From an uncultured Pelagibacteraceae bacterium (GTDB lineage Bacteria > Pseudomonadota > Alphaproteobacteria > Pelagibacterales > Pelagibacteraceae): a DNA stretch of 64,000 nt. The translations under genes and the position numbers were made by a program. Shown here piece after piece: positions 1-64,000 of the stretch. The stretch covers positions 1-64,000 of the forward strand of contig CACDLE010000002.1 of NCBI GenBank assembly GCA_902553555.1, written 5' to 3'. Numbering within the stretch: position 1 is the first letter of the stretch; every line of letters begins with the position of its first letter. The notes under the pieces are model-generated. The model did not search any database and was not told the origin of the DNA. It saw only the letters and a program-made list of their open reading frames with translations.

Positions 1-1400
1 GAAAATATTGGGACCTTAAAAGAATGCTTGTCTATTTACCTTCAGATTTCAAAGCTTTATATAACGCTAGACAAATATTAATGAGTAACTCTTATGGAGT
101 TGATAATGCTATTGCAAAGGTTCCAGATAGATTTAAAAAAGATATTGGCCTTGAATACGATAGATTAAAATGGAGAAACAGAAGAGGTAGATTAGAGTCC
201 TCTCTTCAAATACTTTATGATAATTCAAATCGATCAGAAGAAGAATTAATAAGAGCAGACCTATGGTGGAAACAAAGAGAAAGTATTGTAAGAAGTTTAA
301 TTTATAAAAAAAGATACAAAACCGCTTATAAAGTTGCAAGTGAACATTCTCTTTCGTCTGGGCCAGAATTTGCAGAAGCTGAATGGTTAGCGGGTTGGAT
401 TGCTCATTCATTTTTAAAATCACAAGAATACGCTATAAACCATTTTTTAAATTTTTATGATAATGTAAGCTATCCTATAAGTTTGGGAAGAGGTGCTTAC
501 TGGTTAGGAAAGTCATACCAAGAAACGGGTAATACTGAAAAAGCTAAAGAATATTTTAAAGCAGGCTCAAAGTTTTTAACAACATATTACGGGCAGCTTT
601 GTTTTAAAGAAATTAATTATGGTGGAGAATTTACTTTAAAAGAAGATGCTTCATTTTCCAAAGATTATGAGAAAGAATTTTCAAAAAATAAACTTGTTAG
701 AATTGTGAAAATTCTTAAAGAGCTTAATCATACAAAATACTCCAAAGATGTTCTTAAACATCTAGCAAGTTTAAACATTGAAGAAGGTAGTGAGGTTTTA
801 GCAGCTAAGTTATCTACTGAAATAGAGAGATATGATTTTGCTATTCAAATTTCTAAAAAAGCTTCTTATGAAAAAAGATTTTATTTAAAATATAATTATC
901 CTATTATTTCAACACCAAGAAAAATAAACAATAAACCTATGCCTCCAAGTGAGATGATACACGCCATTATAAGACAAGAAAGCGAGTTCGATAGCAAAGC
1001 AAATAGTTATGCTGGTGCTAGAGGCATGATGCAATTAATGAAATACACTGCAAAGATTGTGGCAAAACAAGCAAAGTTGCCTTATAGCATTAGTGGTTTA
1101 ACTGATGATCCTATTTATAATATAAAATTAGGGTCTTATTATTTTGACGGATTATTAACTGATTATAATGGTGTTTACCCATTCGCAATAGCAGCCTACA
1201 ACGCGGGTCCTAATAGAGTAAAAACTTGGAGAAGAGTTAATGGTGATCCGAGTAAAAATGAATTAAGTTATATAGACTGGATTGAATTAATAAGGTTTAA
1301 AGAAACTAGAAATTACGTTCAAAGAGTTTTAGAAAACGTTAATGTATATAAGTACATGATTAGTAAGGAACCAGTTAAAATTGAGAAATTTTTTAAATAA
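1..1400 (+). CDS. slt: Soluble lytic murein transglycosylase (Slt70-like), 5' end truncated by window
   Basis: C-terminal SLT motif (HAIIRQESEFDSKANSYAGARGMMQLM...AIAAYNAGPNRV). Frame stays open upstream of the track's ATG at 24 (KYWDLKR-MLVY), so the gene probably starts outside the window. Confidence 0.88.
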   Translation, partial: KYWDLKRMLVYLPSDFKALYNARQILMSNSYGVDNAIAKVPDRFKKDIGLEYDRLKWRNRRGRLESSLQILYDNSNRSEEELIRADLWWKQRESIVRSLIYKKRYKTAYKVASEHSLSSGPEFAEAEWLAGWIAHSFLKSQEYAINHFLNFYDNVSYPISLGRGAYWLGKSYQETGNTEKAKEYFKAGSKFLTTYYGQLCFKEINYGGEFTLKEDASFSKDYEKEFSKNKLVRIVKILKELNHTKYSKDVLKHLASLNIEEGSEVLAAKLSTEIERYDFAIQISKKASYEKRFYLKYNYPIISTPRKINNKPMPPSEMIHAIIRQESEFDSKANSYAGARGMMQLMKYTAKIVAKQAKLPYSISGLTDDPIYNIKLGSYYFDGLLTDYNGVYPFAIAAYNAGPNRVKTWRRVNGDPSKNELSYIDWIELIRFKETRNYVQRVLENVNVYKYMISKEPVKIEKFFK

Positions 1401-1401
1401 C

Positions 1402-1493
1402 TGGCGGAAGAGGAGAGATTCGAACTCTCGGTACGATGTTACTCGTACGGTTAGTTAGCAACCAACTGGTTTCAACCGCTCACCCACTCTTCC
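1402..1493 (-). tRNA. tRNA-Ser (GCT anticodon), CCA encoded
   Basis: Minus strand GGAAGAG...GTTGG-TTGCTAA-CTAAC...long variable arm (CGTACGAGTAACATCGTACC)...GAGAGTTCGAATCTCTC-CTCTTCC-G-CCA. Confidence 0.95.
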
Positions 1494-1562
1494 ATATTTC
1501 CAGTGTTATTTAGTACTAATTATTAAATTATTACCATATAAATCAATCAAAAAAATGGTGAA

Positions 1563-2435
1563 ATGAAAAAAAAGTTATTTGAAGGATCTTTATTTGCAGC
1601 TGGTGCCTCTCTTTGGTGGGGTATCATAGGTGTTATTTATTTTAAATTTGTGTCTTTTGCGTCGCCTGTTGAATTAACAATACATCGTACTATTTGGACA
1701 ACAGTGCTTTTAGTATTTACGACCTTTTATTTTGGAAAGTGGTCAGAATTTAAAAAAGTAACTAAATCTCTAAGTACTTTAGGTTTATTATTTCTTACTG
1801 GAGTTTTAGTTTCTATTAATTGGTTTACATGGCTTTATTCTATCTCAGTAAACAATATGCTAGATGCATCACTTGGATATTATATTTTTCCTATATTAAG
1901 TGTTTTTTTGGGAAGGATATTTTTAAAAGAAAAAATTAATAGAAATAAATCAATCGCTATATTTCTTGTCTTTTTATCTTTAATTTATTTACTAATTGAA
2001 TTTAAGAATATTCCATGGATTGGTTTAACAGTCGCAATCACATTTAGTTTTTATACTTTAATAAGAAAAAAAATAAATATTTCATCAGATATAGGATTAT
2101 TTTTTGAAACTTTGTTGATATCCCCAATAGCATTAATTTTATTCAGCTCTCTTGTTTTTAATAATACAAATGTTTTTGGATTTGATAATCCTACATTATC
2201 TTTTTATTTGTTTTTTGCAGGATTTATGACACTCGTTCCTCTCTTTATGTACATAAAAGGATTTGAATTAATAGGAATAGGACCTGCGAGCATGATATTT
2301 TTTTTGACACCAACAGCTCAATTTTTTTTAAGTATATTTTACCTAGGTCAACCACTTGAAATAGAAAAATTAATAAGTTTTTTATTTATATGGATAGCAG
2401 TAATAATTTACCTTAACGAATTGCGTAAAGAGTGA
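1563..2435 (+). CDS. rarD: EamA/RarD-type drug/metabolite transporter
   Basis: 290 aa multi-TM protein; AAGASLWWGIIGVIYFKF N-terminus typical of RarD. Confidence 0.8.
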   Translation: MKKKLFEGSLFAAGASLWWGIIGVIYFKFVSFASPVELTIHRTIWTTVLLVFTTFYFGKWSEFKKVTKSLSTLGLLFLTGVLVSINWFTWLYSISVNNMLDASLGYYIFPILSVFLGRIFLKEKINRNKSIAIFLVFLSLIYLLIEFKNIPWIGLTVAITFSFYTLIRKKINISSDIGLFFETLLISPIALILFSSLVFNNTNVFGFDNPTLSFYLFFAGFMTLVPLFMYIKGFELIGIGPASMIFFLTPTAQFFLSIFYLGQPLEIEKLISFLFIWIAVIIYLNELRKE

Positions 2436-3859
2436 AATAAAATTATTATAAGAGGAACAAATAGAGATATAAGAAAAGATATGAAAAGTAGATTTGTTCT
2501 AATAAAAATTGAAAAATTATCAATAGATATCAAATTTCCTACTAAAATACTTGTCTCAAAATTTTGACTTGGAAAAAACAATAGACCAAAAATCAAACCA
2601 AGAATTATTGAATAAGCTGCAAGTTTAGGATTAATATTTTTGTTAAAAAAACCATAAAAAATTGTAACAACAGCAGCACAGCAAAGAAGATCAGCCAGTA
2701 AAAATAAGTATAATATACTATATCCTCTTGATGCAAAAATAAAAACTATAGAACATATAAATAAAATAATAAAATTTGTTTTTTCTTTAATTTTTTTTCC
2801 TTTAATTATTTTGTTTATTTGACTACCATTCACGATTAGCAAACTTGAAATAGCATTTATTAATGTGTCAATGGTACTTAATGTTAATGACAATGCTAAA
2901 ATTAATACTGACACAACTATAAGAGATTTTTTTTCATCTAAAATTAAGTTAAAGAAAGCAAGATCTGGAGTAACTTTTGAATTTAATGAAAAAGATATTA
3001 AACCTGAATATCCCATCCAAAAAACTATTATGAAAATTATAATAGATGAATTAATTAAACTTTTTTTTAAAATTGAGTTATTTTTTGCTGAAAAAACTCT
3101 TTGCCAATTACCTTGATGAAATAAATTGGTACAAGCCACCGCTATGAAAAAAGTTAAACCAGCTGTGTAGTTAGGTATATAATCTTTGCTAATTAATTGT
3201 GGTGAATTTATTTTTATTGTTTCATAGCTGGTTAGATTTAAGTTATTAAAAACTAAAATTAATGAAAATAAAATAATGCACATTATAAAAATAAACTGAT
3301 ATTTGTCAGTAATAATTGAAAGTTTAAAACCCCCTCTTAATATATAAAGTAAACAAATGATTAAGGTTAAACCCGCGGTAACCCATAATGGAATTTTTGA
3401 AATATAATTTAATAAAAATGCTATAGCCGTCACTTCAGCAATTAAAAAAATTATCAAATAAAATAATATTAAGAATAAACTTAATTTTAATATAGTTTGA
3501 CCAAATCTTTTTTGAATAAATTCAGTTAATGTTAAACCGTTCGGAAATTCTCTTCTGATTTTAGGGCCAAAATTGTAAAGAAATAACATTGGTGCGGCCG
3601 TACCTAATGCATAACCGATTACAGCACCTATCCCTCCCCAAGTTGCTGCAGAAGGAGGGCCAAATAAAATCCAAGCTCCCAGTGCTGATGCTGTTAGGCT
3701 CGAAGTTAATGAAAATGTATTTTCATCCCTATCACCTACAATATAATTTTTATTGTTAAATATTTTCTTATTATTTAAGTAACCCAGCCATATAAAGAAC
3801 AGGCCGATTAATATTGTGATAGCTATTGTTGTTTGTTGCGATAAAAGTATTTTATCCAT
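2408..3859 (-). CDS. thiV: Sodium:solute symporter family protein, probable HMP/thiamin-precursor transporter (ThiV-like)
   Basis: 483 aa, about 13 TM, SSS-like motifs; preceded directly by a TPP riboswitch. ThiV-like function in SAR11 is established knowledge. Confidence 0.75.
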   Translation of the reverse strand: MDKILLSQQTTIAITILIGLFFIWLGYLNNKKIFNNKNYIVGDRDENTFSLTSSLTASALGAWILFGPPSAATWGGIGAVIGYALGTAAPMLFLYNFGPKIRREFPNGLTLTEFIQKRFGQTILKLSLFLILFYLIIFLIAEVTAIAFLLNYISKIPLWVTAGLTLIICLLYILRGGFKLSIITDKYQFIFIMCIILFSLILVFNNLNLTSYETIKINSPQLISKDYIPNYTAGLTFFIAVACTNLFHQGNWQRVFSAKNNSILKKSLINSSIIIFIIVFWMGYSGLISFSLNSKVTPDLAFFNLILDEKKSLIVVSVLILALSLTLSTIDTLINAISSLLIVNGSQINKIIKGKKIKEKTNFIILFICSIVFIFASRGYSILYLFLLADLLCCAAVVTIFYGFFNKNINPKLAAYSIILGLIFGLLFFPSQNFETSILVGNLISIDNFSIFIRTNLLFISFLISLFVPLIIILFHSLRNSLR

Positions 3860-3860
3860 A

Positions 3861-3922
3861 GCTCCCTTACTGAATTACCGGTCAGGTTCGTCGGGTATAA
3901 TCTCAGTCTTTCTGACACCCCG
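3861..3922 (-). promoter_or_regulatory. TPP (thi-box) riboswitch
   Basis: Minus strand CGGGGTGTCAGAAAGACTGAGATTATACCCGACGAACCTGACCGGTAATTCAGTAAGGGAGC contains the thi-box core: GGGGTG, CTGAGA, ACCC, GAACCTGA, TAAGGGA. Confidence 0.93.
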
Positions 3923-3928
3923 TATTTT

Positions 3929-3958
3929 TTTATACTACTATTTTAGGCAAAGAGTCAA
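3929..3958 (-). promoter_or_regulatory. Candidate sigma70 promoter for the riboswitch/thiV
   Basis: Minus strand TTGACT (3958-3953), 18 nt spacer, TATAAA (3934-3929); -10 overlaps the umuC stop codon. Identified by eye only. Confidence 0.5.
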
Positions 3959-5213
3959 ATGAAGCAGTATCTATTTTAGATGAATGTTCTCTTCTCATTT
4001 TCCAACCTTTGCTTAGTCCTGCTTGAGCTATACTGATCGCATATCGTCCGTATTTTGTATTAGTATAATCTATAGCTTTCATTAATTTCTTAGATTTGTT
4101 TTCAAGAAGTGGAGTTAAAAGATTCTGATCATTTTGATTTGCATCTTTCAGTCCTGATAAGATTATTCCAGCTTTTTGATAAGCATAACCGTATTTGTAT
4201 ATATCGGTTAGTGCTTTAACAGCATTTTTTATTAATTCTATGCTATTACTAGTAGGGATTGCTAAATCTATTGTTTTTGAATTAGAGTAGTATCTTCTAT
4301 TTTTATCAAATGGACTTGTTCTGATAAATACTGTTATTGTTTTTGCTATTTGATCATCAGCTCTAATTTTTTCTGCTGCATTCAAGCAATGTGTAATAAC
4401 TGATTCCTCTAATTCATTTAAATCTTTTACTTTTCTACCAAATGATCTTGAGACACAACAATTCTTCCTTTTCTCTTGATCTATTTGTAAGTCAATACAA
4501 GGTATTCCTCTTAGTTCCATCGCTGTTTTCGCACCTAAAACATTTGTTCCTTTTTTCACCCACGTGTTTGAAACATTTTTTAAATCATAAGCGTTGCTTA
4601 TATTGTTCTTATGGTAAAACTTAGATAGCTGTTTACCTACCCCCCAAACATCTTCAATTGGAAATTTTTTTAACCTTTCATCAATATTTGTATTTAAATA
4701 AATTACACCTGCTTTTTCTTTTTTTGCTATATGATTAGCCACTTTACTTAATGTTTTTGTGCTGGCTATACCTACGCTTGTTGGTATACCCGTCCACTTA
4801 AGAACTCTTAATCTTATCTCTCTTCCATAATCCTCAACTCCTTTTTCATCTATAAAAGATAAATCAATAAAAGCTTCATCGATTGAATAAATTTCTACTT
4901 TTGGTGAAAAAGTTTTTAATACTTTCATAACTCTTCTCGATATATCTCCATACAATGCATAGTTTGATGAATACACTTCAACTTTATTTTTTTTTACTAA
5001 TTCTTTTACTTTGAAGTAGGGTTCTCCCATTTTAATACCTAAATCTTTTGCTTCTCTTGATCTAGATATTACACATCCATCATTATTTGATAAAACTACT
5101 ACAGCTTTTTTTTGTATCTTAGGATTAAAAAGTCTCTCACAGGATACGTAAAATGAATTACAATCTACTAAGGCTATTCTATTTTTCTTAGTTGTGTACT
5201 TGATGGATGACAT
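3930..5213 (-). CDS. umuC: Y-family DNA polymerase V catalytic subunit
   Basis: ALVDCNSFYVSCERLFNP...VEIYSIDEAFIDL, typical UmuC; follows umuD with overlap. Confidence 0.95.
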   Translation of the reverse strand: MSSIKYTTKKNRIALVDCNSFYVSCERLFNPKIQKKAVVVLSNNDGCVISRSREAKDLGIKMGEPYFKVKELVKKNKVEVYSSNYALYGDISRRVMKVLKTFSPKVEIYSIDEAFIDLSFIDEKGVEDYGREIRLRVLKWTGIPTSVGIASTKTLSKVANHIAKKEKAGVIYLNTNIDERLKKFPIEDVWGVGKQLSKFYHKNNISNAYDLKNVSNTWVKKGTNVLGAKTAMELRGIPCIDLQIDQEKRKNCCVSRSFGRKVKDLNELEESVITHCLNAAEKIRADDQIAKTITVFIRTSPFDKNRRYYSNSKTIDLAIPTSNSIELIKNAVKALTDIYKYGYAYQKAGIILSGLKDANQNDQNLLTPLLENKSKKLMKAIDYTNTKYGRYAISIAQAGLSKGWKMRREHSSKIDTASFDSLPKIVV

Positions 5214-5586
5214 AAGTTACCACTCCCCAAATAATTACTTCTTGATCGTTTGCTAAATGAATTCTTTCTGATTTTTTTTTAGATCCAGATGTTAAAAATG
5301 TTTCCCCTTTTTCTTTCAGGATTGTTTTCACCACTAATTCATCGTTAACATTGGCTATAACTGTTGAAAGATTTTTTGGGTTAATACTTCGATCTACTAT
5401 TAATAAATCACCATCGTAGATTCCTACGCTATTCATAGACTTACCTTGAACTCTAATTATGAATGTTGCTGGTGAATTTTTTATAAGATGATGATTTAAA
5501 TCTACATCATCCTCTATGTAGTCCGTTGCGGGAGAGGGAAAACCCGCTCCTACTTTGTGTATGTAATAAGGTATTTTCAGCTCCAT
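5188..5586 (-). CDS. umuD: UmuD-like S24 peptidase, Pol V accessory subunit
   Basis: AGFPSPATDY cleavage-site region, GKSMNSVGIYDGDLLIVDR (catalytic Ser), VVKTI (catalytic Lys); overlaps umuC. Confidence 0.94.
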   Translation of the reverse strand: MELKIPYYIHKVGAGFPSPATDYIEDDVDLNHHLIKNSPATFIIRVQGKSMNSVGIYDGDLLIVDRSINPKNLSTVIANVNDELVVKTILKEKGETFLTSGSKKKSERIHLANDQEVIIWGVVTYVIHQVHN

Positions 5587-5590
5587 AAAT

Positions 5591-5605
5591 GTTCTTATTT
5601 TGTTC
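5591..5605 (-). promoter_or_regulatory. LexA (SOS) operator, GAAC-N7-GAAC type
   Basis: Minus strand GAACAAAATAAGAAC matches the alphaproteobacterial SOS box GAACN7GAAC exactly; lies just upstream of umuD. Confidence 0.8.
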
Positions 5606-5606
5606 T

Positions 5607-5635
5607 TTTATAGAAAAAAATTTTACTTTAGTCAA
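5607..5635 (-). promoter_or_regulatory. Candidate sigma70 promoter for umuDC
   Basis: Minus strand TTGACT, 17 nt, TATAAA; the SOS box lies directly downstream of the -10. Confidence 0.65.
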
Positions 5636-5693
5636 CCATTATGTGGGGCAATATGCATTTGGAAAATAGACGACTGAAAAGTTAAAAAGGAGC

Positions 5694-6461
5694 ATGAGAA
5701 AAATTATAGTGTTTTTTACTTTGCTATTAATGACCGTATCAGCAAATGCGGAGTCTAAACTTCAAACAATTAAAAAAAATGGAGAGTTAAGAGTTGGAAC
5801 AACTGGAGATTGGGATCCAATGTCTATGAAAGATCCAGCTACTAATAAGTATAAAGGTTTCGATATAGATGTTATGAGGGAGCTTGCAAAAGATATGGGT
5901 GTAAAAGTTAAATTTGTGCCTGCAGAGTGGAAAACAATAGTGGCTGGGATTACAGCTGACAGATATGATATTTCTACAAGCGTAACTAAAACTCCGAAAA
6001 GAGCTGAAGTAGCTGGTTTTACAGAAACATATTTTAAATATGGAACTGTGCCTTTAGTGCTAAAGAAAAATTTGAAAAAGTTTCCAACTTGGGATTCTTT
6101 AAATAATAAAAAAGTGAAAATAGCTACTACTTTAGGAACATCTCAAGAAGAGAAAGCAAAGGAATTTTTTCCAAAATCGAAACTAAGATCAATAGAAGCT
6201 CCAGCAAGAGATTATCAAGAAGTTTTAGCTGGAAGGGCTGACGGAAATATTACTAGCTCATTAGAAGCAAACAAATTAGTCATTAAATATCCTCAATTAG
6301 CTATTGTGCCGGACGGAGGGAAGAACCCTGCTTTTTTAGCTATGATGGTACCAAAAGGAGATAAGGTTTGGAATGACTATGTCAGCAATTGGATTAAAAG
6401 AAAACAAACTTCTGGGTTTTTCATGACCTTAGAAGCAAAATACAATCTTAAAAGCTTATAA
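5694..6461 (+). CDS. Polar amino-acid ABC transporter, periplasmic substrate-binding protein
   Basis: Signal peptide, then SBP family 3 pattern ([44 protein letters not shown]). Confidence 0.88.
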
Positions 6462-6502
6462 TTTTAGTTTTAATAACTTCCATTAATTAATATAGTGAAT
6501 GG

Positions 6503-7237
6503 GTGAAGGCAATTAAATTTATTATATTATTATTTATTCTTCCAGGATGTAGTTCTAACTATGAATGGGGTTGGTATATATTAAATCCAGACAATGTTGA
6601 GGGTTTAACCAATTTAAAGTTTTTAATAAGTGGTATTACAACAACAATTTATATTTCAATAGTTTCTATTTTTTTAGCAATGATCATTGGATTGATAGTA
6701 GCATTACCCTCTTTATCTAATAATAAATTTTTAAGTTATTTTAATATTGCTTACGTTGAAATAGTACGTGCGATACCATTATTAGTTTTAATCCTTTGGA
6801 TATATTATGGATTACCAATTATGTTAGGAGTTAGCTTCTCACCTTTCGTATCTGGGATTATTGCTTTAACGATTAGTGAAAGCGCGTTCCAAGCTGAAAT
6901 TTTTAGGGCTGGAATAAACTCAATAAACAAAGGTCAGCATGAAGTATCAGATTCTCTTGGAATGGATTTTTGGAAAAAAATGAGATTGGTCATACTCCCT
7001 CAGGCAATCAAAGTTGTTTTACCAGCTATGGGTAATCAATTTGTTTATGTGCTAAAAATGTCATCGTTAGTATCAATTATTGGGATAGCAGACTTAACAA
7101 GGAAAGCTAACGAACTTGTGACAACAACTTATAGGCCTCTTGAAATTTACACATTTTTAATTTTAGAATATTTAGTTTTAATTTTGGTTGTATCTTATTT
7201 TGTAAGAAAATTGGAAAATAAATTAAAATACGAATAA
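6503..7237 (+). CDS. Amino-acid ABC transporter permease (HisM/GltK type), GTG start
   Basis: EAA-loop-like region SLGMDFWKKMRLVILPQAIKVVLPAMGNQFVYVLKMSSLVSIIG. Confidence 0.85.
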   Translation: MKAIKFIILLFILPGCSSNYEWGWYILNPDNVEGLTNLKFLISGITTTIYISIVSIFLAMIIGLIVALPSLSNNKFLSYFNIAYVEIVRAIPLLVLILWIYYGLPIMLGVSFSPFVSGIIALTISESAFQAEIFRAGINSINKGQHEVSDSLGMDFWKKMRLVILPQAIKVVLPAMGNQFVYVLKMSSLVSIIGIADLTRKANELVTTTYRPLEIYTFLILEYLVLILVVSYFVRKLENKLKYE

Positions 7238-8584
7238 TTTTTTAAATGAAACTCTAAAAACCTTTTTTAAAAAAAACGGTACAAAAGCTAATACTACTAT
7301 TCCCATACACCAATTAGTTGCCATTATTGTATAAAAAATATCTTGATATTCTCCATTTCTTATATTGATAACGTACCACAAAGACATAAATGGTATTAAT
7401 GTTAATCTAAGAATAGTCATATACAAACTATAAATAGGTTTTTTAAGTGCTTGAAATAAAGCCGAGGTGATAAAGAATACTGGATACACTGGTCCAATTA
7501 AAGCTGCAACTTGCAAATAAAGTGCTCCACTTTTAATAACTTGAGGATCATTGGTAAATAACGAAATTATGATTTCAGATGTCAAAAATACAAAAATACC
7601 AGCTAATACCATGAATCCAGAACCAAACATTAATGCTTTTCCATAAACTTCTTTGACCCTAAAGTGCATTTTTGCTCCATAATTTTGACCGGCAATTGAT
7701 AAAACGGCAGTGTTTAATCCTATAACAGGTAGTAATAAAACTTGCTCTATTCTGACCGCTGTACCATAACCTGCTGTAGCTAGCTCCCCAAATTGACCAA
7801 CAAAATAGAAAATATTAAATACTCCAAACATTATCATTAACATAGTAAACATTATTGGAACTGACTGTTTAAAAAGTGTGCTGATGTAATCAAACTTTGG
7901 TTTAAAGCATTCTATGTACAAGTACTTTTTTAACTTACAGCAATAAACTTTATTAGCTAAATATATTAAACCTATACACTGAGATACTAATGTGGCTATT
8001 GCTAAACCAGCGATTCCAAATGCTGGAATAAACCCATAACCAAAAATAAACAAAGGATTAAGAAATATATTCAAGAAGAAAGTAAATATTAAAACGTTTC
8101 TATAACTTTTTGTATCACCTTGTGCATTTAAAGTTCCATTTAAAGATAATTGAACTAATACAATTATAGCGCCAAAAAATATTATATCTAAGTATTCACG
8201 TGTTAAAATAATACTTTGTTCAGTAGAACCCATAATTCTTAAAAGTTCATCGGAAAAATTTAAACCAAACAAAGTTACAAAAATCGAGATAACAATTGCT
8301 AGTACTATAGACTGAGCAACATACATAGAAGCTTTTTTGTCTTCTTTAGCTCCTATAGAATTGCTTATTAATGCCGTAGTACCAGCGCCAATACCAACAG
8401 CCACAGCTATCGCTATAAAATAAATTGGCCAAGATTTAGCTATTGCTGCTAGTGCTTCTGGAGAAATTCTTCCTGCAAAATAAGTATCGACTAGATTATA
8501 AAAAGTTTGAAAAAGAGATCCGGTGCTAGCGGGTATAGTTACTTTTCTTAAAAGTTGCCAAATTGAGCCTTTTGTTAAATCCAT
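7223..8584 (-). CDS. MATE family efflux transporter
   Basis: 453 aa, 12 TM; VTIPASTGSLFQTFYNLVDTYFAGRISPEALAA typical of MatE. Confidence 0.88.
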   Translation of the reverse strand: MDLTKGSIWQLLRKVTIPASTGSLFQTFYNLVDTYFAGRISPEALAAIAKSWPIYFIAIAVAVGIGAGTTALISNSIGAKEDKKASMYVAQSIVLAIVISIFVTLFGLNFSDELLRIMGSTEQSIILTREYLDIIFFGAIIVLVQLSLNGTLNAQGDTKSYRNVLIFTFFLNIFLNPLFIFGYGFIPAFGIAGLAIATLVSQCIGLIYLANKVYCCKLKKYLYIECFKPKFDYISTLFKQSVPIMFTMLMIMFGVFNIFYFVGQFGELATAGYGTAVRIEQVLLLPVIGLNTAVLSIAGQNYGAKMHFRVKEVYGKALMFGSGFMVLAGIFVFLTSEIIISLFTNDPQVIKSGALYLQVAALIGPVYPVFFITSALFQALKKPIYSLYMTILRLTLIPFMSLWYVINIRNGEYQDIFYTIMATNWCMGIVVLAFVPFFLKKVFRVSFKKLFVF

Positions 8585-8586
8585 AT

Positions 8587-9492
8587 TTAATATTCCTTTT
8601 GAAACTTATGCTTCTTTCCAGCTTTTTTGGCAAGATTAATTTGATTTTGCCTCATTCGAAATCTTGCTTTTTGTAAACTTGATAGTGTGTCATAACATCT
8701 TTCACAAGAAACGCCCTCTTCATATTTTTTTGATTTCTTATCTTTTGTTGATATAGGTTTACGACAACCCCCACAAATTGAAAACGTTCCTTGTTTTAAC
8801 TTATGTTTTAAAGAAACTCTATTGTCAAAAACAAAACATTCGCCTTTCCATAAACTATCTTTTTTTTTTGTTTTGTTGAGATAATTTAGTATGCCACCTT
8901 TTAATTGAAACACGTTTTGGAAACCCTTTTTTTTTAAAAAAATTGATGCCTTTTCACATCTAATACCTCCAGTGCAGAACATCGCAACGGGTTTAGTCTT
9001 TTCGACTTTACTTAAAAATTTAGGAAAATCTCGAAAATTTTGTATATTTGGATTCATTGCATTCTTAAAAGTGCCAACGCTATATTCAAATGGTTTTCTA
9101 ACATCAATCACAAGAGTTCCTTTTTTTGCAATCAGTTTGTTCCAAGATTTTCCAGACAAATACCTATTATGTCTTTTGCTTTCACTCTTAATTTTTAACC
9201 CAAGTGGTACAACTTCTTTTTTTACTTTAACTTTTGCTTTGTGAAATGGTTGAAAACGACTGGTAGAAATATTACTACTATCAAATTGCGTGAATTTAAA
9301 TTCTTTTTTTAGTAATTTTAAAATTTTAAAAATATCTTTGTTGTTGCCTGCAAGAGATCCATTAATACCTTCTGACGAGATTATAATTGATCCTCTAATA
9401 CTGGTATTTGATATTTCGTTTTCAAGATAAGTTTTGTATTTTTTTAAGAAATTAATCTTTTTAAACTTATAGAATCCAGAAATAGTGAACAT
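8587..9492 (-). CDS. trhO: Rhodanese-domain tRNA uridine(34) hydroxylase
   Basis: VIDVRKPFEYSVGTF, AMFCTGGIRCEKASIFLKKKGF (rhodanese Cys loop), C-terminal CGGC...CERCY. Confidence 0.87.
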   Translation of the reverse strand: MFTISGFYKFKKINFLKKYKTYLENEISNTSIRGSIIISSEGINGSLAGNNKDIFKILKLLKKEFKFTQFDSSNISTSRFQPFHKAKVKVKKEVVPLGLKIKSESKRHNRYLSGKSWNKLIAKKGTLVIDVRKPFEYSVGTFKNAMNPNIQNFRDFPKFLSKVEKTKPVAMFCTGGIRCEKASIFLKKKGFQNVFQLKGGILNYLNKTKKKDSLWKGECFVFDNRVSLKHKLKQGTFSICGGCRKPISTKDKKSKKYEEGVSCERCYDTLSSLQKARFRMRQNQINLAKKAGKKHKFQKEY

Positions 9493-10145
9493 TATTTTTT
9501 AATACAAATAGTCAATCCATCGCCAATAGGAATTATATTCTTTGTAATCCTTTTATCTCGTTTAACATGATTATTAAAATCCCTTATAATATTTGTAAAT
9601 TTATCGTTATTTGCATTATCGACAACTTCACCATGCCATAATACGTTATCAATAACTATAAGACCTTTTTTATCTATTAAATCCATACAAGATTCATAAT
9701 AATTTAGGTAATTTTCTTTATCTGCATCAATAAAAATTAAATCAAATAACTTTTTTGTATCTTTTAACTCTTTCAAACTCTCTAAAGCTGGCTTGATAAA
9801 TTGTTTAATCCTTTTTTCTTTGGCTTTGTCATAAAAGTATTTAGCCTTATTGCTAAATTCAGGATTTTTATCTAAACTAATTAAAGTTCCGTCAGCAGGA
9901 AGTGCCAGAGCCATAGATAAAGCACTAAATCCAGTAAAACTACCAATCTCTAAAATTTTTTTTACATTTGAAACTTTTATTAATGTTTGTAGAAATTGAG
10001 CTTGTGATATAGATATTTGTAATCTTTGCTGATCACCTAAACTTATATTATACTGAATTATTTCTTTTTGAACGTCAGATAGAGTTTCTGAGTGATCAAT
10101 AATATATTTCTCAAGACTATCAGTTAAATCTAATTTTTTAGGCAT
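9492..10145 (-). CDS. SAM-dependent O-methyltransferase (class I, CCoAMT-like)
   Basis: KKILEIGSFTGFSALSMALALP, FDLIFIDADKENYLNYYE. Confidence 0.85.
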   Translation of the reverse strand: MPKKLDLTDSLEKYIIDHSETLSDVQKEIIQYNISLGDQQRLQISISQAQFLQTLIKVSNVKKILEIGSFTGFSALSMALALPADGTLISLDKNPEFSNKAKYFYDKAKEKRIKQFIKPALESLKELKDTKKLFDLIFIDADKENYLNYYESCMDLIDKKGLIVIDNVLWHGEVVDNANNDKFTNIIRDFNNHVKRDKRITKNIIPIGDGLTICIKK

Positions 10146-10147
10146 AA

Positions 10148-11617
10148 TTAGCCTTTTAAAAGTTTTTTTAAGATATCGTTTGTTAACTGTGGATTAGCTT
10201 TACCGCCTGATTGTTTCATAACTTGACCAACAAAAAAACCAAATAATTTTTCTTTACCGGACTTATACTGGTCAACTTTATCTTTGTTCTTAGTTAATAT
10301 TTCATTAATAATTTTTTCTAATTCTTTTGGATCACTTTGTTGTTTCATACCTTTTGACTCGATAATTTTTTTAGGATTATCCCCACTCTCTACCATTAAT
10401 TCAAAAACTTCTTTTGCTATTCTGCCAGAAATTTCCCCTGACTTTATTGATTGAACTAATTCAGCAAAATTTTTAGCAGAGATAGGTGACTTAGATATAT
10501 TAAGTCCTTTGTCATTTAACATTGCAAATAAATCTCCCATCATCCATGTTGCTGCAAGCTTTTTGTCAGATAGTTTTGCAACCTCTTCATAGTAATTTGA
10601 AATTTCTTTTTCAGAAACTAATACATTCGCTTCATATGAGTTAAGTCCGTAATCTTTCATAAATCTTTCTTTTTTATTATCAGGTAACTCCGGTAAAGTT
10701 TTTTTTAAATCATCTATTAACTTTTGCTCAATTTTGAGAGGTAGAAGATCAGGATCTGGAAAATATCTGTAATCATGAGCATCCTCTTTTGATCTCATGG
10801 ATCTTGTCTCATTTTTTTTTGTATCAAAAAGTCTTGTTTCCTGCTCAATCTTTTTCCCTTCATCTAATAATTTAACTTGCCTATTGGCTTCATATTCTAT
10901 TGCCATTTGCATAAATTTTATTGAATTTACGTTTTTTATTTCACATCTAGTTCCAAACTTTTTATCTCCTACTTGTCTTACTGATACGTTAACATCGGCT
11001 CTTAATGAACCCTCTTGCATATTACCGTCGCAAGTTCCTAGGTATCTCATTATAGTTCTAAGTTTTTTTATGTAAGCATTAACTTCTTCTGGAGATCGAA
11101 GATCTGGTTTACTTACAATTTCCATTAGTGCAATTCCAGAACGATTTAAATCGACATAAGTATTAGATGGATCCATATCGTGAATACTTTTACCTGCATC
11201 TTGTTCTAGATGAAGTCTTTCAATGCCAATCTCTTTTGAGCCATATGACATATCTAATAAAACTTTTCCTTCGCCAACTATAGGGTTTTTATACTGTGAG
11301 ATCTGATAGCCTTGAGGAAGGTCTGCATAAAAATAATTTTTTCTATCAAAAACAGAATTATTATTAATCTTAGCATTTAATCCTAAACCAGTCCTTATAG
11401 CTTGATTTATGCACTCTTTATTTATAACTGGAAGCATACCAGGAAAAGCAGAGTCTATAAGACTTACTTGGCTATTAGGTTCAGCTCCAAATTTAGTTGC
11501 AGAACCAGAGAAAAGTTTTGAGTTTGAAGATACTTGAGCATGAACCTCCAAGCCAATTATTACCTCATACTTGTTTTTCTCCCCTTTTATAAAATAATCA
11601 AATTTATCTTTGCTCAT
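10148..11617 (-). CDS. gatB: Asp-tRNA(Asn)/Glu-tRNA(Gln) amidotransferase subunit B
   Basis: [23 protein letters not shown]; start set at the ATG at 11617, overlapping the gatA stop. Confidence 0.96.
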
Positions 11618-13071
11618 AACCACCAATTTTTTATTTCATTTTTAAAATTACAATTTTTTTCAAAAGCATAGGCCACATTCAATATATTTTGCTCATCTAA
11701 AGTCTTTCCAATTAGCTGCAATCCTAGTGGATAGCCCTTTTTATCTAAGCCTGCGGGTACGGATATTGCAGGTAAACCAGCTAAATTTACTGGTACAGTA
11801 AATATATCATTGAGATACATAGAAATAGGGTCATTAGTCTTTTCACCAATTTTAAACGCAGAACTTGGTGTTGAAGGTGTCAAAATAGCATCTACCTTGC
11901 CAAAATTTTCATCAAAATCTTTTTTAATAAGCTGTCTAACTTTTTGAGCTTTAAGATAATAAGCATCATAGTATCCTGATGACAAAACGTAAGTGCCAAT
12001 TAAGATTCTTCTCTTTACCTCATCTCCAAATCCTTCAGATCTTGTATTTTCATACATTTCAATTAAATCATTTCCTTTTGATGATCTATAACCATACTTT
12101 ACACCATCATATCTAGCCAAATTTGATGAAGCTTCAGCTGGTGCAACTATATAATATGTCGGCAATGCATACTTTGTATGAGGCAGTGAGATGTCAATTA
12201 TGTCGGCACCTAAATCTTTTAAAATACTTTTTCCCTTGTTCCACAATTCGTCAATTTCTTTTGGCATGTTTTCAACTCTATATTCCTTAGGTATACCAAT
12301 TTTGAGACCTTTAATATCTGTTTTCAAATTTTTTGAATAATTTTCTTTTTTCTTTTCAATAGATGTAGAGTCTTTTTTATCAAAACCGGCCATAGCCTCT
12401 AACATGATCGAGCAATCTTTAACAGATTTAGTCATTGGACCAGCTTGGTCAAGTGATGAGGCAAATGCAACAATCCCCCAACGTGAGCACAATCCATAAG
12501 TGGGTTTTAACCCGACAGTCCCAGTAAAGGATGCAGGCTGTCTTATTGATCCACCTGTATCTGTACCTATTGTTGCTGGAGTTAAATCAGCTGCAAGTGC
12601 AGATGCAGATCCACCAGATGATCCGCCAGGAACAGTGTCCTTAGCTATTGGATTTATAACATTTCCAAAATAACTTGTTTCATTAGATGATCCCATTGCA
12701 TATTCATCACAATTCAATTTACCGAGTAAGATTGCTCCCTCTTTCCATAAATTTTCTGTAACAGTGGATTCATATTGAGGTATAAAATTTTCAAGCATTT
12801 TACTACCAGCAGTGGTTTTAAATCCATTAGTACAAAAAAGATCTTTTACAGCCAATGGGACTCCTGGCAGTAAAGAGTTTAAATTTGGTTTTTTATCGAA
12901 TTCTTTTGATTTTTGAATTGTATGTTCAAAACAGGTAGTTATATACGAATTAAGTTTTTTGCTTTTATTTACTTTATTTATGTAAAGATTGGCAAGTTCT
13001 TCAGATTTAATCTCTTTTTTTTTTATTAAATCTATTAATTCTGATAAGTTTTTTTTTATAATTTCTGACAT
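11614..13071 (-). CDS. gatA: Amidotransferase subunit A
   Basis: Amidase signature [34 protein letters not shown]. Confidence 0.97.
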
Positions 13072-13358
13072 TATTCAATTACCTTTGGAACTACAAAAAA
13101 TTCTTCATTTTTTTTTGGTGAATTTTCAAGAACTTTATCTCTTATTTTTCCATCATTTATTTTATCTTCTCTTGATCTTAGGGGTGTATTTAAAATTGAT
13201 GATAATGGCTCTACTTTATCAGTATTTAACTCATTTAATTGCTCTATGAATTTGAATATAGATGTCAAATCTTTAGCTAATGAGTCAGATTTATTTGAAT
13301 CTATAGAAATTCTAGCTAACTTACTAATATGTTTAATTTTATCTTTATCTATGGACAT
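13071..13358 (-). CDS. gatC: Amidotransferase subunit C
   Basis: 95 aa, [13 protein letters not shown]..., directly upstream of gatA. Confidence 0.94.
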
Positions 13359-13412
13359 CTGTGATTTATGTTATTTATATAGGAAATTAATATCATAAAA
13401 TATAATAAATAA

Positions 13413-13877
13413 ATGTTGGATATTGAGGAATTTAAGAAAAAACTAGACAAAAAATCAAGGCTAATAGGCATTGATCCTGGAAAAAAGCGTATAGGAATAG
13501 CTATTTCAGATGAAAATAAAAAAGTTGCTACTCCGTACACAACTATAATTAAAAAAGATTATTCTAGTTTTTTGGCTCAAATAAAGAAAATAGTTCAGGA
13601 AAATACTATTAAAGGTATTGTGATTGGTAACCCCATAAATATGGATGGATCATCTGGTTCCTCCTCTCAATCAGCAAAAGATCTAGCTTTAAACTTATCA
13701 AAAGATGTTACAGAAAATATCACAATGTGGGATGAGAGGTTATCAAGTGAGGGGGCTTTCAATTTATCTAGCAATTTAGATATAAATGTAAGCAAAAAGG
13801 TCCAAAAATTAGACGAAAATGCAGCTCAATTCATATTGCAAGGAGCTTTAGATTATTTAAATAAAAATAATACTTGA
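13413..13877 (+). CDS. ruvX: Holliday junction resolvase-like / pre-16S rRNA nuclease (YqgF)
   Basis: LIGIDPGKKRIGIAISD...IKGIVIGNPINMDGSSG...MWDERLSS. Confidence 0.93.
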   Translation: MLDIEEFKKKLDKKSRLIGIDPGKKRIGIAISDENKKVATPYTTIIKKDYSSFLAQIKKIVQENTIKGIVIGNPINMDGSSGSSSQSAKDLALNLSKDVTENITMWDERLSSEGAFNLSSNLDINVSKKVQKLDENAAQFILQGALDYLNKNNT

Positions 13878-13912
13878 TAAGATAGTGCAAAAGGCCTATA
13901 GAGTTGATTTTA

Positions 13913-14857
13913 ATGGCAGTTGTAAAAAAGATTTCAGCTATTAAAAACTCACCCAAACATCTCTTAGGTATTCAAAACTTATCAATTTTAGAAGCTAAAA
14001 AAATTTTAAATGAAGCAAAGGCCTTTATAAAATTAAACAGAAGTAATACCAAAAAACTAGACACGTTAAGAGGCAAAACTCAAATTAATTTATTTTTTGA
14101 ACCTTCAACTAGAACACAAAGTTCTTTTGACTTGGCTGGTAAAAGACTAGGAGCTGATGTTATGACAATGAATATGAGTAACTCTGCTCTTAAAAAAGGG
14201 GAAACGCTTATTGACACAGCAATGACGCTTAATGCCATGCATCCAGATTTAATTGTTATTAGGCATCAAGATTCTGGTGCACCAAATCTTCTTTCACAAA
14301 AAGTTAATTGCGCAGTTATAAACGCAGGAGATGGTAGAAGAGAACATCCCACTCAAGCATTACTTGACGCTTTAACAATAATTAGCCGTAAAGGTGATAT
14401 TGAAGGACTCAAGATAGCAATTTGTGGAGATATACTCCATTCTAGAGTTGCAAGATCTAATATTTATTTAATGAACATGCTAGGGGCAGAGGTAAACGTT
14501 ATTGGTCCTAAAACACTTATGCCAAAATCAATTGAACGACTGGGTGTAAAAGCTTTCACTAATATGAAAAAAGGTTTAGACGGATGTGACATTGTTATGA
14601 TGTTGCGATTGCAAAATGAAAGAATGCAAGGATCATTTCTTCCATCTAAAAGAGAATACTATGAATACTTTGGTTTAACTCCAGAAAAATTAAAGTTTGC
14701 TAACAAAAATGCTTTGATCATGCATCCGGGTCCTATGAATAGAGGAGTAGAAATAGATACTAAATTAGCTGACGATATTAATGTAAGTCTAGTAAAAGAA
14801 CAGGTTGAACTTGGAGTAGCTGTTAGAATGGCATGTTTAAAATTGTATTGTAAATGA
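13913..14857 (+). CDS. pyrB: Aspartate carbamoyltransferase catalytic subunit
   Basis: [37 protein letters not shown] start preferred over the track's TTG at 13904. Confidence 0.96.
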
Positions 14858-16140
14858 ATGAAAAAATTATAATAAACGCAAGAATTGTTGATCCATCTCA
14901 AAAATTAGATGAAATGGGTTCGGTAATTATTGATAAAAATGGAAAAATAAAAGCTATAGGGAAAAAAGTAACTAAAAAAGACTGTCCAAATGCTGAAGTA
15001 ATTGATGTTAAAAAAAATCTAATAATACCTGGTATCGTTGATATGAAAGCTTTTGTTGGAGAACCAGGATTTGAATATAAAGAAAATTTTAGAACTTTAA
15101 GTCAAGCAGCACTAGCAGGTGGTGTAACTTCAATTGTTACAATGCCTAACACAAAGCCTATTATAGATAATGTCTCAATGGTAGATTTTATTATGAGACG
15201 TGGACGAGATAAATCAAAAATTAATCTTTTTCCATGTGCTTCTCTTACAAAACAAATGGAAGGTAAGCTAATGACAGAATTTGGGTTATTGTCAGCAAAA
15301 GGAATAATTGGATTTAGTGATGTAAACAAAACAGTTCAAAATACTGAGACCATGGCAAGGATAATGGATTACGCATCTGATATTGGTGTTTTGATCATGC
15401 AGCATGCTGAAGATTATGAATTATCAAAAAATAGATGTATAAATGAAGGTGAGGTATCTAACAGACTTGGTTTAAGCGGAATATCGCCAATTGCTGAAAA
15501 AATTATTATAGAAAGAGATCTATCTTTATTGAGTGAATTCCCATGTAGGTACCATATCAATCAAATTTCATCTCTGAATTCTTTAGAAGTTATAAAAAAG
15601 AATAAATTAAATGGTAAAAAATTTAGTGTTGGAGTTTCAATAAATAATATTTCTCTAAATGAAAATGATATAGGAGACTTTAAAACATTTTTAAAATTAT
15701 CTCCTCCCCTTCGGCTAGAAGATGATAGAAAGGCTTTGATACAAGGAATTAAAAACGGACTTATTGATGTTATAGTATCAGATCACACGCCTGAGGATGA
15801 GGAGAGTAAAAGACTTCCTTTTGCACAAGCAGCCACAGGTTCAATAGGTGTAGAAACTCTTTTACCTCTAGCGCTAGAACTATATCATAATGAATCTTTG
15901 CCACTTAACAAGATAGTTGAATGTCTGACAATAAATCCATCGAATATTCTTAAAATTAATAAAGGCACTTTAAAAAAGGGATCTGATGCAGATATTTGTG
16001 TTATTGATTTAAATAAACCATGGGTGGTCAAAGCAGGAAATTTAAAATCTAAATCCAAAAATACTGCTATAGAAGATAAAAGATTACAGGGTAAAGTTTT
16101 AATGACCTTTTTGAAAGGTGAACCCGTATTTAAAATTTAA
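14854..16140 (+). CDS. pyrC: Dihydroorotase
   Basis: Amidohydrolase motifs; [33 protein letters not shown]. Confidence 0.92.
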
Positions 16141-16142
16141 AA

Positions 16143-16718
16143 ATGGAAATTATAATTTTATCTTTTTGCGCATACCTTATAGGATCGATACCTTTTGGTT
16201 TAATATTTACTAAATTTTTTTTAAAAAAAGACGTAAGAAAAATTGGATCTGGAAACATAGGCGCTACTAATGTACTTAGGACTGGCAACAAAATTTTAGC
16301 TTTATTAACTTTAATTTTTGATATTGGTAAAGGATATTTAGTGGTTAAGATTTCAATAATATATTTTCCAAACTTAACATATTTAATTGGATTAATTTGT
16401 TTCATTGGGCATATTTTTCCTGTCTGGCTAAAATTTAAAGGTGGTAAGGGTGTAGCAGTTTATGTTGGTATAATTTTAGCTTTATCATTTAAATTAGCTT
16501 TAATTTTTGGAGCAACTTGGTTAATTGTTTTATTTTTATTTAAATATTCTTCTCTTTCATCTATCTTAGCATCTTTGTCATTAATAATTTATAATTTATT
16601 TTTTGTTGATAATTTTGAAAATATTTTTTTGATACTATTTTTTTTAATAATTATTTATACCCACAAACAAAATATTTTAAGAATTAAAGATAAAAAGGAA
16701 ACTAAAATTAAGTTTTAA
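16143..16718 (+). CDS. plsY: Glycerol-3-phosphate acyltransferase
   Basis: LIGSIPFGLIFTKF...IGSGNIGATNVLRTGNK...FKGGKGVAVYVG. Confidence 0.94.
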   Translation: MEIIILSFCAYLIGSIPFGLIFTKFFLKKDVRKIGSGNIGATNVLRTGNKILALLTLIFDIGKGYLVVKISIIYFPNLTYLIGLICFIGHIFPVWLKFKGGKGVAVYVGIILALSFKLALIFGATWLIVLFLFKYSSLSSILASLSLIIYNLFFVDNFENIFLILFFLIIIYTHKQNILRIKDKKETKIKF

Positions 16719-16752
16719 TTTATTAGCTTTTTCATGTTAAATTTAATTAAAT

Positions 16753-16780
16753 TTGACATTTATATTAAATTTTGGATAAG
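16753..16780 (+). promoter_or_regulatory. Candidate promoter for topA
   Basis: TTGACA (16753-16758), 16 nt, GATAAG (16775-16780); by eye. Confidence 0.4.
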
Positions 16781-16788
16781 TCTTAAAT

Positions 16789-19347
16789 ATGAATTTAGTT
16801 ATAGTTGAAAGCCCAGCAAAAGCTAAAACAATAAACAAATATCTAGGAACTGACTATAAAGTACTAGCCAGTTATGGTCATATAAGAGATTTGCCATCAA
16901 AGAATGGCTCTGTTGATCCTGATAAAAATTTTGAGATGCAGTGGGAGCTGGATTCATTCTCAAAAAAATATTTAAAAGAAATTACTGATGCTGCAAAAGA
17001 AAGTGATAAAATAATACTAGCTACTGACCCAGATCGAGAGGGAGAAGCAATTGCTTGGCACGTAAAACAAGTTTTAGACGATAAAAAACTATTAAAAGGA
17101 AAAAAACTTGAAAGAGTTGTGTTTAATGAGATTACAAAAAACGCAGTGCTTAATGGTATAAATAACCCAAGAGAAATTGAAGACACTCTAGTAAAAGCTT
17201 ATCTAGCAAGAAGAGCTTTGGATTATCTTGTGGGTTTTAATATTTCACCTATTTTATGGACTAAACTTCCTGGTTCAAAATCTGCTGGAAGAGTTCAATC
17301 AGTTGCTCTCAAACTGATAACTGAGAGAGAACACGAAATCGAATCTTTTAAACCTGAAGAGTACTGGACTATCAATGCAAATTTTAAAAACTCAAAAGAT
17401 AAAAATATATTCTCAAAATTAAACTTTATAAATGATAAAAAAGTCGAAAGATTCAGTTTTAGAAATAAAAATGATATCAATACAACAACTGAAAATATCA
17501 ATAAATATGAATATTTTGTTAAAGATGTAAATTCAAAAATTGTTAAAAGAAATCCCTCTGCACCTTTCACAACATCAACTCTTCAACAAACTTCTTCTGG
17601 AAAATTTGGGTTCGGTGCATCAAGAACAATGCAAATAGCACAACGGTTATATCAAGGAATTGAAATTGATGGAGAAACAATTGGTCTTATCACTTATATG
17701 AGAACCGATGGAACAAATATTTCTAATGAAGCAGTCAAAGAATTTAGATCTTTTGTTGAAGATGACCTTGGTAAAAATTATTTACCAGATAATCCAAATA
17801 GTTATAAAGGAAAAAAAGCTAAAAATGCTCAAGAGGCACATGAAGCTATTAGACCTACGGATATTAAAAAAAAACCTGATGAGATGAAAAAATATCTAAG
17901 TACAGATCAATTTAAATTATATGATTTAATATGGTCAAGAGCCTTAGCGTCACAAATGAAAGCTGCAGAATTTGATAGAAACACTATTCAAATTCATTCG
18001 AAAGATAACAGTGTACAGTTTACTTCAAGCGGTTCTGTAATTAAATTTGATGGCTTTTTGAAAATTTATTCTTTTCAAAACGATGATGAAGAAAAAAACA
18101 TATTACCAGAAGTTAAAGTTGGAGAAAAATTAACTTTAGGAGAATTAATTGATGAACAGCATTTTACATCACCACCTCCAAGATATTCAGAAGCAAGTTT
18201 AGTAAAAAAAATGGAAGAATTAGGTATTGGTAGACCATCTACCTATGCTAGCATTATATCAGTTTTATCAACTAGAAATTACACAGAATTATTGAATAAA
18301 AGATTTCATCCTACTGACAGAGGTAAATTATTGTCTGCATTTTTGGAGAAATTATTTTCTAAATATGTTGACTATAATTTTACAGCAGACTTAGAAAACC
18401 AACTTGATGAAATAACTAGTGGTAAAACTAATTATATAAATGTCTTAGAAACTTTTTGGAAAGGTTTTTATAATGATGTGGGCTCTGTCAAAGATATTAG
18501 AACTAGAGAAGTACTAGATTTGCTTAATGATAGCTTAGGTGATTTAATATTTGATAAAAATGAGAAAGATCAAATCGATAGAAAATGTAAAATTTGTGAT
18601 AATGGAGTATTAAGTCTTAAAAATAGCTTTAGAGGCGGTGCTTTTATAGGTTGTTCAAATTATCCAGAGTGTAAATTTACTAGGCCTCTATCAAAAGCTA
18701 AAGCTTCTCAACAATCTTTTTTGGCTGAACCAAAATTAATTGGAAAAAACGATGACGGAAAAGAGATATTTCTGAAAAATGGAAGATTTGGTCCTTATTT
18801 ACAATACGAATTAAATAAAGAAGAAATTGACAAACCAAAGAAAAAAAGGAAATTAAAAAAAGAAAAAGACAATAATATGAAAAATGTGTCAATTCCAAAA
18901 GGTCTTGCCTTAGAGGATGTAAATTTAGAAAAAGCAAAATACTTATGTTCTCTTCCAAAAGTTATTGGTAAACATCCAGAGCTCAATGATGACATTACCA
19001 TTAACGTGGGAAGATTTGGCCCTTACTTAAAATGCGCAAACAAATCTGCCAGATTAGAAACTATCGAAGATCTTTTTTCTATCGGACTTAACAGAGCCAT
19101 AACATTAATTTCAGAGGCTAAACCTGGACGAGTTTCTTCATCTGAAATTAAAAATATTGGTGAACATCCTGAGGATAAAAAGCCAGTAAGAGTTATGAAA
19201 GGTCAGTATGGACCTTATATTAAATATAAATCTTTAAATGCAACAATTCCAGAGGATAAAGATCCAACTGAAATTACTATGGAAGAAGCATTAATATTGA
19301 TAGAAAAAAGACGAGAGTATGATAAATCTAAGAAAAGAAAAAAATGA
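16789..19347 (+). CDS. topA: DNA topoisomerase I
   Basis: MNLVIVESPAKAKTINKYLG; ITYMRTDGTNIS; four-Cys zinc finger; C-terminal GRFGPYL repeats. Confidence 0.97.
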   Translation: MNLVIVESPAKAKTINKYLGTDYKVLASYGHIRDLPSKNGSVDPDKNFEMQWELDSFSKKYLKEITDAAKESDKIILATDPDREGEAIAWHVKQVLDDKKLLKGKKLERVVFNEITKNAVLNGINNPREIEDTLVKAYLARRALDYLVGFNISPILWTKLPGSKSAGRVQSVALKLITEREHEIESFKPEEYWTINANFKNSKDKNIFSKLNFINDKKVERFSFRNKNDINTTTENINKYEYFVKDVNSKIVKRNPSAPFTTSTLQQTSSGKFGFGASRTMQIAQRLYQGIEIDGETIGLITYMRTDGTNISNEAVKEFRSFVEDDLGKNYLPDNPNSYKGKKAKNAQEAHEAIRPTDIKKKPDEMKKYLSTDQFKLYDLIWSRALASQMKAAEFDRNTIQIHSKDNSVQFTSSGSVIKFDGFLKIYSFQNDDEEKNILPEVKVGEKLTLGELIDEQHFTSPPPRYSEASLVKKMEELGIGRPSTYASIISVLSTRNYTELLNKRFHPTDRGKLLSAFLEKLFSKYVDYNFTADLENQLDEITSGKTNYINVLETFWKGFYNDVGSVKDIRTREVLDLLNDSLGDLIFDKNEKDQIDRKCKICDNGVLSLKNSFRGGAFIGCSNYPECKFTRPLSKAKASQQSFLAEPKLIGKNDDGKEIFLKNGRFGPYLQYELNKEEIDKPKKKRKLKKEKDNNMKNVSIPKGLALEDVNLEKAKYLCSLPKVIGKHPELNDDITINVGRFGPYLKCANKSARLETIEDLFSIGLNRAITLISEAKPGRVSSSEIKNIGEHPEDKKPVRVMKGQYGPYIKYKSLNATIPEDKDPTEITMEEALILIEKRREYDKSKKRKK

Positions 19348-19565
19348 AATTTTTATTGATAATTATATTTGTAACTTTTTCAATTAATGCATTTGCTAGT
19401 TCTAAAGATGGATGTGAAGGTGTATTGGCTAAATTAAAAACGGAATGTAATATAATTGGAAAAAGTATGAATAAGATGAAGGAATTTAGTAAAGATAATC
19501 AAACTTTAGATCAGGTTGGTGATAATATAGGCAAAGGTGTAGACAAATTAAAAAAGAAGTTTTAA
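19344..19565 (+). CDS. Small secreted protein of unknown function (73 aa)
   Basis: MKFLLIIIFVTFSINAFA signal peptide; ATGA overlap with the topA stop; two Cys in the predicted mature protein. Confidence 0.6.
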   Translation: MKFLLIIIFVTFSINAFASSKDGCEGVLAKLKTECNIIGKSMNKMKEFSKDNQTLDQVGDNIGKGVDKLKKKF

Positions 19566-20027
19566 GTGAATATACAAAAAAATTTAGAAAATCTAAAAAT
19601 AGTATTACCGAAAGCTCCTGCTCCTGTTGGTTCATATACAGCTTTTAAAAAAGTAGGAAACTTTTTATATATATCTGGACAAATTTCTTTAGAAGCTAAT
19701 GGAAATCTAATAAAAGGAAAAGTTGGTTCAGAAATTAGTTTAGAGGATGGAAAAAGAGCTGCAGAGGCGTGTTGTATAAATATAATTTCACAACTAAACA
19801 AAGCATGTGAAAACGATTTAAGTAAAGTAAAGTCATGTATTCAATTAGCTGGTTACGTTAACTCAACAGATGATTTTATCGATCAACCAAAAGTAATCAA
19901 TGGGGCCTCAGAACTAATGACAAAGGTTTTTGGAGATATTGGAATTCATACTCGTTCAGCAGTTAGCAGTAACTCTCTTCCATTAGGTGCAGCAGTGGAA
20001 ATAGTTTCAATTTTTGAAATTAATTAA
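19566..20027 (+). CDS. RidA/YjgF-like enamine/imine deaminase
   Basis: 153 aa, LYISGQISLEANGNLIKGKVG...IHTRSAVSSNSLPLGAAVEI; GTG start. Confidence 0.85.
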   Translation: MNIQKNLENLKIVLPKAPAPVGSYTAFKKVGNFLYISGQISLEANGNLIKGKVGSEISLEDGKRAAEACCINIISQLNKACENDLSKVKSCIQLAGYVNSTDDFIDQPKVINGASELMTKVFGDIGIHTRSAVSSNSLPLGAAVEIVSIFEIN

Positions 20028-21324
20028 AACTAGGTCTACCAACTGAAAAATACTTAATTTTTTTATTTTTCATTTGTTTATGATCATATAAATTTCTTAA
20101 ATCAAATACACTGAAAGACCTTTTTTTTACAATTTTCTTGAATTCTAAAGATTTAAACTCGTCCCATTCTGTATGTAGAACTATTAAATCTACATCTTTA
20201 CAAGTTTCTTTAATATTCTTTTTATATTGACAGTTTTTAATATTCTTAAAATTTACTTTTGGACCAGTTGGATCATAATAATTAATTTTGGATCCACCTT
20301 TACATAAACTAGGTATCATTTTTAAACTAACAGAATCTCTCATATCATCAGTGTTGGGTTTAAAAGTAACACCTAAAAAAGCAATTTTTTTTCCTTTTAA
20401 AGATCCTAAAATTTTCTTAATTTTTTCAGTGTGTATTCTTTTTCTATTTTCGTTTGATTTTATTACAGTTTTTACGATTGAAAGATTAGTTTTAAATTTT
20501 TCACCTGTAGAAACTAAACCTTTAGTATCTTTGGGAAAACATGATCCACCATATGCTGGTCCAGCCCTTAAAAATCTGCTACCAATACGGCTATCACTTC
20601 CCATTCCAAGTGAGATGTCTTCAATATTTATATTAGCTTTTTCACATAAGTTTGCTAATTCATTTATAAAAGTAATTTTGGTAGCTAAAAAAGCGTTAGA
20701 TGCGTATTTTATTAATTCTGCTCCTCTTCGTGAAGTTGTAAAGAAATTTGCACCTTTATTTATTAAAGGTTGATACAGTTTTTTTAATATATTAAAATAT
20801 TTTTTTTGATTTGAACCAATTACTATTCTATCAGGAAACCTAAAATCTCTAATAGCTTCTCCCTCTCTTAAAAATTCTGGATTAGAAATTACTTCAATAT
20901 TCTTTTTTTTTAATTTCTTAAGTAATTTTTCAATAGAATCACCAGTACCAACTGGAACGGTTGACTTGGTAATAAGTATTTTTTTATTTTTTGTACTTTT
21001 AGCAACTTCTTTTGCTGCTTTAAATACATAAGATAAATCAACATCATTTGATTTTTTTTTGTTTGGAGTTCCAACACAAATAAAAATTAATTCAGATTTT
21101 GCAATTGCTTTTTTAAGATTGTTAGTAAAAACTAATCTACCCATAGAGTAATTTTTTTTTATTAATTCATCTAAACCAGGTTCATATATTGGTGAAATAC
21201 CTGAGTTTAATTTATCTATTTTATTTTTGTCTTTATCAACGCAAAATACGCGATTACCGAGATCAGCGAAGCAAGTTCCACTAACTAGACCGACATAACC
21301 CGTACCTATCATACATATATTCAT
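20020..21324 (-). CDS. UDP-glucose 6-dehydrogenase
   Basis: MNICMIGTGYVGLVSGTCFADLGN; catalytic GGSCFPKDT. Confidence 0.94.
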   Translation of the reverse strand: MNICMIGTGYVGLVSGTCFADLGNRVFCVDKDKNKIDKLNSGISPIYEPGLDELIKKNYSMGRLVFTNNLKKAIAKSELIFICVGTPNKKKSNDVDLSYVFKAAKEVAKSTKNKKILITKSTVPVGTGDSIEKLLKKLKKKNIEVISNPEFLREGEAIRDFRFPDRIVIGSNQKKYFNILKKLYQPLINKGANFFTTSRRGAELIKYASNAFLATKITFINELANLCEKANINIEDISLGMGSDSRIGSRFLRAGPAYGGSCFPKDTKGLVSTGEKFKTNLSIVKTVIKSNENRKRIHTEKIKKILGSLKGKKIAFLGVTFKPNTDDMRDSVSLKMIPSLCKGGSKINYYDPTGPKVNFKNIKNCQYKKNIKETCKDVDLIVLHTEWDEFKSLEFKKIVKKRSFSVFDLRNLYDHKQMKNKKIKYFSVGRPSFN

Positions 21325-21325
21325 T

Positions 21326-22138
21326 TTATTCCTTAGATATTTCTATACCAGAATTAATGTAGCCATTTATTGTTCCACAGTCTAAATACTTTCCTTTAAA
21401 AATATTTCCATAAAAATTTTCATTTTTGTGTATTAAATTCTTAATTGCGTCTGTAATGTGAATTTCCTTTCCGTGACCAGGTTTTAATCTTTTAATTTCT
21501 TTCATTATTTTTTTTGGTAAGATATATCTTCCAATTATTGCATAATTAGACTTGGCGTCTTTTATCTTCGGTTTTTCTTCAACGTTAGTAATTTGAAAAT
21601 AATTTTTTTTTTTGTTTTTTAAAGATAATATACCCCATCGAGAAACAGTTTTTTTTGGAACCTTTTTTGTTGCTATAATAGATCCTTTTTTTTGTTTATG
21701 AAGTTCAATCATTTCTTTTGTGCAATTCTTTTTAATAATTAGATCATCAGGTAGGAGCATCAAAAAAAAATTACTTTTAATTAGTTTGTTGCATTTTAAA
21801 ACAGCATCACCTGTACCTTTAGGTTTATTTTGGTAAACAAATTTTATCATAGAACGGTATTTTTTTATTTTTCTAAATTCATTTTCAATTCTCTTGTCTT
21901 TTTTTTTTCTAATAATTTTTTTATAAAATGTATCATTATAAAAATATTTTTTTATACTTTCTTTATTTTTTGAAATAATAAATATAAATTGTTTTATTCC
22001 TGCTTTTAAACATTCGTCTAATATATATTCTAAATTAGGTTTGCCATTAATTGGCAATAATTCTTTTGGTGTAACACTTGTCAAAGGCAGCATTCTCGTG
22101 CCTAAACCAGCTAGTGGAATAATTGCTTGTTTTATCAT
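21326..22138 (-). CDS. galU: UTP-glucose-1-phosphate uridylyltransferase
   Basis: KQAIIPLAGLGTRMLPLTSVTPKELLPINGKP. Confidence 0.94.
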   Translation of the reverse strand: MIKQAIIPLAGLGTRMLPLTSVTPKELLPINGKPNLEYILDECLKAGIKQFIFIISKNKESIKKYFYNDTFYKKIIRKKKDKRIENEFRKIKKYRSMIKFVYQNKPKGTGDAVLKCNKLIKSNFFLMLLPDDLIIKKNCTKEMIELHKQKKGSIIATKKVPKKTVSRWGILSLKNKKKNYFQITNVEEKPKIKDAKSNYAIIGRYILPKKIMKEIKRLKPGHGKEIHITDAIKNLIHKNENFYGNIFKGKYLDCGTINGYINSGIEISKE

Positions 22139-22176
22139 ATGATTCTTTTATTAACTATTATCATTACGATTTATAA

Positions 22177-22995
22177 ATGAAAATAATTAGGCAAAAAAAA
22201 GACCTTAAGAACTTAATAAGTAAGATAAATTGCTTATCTTTTATACCAACAATGGGTGGCCTGCATAAAGGTCACGAATTCCTAATAAAAAAAGCAAAAA
22301 AAAAAAGTAAATTTACTATTGTAAGCATTTTTGTGAATCCTAAACAATTTAATTCAAAAAAGGATTTTATCACTTATCCTAGAAACTATAAAAGAGATTT
22401 AAAGATTTTAAAAAAGCTAAATGTAAAATATCTTTATATGCCAAATTCCAGAGATATCTTCTCATTTAAAACATCCAATAAGATTTATCTTCACCCTTTT
22501 TCGAACAAATTATGTGGTAAGTATAGACCGGGTCATTTTAAAGGAGTGATTGATGTAGTTAATAGATTTTTAGAACTTTTAACACCAAAATATATATTTC
22601 TTGGTAAAAAAGATTATCAACAACTTTTTTTAATTAAAAAACATATAGACAAGAATAAAATTAAAACTTTTGTTATTTCATGCAATACAATAAGGGAGAA
22701 CAAATTTTTACCCTACTCTTCAAGAAATTTTAATTTAAATAAATACGATAAAGTTTTAGCTTTAAAAGTTTATAAACTTTTAAGAAAAGAAAAGAATATT
22801 ATTAAAAAAAATAAAATACAAAAAATAAATTTTTCTAATATTAAAAAGAAAATTTTAAAAATTGGCATCAAAAAAATAGATTATATCGAAGCTATAAATT
22901 TAGATAATTTTAAAAAGGCAAAAAAATTTAATGAAAACTTTAATATATTTTCTGCTTTCTATGTTAATAAAGTAAGGCTTATTGATAATTTTTAG
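22177..22995 (+). CDS. panC: Pantothenate synthetase (PanC), divergent
   Basis: FIPTMGGLHKGHEFLI, VSIFVNPKQFN, LCGKYRPGHFKGVIDVVNRF, LGKKDYQQLFLI, YSSRN. Confidence 0.85.
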   Translation: MKIIRQKKDLKNLISKINCLSFIPTMGGLHKGHEFLIKKAKKKSKFTIVSIFVNPKQFNSKKDFITYPRNYKRDLKILKKLNVKYLYMPNSRDIFSFKTSNKIYLHPFSNKLCGKYRPGHFKGVIDVVNRFLELLTPKYIFLGKKDYQQLFLIKKHIDKNKIKTFVISCNTIRENKFLPYSSRNFNLNKYDKVLALKVYKLLRKEKNIIKKNKIQKINFSNIKKKILKIGIKKIDYIEAINLDNFKKAKKFNENFNIFSAFYVNKVRLIDNF

Positions 22996-24371
22996 TTAAG
23001 GAAAAAATATGAACCAATTCCTAGAAAGGATAAAAAACCAATTACGTCTGTTATTGTTGTAACAAAAACACTAGAGGCTAATGCAGGATCAATATTTACT
23101 TTTTTAAGAGACACGGGGACCAATATACCAAACAAACCTGCAACAATCATATTTAAAACCATCGATATGCCTATTAACAATGAAAGTTTAAATTCTTTAA
23201 ACCAAAATTGCACTATCACTGCTGTAATTATTGCAAAGATAATTCCATTTAAAATTCCAATTAAAAATTCCTTGCCTACAATTTTATTGAAATTACCTGA
23301 TGAAAGTTCTTTAGTAGCTATTGCTCTAATTGTTACTGCTAAAGTTTGCATACCTGCATTACCTCCCATTGACGCTACAATTGGCATTAAAAATGCTAAA
23401 GCTACCATTTGTTCTATAGAAGCTCCAAACATACTTATTACCCATGTTGCTAACAGAGCTGTAAAGAGATTTAAAAGCAACCAATTAAATCTTCTTTTTG
23501 TCTTAATCAAAACGCTATCAGTAATTTCTTCGTCACCCACACCAGCAAGTCTTAACACATCCTCCTCGGCCTCTTCTTGAACTACTGTTACTATGTCATC
23601 TGCGGTTATCATTCCAACCAATTTATTATTCTTATTAATTACGCCTGCAGAAACTAAATTATAATTTTCAAAAGTATGTCCTACCTCTTCTTTGTCCATA
23701 TTAACTGGTATCAAGACTGGCATTTCCCTCATTATTGTGTTCATTTTTTTTTCTCTTGGAGTTCTTAAGACTCTAGATGAAGGAACTATACCAATTGGTT
23801 TAAAATCATTATCTACAACAAATATTTCTAAAAATTCTTCTGGCAAATCTTTACTTTCACGTAAATAATCTATTGTTTGACCAACTGACCAATCGCTTGG
23901 AACTGCTGTAAATTCTCGTTGCATTATTCTTGCCGCAGAATCTTCTGGGTAACTCAAACCTTCTTCTAATAGAAACCGATCTTTTGGGGGTAATTTGTCT
24001 AAAACTAATTTTTTTTTATCTGAACTTAAATTTTCTAATATTGAAATAGCATTATCAGACTCCAATCTTTTGATAATTTTTGATACTGAGTCTGAAGATA
24101 GCAGTTGTAAAACTTCTGACTGTATCGACTCATTTATCTCTATGAAAATTTCAGGTTCAATGTCAAATTCTTCAATTTCAAGCAGCTTTGCTCTAGTTTC
24201 TGAAGATAAGTTTTCAATTAAATTTGCAACATCAGAAGGATGAAGATCAGCAAGAGTTTGGTTTATAAATTTTATATCAGAAGACTTAATTTTATCACTG
24301 AAAATACTTATAAATTCTTTGTTAAAATCAAAATTGACCTTTTTTCCACCTATCGATTTTACTAAACTCAT
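22992..24371 (-). CDS. mgtE: Magnesium transporter MgtE
   Basis: MgtE N domain, CBS pair, and TM domain with PIVASMGGNAGMQTLAVTIRAIA. Confidence 0.95.
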   Translation of the reverse strand: MSLVKSIGGKKVNFDFNKEFISIFSDKIKSSDIKFINQTLADLHPSDVANLIENLSSETRAKLLEIEEFDIEPEIFIEINESIQSEVLQLLSSDSVSKIIKRLESDNAISILENLSSDKKKLVLDKLPPKDRFLLEEGLSYPEDSAARIMQREFTAVPSDWSVGQTIDYLRESKDLPEEFLEIFVVDNDFKPIGIVPSSRVLRTPREKKMNTIMREMPVLIPVNMDKEEVGHTFENYNLVSAGVINKNNKLVGMITADDIVTVVQEEAEEDVLRLAGVGDEEITDSVLIKTKRRFNWLLLNLFTALLATWVISMFGASIEQMVALAFLMPIVASMGGNAGMQTLAVTIRAIATKELSSGNFNKIVGKEFLIGILNGIIFAIITAVIVQFWFKEFKLSLLIGISMVLNMIVAGLFGILVPVSLKKVNIDPALASSVFVTTITDVIGFLSFLGIGSYFFLN

Positions 24372-24432
24372 AAAAATCCTTGATTTCTTTTGATGAGACT
24401 AATAATTCATATAATGATAAAATTCAATTTAA

Positions 24433-25044
24433 ATGAACATAGAAGTAAAAACTAGCAATAGGCCAATACCATACAAAACAGCAATAAATACTCTTGAAAA
24501 GAGAGTAATTGATGTGAGAAATGGTGTAAAAAATGAGTTAATTTGGATATTAGAACATCCAACTACTTATACAGGGGGTATAAGATATAAGGAAGAAGAA
24601 ATACTCGATAAAAAAATTTCAATTATTAAAACAAATAGAGGTGGAAAACTAACTCTACATAATCGAGGACAAAAAATAATTTATTTTGTTATTAATTTAA
24701 ATAATAGAAAAAAAGATATTAGACTTCTCGTCAATAAAGTAGAAAAAAGTATTATTGAATTTTTGAATATATATGGTGTAAAAGGAAATGTTGATCGAAA
24801 AAACATAGGAATATGGATTAAAGGAAAAAAAATATCTGCAATTGGAATAAGAGTAAAAAGATGGATTGCTTACCATGGTTGCTCTATAAATATAAATAAT
24901 GATTTAAGCTTATATAATAAAATTATTCCTTGTGGCTTGAATAACAAGAATGTTACTTCTTTATTAGAATTAGGTATCAAGAAGCCATTAAAAATTAATT
25001 TTAATTTAAAAAAAATTTTTCTTAAAAACTTATCTAAAACATGA
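24433..25044 (+). CDS. lipB: Octanoyltransferase (LipB), divergent
   Basis: ILEHPTTYTGG, RGGKLTLHNRGQ, KGKKISAIGIRVKRWIAYHGCSININNDL, IIPCGL (catalytic Lys/Cys regions kept). Confidence 0.88.
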   Translation: MNIEVKTSNRPIPYKTAINTLEKRVIDVRNGVKNELIWILEHPTTYTGGIRYKEEEILDKKISIIKTNRGGKLTLHNRGQKIIYFVINLNNRKKDIRLLVNKVEKSIIEFLNIYGVKGNVDRKNIGIWIKGKKISAIGIRVKRWIAYHGCSININNDLSLYNKIIPCGLNNKNVTSLLELGIKKPLKINFNLKKIFLKNLSKT

Positions 25045-25932
25045 ATTTAATCTTTTTGCGAATTCTTTATCAAATTTAGCTTGATAGGTAAATTTTTCAT
25101 TATTTTTTATAAATTTAATTTTATGTGCATGCAACATCATACTAATTTTCTTATGATTGTTGTTTTTATTTATATAATATTTTTGATCACCTATAACAGG
25201 GTGACCTCTATTGTATAATTGTTTTCTTAATTGATGTTTTCTTCCAGTTATAGGATTTAGTTCTAAGAGGGAATAATGAGTATTCTTTTTAATGATTTTA
25301 ACTGAAGTAATCGCTTTTAATTTGATTTTTTTATTCTTTTCAAAGTATTCTAGATGATCTACCATCTTTTTTAAATTATCGTTAACTTCACCTTTTACTA
25401 TAGCAATATAACTTTTATGTATTTTTCTTAGTCTAAATAATGATGTAAAAAATTGAGCAGAAGATTTATTTTTAGCAACTAAAAAAATTCCTGTAGTCTC
25501 TTTATCAATTCTATGAACAATATAAGGTCTTGCCTCATTAAAAAATTTGGAATATTTTAAAACATCTATAATGTTTTTTAAATTTTTTGTACCTGATTGA
25601 ACTGCTATGCCCCGAGGTTTATTAATTACTACAAAGTCCTCGTTTTCGTGAATAACTAATTCATTTATATTTTTACTCTCTTTAGATGAAGGAATATAAT
25701 TTATTTTTTTCTTAAAATTTGTCGGTTTGTAGTCATTTAAATTATATATTTCTACAACATCTCCAGTTTTAAGCCTATATGATGATTTAATTTTTTTTCT
25801 ATTTACCTTAATTTTTTTTAACCTAAATAATCTTTGTAACAGCGAATTTGGAAGATGTTTGATTTGATTGCTAAACCATCTATCAATTCGTGTATTATGT
25901 GCTTGTGCATTGATAACGTGCTTTTCTACCAT
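25030..25932 (-). CDS. RluC/RluD-family 23S rRNA pseudouridine synthase
   Basis: S4-like N-terminus; RPYIVHRIDKETTGIFLVAKN (catalytic Asp motif); GRKHQLRKQL. Confidence 0.92.
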   Translation of the reverse strand: MVEKHVINAQAHNTRIDRWFSNQIKHLPNSLLQRLFRLKKIKVNRKKIKSSYRLKTGDVVEIYNLNDYKPTNFKKKINYIPSSKESKNINELVIHENEDFVVINKPRGIAVQSGTKNLKNIIDVLKYSKFFNEARPYIVHRIDKETTGIFLVAKNKSSAQFFTSLFRLRKIHKSYIAIVKGEVNDNLKKMVDHLEYFEKNKKIKLKAITSVKIIKKNTHYSLLELNPITGRKHQLRKQLYNRGHPVIGDQKYYINKNNNHKKISMMLHAHKIKFIKNNEKFTYQAKFDKEFAKRLNSCFR

Positions 25933-25946
25933 GCAGGAACTAATAT

Positions 25947-26381
25947 TTATTTTGTTGCAGCTTTAGTTTTTTCTTTGTTATCTGCTTCAACTTTTTTGGG
26001 TTTGTCTATTTTTTTAGCTTCAGTATTTCTATCAACTAACTCGATAACAGCCATGGGAGCATCATCTCCAGTTCTAAATCCAGCTTTAAGAACCCTAGAG
26101 TATCCACCTTTCCTCTTACTATATCTTTTAGAGAGCTCATCAAATACTTTCTTCACTGAAAATTGGTTTTGTAATTTTGAAAATAGTTTTTTTTTATTAT
26201 GAAGATCATTTTTTTTACCAATAGTTATAACTTTATCTATTTGTGGCTTTAGCTCCTTAGCCTTAGGAAGTGTAGTAACAATTTGTTCATACTTGATGAG
26301 AGAGTTAAGCATGTTTTTGAATAATGCTTTCCTGTGTTCTGAAGTTTTATTTAATTTTCTATAACCTAAATTATGTCTCAT
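25947..26381 (-). CDS. rplQ: Ribosomal protein L17
   Basis: [24 protein letters not shown]. Confidence 0.97.
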
Positions 26382-27415
26382 TAATAATTGTTTTCCTCAA
26401 GTTTTTTAGACATTTCTGCTATGTTATCAGGTGGCCAATTTGGAATTTCCATACCAAGATAAAGTGACATTGTGCTTAAAACTTCTTTAATCTCATTTAA
26501 TGATTTTCTGCCAAAATTTGGTGTTCTTAACATCTCAGGTTCAGTTTTTTGAACCAAATCTCCTATATAAATTATGTTATCATTTTTTAAGCAATTCATA
26601 GATCTAACTGAAAGTTCTAATTCTTCAACTCTTTTTAATAAGTTTTTGTTAAATTCTGGCTCTGATGTTTTAACTTCTTTGACAACTTCTTTTGGATCCT
26701 CAAAATTTACAAACATAGATAATTGATCTTGAAAAATTCTAGCTGAATAAGCTATTGCATCTTCAGCGGCAACTGTTCCATTAGTCTCAACTGTCATAAC
26801 TAATTTATCATAATCTAAAGCACTTCCTGCTCTAGTATTCTCAATAGAAAAAGAAACTTTTTTAACTGGACTAAATAATGAATCAATAGATATTAAACCT
26901 AAAGGACTATCTTCCGATCTATTTTTAGGAGCGGGAACGTATCCTTTACCAGTATTAATAAATAATTCCATATGAAAATTAGTTTTTTCATCTACATTAC
27001 AAATTGTTTGATCTGGATTTAGAATTTCTACTTCTGAAACTAAAGAGATATCTTTGGCTTTCACTTCTTTTGGGCCTTTTACGTCAAGTACTATTTTTTT
27101 CTGACCCGAGGACGAAGATTTAATCGCTAAGTTTTTAACATTAAGTACAATATCAGTTACATCTTCACGCACACCTTTAATTGAAGAAAACTCATGTAAG
27201 ACTCCATCAATTTGAATTGCAGTGACAGCGGCTCCTTGTATTGAAGAAAGCAAAATTCTTCTCAATGAATTGCCTATAGTTTGTCCGAAACCTTTTTCAA
27301 GAGGTTCGGCTGTAACTTTAGCTACTGATTTATCATCATTGCTTGATATATCAAGTTTATTAGGTTTAATTAAATCTTTCCAATTTTTATCTATTACATT
27401 TGAGCTCGTCTGCAT
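26381..27415 (-). CDS. rpoA: RNA polymerase alpha subunit
   Basis: [30 protein letters not shown]-terminal alpha-CTD. Confidence 0.98.
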
Positions 27416-27861
27416 TATACTCTCCTTTTTTTTGGTGGTCTCGTTCCATTATGTGGCATAGGGGTTGTGTCTTTAATAGAAATTATTTTAAAGCCTCTTG
27501 ATTGTAATGACCTTAGTGCTGTTTCTCTTCCTGAACCAGGTCCTTTCACTTGAACAGTCAAAGTTCTTAAACCCATTTCGTATGCTTTAGCACCAGCATC
27601 ATCGGCTGCTACTTGTGCAGCATACGGCGTGGATTTTCTTGAACCTTTAAATCCTTTTGCACCAGCTGAAGACCATGAAATAACATTGCCAGTTTCATCA
27701 GCAATAGAGATTATTGTGTTATTAAAAGTTGAGTTTACAAAAGCTATACCCGAAGAAATGTTTCGTTTTACTTTCTTTTTTTTCTTAAATTGAGAAACTT
27801 TTTTTGGGTTTTCTTTTTCAACTACTTCTTTATTTTCAGGTTTGGTATTTTTTTTATTCAT
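27415..27861 (-). CDS. rpsK: Ribosomal protein S11
   Basis: [18 protein letters not shown]...[19 protein letters not shown]-terminal Lys-rich extension. Confidence 0.97.
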
Positions 27862-27868
27862 ATAATTT

Positions 27869-28252
27869 TTATTTTTTTAATGGAGTAAGTTTTTTTCCTG
27901 CTATGGCTATAGCTTTACCTTTTCTTGTTCGAGCATTGCAGTGAGTTCTTTGACCTCTTACTGGTAATTTTTTTTTATGACGGCTACCTCTATATGTGGC
28001 TAAATCAACTAGTCGCTTAATATTAACAGATACCTCTCTTCTAAGATCACCTTCAACTTTGTGGTTACTATCGATATACTCTCTGATTTTTAATACTTGG
28101 TCTTCAGATAATTCATTAACTCTTGTTTTTTCAGCAATATTTAATTTTCTGCAAATTTTCTTAGACGAGTGAAGACCTATGCCATGAATATAGGTTAAAG
28201 CAATGCTAACAACTTTGTTTTGGGGAATATTTATTCCTGCTATACGAGCCAT
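27869..28252 (-). CDS. rpsM: Ribosomal protein S13
   Basis: [26 protein letters not shown]. Confidence 0.98.
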
Positions 28253-28279
28253 AATATTAAGGGTTTAATTCTATGAGCG

Positions 28280-28308
28280 TATTTAATGGCGTTATTAAGC
28301 AAAGTCAA
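28280..28308 (-). promoter_or_regulatory. Candidate promoter for rpsM-rpsK-rpoA-rplQ
   Basis: Minus strand TTGACT, 17 nt, TAAATA between adk and rpsM; by eye. Confidence 0.35.
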
Positions 28309-28310
28309 CC

Positions 28311-28877
28311 CTATATAGAGGAAATAATATCGCTAATTTCTTTATTTATTTGATCTATTGAGTTTTCTCCATCAATGACCTTTAATAAATTCAATTTTTT
28401 GTAATATTCAATCACAGGTTCAGTAGAATTTTCATAAGTTTTGTACCTTTTAATTGCTATATCTTTATCATCATCAGTTCTTTTTTCTAAAGATTTTCTT
28501 TCTGAAATTCTTTTTTTAACAGTTTCCAAACTCACTGATAATTTTAACACTATACTAATTTTTTGTTTATATTTTTTTAACAAATTTTCCAAATTTTTTG
28601 CTTGAATTAAATTTCTTGGATATCCATCAAAAATAATTTTATTGTGATAATCGTTATTAGATATAACTTTTTCAATCATATCCGAAACGATTTGATCTGA
28701 AACAAGGGAACCAGTATTGATTACTGAAGATATTTTTTTTCCAATTTCAGTATTTTTTGACATTTCTTTTCTTAAAATGTCACCTGTAGATAATTGATAC
28801 ATATTAAATTTTTCCGCGATAAATTTAGACTGGGTTCCTTTACCAGCTCCAGGTGGTCCAAAAATCACAATGTTCAT
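28311..28877 (-). CDS. adk: Adenylate kinase
   Basis: MNIVIFGPPGAGKGTQSKFIAEKF...FDGYPRN. Confidence 0.97.
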   Translation of the reverse strand: MNIVIFGPPGAGKGTQSKFIAEKFNMYQLSTGDILRKEMSKNTEIGKKISSVINTGSLVSDQIVSDMIEKVISNNDYHNKIIFDGYPRNLIQAKNLENLLKKYKQKISIVLKLSVSLETVKKRISERKSLEKRTDDDKDIAIKRYKTYENSTEPVIEYYKKLNLLKVIDGENSIDQINKEISDIISSI

Positions 28878-28881
28878 TTAA

Positions 28882-30183
28882 CTATTTCCCAAATTTAGCT
28901 TTTTTTATCAATGACTCATATTGAGAACTCATTAATCTTGTCTGCACTTGAGTTACGGTATCCATAGCTACGACAACAACAATTAAGATTGATGTTCCTC
29001 CTAAATAAAAAGGAATTGGATATCTAGCTATTAAAAATTCAGGCATTAAACAAACAATTGTAAGATATGTTGCCCCTATAGTTGTAAGTCTTGTTAAAAT
29101 GGTCTCAATATATTCCGCTGATCTTTCTCCAGGTCTTATGCCTGGAATATAACCGCCATACTTTCTTAAATTTTCAGCCGTCTCTTTTGGATTAAAAACT
29201 ATCGAAGTATAAAAAAATGAGAAAAATATTATTCCAGACGCATATAACATCATATACAGAGGCTGACCTTGTGTAAATAATGATGAAATTTTTATAAAAA
29301 ATTCTGACTCTGAAAAACCAAAGTTGCTTATTGTAACAGGTAATAATAATAAAGCTGAGGCAAAAATTGCTGGTATCACTCCAGCTGTATTTATTTTTAA
29401 TGGCAAGTGGGAAGACTCTCCACCATAAATTTTATTTCCCATTTGCCTTTTAGGGTAGTTTATTAAGATTTTTCTTACAGCTCTTTCAAAAAAAACGATG
29501 AATAATACCGTCACTATCACTAAAATAAATATTCCAACAATCATTAATGCCGAAAGCGCACCTGTTCTTCCTAGTTCAAATGTTGAAGCTAATGCTCTTG
29601 GAATCTCGGCGACAATTCCAGAAAAGATAATAAGTGAAATTCCATTACCTATCCCTCTTAATGTTATTTGTTCGCCTAACCACATTAAAAATGTAGTTCC
29701 AGCGACTAAAGAAATCGTTGTAGTAATTCGAAAATACATACCAGGCTCAGTAACTAAGTTACCTGCATTTTCTAATCCTACTGATACACCATAACCTTGT
29801 AATCCTGCTATTAAAACAGTTCCGTATCTTGTAATTTGTGTTATTTTTTTTCTTCCTATTTCTCCTTGATCTTTTAAATTTTTAAAATAATCCGATGTAC
29901 CAGTTAAAAGCTGAACAATAATTGAGGATGAAATATAAGGCATAATACCCAAAGCAAAAATTGCCATCCTAGTAACTGCACCACCTGAAAACATATTAAA
30001 CATTCCAAGAAGACCTTTTTGACTTGAGGCCATAATTTCTTTCAAAGAGTCTGGGTCAATTCCAGCTAAAGGCACATAAGTGCCTAGTCTATAAATTATT
30101 AAAAGAAATATTGTAAAGAATATTCTATTTTTAAGGTCAGTTGCTTGACTAAATGCTCCAGTAGATAAATTTTCACTAGACAT
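28882..30183 (-). CDS. secY: Preprotein translocase subunit SecY
   Basis: 10-TM SecY; RLGTYVPLAGID, GIMPYISSSIIVQLL, RPGERSAEYIETIL. Confidence 0.98.
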   Translation of the reverse strand: MSSENLSTGAFSQATDLKNRIFFTIFLLIIYRLGTYVPLAGIDPDSLKEIMASSQKGLLGMFNMFSGGAVTRMAIFALGIMPYISSSIIVQLLTGTSDYFKNLKDQGEIGRKKITQITRYGTVLIAGLQGYGVSVGLENAGNLVTEPGMYFRITTTISLVAGTTFLMWLGEQITLRGIGNGISLIIFSGIVAEIPRALASTFELGRTGALSALMIVGIFILVIVTVLFIVFFERAVRKILINYPKRQMGNKIYGGESSHLPLKINTAGVIPAIFASALLLLPVTISNFGFSESEFFIKISSLFTQGQPLYMMLYASGIIFFSFFYTSIVFNPKETAENLRKYGGYIPGIRPGERSAEYIETILTRLTTIGATYLTIVCLMPEFLIARYPIPFYLGGTSILIVVVVAMDTVTQVQTRLMSSQYESLIKKAKFGK

Positions 30184-30189
30184 ATTAAT

Positions 30190-30642
30190 TTATTTTTTTA
30201 AAAGAGTTAATTTGCCACCAATTTTTTCAATTTTCTCTTTTGCTTGTTTTGAAATGAAATTAGCCGTTATATTAAGTTTATTTTTAATTTCTCCTTGACC
30301 TAAGATTTTTAATCTTAAGTATTTTTTTGATATTATCTTTTTACTTTGAAGAAGTTTTAAATCAACACTTTCCTTTAAATCTATCTTTTTTTGCTCATGA
30401 TAATTTTGAATGTTTGCTAGATTAATTATTGCGATTTTATTGTTCTTAAAAGATTTAAAGCCTCTTTTTGGTAGTCTTCTATATAAAGGCATTTGACCGC
30501 CCTCAAAACTTTTTATTGCAACTCCTGATCTAGATTTTTGACCTTTGTGTCCTCTTCCAGAAGTTTTTCCTTTACCTGAGCCTATACCTCTACCTGGTCT
30601 AATCTTTTTTTTATTACTTTTTTCAAAATTATTTAGTCTCAT
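30190..30642 (-). CDS. rplO: Ribosomal protein L15
   Basis: KKIRPGRGIGSGKGKTSGRGHKGQKSRSG. Confidence 0.97.
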   Translation of the reverse strand: MRLNNFEKSNKKKIRPGRGIGSGKGKTSGRGHKGQKSRSGVAIKSFEGGQMPLYRRLPKRGFKSFKNNKIAIINLANIQNYHEQKKIDLKESVDLKLLQSKKIISKKYLRLKILGQGEIKNKLNITANFISKQAKEKIEKIGGKLTLLKK

Positions 30643-31145
30643 TATTTATTTTCTCTCTTGGATATTATTTCAGATATTTTTTTTCCTCTTATATTTGATA
30701 AAATTTTTGGCGAAGTCTGTGTACGTAAGCCATTTACACAAGCTTTCAAAACGTTATGTGGATTTGCTGAGCCTAATGATTTAGCAACTACGTCTTGAAT
30801 ACCCAAAACCTCGCAAACTGATCTAATTGCACCACCAGCAATTATGCCTGTGCCAGCTGGAGCTGACCTCATAAAAACTTTTCCAGATCCATTTTTACCT
30901 TTCACATCGTGATGAAGGGTTCTGCCGTCTTTAAGAGGGATCTTAACTTGGTTTCTTTTAGCTACCTCTGTTGCTTTTTTGATGGCATCAGGTACCTGTT
31001 TAGATTTACCTTGGCCAATTCCGATAGATCCTTTTTGATTTCCCACAACTACTAAGGCAGCAAATCCAAATCTTCTTCCTCCTTTGACTACCTTGGTAAT
31101 TCTATTTATAGCAACTAATTTTTCTTTAAATTCGTTTTCTATCAT
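30642..31145 (-). CDS. rpsE: Ribosomal protein S5
   Basis: [46 protein letters not shown]. Confidence 0.98.
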
Positions 31146-31146
31146 A

Positions 31147-31500
31147 TTAAAATTTTAATCCATTCTTCCTTAATGAGTCTGCTAAAGCTTTAATTCTTCC
31201 ATGATATTTGTATGCACCTCTGTCAAAATATACACTGTCAATTTTTTTTTCTTTAGCTCTTTTTGCTAAGAGTTCACCAATAGTATTTGATAAATCAATT
31301 TTTTTAATCTTATCTTTTTTTAAAGCCTTTTCTACTGATGAGGCAGAAACTATTGTTTTTTTTAAATTATCATCTATTATTTGTGCAGAAATATTCTTTA
31401 AAGATTTATAAACAGAAACTCTTAACTTATTTTGGCTTACCCTCTTAAGTTTTTTTCTATTTCTTATTTTTCTTTTAATTTTAGTGTTGATTTTTCTCAT
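31147..31500 (-). CDS. rplR: Ribosomal protein L18
   Basis: [19 protein letters not shown]-type pattern; [25 protein letters not shown]. Confidence 0.96.
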
Positions 31501-32046
31501 TTATTTCTTTTTTCCTTCTTTTCTAAGTATGTATTCATTTCTCTCTTTTATTCCTTTTCCTTTATAGGGTTCAATTGGTTTTAATGCTTTAATGTCAGCT
31601 GCGATTTTTGCTACTAACTCTTTATCTACTCCATTTATTTTTATTACTGTTTGTTTTTCAACCAGAAGTTTTACATCTTTGGGTATCTTAAAATTTACAT
31701 CATGACTAAAGCCTATTTGTAAATTTAAAATATCTCCCTTTAAATTTGCTCTAAAACCAACACCATTTAGTTCTAGTATCTTTTCGTGACCAACTGACAC
31801 TCCTATTATTGCATTATTAATCAAACTCCTATAAGTGCCCCATAATAAAGAGGTTTTGTTATCCGTTTCTTTATCTTTAGGAGATATTTGAAATTCATTT
31901 TTATCATTAATTTTTGTTACAAATATTTTTTCACTAATAAAAAGTATTTTACTTCCTTTTGGTCCATTTATAGTTAATTTATCTCCTTCCACTTTAACAG
32001 TGGTATCCTTTGGCAATATTATACTTTTTTTTCCTATCTTCGACAT
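31501..32046 (-). CDS. rplF: Ribosomal protein L6
   Basis: MSKIGKKSIILPKDTTV; PIEPYKGKGIKE. Confidence 0.97.
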   Translation of the reverse strand: MSKIGKKSIILPKDTTVKVEGDKLTINGPKGSKILFISEKIFVTKINDKNEFQISPKDKETDNKTSLLWGTYRSLINNAIIGVSVGHEKILELNGVGFRANLKGDILNLQIGFSHDVNFKIPKDVKLLVEKQTVIKINGVDKELVAKIAADIKALKPIEPYKGKGIKERNEYILRKEGKKK

Positions 32047-32444
32047 TAAAACACCTTACAAATTACCTCTCCACCAATGTTATTTTTTCTAGCATCCACA
32101 TCTGACATAACTCCTTGGGGTGTGGAAATAATAGCTAATCCTAAACCATTTTGAATTCTTGGTATACTATTTGCTCTAGAATATACTCTTCTGCCTGGTT
32201 TAGAAATTCTTTTAATTTCTTTTATTACAGGGCTACCCTCATAATACTTTAAATTTACTTTAAGAGTTTTTTTATTAGTGTCTGAATTTTCTTGAATATA
32301 ATTCGCTATATATCCTTCATTTTTTAAAATATCTAATATTTTTACTCTAAATTTAGAAGCTGGAACAATTACAAAACTCAGATTTCTCATCTGTCCATTT
32401 CTTATTCTAGTAAACATATCTCCTACTGGATCAATTATACTCAT
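32046..32444 (-). CDS. rpsH: Ribosomal protein S8
   Basis: DPVGDMFTRIRNGQMR...ISTPQGVMSDVDARKNNIGGEVICKVF. Confidence 0.97.
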   Translation of the reverse strand: MSIIDPVGDMFTRIRNGQMRNLSFVIVPASKFRVKILDILKNEGYIANYIQENSDTNKKTLKVNLKYYEGSPVIKEIKRISKPGRRVYSRANSIPRIQNGLGLAIISTPQGVMSDVDARKNNIGGEVICKVF

Positions 32445-32451
32445 TTTCCTC

Positions 32452-32757
32452 CTACCAACTCGATTTTGTTATACCAGGAATTTTTCCTGCCGAAGCCATA
32501 TCACGCAGTGCAATCCTAGAAATTTTTAATTTTCTATAATAACCATGTGGTCTACCTGTAATTCCACATCTATTTCTTATTCTTACTTTTGAAGAATTTT
32601 TTGGCAGCTTATCTAATTTTAATTGCGCAGCAAATCTTTCTGATAACTCTAATTTTTTATTTTTAATAATCTTTTTAAGTGAGTCTCTTTTTTTTGCATA
32701 TCTATCTACCATTTTTATTCTTTTAAGATTTTTCTGAATCGAACTTTTTTTTGCCAT
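32452..32757 (-). CDS. rpsN: Ribosomal protein S14 (zinc-free type)
   Basis: [41 protein letters not shown]. Confidence 0.97.
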
Positions 32758-32758
32758 T

Positions 32759-33313
32759 TTACCTCTCTTTTTTTTCTGTTATAGGAAAATTAAATTCCTT
32801 AAGTAGTGCCAATGTACTTTGTTTCGAAGAGCTAGACGTTACTATTGTTATATCTAGACCTCTGATCTTATCAACTTTGTCAAAATTTACCTCTGGAAAA
32901 ACAATATGTTCTTTTATACCAAAGCTATAATTTCCAGAATTATCAATACCTGATGACTTTAATCCTCTAAAATCTTTAATCCTTGGTAATGCAATGTTAA
33001 CAAGTCTATCGATAAATTCATACATTCTATTCGATCTTAAAGTTACTTTTACTCCAGCGCTTTGCCCCTGCCTTGTTTTAAAATTAGAAATAGATTTTTT
33101 AAATTTTGTGATAACAGCCTTTTGACCACTAATTAAAGTTAAATCTTCTAAACTAGTTTGAACTTTTTTGCCATCAGATGCATCTTCACCTAAACCCATA
33201 TTAATAACAATTTTGATCAATTTAGGTGCTTGATTTTTGTTCTTAAAATTCAATTTAGTCATCAAATTATTGACTATATTATTTTCATACAAGCTTTTAA
33301 GTCTAGGTATCAT
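32759..33313 (-). CDS. rplE: Ribosomal protein L5
   Basis: [16 protein letters not shown]...[23 protein letters not shown]. Confidence 0.97.
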
Positions 33314-33567
33314 TTTTTAATCTCTTTCTTAATTTTTTCAGTTTTCTTTTTATTGTCAATATTTTTTATATTAGATATATGAATAAAATTTTCCTTAGAA
33401 ACAATTCCACCTTTATTTTCTTTTGTTGGTTTTAAATGTTTTTTAATCATGTTTATTGATTTAACTTTCAATCTTCCATTCTTTCTATCGATTTCTAGCA
33501 CTTCTCCAGTTTTACCTTTATCCTTTCCAGATAATACTTTAATTTGTGCGCCTTTTTTTATATTCAT
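33310..33567 (-). CDS. rplX: Ribosomal protein L24
   Basis: [24 protein letters not shown]. Confidence 0.96.
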
Positions 33568-33569
33568 CT

Positions 33570-33938
33570 TTAAAGAACCTCCGGAGCTAGTGAGATTATT
33601 TTAGTATGACCTTTTACCCTTAATTCTCTAGTAACTGGACCAAAAATTCTTGTTCCGATTGGTTCACCTTTATCATCAGTTAAAACGACTGCATTTGTAT
33701 CAAATTGTATTTTTGAACCATCATTTCTGTAAATTTCTTTTCTAGTTCTAACTACAACCGCTTTGTGAACAGCACCTTTTTTAACCTTTCCTTTAGGTAT
33801 AGCATCTTTAACACTAATGATAATAATGTCTCCAACTGAAGCATACCTTCTTTTCGAGCCGCCAAGAACCTTAATACACTCAACTCTTCTCGCGCCTGTG
33901 TTATCAGCTACATTTAATTCTGTTTGAACTTGTATCAT
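33570..33938 (-). CDS. rplN: Ribosomal protein L14
   Basis: [27 protein letters not shown]. Confidence 0.98.
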
Positions 33939-34165
33939 TATTCCTTAATTCTCCATCTTTTTTTCTTGGAAATTGGTTTACATTCTTCAATTGAAATAAT
34001 TTGACCCTCTTTAATTTTGTTCTTTTCGTCATGGGCGTGATATTTTTTTGATCTCTTTATTACTTTTCCATAAAAAGGATGCGCAAATTTTCTAGTGACT
34101 TCTACCACTACAGTCTTATTATTTTTTGCGCTGGTAACAACGCCTTTAAGTATTTTTTTTGTCAT
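33938..34165 (-). CDS. rpsQ: Ribosomal protein S17
   Basis: [31 protein letters not shown]. Confidence 0.96.
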
Positions 34166-34352
34166 TATTATTTCTTATAGTTGTATTTAATCTTGCTATA
34201 TTCTTTTTAATCTCATTGTATAAGGCAGGATTTTCAACCTGATTGTTTATTTTTTTAAATCTTATATTAAATAAGTCTTTTTTTAATATCTCAAGTTTTT
34301 TTATTGCTTGGTCTTTTGTTAATTTTTTATCTTCTTTTTTCTTTTTTGCCAT
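34146..34352 (-). CDS. rpmC: Ribosomal protein L29
   Basis: 68 aa in the L29 slot between rplP and rps[34 protein letters not shown]. Confidence 0.92.
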
Positions 34353-34353
34353 T

Positions 34354-34758
34354 TTATCTACTTATAAATTTTGTTTTAATTGGTAATTTAGCTGAAGCTT
34401 TGTAAAGCGCTTCTCTTGCTACTTCTTCAGATACTCCATCAACCTCAAATATTATTCTTCCTGGTTTTACTCTACATGCATAATACTCAGGTGAACCTTT
34501 ACCTTTACCCATACGTACTTCGGTTGGTTTCTTTGAAACAGGGATGTTGGGAAATACTCTAGTCCATACTTTTCCAGTTCTCTTCATATAACGTGTTAAA
34601 GCAACCCTTGCCGCTTCTATTTGCTTTCCAATAACTCTTTCTGGCTGCATAGCCTTTAAACCAAATTGTCCATAGTTTAATGTAACTGCTCTTGAGGCTT
34701 TTCCATGTATCCTCCCTTTAAAGGCTTTTCTAAATTTAGTTCTTGTTGGCTGTAACAT
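34354..34758 (-). CDS. rplP: Ribosomal protein L16
   Basis: [24 protein letters not shown]. Confidence 0.98.
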
Positions 34759-35422
34759 TTTTCACCCTTTCTTTTTTTTCTTTTTCGACGTCTTTTTCAA
34801 ATAACGCCCCTTTATATATCCAAACTTTAATACCGATTATTCCATATGTTGTTAAAGCTTCGGCAAAACCATAGTCGATATTAGCTCTTAAAGTGTGAGA
34901 TGGTATACTTCCTTCTCTTAGCCACTCTGTTCTAGCTATTTCGTTCCCAGCCAATCTACCGCTTACCATTACTTTAATGCCTTTAGCATTTAATCTCATA
35001 GCAGATTGCATCGCACGCTTCATTGCTCTTCTGTAAGCAATTCTTTTAACTAATTGTTGCGCTATATTTTCGGCTACTAAATTAGCATTTAGCTCTGGTT
35101 TTTTTATTTCCTTGATATTTACATTAACCTCACTATCCGTGATCTTCATCAAATTCTTTTTAATCTTTTCAATATCTGAGCCCTTTTTTCCTATAACAAA
35201 ACCAGGTCTAGATGTATGAATAGAAACTGTACACTTTTTTGAAGACCGTTCTATGATTATCTCAGACACACCTGAATTAGTAATATTCTTTTTTATAAAT
35301 TCTCTAATTTTGAAATCCTCAATAAGATATTTTCCAAAATCCTTTTTCTTAGCAAACCAAGTAGAATCCCAACCTCTATTTATGCCTAGTCTTAAACCAA
35401 TAGGATTAATTTTTTGACCCAT
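34736..35422 (-). CDS. rpsC: Ribosomal protein S3
   Basis: [24 protein letters not shown]; start moved to MGQK. Confidence 0.97.
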
Positions 35423-35777
35423 CTTTTGCCTCCTTTTTTTCACTTAGAACTATAGTTATTCTGCTAAAAGGTTTTTTTATTGGACTAGCTCTACCTTTAG
35501 CTCTCGGTCTAAATCTTTTCATAACTAGAGATTTTCCAACATATGCCTCTTTGATAAATAAATTATCAATGTCATATTGTTTATTATTTTCTGCGTTAGC
35601 CAAAGCTGATTTCACTGTTTTGCTTATATCGAGGGATATTTTTTTTCTAATAAATTCTAAATCCTTAAGAACAATACCAACTTTTTTACCTCTTATATGA
35701 TCCAAGACTAATGAAATTTTTCTTTGACTTGATCTCACGTTTTTATTTATAGCTTTAACAGTATTATTTTTTTGCAT
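35406..35777 (-). CDS. rplV: Ribosomal protein L22
   Basis: The track ORF extends to 35873; likely start is [20 protein letters not shown], preceded by an AGGAGG SD. Confidence 0.93.
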
Positions 35778-36087
35778 CTGTTCCTCCTGATGGTGCAGCA
35801 GCTGCTTTTTCTGCAGCAGCTTTTTTATCAGCTGGTGTATGACCCTTAAAAGATCTTGTTGGAGCAAATTCACCTAATTTATGCCCCACCATCTCCTCAG
35901 AAATTGTTATCGGAATGAATGATTTTCCATTGTGAATCATAAAGCTATGACCAACAAAATCTGGAATAATTGTAGAGTTTCTAGACCAAGTTTTGATAGG
36001 TTTTTTTGATGGTTGGTTTTTAAGTTTATCAATTTTCTTTAATAAACTTGGGTGTACAAAAGGTCCTTTCCAAATTGATCTTGTCAT
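35764..36087 (-). CDS. rpsS: Ribosomal protein S19, C-terminally extended
   Basis: [18 protein letters not shown]...[22 protein letters not shown] plus [18 protein letters not shown]. Confidence 0.97.
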
Positions 36088-36089
36088 AA

Positions 36090-36920
36090 TTATTTCCTTT
36101 TCTTTCTTCTAGAAATTATAAACTTATCACTTCTTTTTGGTTTTCTAGTTTTCAAGCCCTTGGATGATTGACCCCAAGGTGAAACAGGGCTTCTGCCCCC
36201 TGAAGTTTTACCTTCACCACCACCGTGCGGATGGTCGACTGGATTCATAGCAACACCTCTTGATTGAGGTCTTACACCTTTCCATCTATTTCTTCCAGCT
36301 TTACCGATTTTAATATTCTTTTGGTCAGGATTAGACACAGTTCCAATCGTCGCACAACAATTTACGCTTACTTTTCTTGTTTCTCCAGATGATAACTTAA
36401 GAATAGCATAATCACCGTCTATTCCAGATAATGTTACTGAGGAACCTGCCGATCTTGCTAACTTGCCGCCATTACCAGGTATTAATTCAACATTATGTAC
36501 ATTTGTTCCCGGAGGAATATCTTTTAACTGCAGACAGTTTCCAATTTTTATTTCAACATTCTCGCCTGAGATTATTTTATCACCGACTTTTAAACCCTGT
36601 GGGCATATAATATATTTTCTCTCGTTATCCTCATATTTAACTAAAGCTATATGAGAAGTTCTATTAGGATCATATTCTATTCTTTCTATATCTGCGCTGA
36701 CATTTTTCTTTTTTCTATAAAAATCTATTACTCTGAATTTATGTTTTGAACCACCACCTCTATGCCTAGAAGTTATTCTACCATAATTATTTCTTCCACC
36801 AGTTGACTTTTGCCCTTTTGTTAAGGGTTTATAAGGCGCACCCTTCCAAAGATTTGATTTATCAACAATTACTGTTCCTCTATTAGATTTAGTATAAGGT
36901 TTAAAAGTTTTAAGAGCCAT
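36090..36920 (-). CDS. rplB: Ribosomal protein L2
   Basis: [26 protein letters not shown]...[16 protein letters not shown]. Confidence 0.98.
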
Positions 36921-36922
36921 AA

Positions 36923-37216
36923 TTATATTCCAGTTGCAAGATCAATACTCTGACCTTTTTTTAAAGTAACAATCGCTTTTTTGTAACCACTTTTAGTAGA
37001 AAGTCTTCCTTGTTTAAGCTTCTTTTTTGATTTTAGATTAATAATGTTTACTTTTATTACATTTACTTTAAATATTTTTTCAATATTTTTTTTTATATTT
37101 TTTTTGTTGGCTGAGCTATGAACTTTAAAAACAGTTTTATTCTGTTCAGACAAAATAGTAGCTTTTTCAGTTATTATTGGTCTAATTATAGAGTCTAAGC
37201 TATTAATTTTTTTCAT
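36923..37216 (-). CDS. rplW: Ribosomal protein L23
   Basis: DSIIRPIITEKATILSEQNKTVFKV; start at internal Met preferred. Confidence 0.94.
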   Translation of the reverse strand: MKKINSLDSIIRPIITEKATILSEQNKTVFKVHSSANKKNIKKNIEKIFKVNVIKVNIINLKSKKKLKQGRLSTKSGYKKAIVTLKKGQSIDLATGI

Positions 37217-37838
37217 CAAATATCCTTTTTTCAAGACTTTTTATAGAGCTTAACGTTAGCAAAACATTTTTATATTTTAACATGTCATAAATATTTGCGC
37301 CCGCTTCGTTAATGACCTTAAGATCCTTTATATTTCTAGCTGATGTATAAATATTTTCTAATGAAATTTTATCCGAAATTATAACAACATTTTTTAAATT
37401 ATTAGTGACTAAAAATTTATTAAATTCCTTTGTTTTCTTAATCTTTTTTTTTACATCAGATAGGATATATAAATTTTTATCCATATTTTTTTTTGTTAAT
37501 GTTTGAGCTAAAGCTATTTTTCTGACTTTTTTATTAATTTTTTTAAATTTGTAAACTGCACCTTTGGGTCCATGAGCTATACCTCCACCAACAAATATTG
37601 GAGCTTTTCTACTAGCATGTCGAGCTCCTCCACTACCTTTTTGAGGTACGATTTTTCTTGTCGAACCTTTAATTTCGTTTTTCTGTTTAGTTTTTGCTGT
37701 TCTAGGTTTTAAATGATTCAATTGCCAATCCACTACAGACTTAATAAGTTTGTGGTTTATCTTTTGTTTCAGAAGCTTATCAGAAACTTCGACTAACTCT
37801 GATTTTGTGTTATCAATGTTAAGCAACTTTACTTTCAT
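37203..37838 (-). CDS. rplD: Ribosomal protein L4
   Basis: GSTRKIVPQKGSGGARHASRKAPIFVGGGIAHGP. Confidence 0.97.
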   Translation of the reverse strand: MKVKLLNIDNTKSELVEVSDKLLKQKINHKLIKSVVDWQLNHLKPRTAKTKQKNEIKGSTRKIVPQKGSGGARHASRKAPIFVGGGIAHGPKGAVYKFKKINKKVRKIALAQTLTKKNMDKNLYILSDVKKKIKKTKEFNKFLVTNNLKNVVIISDKISLENIYTSARNIKDLKVINEAGANIYDMLKYKNVLLTLSSIKSLEKRIFDEKN

Positions 37839-38546
37839 TTATTTCTTTTTTCCCTTTGCGGCCTCAGTTTTTTTTAATTTTTCTTTATATTTCTCAAGTG
37901 TTGTTTTTCTTGAAATATTTTTAATTGAACCTCTTAAATAAACTGTTGTATTTTTACTTCCTGGAATAGATCCTTTTATATATAGAAGATTATTATCAAT
38001 GTCTGACTTAATTATTTCCAAATTTAACATAGTTCTGTATTTATCACCCATATGGCCAGCCATTTTTTTTCCTTTAAAAACTTTACCAGGATCCTGATTT
38101 TGTCCAGTAGAACCATGAGATCTATGAGAAACTGAAACACCATGCGACGCTCTTAGTCCACCAAAATTCCATCTTTTCATAACTCCTGCAAAACCCTTAC
38201 CTATAGTTTTGGCTTTAATATCAACAAATTTTTTATCTTTAAAAATTTCTAGACCTAGTTCATTACCTGTTTTAAAATTTTCAGTACTTTCTACTCTAAA
38301 TTCTTTTAAAATTTTTTTTGGTTCTGTATTTTTTTTTGCAAAAAATCCTTTCATTTGTTTAGTAAGTTTTGAATTTTTAATTTTAAAATAACCAACTTTA
38401 ATCGCTGAATAACCTCTTTTTTCTTTTTCAATCACATCTATAACACGACCTTTTTCAATTTTAATTACCGTTACAGGTATAGATTGACCTGACTCTATAA
38501 ACTCTCTGGTCATACCTAATTTAGTTCCTATTAATCCTATCGTCAT
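37839..38546 (-). CDS. rplC: Ribosomal protein L3
   Basis: GLIGTKLGMTREFIESGQSIPVTVIK...RASHGVSVSHRSHGSTGQNQDPGKVFKGKKMAGHMG. Confidence 0.98.
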   Translation of the reverse strand: MTIGLIGTKLGMTREFIESGQSIPVTVIKIEKGRVIDVIEKEKRGYSAIKVGYFKIKNSKLTKQMKGFFAKKNTEPKKILKEFRVESTENFKTGNELGLEIFKDKKFVDIKAKTIGKGFAGVMKRWNFGGLRASHGVSVSHRSHGSTGQNQDPGKVFKGKKMAGHMGDKYRTMLNLEIIKSDIDNNLLYIKGSIPGSKNTTVYLRGSIKNISRKTTLEKYKEKLKKTEAAKGKKK

Positions 38547-38547
38547 T

Positions 38548-38856
38548 TTAAATCTTTATTTCTATGTCAACACCAGAGGCAAGATCTAATTTCATTAAAG
38601 CCTCTACTGTTTGTGGAGTTGGTTCAATTATATCAATTAATCTTTTATGTGTTCTTGACTCGAACTGTTCTCTACTTTTTTTATCAATATGAGGAGATCT
38701 TAAAACAGTAAATCTTTCTATTCTAGTCGGTAAAGGAATTGGTCCTTTGACTTGAGCTCCAGTTCTTTTAGCAGTGTTTACAATCTCCTCAGTCGATAGA
38801 TCTAAAATTTTATTATCGTAAGCTTTTAAATGAATTCTTATATTTTGATTTTCCAT
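38548..38856 (-). CDS. rpsJ: Ribosomal protein S10
   Basis: [39 protein letters not shown]. Confidence 0.98.
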
Positions 38857-38857
38857 G

Positions 38858-40933
38858 TTATGCTAATTTCTTTGTTACTTCATCCTGAACATTTTGTGGG
38901 ACTTTATCATAATGACTGAATTGCATCGTGTATTGAGCTCTTCCTTGCGTTGATGATCTCAGATTATTTATATAACCAAACATATTAGCTAAGGGAACAG
39001 ATGCCTGAATTGCAGTAGCGTTTCCTCTGGGTTCTGTTGATCCTACTTGACCTCTTCGACTGTTGAGGTCACCAATTACATCACCCATGAAATCTTCTGG
39101 GGTAACGACTTCAACTTTCATAATAGGTTCTAATAATTTTAATTGTGCCTTTGTGCACGCGTCTCTAAAACACATTCTACTTGCAATTTCAAAAGCTAAG
39201 ACACTTGAATCTACATCATGATGTAATCCATCAAGAATAGTAACTTTGTAGTCTATTAAAGGAAAGCCTGCTAAAATTCCACTGTCTGCAACGCTTTCAA
39301 CTCCTTTTTCTACTCCAGGAATAAACTCTTTTGGTATTGCCCCGCCTTTAATTTTATTTTCAACTTCTCTTCCTTTGCCTGGTTCCAAGGGTTCAACTAG
39401 TAAAGTAACTTTTGCGAATTGGCCTGCTCCACCACTTTGTTTTTTGTGTATATAGGTCACTTCTGATGAGCCAAGAATGGTCTCTCGATATGCAACTTGT
39501 GGGGCTCCAATATTAGCTTCAACTTTGAATTCTCTTTTCATTCTATCTACAATGATATCCAAATGTAGTTCTCCCATTCCCTTAATAATTGTCTGACCTG
39601 ACTCTTCGTCTGATGTTACTCTAAAAGATGGATCCTCTTTAGCCAGTCTACCTAAAGCTTCACCCATTTTTTCTTGATCTCCTTTAGTTTTCGGTTCAAC
39701 TGCAATTTCAATCACAGGGTCAGGGAATTCCATAGGTTCTAGTAAAATAGGATTATCTTCACCACATAAAGTGTGACCAGTAATCGTGTACTTCAAACCT
39801 GCTAATGCAACTATATCTCCAGCATTTGCCTCTTTAATGTCTTCTCTGCTATTGGCGTGCATTAATAACATTCTTCCTACACGCTCTGATTTTTCTTTTG
39901 AGGAATTGTAAACGGATGTACCAGATTTTAATGTTCCCGAATAAATCCTAACAAAAGTTAAAGATCCAACAAAAGGATCGTTGGCTACTTTAAAAGCTAA
40001 TCCCGAAAAAGGCTCATTATCAGCAAATTTCATTTGAACTTTTTCTTCTGACCCTAGTTTTGTACCTTCAATTGATTTTAAATCCTCTGGGCTGGGTAAG
40101 TAATCTATAACTGCATCTAATAATGGTTGAACTCCTTTATTTTTAAAAGCAGATCCAGTAGTTATTGGTACAAAATTAAATGCTAAAGTTCCCTTTCTAA
40201 TACATTTAATTAAATCTGATTCTGAAGGCTCTTTTCCGTTAAGATATTCCTCCATTAACTTTTCATCCTCTTCTACTGCTGTTTCAACTAATTCTTTTCT
40301 ATATTGTGATGCCTTTTCTTTTAAATCTTCAGGTATATCTACTAAGTCAAATTTTGCTCCAAGGTCTTCGTTTTGCCAGATAACAGCTTTCATTTTAACC
40401 AGATCTATAATTCCCTTTAGATCTGCTTCAATACCTACAGGAATTTGAAGGACAAGAGGTTTTGCACCAAGTCTTTCTTTTATCATATCTACGCATCTAA
40501 AAAAATCTGCTCCAGTTCTATCTAGTTTATTAACAAAACATATTCTTGGAACTTTATATTTGTCAGCCTGTCTCCACACTGTTTCTGATTGTGGTTCTAC
40601 GCCTGCTACTCCATCAAATACTGCTACTGCCCCGTCTAAAACTTTTAGAGATCTTTCTACTTCAATTGTAAAATCTACGTGTCCCGGTGTATCAATAATA
40701 TTGATCCTATGGTCTCTCCAAAAACAAGTGGTTGCTGCTGAAGTTATTGTTATACCTCTTTCTTGCTCTTGTTCCATCCAATCCATTGTTGCGGCACCAT
40801 CATGTACTTCCCCTATTTTGTGACTTTTACCTGTGTAATATAAGATTCTTTCGGTAGTAGTTGTTTTACCTGCATCGATGTGCGCCATAATTCCTATATT
40901 TCTATATTTGTTTAAAGAATATTTTTTACTCAT
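38858..40933 (-). CDS. fusA: Elongation factor G
   Basis: [24 protein letters not shown]; start at MSKKYS. Confidence 0.98.
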
Positions 40934-40935
40934 AA

Positions 40936-41406
40936 TTACCACCTAAAATGTGCAAATGCTTTATTTGACTCTGCCATTTTATGAGTGTCCTCTCTTTTTT
41001 TAATCGCTGACCCCTTGTTTTGAGATGCATCTAATATTTCAAAATATAGTTTTTCAGACATCGTTTTGTTTTTTCTTTTTCTTGTTGCATCAATTAACCA
41101 TCTTAAAGCTAAAGCCTGTCCTCTATTAGGTTTAACTTCAACTGGAACTTGATAAGTTGCTCCTCCGACTCTTCTTGATCTAACTTCTAAATTTGGTTTA
41201 ACGTTATTAATAGCACTATTAAAAACTTTAAGCGGATCATCTTTGCTTTTAGATTTAATTTTTTCGAGCGCATCATATAAAATTTTTTCTGCTGTGGATC
41301 TTTTTCCGTCATACATTATTGAGTTAATAAATTTTGAAATAATAACTGATCGATATTTTGGATCTGGATATATTTTTCTTATTGGCGCTTTTCGTTTTCT
41401 AGACAT
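40936..41406 (-). CDS. rpsG: Ribosomal protein S7
   Basis: [20 protein letters not shown]; track ORF over-extended to 41478. Confidence 0.96.
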
Positions 41407-41410
41407 TGAA

Positions 41411-41782
41411 TTATTTAGGTTTTTTTGTTCCGTATAAAGATCTTCTTTTTTTTCTATTAGCAACACCCTGTGTATCAAGATTTCCTCTTAAGATATGGTA
41501 ACGAACACCAGGCAAGTCTTTTACTCGACCACCTCTTATCATTACTACGGAGTGTTCTTGAAGATTGTGACCTTCTCCAGGTATATAAGCGGTTACCTCA
41601 AATCCATTCGATAGTCTTACTCTCGCTACTTTTCTCAAAGCTGAATTTGGTTTCTTTGGAGTTGTAGTATAAACTTTTACACAAACACCTCTTTTAAGTG
41701 GTTGCTTTTGCAAAGCGGGGACCTTATTTCGAACTAAAGGCTTCACCCTAGGTTTTTTTATCAACTGGTTTATAGTCGGCAT
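41411..41782 (-). CDS. rpsL: Ribosomal protein S12
   Basis: [12 protein letters not shown]...[39 protein letters not shown]. Confidence 0.98.
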
Positions 41783-41839
41783 AATAATATTTTGAAATAG
41801 AACGTAGGACAGGTCGAATTTATTGTTAGTGTTTAAGGT

Positions 41840-41867
41840 ATAGTATTGCCTTACTTCTAACTTTCAA
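41840..41867 (-). promoter_or_regulatory. Candidate promoter upstream of rpsL (str/S10/spc block)
   Basis: Minus strand TTGAAA, 16 nt, TACTAT in the 160-nt gap between rpoC and rpsL; by eye. Confidence 0.5.
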
Positions 41868-41942
41868 AATTTGCGATAAACTAACATTGAACTTGAAAAA
41901 GTCAATGATAATTGAGAAGATATAATGCGTAAAATTACTTTG

Positions 41943-44900
41943 TTATTCAGGCGTTTGAGGGGTCTCTTGCTCTTGTTTATTCAATTCTTCGAGTCTAAGC
42001 TGATCTTCTTTTTGAGCAGCTTTATCCCAGCCCATTTTAGTTAATCCTGTTCCAGCTGGAACTAATCTTCCTACAATTACGTTTTCTTTTAATCCCTCTA
42101 AGTGATCAATTTTACCTTTTATTGATGCATCTGTTAGAACACGGGTTGTTTCTTGGAAAGAAGCAGCAGATATGAAGGAATTTGTTTGCAAAGAAGCCTT
42201 TGTTATACCAAGTAAAACTCTTTCAAATTTAACTTGGTTTTTCTTATCAGATGCAAGTTTCTCATTTAATGCTTTTATATCATTAAGATCTATTACTTCA
42301 CCTAATAACAGATCGGAATCCCCTGGATTTTTTACTTCAACTTTTTTTAACATTTGTCTTACAATCGTTTCGATGTGTTTGTCGTTAATAACCACGCCTT
42401 GTAATCTATAAACTTCTTGAACTTCACTAACAAAATACTCTGTCAATTTTTCAACACCTAAAATTCTTAATATATCATGTGGCGCTGGGCTTCCATCCAA
42501 TAAGTACTCACCTTTTTTAATTTTTTCACCTTGATTAAAATTCACATGTTTACCTTTTGGAATTAAATAATTTGAGGACTCACCATTAGAAGAAACAATA
42601 GAAATTTTTTGTTTTCCTCGAACTTCTTTCCCAAATTCAATAACTCCATCATTCTCAGCAATTATAGCGCTATCTTTTGGTCTTCTTGCTTCAAATAATT
42701 CAGCGACTCTTGGTAAGCCTCCAGTAATATCCTTAGTTTTAGAAGTTTCTTTTGGAAGTCTTGCTAACACGTCCCCAGCAGATACTTTTTGACCATCTTT
42801 AACAGATAATATCGTATCAGGAACTAAATAGTATCTAGCTTCATTGCCATCAGCTTTTTTAATTATTTCGCCTTTATCGTTTCTCAATGTTAAACGGGGT
42901 TTTAATTCAGAATTTTTACTCAACGATTTCCAATCAGTCACTGATTTTGATGATATACCAGTGGCGTCATCCAGAGTCTCAGTTAGTGAAGTACCCTCCA
43001 CAAGGTCCATATAGTTTACAATTCCTGAAGTCTCCGCTATCACTGGTAAAGTATAAGGATCCCATTCTGCAATTTTTTTACCTTTTTCTATTAGATCATC
43101 ATCTTTAAAAAATAATTTGGAACCATAATTTACTTTATAAATTGCTAACTGTCTTTTGTTTTCGTCTTCAATACTTAACTGAGTGTTTCTTCCCATTACT
43201 ATAATATTCTTTTTTGAATCCTCTATTAAATTTTTGTTAATAATCTTAAGTCTTCCTTTTGTTTGAGAAATAATTTGTGACTCTTCTTTAATCTGAGCTG
43301 TCCCACCTACATGGAAAGTTCTCATAGTTAATTGAGTACCTGGTTCACCAATAGACTGAGCAGCTATCATACCAATTGCCTCACCAATACTTACAAGTTT
43401 TCCTCTTGATAGATCTCTACCGTAGCATGTAGCGCAAACACCTTTTGTTGAAGCACATGTTATAACTGAGTAAACTTGAACTGATTTTACGCCTGCTGCA
43501 TCAACTTTTTCACAGTCTGCTTCGTCAATTAATTTACCTTTTTGTATAAGAGCTTCTCCGCTTATAGGGTGTTTAATATTTTCAGCAATCACTCTTCCAA
43601 GTATTCTTTCAGAAAGACTTACTAAAATATTTCCACCCTCAATAATTTCAGAAATATTTATTGAAGATCTTTTTTTAATATCACACTCTTTTGAAGTAAT
43701 TTGAATATCTTGAGCTACATCGCATAAACGTCTAGTTAAATAACCTGAGTTTGCGGTTTTAAGCGCAGTATCTGCTAAACCTTTTCTTGCGCCGTGAGTC
43801 GAGTTAAAGTACTCTAAAACTGATAAACCTTCTTTAAAATTTGATATTATTGGTGTTTCGATTATTTCGCCAGAGGGTTTCGCTATTAATCCTCTCATCC
43901 CAGCTAATTGTTTCATTTGAGCCTGAGAACCTCGTGCCCCAGAATCAGCCATCATATAAACTGAATTGGTTTCAATTCTATCATTCTCGTAAACTTTTTC
44001 TGCTGAAGATATTTCTTTCATCATCTCGTTTGCAACTGTGTCTGTACACTTAGACCAGATATCTACAACTTTGTTATATTTTTCCCCTCTTGTTATTAAT
44101 CCATCAGAATATTGTTTTTCGTATTCTTCAATTCTTTTTTTTGTATCATTTATAAGATTTTCTTTTGTTTTAGGAATAATTAAGTCGTCTTTTCCAAAGG
44201 AAATACCTGCTTTAAAAGCATGTTTAAAACCTAGAGTTTTTATTCTGTCACAAAAAATTACTGTCTCTTTTTGTCCGCAATATCTAAATATTGTATCAAT
44301 TACTTCAGACACATTCTTTTTTGTAAGAAGTTTGTCCACTAAAGTAAATTTTATATTATAATTTTTAGGAAGCAAATTAGCTAACAAGAATCTTCCAGCA
44401 GTGCTAACATATTTTTGTTTTGTAATATTATTATTTTCATCAATAGTTTCAAACATTGAAACTATTTTGGAGTGTAAACTAATAGATTTATTTTCTAATG
44501 CTTGTTCAATCTCATCAATATTAGTAAAAATTCCTTTAGGTTTATCTGATTTTGAGTCTTGTGAGAGATAATAAATTCCTAAAACAATATCCTGACTTGG
44601 TACAATAATCGGTTTTCCATTTGATGGACTTAAAATGTTATTTGTAGACATCATTAAAACCCTAGCCTCTAACTGAGCTTCTAAACTTAAAGGAATATGG
44701 ACTGCCATTTGATCTCCATCAAAATCTGCATTAAATGCTGCACAAACTAAAGGGTGCAGCTCAATGGCATTTCCCTCAATTAATTTAGCTTCAAAAGCTT
44801 GCACACCTAGTCTATGTAAAGTAGGTGCTCTATTTAATAATACTGGGTGCTCTCTAATTATATATTCTAAGGCATCCCAAACCTCACTTTTTTCTTTTTC

Positions 44901-46115
44901 AACTAATCTTTTTGCCTGCTTAATAGTCGTGGCTAAACCTAACTTATCAAGTCTTGCGTATAAAAATGGTTTAAACAATTCAAGAGCCATCTTTTTTGGT
45001 AAACCACATTGATGTAATTTTAATTCTGGTCCAACAACAATTACTGACCTTCCAGAATAATCTACTCTTTTTCCTAATAAATTTTGCCTGAAACGACCTT
45101 GTTTGCCTTTCAACATTTCGGCTAGGGATTTTAAAGGTCTCTTTCCAGTCCCAGTTATAACTCTTCCTCTTCGCCCGTTATCAAATAAAGCATCAACAGA
45201 TTCTTGTAACATTCTTTTTTCGTTTCTTACAATGATATCAGGTGCTTTAAGATCTAGTAATCTTTTTAGTCGGTTGTTTCGATTAATTACTCTTCTATAT
45301 AAGTCATTTAAGTCAGATGTTGCGAATCTTCCACCATCTAACGGAACCAATGGCCTTAACTCTGGTGGTATCACTGGCACTGTTGTTAAAATCATCCATT
45401 CTGGTTTATTTCCCGAGGTAATAAATGATTCAATTAATTTCAACCTTTTAATGGTTCTTTCCTCAGTGACTTTTGATTTGACTTCTTTTAAAGCTTCTCT
45501 TAGTTTTTTTTGTTCTTTCTCTAAATCTAAGCTCAATAAAATTTCTCTAACAGCTTCAGCTCCAATACCAGCAGTAAAAGAATCCTCACCATACTCATCT
45601 TGAGCTTTAACTAGCTCATCTTCGCTCATAAGCTGACCTTTTTTTAGTTTTGTTAAGCCAGGTTCAATAACTATAAAACTTTCAAAATAGAGGACTTTCT
45701 CAACTTCTTTAAGTTTCATATCTATGGCTAGCGAAATTCTGCTTGGAAGTGATTTTAAAAACCAGATATGTGCCACTGGACAAGCTAGATCAATGTGACC
45801 CATTCTTTCCCTTCTTACATTGGATTTAGTTACTTCTACTCCGCATTTTTCACAAACAATGCCCCTAAATTTCATTCTTTTATATTTTCCACATAAACAC
45901 TCGTAATCTTTTACTGGACCAAATATTCTAGAGCAGAATAAACCATCTTTTTCAGGTCTAAAGGTTCTATAATTAATAGTTTCAGGTTTTTTTATTTCGC
46001 CGTAAGACCAGGATTTAATTTTATCAGGACTTGCTAATGTAATTTTTATGCTTCCAAAATTATTTTCAGAAATTGAACCTTGATTTTGCAAATTCTTTGT
46101 TAAATTCTTTTCCAT
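41943..46115 (-). CDS. rpoC: RNA polymerase beta' subunit
   Basis: 1390 aa; [18 protein letters not shown] active site; zinc-site [24 protein letters not shown] region. Confidence 0.99.
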
Positions 46116-46116
46116 A

Positions 46117-49100
46117 TTAATTCAATTCAATATTTAATCCCAAAGCTCTAATTTCTTTTATTAAAACATTAAAGGACTCTGGCACCCCAGACTCAAAATT
46201 ATTATTACCTTTTACTATTGTCTCATAAACCTTTGTTCTTCCAGCTACATCATCAGATTTTACCGTTAAAATTTCTTGAAGAGAATAAGATGCACCATAT
46301 GCTTCCAAGGCCCAGACTTCCATTTCACCAAATCTTTGACCTCCTAGTTGAGCTTTCCCTCCTAATGGTTGTTGTGTTACCAAGCTATATGGTCCAGTCG
46401 ATCTGGCGTGGATCTTATCTTCAACTAAATGATTAAGTTTTAACATATATATAGTTCCAACTGTTACAGGTCTGTCAAACCTCTCACCAGTTCTACCGTC
46501 CCATAAATGTGTTTGACCACTAGAGGGTAGTTTCGCCAAATCTAACATTTTTGTAATATCATCTGTAGAAGCTCCATCAAAAACTGGAGTTCCTATAGGT
46601 ATGCCATTAGAAATATTTTCAATTAATTCGAAAATTTCTTTTTTTGATAATTTAGATAATACATTATCAAAATATTTTTGACCGTAGATCTCTTTAAGTT
46701 TAGTCTTTAAATTTTCAAATTTTTCCTCAAATTCTTTTAAATATGTTTTAATTTGTTCTCCCAACTCTGAACATGACCAGCCTAAATGTGTTTCAAGAAT
46801 TTGCCCAACATTCATTCTGCTTGGAACACCTAACGGATTAAGTACAATGTCAACAGGTTTACCATTTTCCATATAGGGCATGTCTTCAACAGGAACTATT
46901 TTACTAACAACGCCCTTGTTTCCATGTCTACCTGCCATTTTATCACCAGGCATAAGTCTTCTTTTAACTGCAACAAATACCTTAACTACTTTCATTACCG
47001 TTGGTAACAGATCATCGCCTTGTTGAATTTTGTTTACTTTGTCATCAAATCTAATTTTTATATCTTCATTGGCATTATCAAATTGGTTTTTTAGTTTAAG
47101 AAGATTTTCGTTAATTTTTTCTTCTTTGAAGGAAATTTTCCATAAATCCTTCAGCGATAAAGTATCAAGATCATTTTTATTTAAAGTAAGGCCTGATTTT
47201 AAATTTTTGTAACTTTTGTTTATAACTTGACTCTTTAATAAATCAGTTGCCCTTGATTTTATATTCCTTTCAAGTATTTCTTCTTCTACCTTCCTATCTT
47301 CTTGTACAGACTCAATCTCAGAGCGTTCAATTGCAATTGATCTCTCATCTTTTTCTATGCCGTGTCTATTGAATACTCTAACATCTATTACTACACCTGC
47401 GCTCCCAGATGGTAATTTTAATGATGAATCTCTTACATCAGTAGCTTTCTCTCCAAAAATAGATCTTAATAATTTTTCTTCTGGACTAGATGAGGTTTCA
47501 CTCTTTGGTGTAACTTTACCAACCAGTATATCCCCAGGCTTCACCTCTGCTCCGACGTAAACAATTCCAGATTCGTCGAGGTTTCTGAGGCTTTCCTCAC
47601 TAACGTTAGGTATATCTCTTGTGATTTCTTCCGCTCCTAGCTTTGTATCTCTTGCCATAGATTCGTATTCTTCAATATGAATTGAAGTAAAAACATCATC
47701 AGTTACGCACCTTTCTGAAATTAATATTGAATCTTCAAAATTGTATCCTTGCCAAGGCATAAAAGCTACTGTTACATTTTTTCCAAGAGCTAACTCGCCT
47801 AATTTAGTTGCTGGACCATCTGCTATTATATCCCCTCGCTTTATTTGATCGCCAACTTTAACTAAAGGTTTTTGGTTTATACATGTATTTTGATTTGACC
47901 TTTTAAATTTTGATAAATTATAAATGTCTACAGCAGATTGAGATAAATCTTTTACATCAGTTGCTTTGACAACAATTCTTTTTCCATCAATTTTATCAAC
48001 CACACCATGTCTTTTAGCAACAATTGTAACTCCAGAGTCTAATGCGACATCTGACTCGATACCTGTGCCTACCAAAGGTGCTTCGGGTTTTAAAAGAGGC
48101 ACGGCTTGTCTCATCATGTTGGATCCCATTAATGCTCTGTTGGCATCATCATTTTCCAAAAAAGGTATTAATGCTGCTGCAACAGAAACAAGTTGTTTGG
48201 GAGATACATCTATATAATCTATATTATCTTTGTTTGATAACTGAAAATTTAAATTTTTTCTACAAGCGACTAATTCTTCTTCAAAAGTTCCATCTTTTCT
48301 TAGTGGAGAATTAGCTTGGGCTATAGTGTATCTCTCTTCTTCAATTGCCGACAAATATTTAATTTCGTCTGTGACTTTTCCTTTTTCAACTTTTTTATAA
48401 GGACTTTCAATGTATCCAAATTTATTTACTCTACAATATGTTGCTAAACTATTTATAAGACCGATATTTGGACCCTCAGGAGTTTCGATGGGACAAATCC
48501 TTCCATAATGAGTTGGATGCACATCCCTAACTTCAAATCCAGCCCTTTCTCTTGTTAATCCACCAGGGCCAAGAGCTGAAACTCTTCTCTTATGAGTGAT
48601 TTCAGATAACGGATTAGTTTGATCCATAAATTGTGAGAGTTGCGAGGTTGCAAAAAAGTCCTTTAAAGAAGTAGTTATAGGCTTAGCATTTATTAGATCT
48701 TGAGGCATTGCAGACTCTATTTCTAAAAAAGTTGACATTTTTTCTTTAACTGTTCGCTCCATTCTTAAGAGCCCAATCCTAAATTGATTTTCTACTAATT
48801 CTCCAACTGATCTTACTCTTCGATTTCCTAGATGGTCAATATCATCTACATCGCCTTTCCCATCTCTCAAATCCAGCATAAACTTGATGATAGCAATTAT
48901 ATCCTCCGAATTTAATGTGTTGTCTTTTGCATCCCTATTTAAATTTAATTTTGAATTAAGTTTTACTCTTCCAACTTCAGATAAATCGTATCTCTCTTTA
49001 TTAAAGTATAAATTATTAAAGACCTCTTCTGCTATCTCAATTGTTGGAGCTTCGCCTGGTCTTAGCACTTTGTATATGTCATTAAGAGCATCAGCTTTGC

Positions 49101-50208
49101 TTCTATTTTTATCAACTTTTAATGTCTCGAGTATGTAAGGACCTTTATTAATAGGATCAATATTAACAATTTCCAATTTGTTTATCTCATTTGAAGATAT
49201 TTTCTCTAAAATCTCATCATTCAGATCTGTACCAGCACTACATATTGACTGTTTACTTTTATCAAAAATATCTTTTGCTAAGTACTTGCCTCTTAATTCT
49301 TCATTTGAAATTAATATTTCTTTTAAATTTTTATCTTGAAGTTTTTTTGCGATTATAAAGTTTAATTTTTCTCCTTTGGATAAAACTTTTTTATTATTTT
49401 TGGCATCAATTAAATCAAAAGATAATTTGATGGGTCTTTTAAAATTTTCTGGATCAAAATTAGTTATCCATTGTTTATTATCATTATCAAAACTGTATTG
49501 GCTAGTGGAATAAAATGTTTTAATTATTTTTTCTTTAGATAAGCCTAGAGCATAAAGAATTGTACTAATATGTAATTTCTTCTTTCTATCTATTCTAAAA
49601 TATAAAATATCCTTTGGATCAAACTCAAAATCTAACCAAGAGCCTCGACCAGGTATAATTCTGCAATTAAACAAAAGTTTTCCACTTGAGTGAGTTTTAC
49701 CTTTATCATGATCAAAGAATACACCAGGACTTCTATGCATTTGGTTTACTACAACTCTTTCAACTCCATTAACAACAAATGTACCACTTGGTGTCATTAA
49801 CGGAAGTTCACCAATAAAAACCTCTTGTTCTTTAGCTGATAAGATTTGTTTAGTGTTATTCTCTGTATCTATATCATAGACAACTAATCTTAAATTGGCT
49901 TTTAAGGAAGCTGAGTATGTTAAACTTCTTTGTTTGCATTCTAATACATCAAACTTTGGTTTCTCTAATTTATAGGTTATATATTCTAAAGTTGACTTAT
50001 CTGAACTGTCATCAATTGGAAATATGCTTTTAAATACTTTATCTATACCTTTAGATAAAATGTCCATTTGCTCATTGAAAGCTTTTGAAGATAAAAATTC
50101 TTGGTACGAATTTTTTTGAACTTCTATTAAATTAGGTATTGATAAGCCTTCTTTTAACTTACCAAAACTTTTCCTTATACTTTTTTTTTGAGTAAAAGAT
50201 AATTCCAT
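46117..50208 (-). CDS. rpoB: RNA polymerase beta subunit
   Basis: [46 protein letters not shown] at 50208 preferred over TTG at 50214. Confidence 0.99.
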
Positions 50209-50261
50209 CAACAAAATTTACTACAATAGCTAAATTGTAATAATCTAATCTCTAATTTAAT

Positions 50262-50630
50262 TTACTTTAATTCTACTTTTGCGCCAGCAGCTTCGAGTTT
50301 TTTCTTAAATTCGTCTGCTTCTTTTTTTGGCACTCCAGCTTTAATTTCTTTAGGAGCTCCCTCAACTAAATCTTTAGCCTCTTTTAATCCCAATCCAGTG
50401 ATCGCTCTTACTTCTTTAATAACGTTAATTTTTTTATCTCCGGCAGCAGCCAAGAATAAAGAAAATTCAGATTTTTCTTCTCCTGCTGGAGCGGCTCCTG
50501 GAGCTGCTGCTGCTGCTACAGGTGCAGCTGCTTTGACTCCCCATTTTTCCTCTAACTGTTTTGAAAGCTCTGCAGCTTCTACTACGGTTAGTTTTGATAA
50601 ATCTTCAATTATTTTGTTTAAGTCTGACAT
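50262..50630 (-). CDS. rplL: Ribosomal protein L7/L12
   Basis: Ala-rich hinge, [27 protein letters not shown]. Confidence 0.98.
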
Positions 50631-50644
50631 TTGAATCCTTATAA

Positions 50645-51157
50645 TTAATTTTTTAAACTCTTTGCGCGCGCTAAATTAGCAATTTTTGAGCCAGGTGCAA
50701 GTAAAATACTTACTAACTTTTGTGCTGGAGATGACAAAATACCCACTATTTTAGCTCTTGCCTCCTCTAATGATGGTAATGTGGCGATAATAGACACCTC
50801 TTTTTGGTCTAAAACTTTCCCATCCATAAACCCAGCTATAATTTTAAGTTTATCATGTGATTTAGCAAAATTCGTGAGAATCTTTGCAGTGGTTATTGGA
50901 TCAGAAGATAGCGCAGCTGCAGTTGGTCCTTTAAAATATTTTTCTAAATCTTTAACAGGAGTCTCTTTAATAGCTAATTTTGTTATTCTATTTTTTGTAA
51001 TCTTGAAAATAATATCTTTTTCCCTAAGTTTTTTTCTAAGCTCATCTAGTTCATTTACATTTAAACCTTGGTACTGAGCAATCATTACTGAGTTGTTTGA
51101 AGAAAAACTTTTTTTCATTTCTTCTATATAATTCTTTTTTGCTTGCTTATTCATCAT
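50645..51157 (-). CDS. rplJ: Ribosomal protein L10
   Basis: 170 aa between rplA and rplL; L10 pattern ([24 protein letters not shown]). Confidence 0.96.
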
Positions 51158-51159
51158 AA

Positions 51160-51849
51160 TTAATTTTTACCGCCGATCTTGTACGATATACCCATTGTTG
51201 AAGTAATAAAAATATTTTTTATGAACTCACCTTTTATTGTATCTGGTTTTTCTTTTTTTAAAAAATCAATTAAAAATTTATAATTTTCTTCTAATTTATT
51301 ATTGGAAAAATCTTTTCTACCAATTGATAGAGCAAGATTTCCATCTTTGTCATTTTTTAATTCGGTTAAACCGTTTTTTAAATCATTTATTGATCCTTTT
51401 AAATTGTTTGAAACAGTTCCTAATTTTGGATTTGGCATTAAACCTTTTGGACCTAAGATTTTACCAAATTTACCAAGTTTACCCATCATTCCTGGTGTGC
51501 AAATAAGTTTATTAAAATTAATCTTTTTTGAGGATATTTTTTCTAATAAATCGTCTGAACCTACTATATTAGCACCATTAGATTTGGCTTCTTCTATTTT
51601 TTCTGGTTCACATAAAACTGCAATTGAAAACTTTTTTCCACTTCCATTTGGTAGTTTTGTGACAGTTCTGAGATTATATTCTCCACCTTTAGACTGTTTT
51701 GTATTAATCCTTATTGATAAATCTATTGAATCATTTTTTAGTTTTGTATTACAAGTCTGTTTGATTAGCTCAATCGCTTTCTCAATCGAAATTTTTCCTT
51801 TATTTTTTTTCTTTTCTAAATCTTTGTATCGTTTTGATCTTTTTTTCAT
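51160..51849 (-). CDS. rplA: Ribosomal protein L1
   Basis: KFGKILGPKGLMPNPKLGTVS. Confidence 0.98.
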   Translation of the reverse strand: MKKRSKRYKDLEKKKNKGKISIEKAIELIKQTCNTKLKNDSIDLSIRINTKQSKGGEYNLRTVTKLPNGSGKKFSIAVLCEPEKIEEAKSNGANIVGSDDLLEKISSKKINFNKLICTPGMMGKLGKFGKILGPKGLMPNPKLGTVSNNLKGSINDLKNGLTELKNDKDGNLALSIGRKDFSNNKLEENYKFLIDFLKKEKPDTIKGEFIKNIFITSTMGISYKIGGKN

Positions 51850-52274
51850 TATTCTTTAACCTCGATTCCCATTGACCTTGCAGATCCACAAATTATTTTA
51901 GTAGCTTCTTTTAAATCAAATGCATTAAGGTCTTTCATTTTTTCTTTAGCTATAGCTTCCGCTTGTTTCATTGTAATTGAGCCCGCTACTACTCTTCCAG
52001 GTTCACTCGATCCACTTTTAAGTTTAGCTGCCTCCCTAATAAAATGTGAGGCTGGAGGTGATTTTATTACAAAATCAAACTTTTTATCTTTGTAAACTGT
52101 AATTACTACTGGAACAGGTTTGCCCATAAAAGATTTTGTTTTTTCATTAAAGGCTTTACAGAATTCCATAATATTAATTCCCCTTTGGCCCAATGCTGGA
52201 CCCACAGGTGGAGCTGGATTAGCTTGGCCACCTTTAATTTGTAATTTTACGTATCCTGTAACTTCTTTAGCCAT
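51849..52274 (-). CDS. rplK: Ribosomal protein L11
   Basis: [43 protein letters not shown]. Confidence 0.98.
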
Positions 52275-52275
52275 A

Positions 52276-52800
52276 TCAATTTTTTTCAACTTGAGTAAAT
52301 TCTAAATCTACTGGAGTTGGTCTACCAAATATCGAAACTGAAACCTTAAGTCTAGACTTTTCTTCATCAATTTCCTCGATTAATCCAGTGAACGAAGCAA
52401 AAGGACCGTCGCAAACTTTAACTTTTTCTCCAATTTCAAAGTTTAACCCTGTTTTTTGATTTGTTGCACTTTCTGATACTTGGCCTAAAATTCTCTTAAT
52501 TTCGCTGTCAGAAATTGGTGTTGGCTTGTCAGACGATCCTAAAAATCCACTCACTTTTTGTAAGTTTTTTATCAAATGATAAATTTGTTTTGTTAAATCA
52601 ATTTTAATTAAAACATACCCTGGAAAATATTTTTTTTCTTTTTTAGTTCTTTTGCCTTTTTTTACTTCAGTAACTTGATGAGTTGGTATTAAAAGTTGAT
52701 CAAGATTAGCCTCTAGTTTGTGTCTTTTGAGCTCCTCTTTTATAGACTCAACCACTTTTTTCTCAAATCCAGAGTATGCTTGAACAATATACCAATTCAT
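52276..52800 (-). CDS. nusG: Transcription antitermination factor NusG
   Basis: [23 protein letters not shown]...[14 protein letters not shown]...[36 protein letters not shown]. Confidence 0.98.
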
Positions 52801-52803
52801 AAA

Positions 52804-52995
52804 TTAAAAACTTATAGTTAATATAATATTTAGTAAAAATCTAAGAAGTTGATCTAACAAAAGAAAAAAAATTGCAGCTATTGATGCTAATCCAAACACC
52901 ATCAAAGCACCTGTAAGAGTGTCTTTTTTTGTTGGCCAAGTTATCCTAAAAGCTTCCTGTTTAACTTCTTGTAAAAATCTTAATGGGTTTTTCAT
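52804..52995 (-). CDS. secE: Preprotein translocase subunit SecE
   Basis: 63 aa, FLQEVKQEAFRITWPTKKDTL, single TM. Confidence 0.95.
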   Translation of the reverse strand: MKNPLRFLQEVKQEAFRITWPTKKDTLTGALMVFGLASIAAIFFLLLDQLLRFLLNIILTISF

Positions 52996-53005
52996 ATTTG
53001 TATTT

Positions 53006-53081
53006 TGGCAGGAGCGGAGGGAATCGAACCCACAGCCTCCGGTTTTGGAGACCGGCGCTCTACCAATTGAGCTACGCTCCT
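53006..53081 (-). tRNA. tRNA-Trp (CCA anticodon), CCA encoded
   Basis: AGGAGCGTAGCTCAATTGGTAGAGCGCCGGTCTCCAAAACCGGAGGCTGTGGGTTCGATTCCCTCCGCTCCTGCCA. Confidence 0.97.
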
Positions 53082-53082
53082 A

Positions 53083-54273
53083 TTATTTTATAATTTTAGT
53101 TACTACGCCAGCTCCTACTGTCTTACCACCTTCTCTAATAGCGAAATTTAAATTTTCACTCATAGCAATAGGTGTTATTAGTTTTACAGTAAATTTACCG
53201 TCATCACCAGGCATCACCATCTCTGTGCCAGAGGGCAATGTAACTTCACCTGTAACGTCAGTTGTTCTAAAATAAAACTGTGGTCTATATTTTGTAAAAA
53301 AAGGTGTATGCCTTCCACCCTCTTCTTTTTTTAATATGTATGCTTGGCATTCAAACTCTGTGTGTGGTGTTACAGATCCTGGTTTAGCCAGAACTTGACC
53401 TCTCTCAACATCAGTCCTCTCTACACCTCTTAGTAAAGCGCCGATATTATCACCAGCTTCTCCACTATCTAAAAGTTTTCTAAACATTTCTACACCAGTA
53501 CATACTGATTTTTTGGTATCTCTAATTCCAACAATCTCAATCTCCTCACCAACTTTTATAACACCTTGTTCTACCCTTCCTGTAACTACTGTTCCTCTAC
53601 CAGAAATGGAGAAAACATCTTCAACAGGCATTAAAAAAGGTTTATCTTTTGGTCTGTCCGGTTGAGGGATAGTTTCATCAACGGCTTTCATCAATTCCAT
53701 AATTGCATTTTTTCCTGTTGCTTCATCTTTGCCCTCTACAGCGTTTAAGGCTGAACCTTTGATAATAGGAATTTTATCTCCAGGGAATTTATAAGACGTT
53801 AAAAGTTCTCTAATTTCTTCTTCAACCAAATCAACGAGTTCTTTATCTTTTACTGTGTCAATCTTGTTTAAGAATACTACAATCGCAGGAACGCCTACTT
53901 GACGAGCAAGCAAGATATGTTCTCTTGTTTGTGGCATAGGTCCATCAGCAGCGTTAACTACTAAAATTGCTCCGTCCATTTGCGCAGCACCTGTTATCAT
54001 ATTTTTTACATAGTCGGCATGACCTGGACAATCAACGTGAGCGTAATGTCTTTTGGCTGTTTCATATTCAACATGGGCAGTAGAAATAGTTATACCTCTC
54101 TCTTTTTCCTCAGGTGCTTTATCTATTTGGTCGTAAGCGACAAATTTTGCGCCACCTGCTTCAGCTAATACTTTTGTAATTGCAGCAGTTAAAGTTGTTT
54201 TACCATGATCAACGTGTCCGATTGTACCAATGTTACAATGCGGTTTGCTTCTATTAAATTTTTCTTTCGACAT
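53083..54273 (-). CDS. tuf: Elongation factor Tu
   Basis: [27 protein letters not shown]. Confidence 0.99.
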
Positions 54274-54304
54274 TTTATTTCCTCTTTTTTTTAATATTTT
54301 GTTT

Positions 54305-54378
54305 TGGAGCGGGTAAAGGGAATCGAACCCTTACATCCAGCTTGGAAGGCTAGCGTTCTACCATTGAACTACACCCGC
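54305..54378 (-). tRNA. tRNA-Gly (TCC anticodon), CCA encoded
   Basis: GCGGGTGTAGTTCAATGGTAGAACGCTAGCCTTCCAAGCTGGATGTAAGGGTTCGATTCCCTTTACCCGCTCCA. Confidence 0.97.
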
Positions 54379-54421
54379 TTAAACCAAACTTTTCGCTCAA
54401 TGTTGTAAAAGTTTTAAAGTT

Positions 54422-54507
54422 TGGTGGAGGGGGAAAGATTCGAACTTTCGAAGGCCGAAGCCAACGGGTTTACAGCCCGCCCCATTTGACCGCTTTGGTA
54501 CCCCTCC
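54422..54507 (-). tRNA. tRNA-Tyr (GTA anticodon), CCA encoded
   Basis: GGAGGGGTACCAAAGCGGTCAAATGGGGCGGGCTGTAAACCCGTTGGCTTCGGCCTTCGAAAGTTCGAATCTTTCCCCCTCCACCA, class II with long variable arm. Confidence 0.97.
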
Positions 54508-54522
54508 AATATGGGTACCAAA
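54494..54522 (-). repeat. Perfect 10-bp inverted repeat spanning the tRNA-Tyr 5' end
   Basis: TTTGGTACCC (54494-54503) / GGGTACCAAA (54513-54522), 9-nt loop containing the mature 5' end. Confidence 0.95.
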
Positions 54523-54535
54523 TAACTTAAAAACC

Positions 54536-54562
54536 ATTATACAACAAGGGTTTTATAGTCGA
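54536..54562 (-). promoter_or_regulatory. Candidate promoter for tRNA-Tyr/tRNA-Gly/tuf unit
   Basis: Minus strand TCGACT, 15 nt, TATAAT (perfect -10). Confidence 0.55.
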
Positions 54563-54632
54563 GAGATAAAATAATTGCAATAAATGATTTATTTTTTATT
54601 AGACGATTTATCTGTTAAAAAGGGCTATTTTT

Positions 54633-55373
54633 ATGGAAAAATCAACATTTTTAATTATTGGAAAACATGCGGTGGTAGAAGCGCTGAAAAACTCAAGAAG
54701 AAAAGTAACCAAAATATACATTAATGAGCATGTTCATAAGGAAATTAATAGGTCTAATCAACCTAAAAATATTTTTCAAAAAACTAAGGTAATTTTTAAA
54801 AGTAAAAAAGAACTAGATAATCTTTGTGGTAGAGACCAAATCAATCATCAAGGTATTGTAGGTGAAGTTTTAGAATTAGATAATAATTCACTTAAATCAG
54901 ATTTAGAATTTTTAAATAAAGAAAATATAAATTTTTTAGCACTAGAGAATATATCTGATCCAAGAAATCTTGGTTCAATAATAAGATCAGCTGCATCCTT
55001 TAATATTGATGGAATAATAGTAAACGAAAGAAAATTTCCAAATAAAAGTAAATTACTGTACAAAGCTGCAAGCGGTGCAATGGAACATATCAATATTTAT
55101 AGGTTATCTAATATTAAAGTAGCTTTTAATTTATTAAAAAAAAAAGGTTTTTGGATAAGCGCATTTAGCTCTCATGCGGAAAAGAATTTTACAACGAACA
55201 ATTGGAAAGGTAAAAATATATTATTATTTGGTTCGGAGGGAAAAGGTTTAAAAAAAAATACTAAAGAAAAAGCAGATTTTTATTATAAAATTAATATTAA
55301 AAATATTGAAAGCTTAAATGTTTCAAACTCAGTATCAATTGTTTGTCATTTTATTAATGAAAAAATAAGCTAA
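54633..55373 (+). CDS. rlmB: TrmH-family 23S rRNA (guanosine-2'-O-)-methyltransferase, RlmB-like
   Basis: IIGKHAVVEALKN, LENISDPRNLGSIIRSAASFNIDGIIV, LFGSEGKGL, ESLNVSNSVSIVCH. Confidence 0.92.
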   Translation: MEKSTFLIIGKHAVVEALKNSRRKVTKIYINEHVHKEINRSNQPKNIFQKTKVIFKSKKELDNLCGRDQINHQGIVGEVLELDNNSLKSDLEFLNKENINFLALENISDPRNLGSIIRSAASFNIDGIIVNERKFPNKSKLLYKAASGAMEHINIYRLSNIKVAFNLLKKKGFWISAFSSHAEKNFTTNNWKGKNILLFGSEGKGLKKNTKEKADFYYKINIKNIESLNVSNSVSIVCHFINEKIS

Positions 55374-55463
55374 AAAAATTTAAAGTATGTATATTTGGCC
55401 GTACTAACTTCAGTTAATTAAATTTCTTGAATTATAAATAAAATTATCATAAAAGTTTGTCAG

Positions 55464-55539
55464 GCCCTCATAGCTCAATTGGTAGAGCAATTGATTTGTA
55501 ATCAATAGGTTCGCGGTTCGAGTCCGTGTGAGGGCACCA
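55464..55539 (+). tRNA. tRNA-Thr (TGT anticodon), CCA encoded
   Basis: GCCCTCATAGCTCAATTGGTAGAGCAATTGATTTGTAATCAATAGGTTCGCGGTTCGAGTCCGTGTGAGGGCACCA. Confidence 0.97.
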
Positions 55540-55543
55540 ATTA

Positions 55544-56626
55544 CTAGGATTTAATAAATATTTCAGATAATTGTTTTTTAAAGTTTTGTCTTTCTAGTAA
55601 AGTTTTTTTTTGATATCTTTTATATAATTTTATTTCTTTCTTATAATTTTTAAAAATTAATTCAATTAACTTACTAATCTTCTTTATATTTTCATTATTT
55701 TCATTAAATTTAAATTTTTTTGGTATAGGAATATCATGTATATTTTTAGCACTACCTTTTAGATTCGTAATAACGCAATTATTAAACAAGACGGCTTCTC
55801 TAGGCATTTTATCTTTTCCTGGATGATAACCAAAATCTAAATAAATTTTTGTTTTTTTAAATATGTTTATAACTTGATTTGCGCTCATGTTTTTAAGTGC
55901 AATAAATTTAAATTTTAAAACTTTTTTTATTTCATTGATAAATTTGTTACTTTTGTGAGAATAACATATTTCATTTTTTTTCTTTACTTTTTCTTTACAC
56001 TTTTTTAAGACCATATCACTTTGATAATCATATAATTTTTTTATATTTTTGAATTTATCTTTAAAATAATCAAAAGCGTATTGCGACTGCATCAAATGTA
56101 AGTGTGCTTGATCTACTTCTTTTTGTTTATGATATTTTGTAAAATTATAAATATATTTTAAATAATCATGGTAAGTTAGTATACCAAAGTAAAATTTAGT
56201 TATTCTATTAAATAGAGAGATAAAATTGTAAGGTATTTTAATTAAAGATCTTAAGAATTTTGAATTATCTTCTCTAAATTTAAAACTAAAAAAATTATCA
56301 ACGCTTAACCACCAAATGACTTTATTAATTTTTTTATACCTTAAGGCATATTTAAGATAACAAAATTGTTCTGGTAATATCAGAATATTATTGTTGTTAT
56401 CTTCAACAAACTTGGAATAATTTGTCTTATATTTTAAAAAATTTTTGTGAACAGGTTTTTCAACTTCGGTTGGCAAGTAAACCATATAAGTTTTTGCCTT
56501 GAACACTTTTTTTAAATGAAATGCTAGCTGATGTAAACATTCTGGCCCTCCTGTAAATGTGTTTGCAGGTGCTAAAATAAAAATTTTGGTTTTATTATTA
56601 ATAATTAATTTTTTGGCTTTAGACAT
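55544..56626 (-). CDS. Putative glycosyltransferase / surface polysaccharide protein
   Basis: 360 aa, FILAPANTFTGGPECLHQLAFHLKK N-terminus suggests a GT-B-like fold; neighbourhood of glycan genes. Family assignment is weak. Confidence 0.45.
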   Translation of the reverse strand: MSKAKKLIINNKTKIFILAPANTFTGGPECLHQLAFHLKKVFKAKTYMVYLPTEVEKPVHKNFLKYKTNYSKFVEDNNNNILILPEQFCYLKYALRYKKINKVIWWLSVDNFFSFKFREDNSKFLRSLIKIPYNFISLFNRITKFYFGILTYHDYLKYIYNFTKYHKQKEVDQAHLHLMQSQYAFDYFKDKFKNIKKLYDYQSDMVLKKCKEKVKKKNEICYSHKSNKFINEIKKVLKFKFIALKNMSANQVINIFKKTKIYLDFGYHPGKDKMPREAVLFNNCVITNLKGSAKNIHDIPIPKKFKFNENNENIKKISKLIELIFKNYKKEIKLYKRYQKKTLLERQNFKKQLSEIFIKS

Positions 56627-56633
56627 TTATAAT

Positions 56634-57389
56634 TTATTTCCAGCCATAATTTTTTAATGAACTTAAGCTAATTGATAGAACTGATTTTATATTTTGTAAA
56701 AAATTCAAATTGTTCCCTTTTTTATTAATAATCCATAAATTTAACAAATTCTCTAATTTGCTTGAAGACCTATTTGATTTATTTATTCTATAATAAGTAA
56801 AAGTGTTATTTATTTTGAAGGATGTAATCCCTTTTCTTAAAATATCACATTTAAAAAGAAAATCCTCATGCTTGTAATCTTTAAATTTAATTTCATCAAT
56901 TATTTTTCTTTTTAGAATAATTGAGGATGTACTCATGGTAGAATTTTTCAAAAAATTCTTTAAATCATAAAAAATAGGAAGACTGGTAGTTTTTAACTTG
57001 TCAAAATTTTCATTAAAAAAAAACTTAAAATCTGTATAAGTAAAATCGTTATCATTTTTTAACATATTGGTAATTTGGATCTGCAGTTTATCTATAGGCC
57101 AAAAATCATCTGAGTCTAAAAAGGCTATAAGTTCTGACGATGATTTTTCTATACCTAAGTTCCGGCAAAAAGCTGGACCATGATTAGACTCTAAATACGT
57201 AATACTTATTCTTGGATCATTCTTAAATTTATTTAAAATTTCTTTTGAATTATCGTTAGAAAAATCGTCTACTAAATAAATCTTCCAGTTTTTATAAGTT
57301 TGTTTTAGAACGGAATCTAGACATTCATTAAGATATTTAGCTTTATTATAATTAGGAATTATTATATCTATAGATGGTGAGTAAATCAT
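56634..57389 (-). CDS. Glycosyltransferase family 2
   Basis: SIDIIIPNYNKAKYLNECLDSVLKQTYKNWKIYLVDDFSNDNS...LIAFLDSDDFW. Confidence 0.92.
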   Translation of the reverse strand: MIYSPSIDIIIPNYNKAKYLNECLDSVLKQTYKNWKIYLVDDFSNDNSKEILNKFKNDPRISITYLESNHGPAFCRNLGIEKSSSELIAFLDSDDFWPIDKLQIQITNMLKNDNDFTYTDFKFFFNENFDKLKTTSLPIFYDLKNFLKNSTMSTSSIILKRKIIDEIKFKDYKHEDFLFKCDILRKGITSFKINNTFTYYRINKSNRSSSKLENLLNLWIINKKGNNLNFLQNIKSVLSISLSSLKNYGWK

Positions 57390-57420
57390 TACAATTTTTG
57401 ACTAACTTAATTATTATAAC

Positions 57421-57705
57421 ATGAAATCTGAAGGCAGCTTAAAAATTTTTTTTGTTAAACTAATTTCAATAACATTTGCTATTATAGTAGTACTTAATGT
57501 GTTTTATAACATTTTTTTAGCTGATAAATTGAAGTTTATAAACGATTTGAGCAAAATGGATAAAAGTACTGCCGAGATGATTAAAAACAAAATAAGATCT
57601 GAGTTACGAAGCGGACTTGAGAAAGATAAAATTTTAACTGATGAGGACGCAAAATTAATCAAACAATTCTTAGATAAGATTTCATCAGAACTAAGAGCAA
57701 GATAG
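57421..57705 (+). CDS. Small single-TM protein of unknown function (94 aa)
   Basis: One N-terminal hydrophobic segment followed by a charged helix-rich region; abuts the next ORF. Confidence 0.55.
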   Translation: MKSEGSLKIFFVKLISITFAIIVVLNVFYNIFLADKLKFINDLSKMDKSTAEMIKNKIRSELRSGLEKDKILTDEDAKLIKQFLDKISSELRAR

Positions 57706-59265
57706 TTGAGAAATATCCTACAATTATTGTCTAGAAATGAGTCAAAACTAAAATATATTGTAGTTTTATTTTCTTTTTATTGTGCAATTATCGTTGGTCA
57801 ATCATGGGACGAGGGGTATTACAAAATTATAGGAAAAATTAATTTAGATTATCTTTTGTCTTTTGGATCTATTAATGAAGAATTTTACGGTAAGTATAGA
57901 TATTCAACTATCTACTGGACCTTCTCAAGTTTATTAAGTCAATTTTTTCCTAAAGAATATAACGTAGAAGCTCATCATATAATTAATACAGTTTTTGGTT
58001 TATTCTCTATACTTGGATTATACAAAATTGTTAAAAAACTTTTTAACAAAAATATCGGAAAAATTTCATGTGTTTTTTTGTTTTTTACTCCAACTTTTTT
58101 CGGACATTTAGCTATTAATAGTAAAGATACGATAATGGCGTCGGTACATTTATGGATTTCCTATTATTTAATTAAATACATATTTAAGAATTTAAATTTT
58201 AAAAAAAGATTGTCTTTAATACTAAAAGTCTCTTTATTATCAGCTATTGGTACTGGGATACAATTGGTTTTTTTAGGATCAATGTTACCTTTTTTTTTAT
58301 TTTTTTTAATTGCTTGTCTTTATTTCGGTAAGTTCAAAAAGGATCTTTATATAGACATTATATTATATCTTATTATTTTTTATTTAATTTTAATTCTTTT
58401 CTGGGTTGATGTGCATAGTAATATATTTGTTCTACCTTATGAATTTTTTTTAAATGCCATGAGTTTAGAGACTGGTTGGCCATTTAATCTGTATAATGGA
58501 AAATATTTTTTTTCTAACACCGCACCGATTAATTATATTTTATCAAATTTATATTATAAATTACCCGAGTTTACCTTATACTTATACCTTATAGCTATAC
58601 CTATTATGATTATTAAAAGAAATGAGCTAAAAAGCTATTTCAGTTTTTTTAAATTTAAAATATTTTTAGTAATTTCAATTTTAATTTACCCTAATATCAT
58701 AATGCTATTTATACCTTATGCTATATATGATGGTCTTAGACTTTTTTTATGGTTTATTCCCTACCTGACAATAATTCCTTCGATATGTTTGTATTTTTTA
58801 TACAAAAATCAGAAAAAAATCATTTTTAATATTCATATTTATCTAATTTCAATATTATTTTTATATCATTTAATTATATTTTTTTCTATTACACCATATC
58901 AATATACGTACCTAAATATTTTAAGTGGAAAAAAAATCGAACAGTATAAAAAGTTTGAAAATGATTATTGGTCTACCAGCTTAAAAGAACTTATATTGAA
59001 CTCTAATTTAGATCAAAAAAAGACAATTAAATTTTCTTCTTGTGGGATAAACCATCGAATAGCTATCAAATACATGAGCAAAAAATATCCAAAAGCTCTA
59101 TACACTGAATTAAATAAAGCAGATTATCTTATATTAACTAATAGAACACTATATTCTGATAAAAAAAAAGAAATTACAAATTGTTTTGATGAATTCACAT
59201 TTAAGAATATAAGTGCAGTATCGAGAAATGGAAATATTTTATCAGCGATAAAAAAAATTGAATAA
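57706..59265 (+). CDS. Multi-pass membrane protein, GT-C/PMT-like glycosyltransferase candidate (TTG start)
   Basis: 519 aa, many TM; SWDEGYY acidic first-loop motif and FGHLAINSKDT resembling ArnT/PMT-type enzymes. Confidence 0.6.
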   Translation: MRNILQLLSRNESKLKYIVVLFSFYCAIIVGQSWDEGYYKIIGKINLDYLLSFGSINEEFYGKYRYSTIYWTFSSLLSQFFPKEYNVEAHHIINTVFGLFSILGLYKIVKKLFNKNIGKISCVFLFFTPTFFGHLAINSKDTIMASVHLWISYYLIKYIFKNLNFKKRLSLILKVSLLSAIGTGIQLVFLGSMLPFFLFFLIACLYFGKFKKDLYIDIILYLIIFYLILILFWVDVHSNIFVLPYEFFLNAMSLETGWPFNLYNGKYFFSNTAPINYILSNLYYKLPEFTLYLYLIAIPIMIIKRNELKSYFSFFKFKIFLVISILIYPNIIMLFIPYAIYDGLRLFLWFIPYLTIIPSICLYFLYKNQKKIIFNIHIYLISILFLYHLIIFFSITPYQYTYLNILSGKKIEQYKKFENDYWSTSLKELILNSNLDQKKTIKFSSCGINHRIAIKYMSKKYPKALYTELNKADYLILTNRTLYSDKKKEITNCFDEFTFKNISAVSRNGNILSAIKKIE

Positions 59266-60401
59266 TGAATATTAAAAAGATTAAAAATAAAAGACCAGAC
59301 CTTTTAATTGTTGGCGCTGGTCCTGTTGGCTGTGTAATTGCAGAACGAGCAGCAAAAATAAAAAAATGGACTTCATTAGTAATTGATAAAAGAAATCATA
59401 TAGCTGGCAATTGTTACGATGAAGAAAATAAATGGGGAATTAGAGTGCATAAATACGGGCCTCATTACATGAGATTTAAAAAAAGAAAAATTTTTAATTA
59501 TGTAAGTAAATTTACAAAATGGATTAAAGGTAATTATATAGTTAAGACAAATATCAAGGGCAAATTATATCCCATTCCAATAAATCTAACAACGATTGAA
59601 AAATTTTTTAAAAAAAAATTTAAAAATCCAAATGAAGCAAAAAAATTTATCAATGATTTAAAAATAAAAAAGAAAAAAATTCAAAACAGTGAGGACTTCA
59701 TTTTAGCTAATTTAGGTAAAGAAATTTATGAAAATTTTTACAAAAATTACACTATTAAACAATGGGGTATACACCCAAAAAATTTAAATAAAAGTGTTGT
59801 TGGCAGATTGCCAATTAGATATAACCGCGACCCATATTATGTAAACCAAAAATTAAAAGTTATGCCCAAAAAAGGATACACAAATTTATTTAAAAATATG
59901 TTAAGCGATCAAAAAATTGAAATTTGTTTGAACACTTCTTATGAATTGTTAAAAAAAAAAATTCGACCAAAAGTTGCAACAATATACACTGGCCCTCCAG
60001 ATGTTTTTTTCAATTTTAAATACGGTAAGTTAGATTGGAGATCACTTGAGTTTAAATTCAACACTTTGAAGAGAAATAAAATTCAGGAATGTGTTCAAAT
60101 TAATTTCCCCAATGACTATAAATATACCAGAAAAGTTGAAATAAAACATGTTACAAAACAAAAATCAAAATATTCAACGGTCTCTTATGAGTTTCCAAAG
60201 TCCTCTGGTGATCCATACTATCCAATCAATAACAAAAAAAACATTAAATTATTTGCTAAATACAAATCTCTAATAAAAAAATTAGAAAAAAAAAATATCT
60301 ATTTTGAAGGTAGACTGGCAAATTATAAATACCTAAATATGGATGAGGTTATTGAATGTGCTCTTAAACTTTTCAAAAAACTTAAACTAAAATATAAATA
60401 A
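59265..60401 (+). CDS. glf: UDP-galactopyranose mutase family flavoprotein (divergent)
   Basis: LLIVGAGPVGCVIAERAAK...VIDKRNHIAGNCYDEENKWGIRVHKYGPH; GRLPIRYNRDPYY; GDPYYPI. Confidence 0.8.
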   Translation: MNIKKIKNKRPDLLIVGAGPVGCVIAERAAKIKKWTSLVIDKRNHIAGNCYDEENKWGIRVHKYGPHYMRFKKRKIFNYVSKFTKWIKGNYIVKTNIKGKLYPIPINLTTIEKFFKKKFKNPNEAKKFINDLKIKKKKIQNSEDFILANLGKEIYENFYKNYTIKQWGIHPKNLNKSVVGRLPIRYNRDPYYVNQKLKVMPKKGYTNLFKNMLSDQKIEICLNTSYELLKKKIRPKVATIYTGPPDVFFNFKYGKLDWRSLEFKFNTLKRNKIQECVQINFPNDYKYTRKVEIKHVTKQKSKYSTVSYEFPKSSGDPYYPINNKKNIKLFAKYKSLIKKLEKKNIYFEGRLANYKYLNMDEVIECALKLFKKLKLKYK

Positions 60402-60403
60402 TT

Positions 60404-61384
60404 ATGAAAAAAATTTTAGTCACAGGTGGTGCAGGTTATATTGGAAGTCATATTGTCGAACAATTAGTAAAACTGAAAAAAAAAGTAATTATCATAGACA
60501 ATCTGTCGACTGGTCATAAAAAACTTATCAACAAAAAAGCTTTATTTTTCAATTGTGATATTAAAAATTTCAAAAAATTAAATAAGATTATAAGTAAATA
60601 TCATTTTGACTCGATCTTCCATCTCGCTGCTTGCTTGAGTGTTGAAGAAGCTGAAAAAAAACCAACCAAATATTATAATAATAATGTAATCGGTACAAAA
60701 AATATAATAAATGTTTGTAAAAAAAACCAAATAAAAAATTTAATTTTCTCTTCAAGTTGCGCCGTTTATAAAGATAAAATTCAACAAGTAAATGAGAAGT
60801 CCAAATTAAAACCTAAAGGAATATATGGTAATTCTAAATTTTTAGCAGAAAAATTAATAATTAAGGAGCTCCACAAAACCAAAATAAAATACGCAATTTT
60901 AAGATATTTTAACGTAGCTGGAGCAAGTGAAAGTGGAAAAATTGGTCAAATTACACGGGGTGACCAATTGTTTAAAAATCTTTCATTGGCCTCCATAAAA
61001 AAGAAGCCAAAAATTTATATTTATGGAAACAATTACAAAACGAAAGATAAAACCTGTGTAAGAGATTACATACATGTTTCAGATATAGCAAAAATACATT
61101 TATTAACGTTATCAAGAATAAAAAAATTAAAAAAATCAATAATATTGAATTGTGGCTATGGAAAAGGGGTTTCTGTTTTAGAGGCTGTAAATGAATTCCA
61201 AAATCAAATAAAAAAAAACATTCTTGTTAAATACAAAAAAAGAAGAAAAGGCGATATGGAAAAAATTATCTCTAATAATTCAAGAATAAAGAATTTCTTA
61301 AAATGGTCTCCACCTAAAAATCCTCTAAGACTTATAGTTAAAAGTTGTATAAATTGGGAAAAAAAAATCTCTAAACAATACTAA
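60404..61384 (+). CDS. galE: UDP-glucose 4-epimerase (GalE-like SDR)
   Basis: ILVTGGAGYIGSHIVEQL, IFHLAACLSVEEAEKKP, SSSCAVY, YGNSK, LRYFNVAGA. Confidence 0.92.
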   Translation: MKKILVTGGAGYIGSHIVEQLVKLKKKVIIIDNLSTGHKKLINKKALFFNCDIKNFKKLNKIISKYHFDSIFHLAACLSVEEAEKKPTKYYNNNVIGTKNIINVCKKNQIKNLIFSSSCAVYKDKIQQVNEKSKLKPKGIYGNSKFLAEKLIIKELHKTKIKYAILRYFNVAGASESGKIGQITRGDQLFKNLSLASIKKKPKIYIYGNNYKTKDKTCVRDYIHVSDIAKIHLLTLSRIKKLKKSIILNCGYGKGVSVLEAVNEFQNQIKKNILVKYKKRRKGDMEKIISNNSRIKNFLKWSPPKNPLRLIVKSCINWEKKISKQY

Positions 61385-62738
61385 AGATATCTTCAATTTC
61401 TTTTAATTGATCTCTTTTCGCTAATAAAACAACCAGATCATCTTTCTCAAAAATAAAATCAGACCTTGGTATTATGACAGCATCTTTCCTTAATATAGCC
61501 CCTATTCTAATATCCTTTGGTAAATTACTTTCTTTAATTTTCTTATTAAGTAGTTCTGATTTTTCTAATACTTTTGCTTCAATAAACTCATATTCACCAT
61601 CTAACAATGAATAAACAGTACCTATTGTTCCCTTGTGAACGTGCTCCATAATTCTTGATACTGTAGTCATTCTTGGATCAACCAAATCATCAATATTTAA
61701 AGAGCTTTGCAATAAACTGTAATTTGACTTATTTACAATAGCAATTGTTCTCTTTTTTTGCCCTGATTTTTCTGCCAAAACACATGCCATAATATTATTT
61801 TCATCATCATTTGTTAAAGCCAATACTGTCTCGGACTCTTCTAAATTTGCCTCTTTTAAAATCTCTTCGTCCAAAGCATCTCCATTAATTACTATAGATG
61901 AAGAAAGTTCAGTTGCTATCTCTTCTGCGCGTAATTTATTTTTTTCAATAATTTTTATTCTTGTGCCTTCAAAATTTTCCTCTAACATTTTTGCTAAATG
62001 AAATCCTATATTACCTCCACCTATAATTAAAATTTTTTTAGATGTTTTTTCCTCATGACCAAAAGCTTTCAAAATTTGATTTAATTGATCACTACTTACA
62101 ACAACATAAACATTGTCACCCTCTAACAATTTATCGTCCTTTTTTAAAAATTGAAACTTACCTTTTCTTACTAACCCAACTATATTCGCTCTAAAATTTG
62201 GATATTTTAATGTAAGGTTTTTAAGTGGGGTATTAATTATTGGGCAAGATTTTTCTATTGCAATCTCCAACATCTTTACTTTATTTTCTGCAAAAGGGAC
62301 ATTATCTAGTGCTCCTGGAGCTTCCAATCTTCTGTATAATGATTTGGCAACTTCTTTTTCGGGAGATATAATTACGTCAATTGGTATATTTGACTTATTG
62401 TAAAGTTTATTCCATTTTCCTTCTAGAAAATCCTTCGTCCTAATTCTCGCTATTTTTTTTGAAATATTAAATAATGAACTAGCTAATTGACAAACAACCA
62501 TGTTTGTTTCATCGTTGCGGGTCACTGCGATTATCATATCAGTATTTTCTGCACCAGCATTTTCTAACACTGATGGCAAAGATGCTCTTCCAACAATTCC
62601 CTTGACGTCCTGTGTGTCATTAATTTTTTTAATATCTTCTGAAGATTGATCAATAACTGTAATTGAGTGGCCTTGAGCAGCTAATTGTTTACTAATAGAG
62701 AAGCCAACTTTTCCAGCTCCACAAATAATAATATTCAT
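61371..62738 (-). CDS. trkA: Trk potassium uptake system protein TrkA
   Basis: Two NAD-binding/RCK modules: MNIIICGAGKVGFSISKQLAAQGHSITVID and KKILIIGGGNIGFHLAKMLEE. Confidence 0.95.
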   Translation of the reverse strand: MNIIICGAGKVGFSISKQLAAQGHSITVIDQSSEDIKKINDTQDVKGIVGRASLPSVLENAGAENTDMIIAVTRNDETNMVVCQLASSLFNISKKIARIRTKDFLEGKWNKLYNKSNIPIDVIISPEKEVAKSLYRRLEAPGALDNVPFAENKVKMLEIAIEKSCPIINTPLKNLTLKYPNFRANIVGLVRKGKFQFLKKDDKLLEGDNVYVVVSSDQLNQILKAFGHEEKTSKKILIIGGGNIGFHLAKMLEENFEGTRIKIIEKNKLRAEEIATELSSSIVINGDALDEEILKEANLEESETVLALTNDDENNIMACVLAEKSGQKKRTIAIVNKSNYSLLQSSLNIDDLVDPRMTTVSRIMEHVHKGTIGTVYSLLDGEYEFIEAKVLEKSELLNKKIKESNLPKDIRIGAILRKDAVIIPRSDFIFEKDDLVVLLAKRDQLKEIEDIFSIV

Positions 62739-62739
62739 C

Positions 62740-64000
62740 CTAATTGATACCTTTTATACCTAGTTCTTTTATTTTACGATGCAAAGCTGAACGCTCCATT
62801 CCGATAAATTCTGCTGTTTTAGAGATATTTCCCTGATTTTTTTTTAATTGTGTTATTAGATATTCTTTTTCAAATTGTTTTCTAGCTTCCTTGAGTGTTG
62901 AAGAAAATGAACTCTTAATATTTAAATTGCTTTCTGTATTACTTTTATTAATCAAAATATCATTAATTAATTTATTTATATTTTCTTTACTTTCGTTCGC
63001 GGAGAGTATAGTAACTCTCTCTATTAAATTTCTTAACTCTCTAACATTTCCAGGCCAATTATAAGTGTACAATTCATCATTTTTAGTATCAATATCAATT
63101 TCTTGAACACCATTTATCTCTGACAGTTTTTTTTTAAAATAATTAATTAATTCTGGAATATCTTCAGTTCTAGCAGTTAAATGATTTAGTTCGATCGGAA
63201 CGACATTTAATCTATGATACAAATCTTCTCTAAAATTACCTGTTGAAATTTCTTCTAACAAATTTTTTGAAGTTGAAGATATGATTCTTATATTAACGTT
63301 TACATCACTTTTTCCATTGATTCTTTTAAATTTTTGGTCAATTAAAACTCTTAATATATTAGCCTGAGTATCCATCGGCATTTCGCTTACTTCATCAATT
63401 AGTAATGTTCCTTTATTTGCTCTATCTAACACTCCAAACGAAATAGTTCCATCTTCAAATTCTTGACCAAATAACTCTTTCTCATAAATATTTTCTTTTA
63501 AAGCAGCTGCATTTATAACAACAAAGGCCTCTTTCCGTCTGTGAGAATGTTTGTGAATTTTTCTCGCAACCAGTTCTTTGCCAGATCCTGTAGGTCCAGT
63601 AATTAAAACTCTACTCTCAGTTCCCGAAAGTTTTTCTATGGTTTTTTTAATTTTTATAATAGATGGGCTGCTTCCTATAAGATCAAAAGAATGGAATAGT
63701 TTATTTTCAATTAAGTCCTTTTCTTTTTTTAAATTTGCCGTTTCTAAAGCTCGATTTACATAATTTAAAAGTTTATCTGTTGAGAAAGATGCACCTTTCT
63801 CAATAAATTCATATGCACCTAATCTAATAGATTCTAAAGCTATTTTAACAGTTGCATGGCCAGATATCATAATAACTGGTACTGAGCTTTTCTTTTGCAT
63901 AATTATTTTTAATAAATCTATTCCGTCTTTATCTGCTTTATCAAGTTTTATATCAATAATCGCTAGATCTGGAATTTTTTTGTTTATTTCTAATACTGCC
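62740..64000 (-). CDS. ntrX: Nitrogen regulation response regulator NtrX, 5' end truncated by window
   Basis: AAA+ sigma54 activator (ITGPTGSGKELVARKIHKHS) with Fis-type HTH. Receiver frame stays open past the track's Met to the window edge (PDLAIIDIKL). Confidence 0.9.
   Translation of the reverse strand, partial: AVLEINKKIPDLAIIDIKLDKADKDGIDLLKIIMQKKSSVPVIMISGHATVKIALESIRLGAYEFIEKGASFSTDKLLNYVNRALETANLKKEKDLIENKLFHSFDLIGSSPSIIKIKKTIEKLSGTESRVLITGPTGSGKELVARKIHKHSHRRKEAFVVINAAALKENIYEKELFGQEFEDGTISFGVLDRANKGTLLIDEVSEMPMDTQANILRVLIDQKFKRINGKSDVNVNIRIISSTSKNLLEEISTGNFREDLYHRLNVVPIELNHLTARTEDIPELINYFKKKLSEINGVQEIDIDTKNDELYTYNWPGNVRELRNLIERVTILSANESKENINKLINDILINKSNTESNLNIKSSFSSTLKEARKQFEKEYLITQLKKNQGNISKTAEFIGMERSALHRKIKELGIKGIN

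Follow-up and report, generated by a model that had tools for sequence, protein, structure and literature searches.

How could a riboswitch aptamer that is practically the entire predicted 5' UTR of its gene control that gene, and what would it sense? The question is raised by a short piece of the minus strand (3924-3857, TACGGGGTGTCAGAAAGACTGAGATTATACCCGACGAACCTGACCGGTAATTCAGTAAGGGAGCTATG) of the window, the 64,000 nt of an uncultured Pelagibacteraceae genome analysed here, in which a TPP-type aptamer directly adjoins the start of an SSF transporter gene. The Rfam TPP model RF00059 was found by cmscan at 3932-3844 (-) with 40.2 bits (E 1.3e-6 in 401 nt; whole-genome E 5.7e-7). This is under the gathering cut-off of 54.3 bits, so a default Rfam scan is silent on the aptamer; its homology to RF00059 is clear because graded relatives score up to 71 bits. 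The covariance-model check agrees with the original prediction, which had placed a TPP-type aptamer at 3857-3922 upstream of a thiV-like SSS transporter. The transporter was likewise recognised by PF00474 and falls in the SAR11 ThiV clade of the ThiV tree (support 100/100), its predicted substrate being HMP or a thiamin precursor. The parts of the locus are collected in Table 1. Straight after the ThiV start codon lies a near-perfect hairpin, GATAAAA-TAC-TTTTATC (3856-3840, minus strand), that reduces predicted start accessibility in the window; it was set aside, not being conserved in locus L060 or in most relatives. Second, weak RF00059 matches in the window's genome (G000; 13.4 bits) and in G027 were also set aside, the locus L002 having no recognisable core.

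Table 1. Features of the predicted thiV leader and its flanks (positions of the window)
Feature	Position	Strand	Basis
TPP-family aptamer, Shine-Dalgarno (SD) and start codon, from first P2 nucleotide to ATG	3857..3922	-	RF00059 match and comparative alignment
P2 5' strand CGGG, partner CCCG 3895-3892	3919..3922	-	98% of cells paired
P3 hairpin GUC..GAC, 3916-3914 with 3908-3906	3906..3916	-	100% paired in 50 sequences
CUGAGA, J3-2, pyrimidine (HMP) binding motif	3901..3906	-	invariant in alignment; role from PMC9544697, PMC7824784
Contiguous P4-P5 hairpin, canonical J4-5 missing	3865..3886	-	model alignment and comparative pairing
Shine-Dalgarno TAAGGGA (TAAGGGAGC), overlapping P4 3' strand	3863..3869	-	sequence; AGGG to AUG 4 nt
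Possible 3-bp P1 remnant, UAU with AUA 3925-3923, overlapping AUG	3858..3860	-	no better than chance in genus
thiV/SSSP-like sodium:solute symporter, 483 aa, ATG 3859-3857	2408..3859	-	PF00474 E 2.2e-15; ThiV trees
Predicted promoter TTGACT (3958-3953), 18 nt, TATAAA (3934-3929)	3929..3958	-	promoter score against shuffled

The aptamer is widespread, RF00059 having matched in 248 of 297 genomes of the family, many of them incomplete. Only 16 reach the Rfam cut-off, which misses nearly all of these switches because of the J4-5-less variant described below. Loci were collected from the RF00059 search (30), by region (80), and from a sister family and other Alphaproteobacteria (54), and 157 aptamers were parsed. 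The comparative alignment of 50 distinct sequences, whose proteins are often about 50% identical to that of the window, has about 80 columns, of which thirty are invariant, including CUGAGA, UAAU and the A of AGGGA. Of the features expected of RF00059, P2 and P3 with the CUGAGA loop are present and 98-100% paired, and compensatory changes are seen in P2 (the outer pair changes on both sides), at two pairs of P3, and in P5. Such constraint, maintained over so many genomes, makes it very improbable that the RNA is a decaying relic that binds nothing and of which the SD strand alone is kept, even though P1, J4-5 and part of P5 have been lost and most members lie under the Rfam cut-off, as decay would predict.

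The notable point of this locus is the loss of the pyrophosphate pocket. J4-5, the motif of which has been named 'GCG' (PMC9544697), holds the pyrophosphate and its metal ions in E. coli thiM; conservation is high at G60, C77 and G78, the last two of which form hydrogen bonds to the pyrophosphate (PMC3764141, PMC7824784). In the Infernal alignment of the window exactly the four J4-5 columns are deleted, AU and CG (thiM A61, U62, C77 and G78), a loss overlooked in the original prediction, which took the TPP pocket as intact. Measured between ACCU and AGGR, the insert is 16-17 nt long and has no CG in 87 of 87 sequences from eight Pelagibacteraceae genera (g1-g6, g8 and g11); C77 and G78 are missing from every one of them and G60 is mostly present. 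The same variant occurs in HTCC1062 and in g10, g13 and g14. An insert of 20 nt with CG is found in all 30 other Alphaproteobacteria, in all 24 members of the sister family (f2), and in g7 and g9, and CG is also kept in g12 (20 or 18 nt) and in the divergent ThiV copies L028 and L029 (18 nt).

In the variant, P4 and P5 form one helix, in which a single G/purine (or G/U) position separates P4 (CCU/AGG) from P5. The outermost P5 pair is A-U or U-A and the second C-G or U-A; the third position is a C/A opposition, or U-A in some. In the window, P4 pairs 3886-3884 with 3867-3865, followed by the single G3883/A3868 mismatch and by P5 (ACCG/CAGU, 3882-3879 with 3872-3869, C3880 opposite A3871) and the loop GUAAUU. 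An alignment artefact was considered and rejected: however the sequences are aligned, the stretch from the UAAU loop to AGGG contains no CG, and the positions replacing the junction are paired, with A-U/U-A and C-G/U-A exchanges. Since sliding the partner strand by one position lowers pairing from 78% to 33%, J4-5 is absent and not misaligned. No mention of a missing J4-5 was found in the literature examined; Rodionov 2002 and Weinberg 2017 may mention the variant. On the ThiV trees the J4-5 state changes on a single branch (support 100/100), divergent copies included. The exact variant pattern, sought over 84,980 species genomes, gave at least 120 stretches, and all 80 listed are from Pelagibacterales; none was found in viral contigs, and carriage by viruses was rejected.

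With J4-5 deleted, either recognition of TPP would therefore be reduced, or the ligand would be an HMP-containing vitamer that needs no pyrophosphate. We give about even odds to an ordinary TPP riboswitch in which the pyrophosphate of TPP and its magnesium ions are held by other nucleotides of the shortened P4-P5 arm, such as G3883 and the opposite purine. The family match and gene context are consistent with it, every other pocket element is kept, end-product control by TPP is the rule in the TPP family (PMC2258182), and sister genera with an intact pocket regulate the same type of gene. It has to contend, however, with the disappearance of the two residues that hydrogen-bond pyrophosphate in thiM and that are, with G60, among the most conserved (PMC3764141, PMC7824784), and with the Watson-Crick pairing and compensatory changes of the positions around them. 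Changed specificity, with HMP, thiamin or TMP sensed via the retained HMP pocket, is a somewhat more tentative proposal, drawn from sequence comparison. It would explain why the pyrophosphate loop was lost exactly and CUGAGA strictly retained, and it suits a single change maintained for long over 11 genera; but ThiV stands under an intact pocket in g7, g9 and g12, and HMP alone is small and would touch one arm only.

The genes that accompany the aptamer bear on the same choice. Downstream of the variant stands ThiV or, in some g2 members, an NMT1/THI5-like binding protein; both are HMP-type, and this favours changed specificity, as does the sister family, where the intact-loop aptamer is followed by the thiamin-binding ThiB and thiamin pyrophosphokinase replaces ThiD and ThiE (the former present, the latter two absent in the two genomes tested). 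ThiD and ThiE were present in all 18 other Pelagibacteraceae genomes tested, and ThiC was found in 0 of 21. This company suits a switch for HMP uptake, and an HMP-type ligand becomes conceivable, but the argument is only suggestive because of the g7, g9 and g12 ThiV genes behind an intact loop. At the g2 loci L030, L032, L073 and L074, the NMT1/THI5-like protein behind the J4-5-less aptamer has no obvious signal peptide.

Several further observations concern thiamin genes in these genomes. In the genome of the window, thiE occupies two overlapping frames and contains a stop (contig C16, 1345-1894); either the gene is broken or the assembly is wrong at this place. The assembly is 63% complete, and no thiD was found in it. 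ThiL (TMP kinase) was over the cut-off only in g4 and g6 among 21 genomes (including G004, G018, G027, G005, G009 and G040). A tie between loss of J4-5 and loss of thiL was rejected, as thiL exceeds the cut-off in two genera that have lost the loop (g4, g6), and not in two others that have lost it (g1, g5) or in two that have kept it (g9, g12). Near-complete genomes of g1, g5, g9 and g12 have only PurM/PurL-like matches and no thiamin pyrophosphokinase; the missing step from TMP to TPP has been published as unexplained for SAR11 IIIa (PMC10030771), and g1 and g5 are added to it here. A FabG-like short-chain dehydrogenase is preceded by a canonical TPP aptamer, J4-5 intact, at L005 (g12; NF006393 matched) and L011 (g9). 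Behind the TPP aptamer of g12 there is a TorF-type putative porin gene (L014) and, some 700 nt downstream, a ThiV-like coding match (L022); the two may form an operon for uptake across the outer and inner membranes.

As to how the aptamer could act on its gene, its last conserved strand, TAAGGGA, is at once the P4 3' strand and the sole SD candidate. AGGG is 4 nt from the AUG in 41 of 42 genus members and 1-9 nt from the start in every measured Pelagibacterales, the range being 0-151 nt in the 30 other Alphaproteobacteria. An SD role is plausible because strong SD motifs lie upstream of 18 of the 60 window ORFs, compared with a background of 6.4%; pattern matches taken for the 16S 3' end, as the anti-SD source, turned out to be non-rRNA and were discarded. 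No terminator-like site was found near the aptamer, and the start codon, 4 nt past AGGG with no platform between, is well within the 15 nt from the core that delimits direct translation attenuation. The original prediction had made the aptamer 3' end the SD, with the ATG within a few nt and no separate expression platform, and this observation is confirmed. Its interpretation is partly supported: the merging of aptamer, RBS and AUG, offered as the predictor's own reading, is real but not new in kind, since an RBS buried within the core characterises a class already described, commonest for TPP, preQ1 and SAM-I riboswitches (Barrick and Breaker 2007, PMC2258182). Meyer et al. had in 2009 listed a TPP riboswitch upstream of SAR11_0811, the HTCC1062 transporter, and had also remarked on the short RNAs of that strain (PMC2704228).

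The closing helix P1, a feature of RF00059, is absent from the window's genus. The leader in the window has 0 bp in register; a 2-nt shift yields three A-U pairs, in which the first two letters of the start codon take part. The mean length of the best P1 across 24 distinct genus members is 2.21 bp, and shuffling the flanks gives 2.18 bp; in the sister family it is equally at chance (2.20 and 2.20). Nearly all members of g7 and g9 have a perfect 6-bp P1, g5 has about 5 bp, and means exceed shuffled values in g2 (5.0 vs 2.07), g4 (3.16 vs 2.27) and the other Alphaproteobacteria (4.43 vs 2.16); P1 is also present in g12. As g5, g7, g9 and others retain it, P1 has been lost in some lineages only, and the near-absent P1 noted earlier holds for the window's genus but not in general.

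A likely reason for this loss in the genus is the position of the predicted promoter. In 16 of 27 genus members a TTGACT-N18-TATAAT/A promoter stops 8 nt short of GGGG (7 nt in the window); it scores 17.6 against 13.6 for shuffled sequences (27 members, mostly in register). A caveat is that this promoter covers the final umuC codons, so that conservation of the encoded protein preserves the same letters too. The distance to GGGG is mostly 12-16 nt in other Alphaproteobacteria. The transcript is therefore predicted to begin at about GGGG, leaving almost no 5' P1 strand. The umuD/umuC-like translesion polymerase genes lie directly upstream of the aptamer (3930-5586, minus strand), with the umuC stop codon inside the predicted thiV -10 box, a compact layout common to part of the genus. 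It is unlikely that a P1-like helix forms over the start codon and makes AUG, not the SD, the switched element: in the window's genus the pairing equals that of shuffled flanks, and the predicted promoter leaves scarcely any transcribed strand for it, although flanks pair better than shuffled, including A or AU of AUG, in g5, g12 and part of g2 and g4, and AUUGU of HTCC1062 can pair with ACAAU.

The preferred reading, with a probability of about 0.7, is that an aptamer of the TPP lineage makes up the whole leader and works as an OFF riboswitch on translation; SD occlusion and the direction of control are what we infer. Without ligand, the weak P4-P5 would open and TAAGGGA would be free for the ribosome, so that ThiV, the putative importer of HMP or thiamin precursors, would be made. 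A ligand with an HMP ring would bind CUGAGA in the P2-P3 arm and dock the P4-P5 arm alongside, through the UAAU loop and junction adenines, and this docking would lock P4, hide the SD next to AUG and stop uptake. A separate expression platform would be unneeded and, in the window's genus, so would P1. The mean P4-P5 energy at 37 C is -3.9 kcal/mol in the genus and -2.9 in g4, compared with -10.1 in other Alphaproteobacteria, and this weakness in the variant suits a hairpin that must open without ligand. In HTCC7211, exposure to HMP is followed within an hour by attenuated uptake of the compound; however, that uptake has been called constitutive, the attenuation could also be post-transcriptional, and the 2024 paper considers that ligand specificity and activity of SAR11 riboswitches still need confirmation (PMC11452348). 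Folding alone also fails to predict an apo state with a cleanly free SD: the mean unpaired probability of AGGR in thermodynamic folding is 0.35 in the genus and 0.54 in the window, P4-P5 is present in the window's minimum-energy fold, and the shuffle z-score of the hairpin is only -0.55. An alternative pairing of the P3 5' strand with CUGAC, spotted by eye in the window, was rejected since it is lost in g4.

Compared with known systems, the RNA shares with RF00059 (the TPP riboswitch, or THI element) P2, P3, the CUGAGA J3-2, P4, P5, the UAAU loop, AGGGA and a downstream thiamin-precursor transporter, but it is without J4-5 (thiM A61 U62 / C77 G78) and, in the window's genus, without P1, and its score is below gathering. 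The riboswitch of Ca. Pelagibacter ubique HTCC1062 SAR11_0811 (PMC2704228) is a direct relative whose P4-P5 likewise has no J4-5 and whose AGGGA is fused to AUG in the same way; it differs in that it can form a short offset P1 over AUG, which the window's genus does not beyond chance. Direct translation attenuation (PMC2258182) has the start codon within 15 nt of the core and a purine-rich conserved 3' strand as RBS, as here; it was predicted mostly in Actinobacteria and Cyanobacteria, whereas here it is universal in an alphaproteobacterial order. The HMP-PP riboswitch (thiS motif; Atilho et al. 2019, PMC6478431) demonstrates that a thiamin vitamer other than TPP can be the ligand, but it has an unrelated structure and a transcription terminator platform, and it turns genes on. 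It could be speculated that the variant is a very abundant new class of the TPP riboswitch lineage, confined to Pelagibacteraceae as far as seen, in which the pyrophosphate sensor is deleted, an HMP-containing vitamer (HMP, thiamin or TMP) replaces TPP, the P4 strand is the SD switch, and P1 is missing in some genera, a possibility we hold tentatively.

SAR11 are among the most abundant marine cells and rely on scavenged HMP, and the way they control its uptake bears on models of vitamin B1 cycling. Should TPP no longer be what this RNA reads, its usual label would be wrong for most SAR11 genomes, and the group would offer a natural experiment in how a riboswitch sheds half of its binding pocket together with its closing helix.
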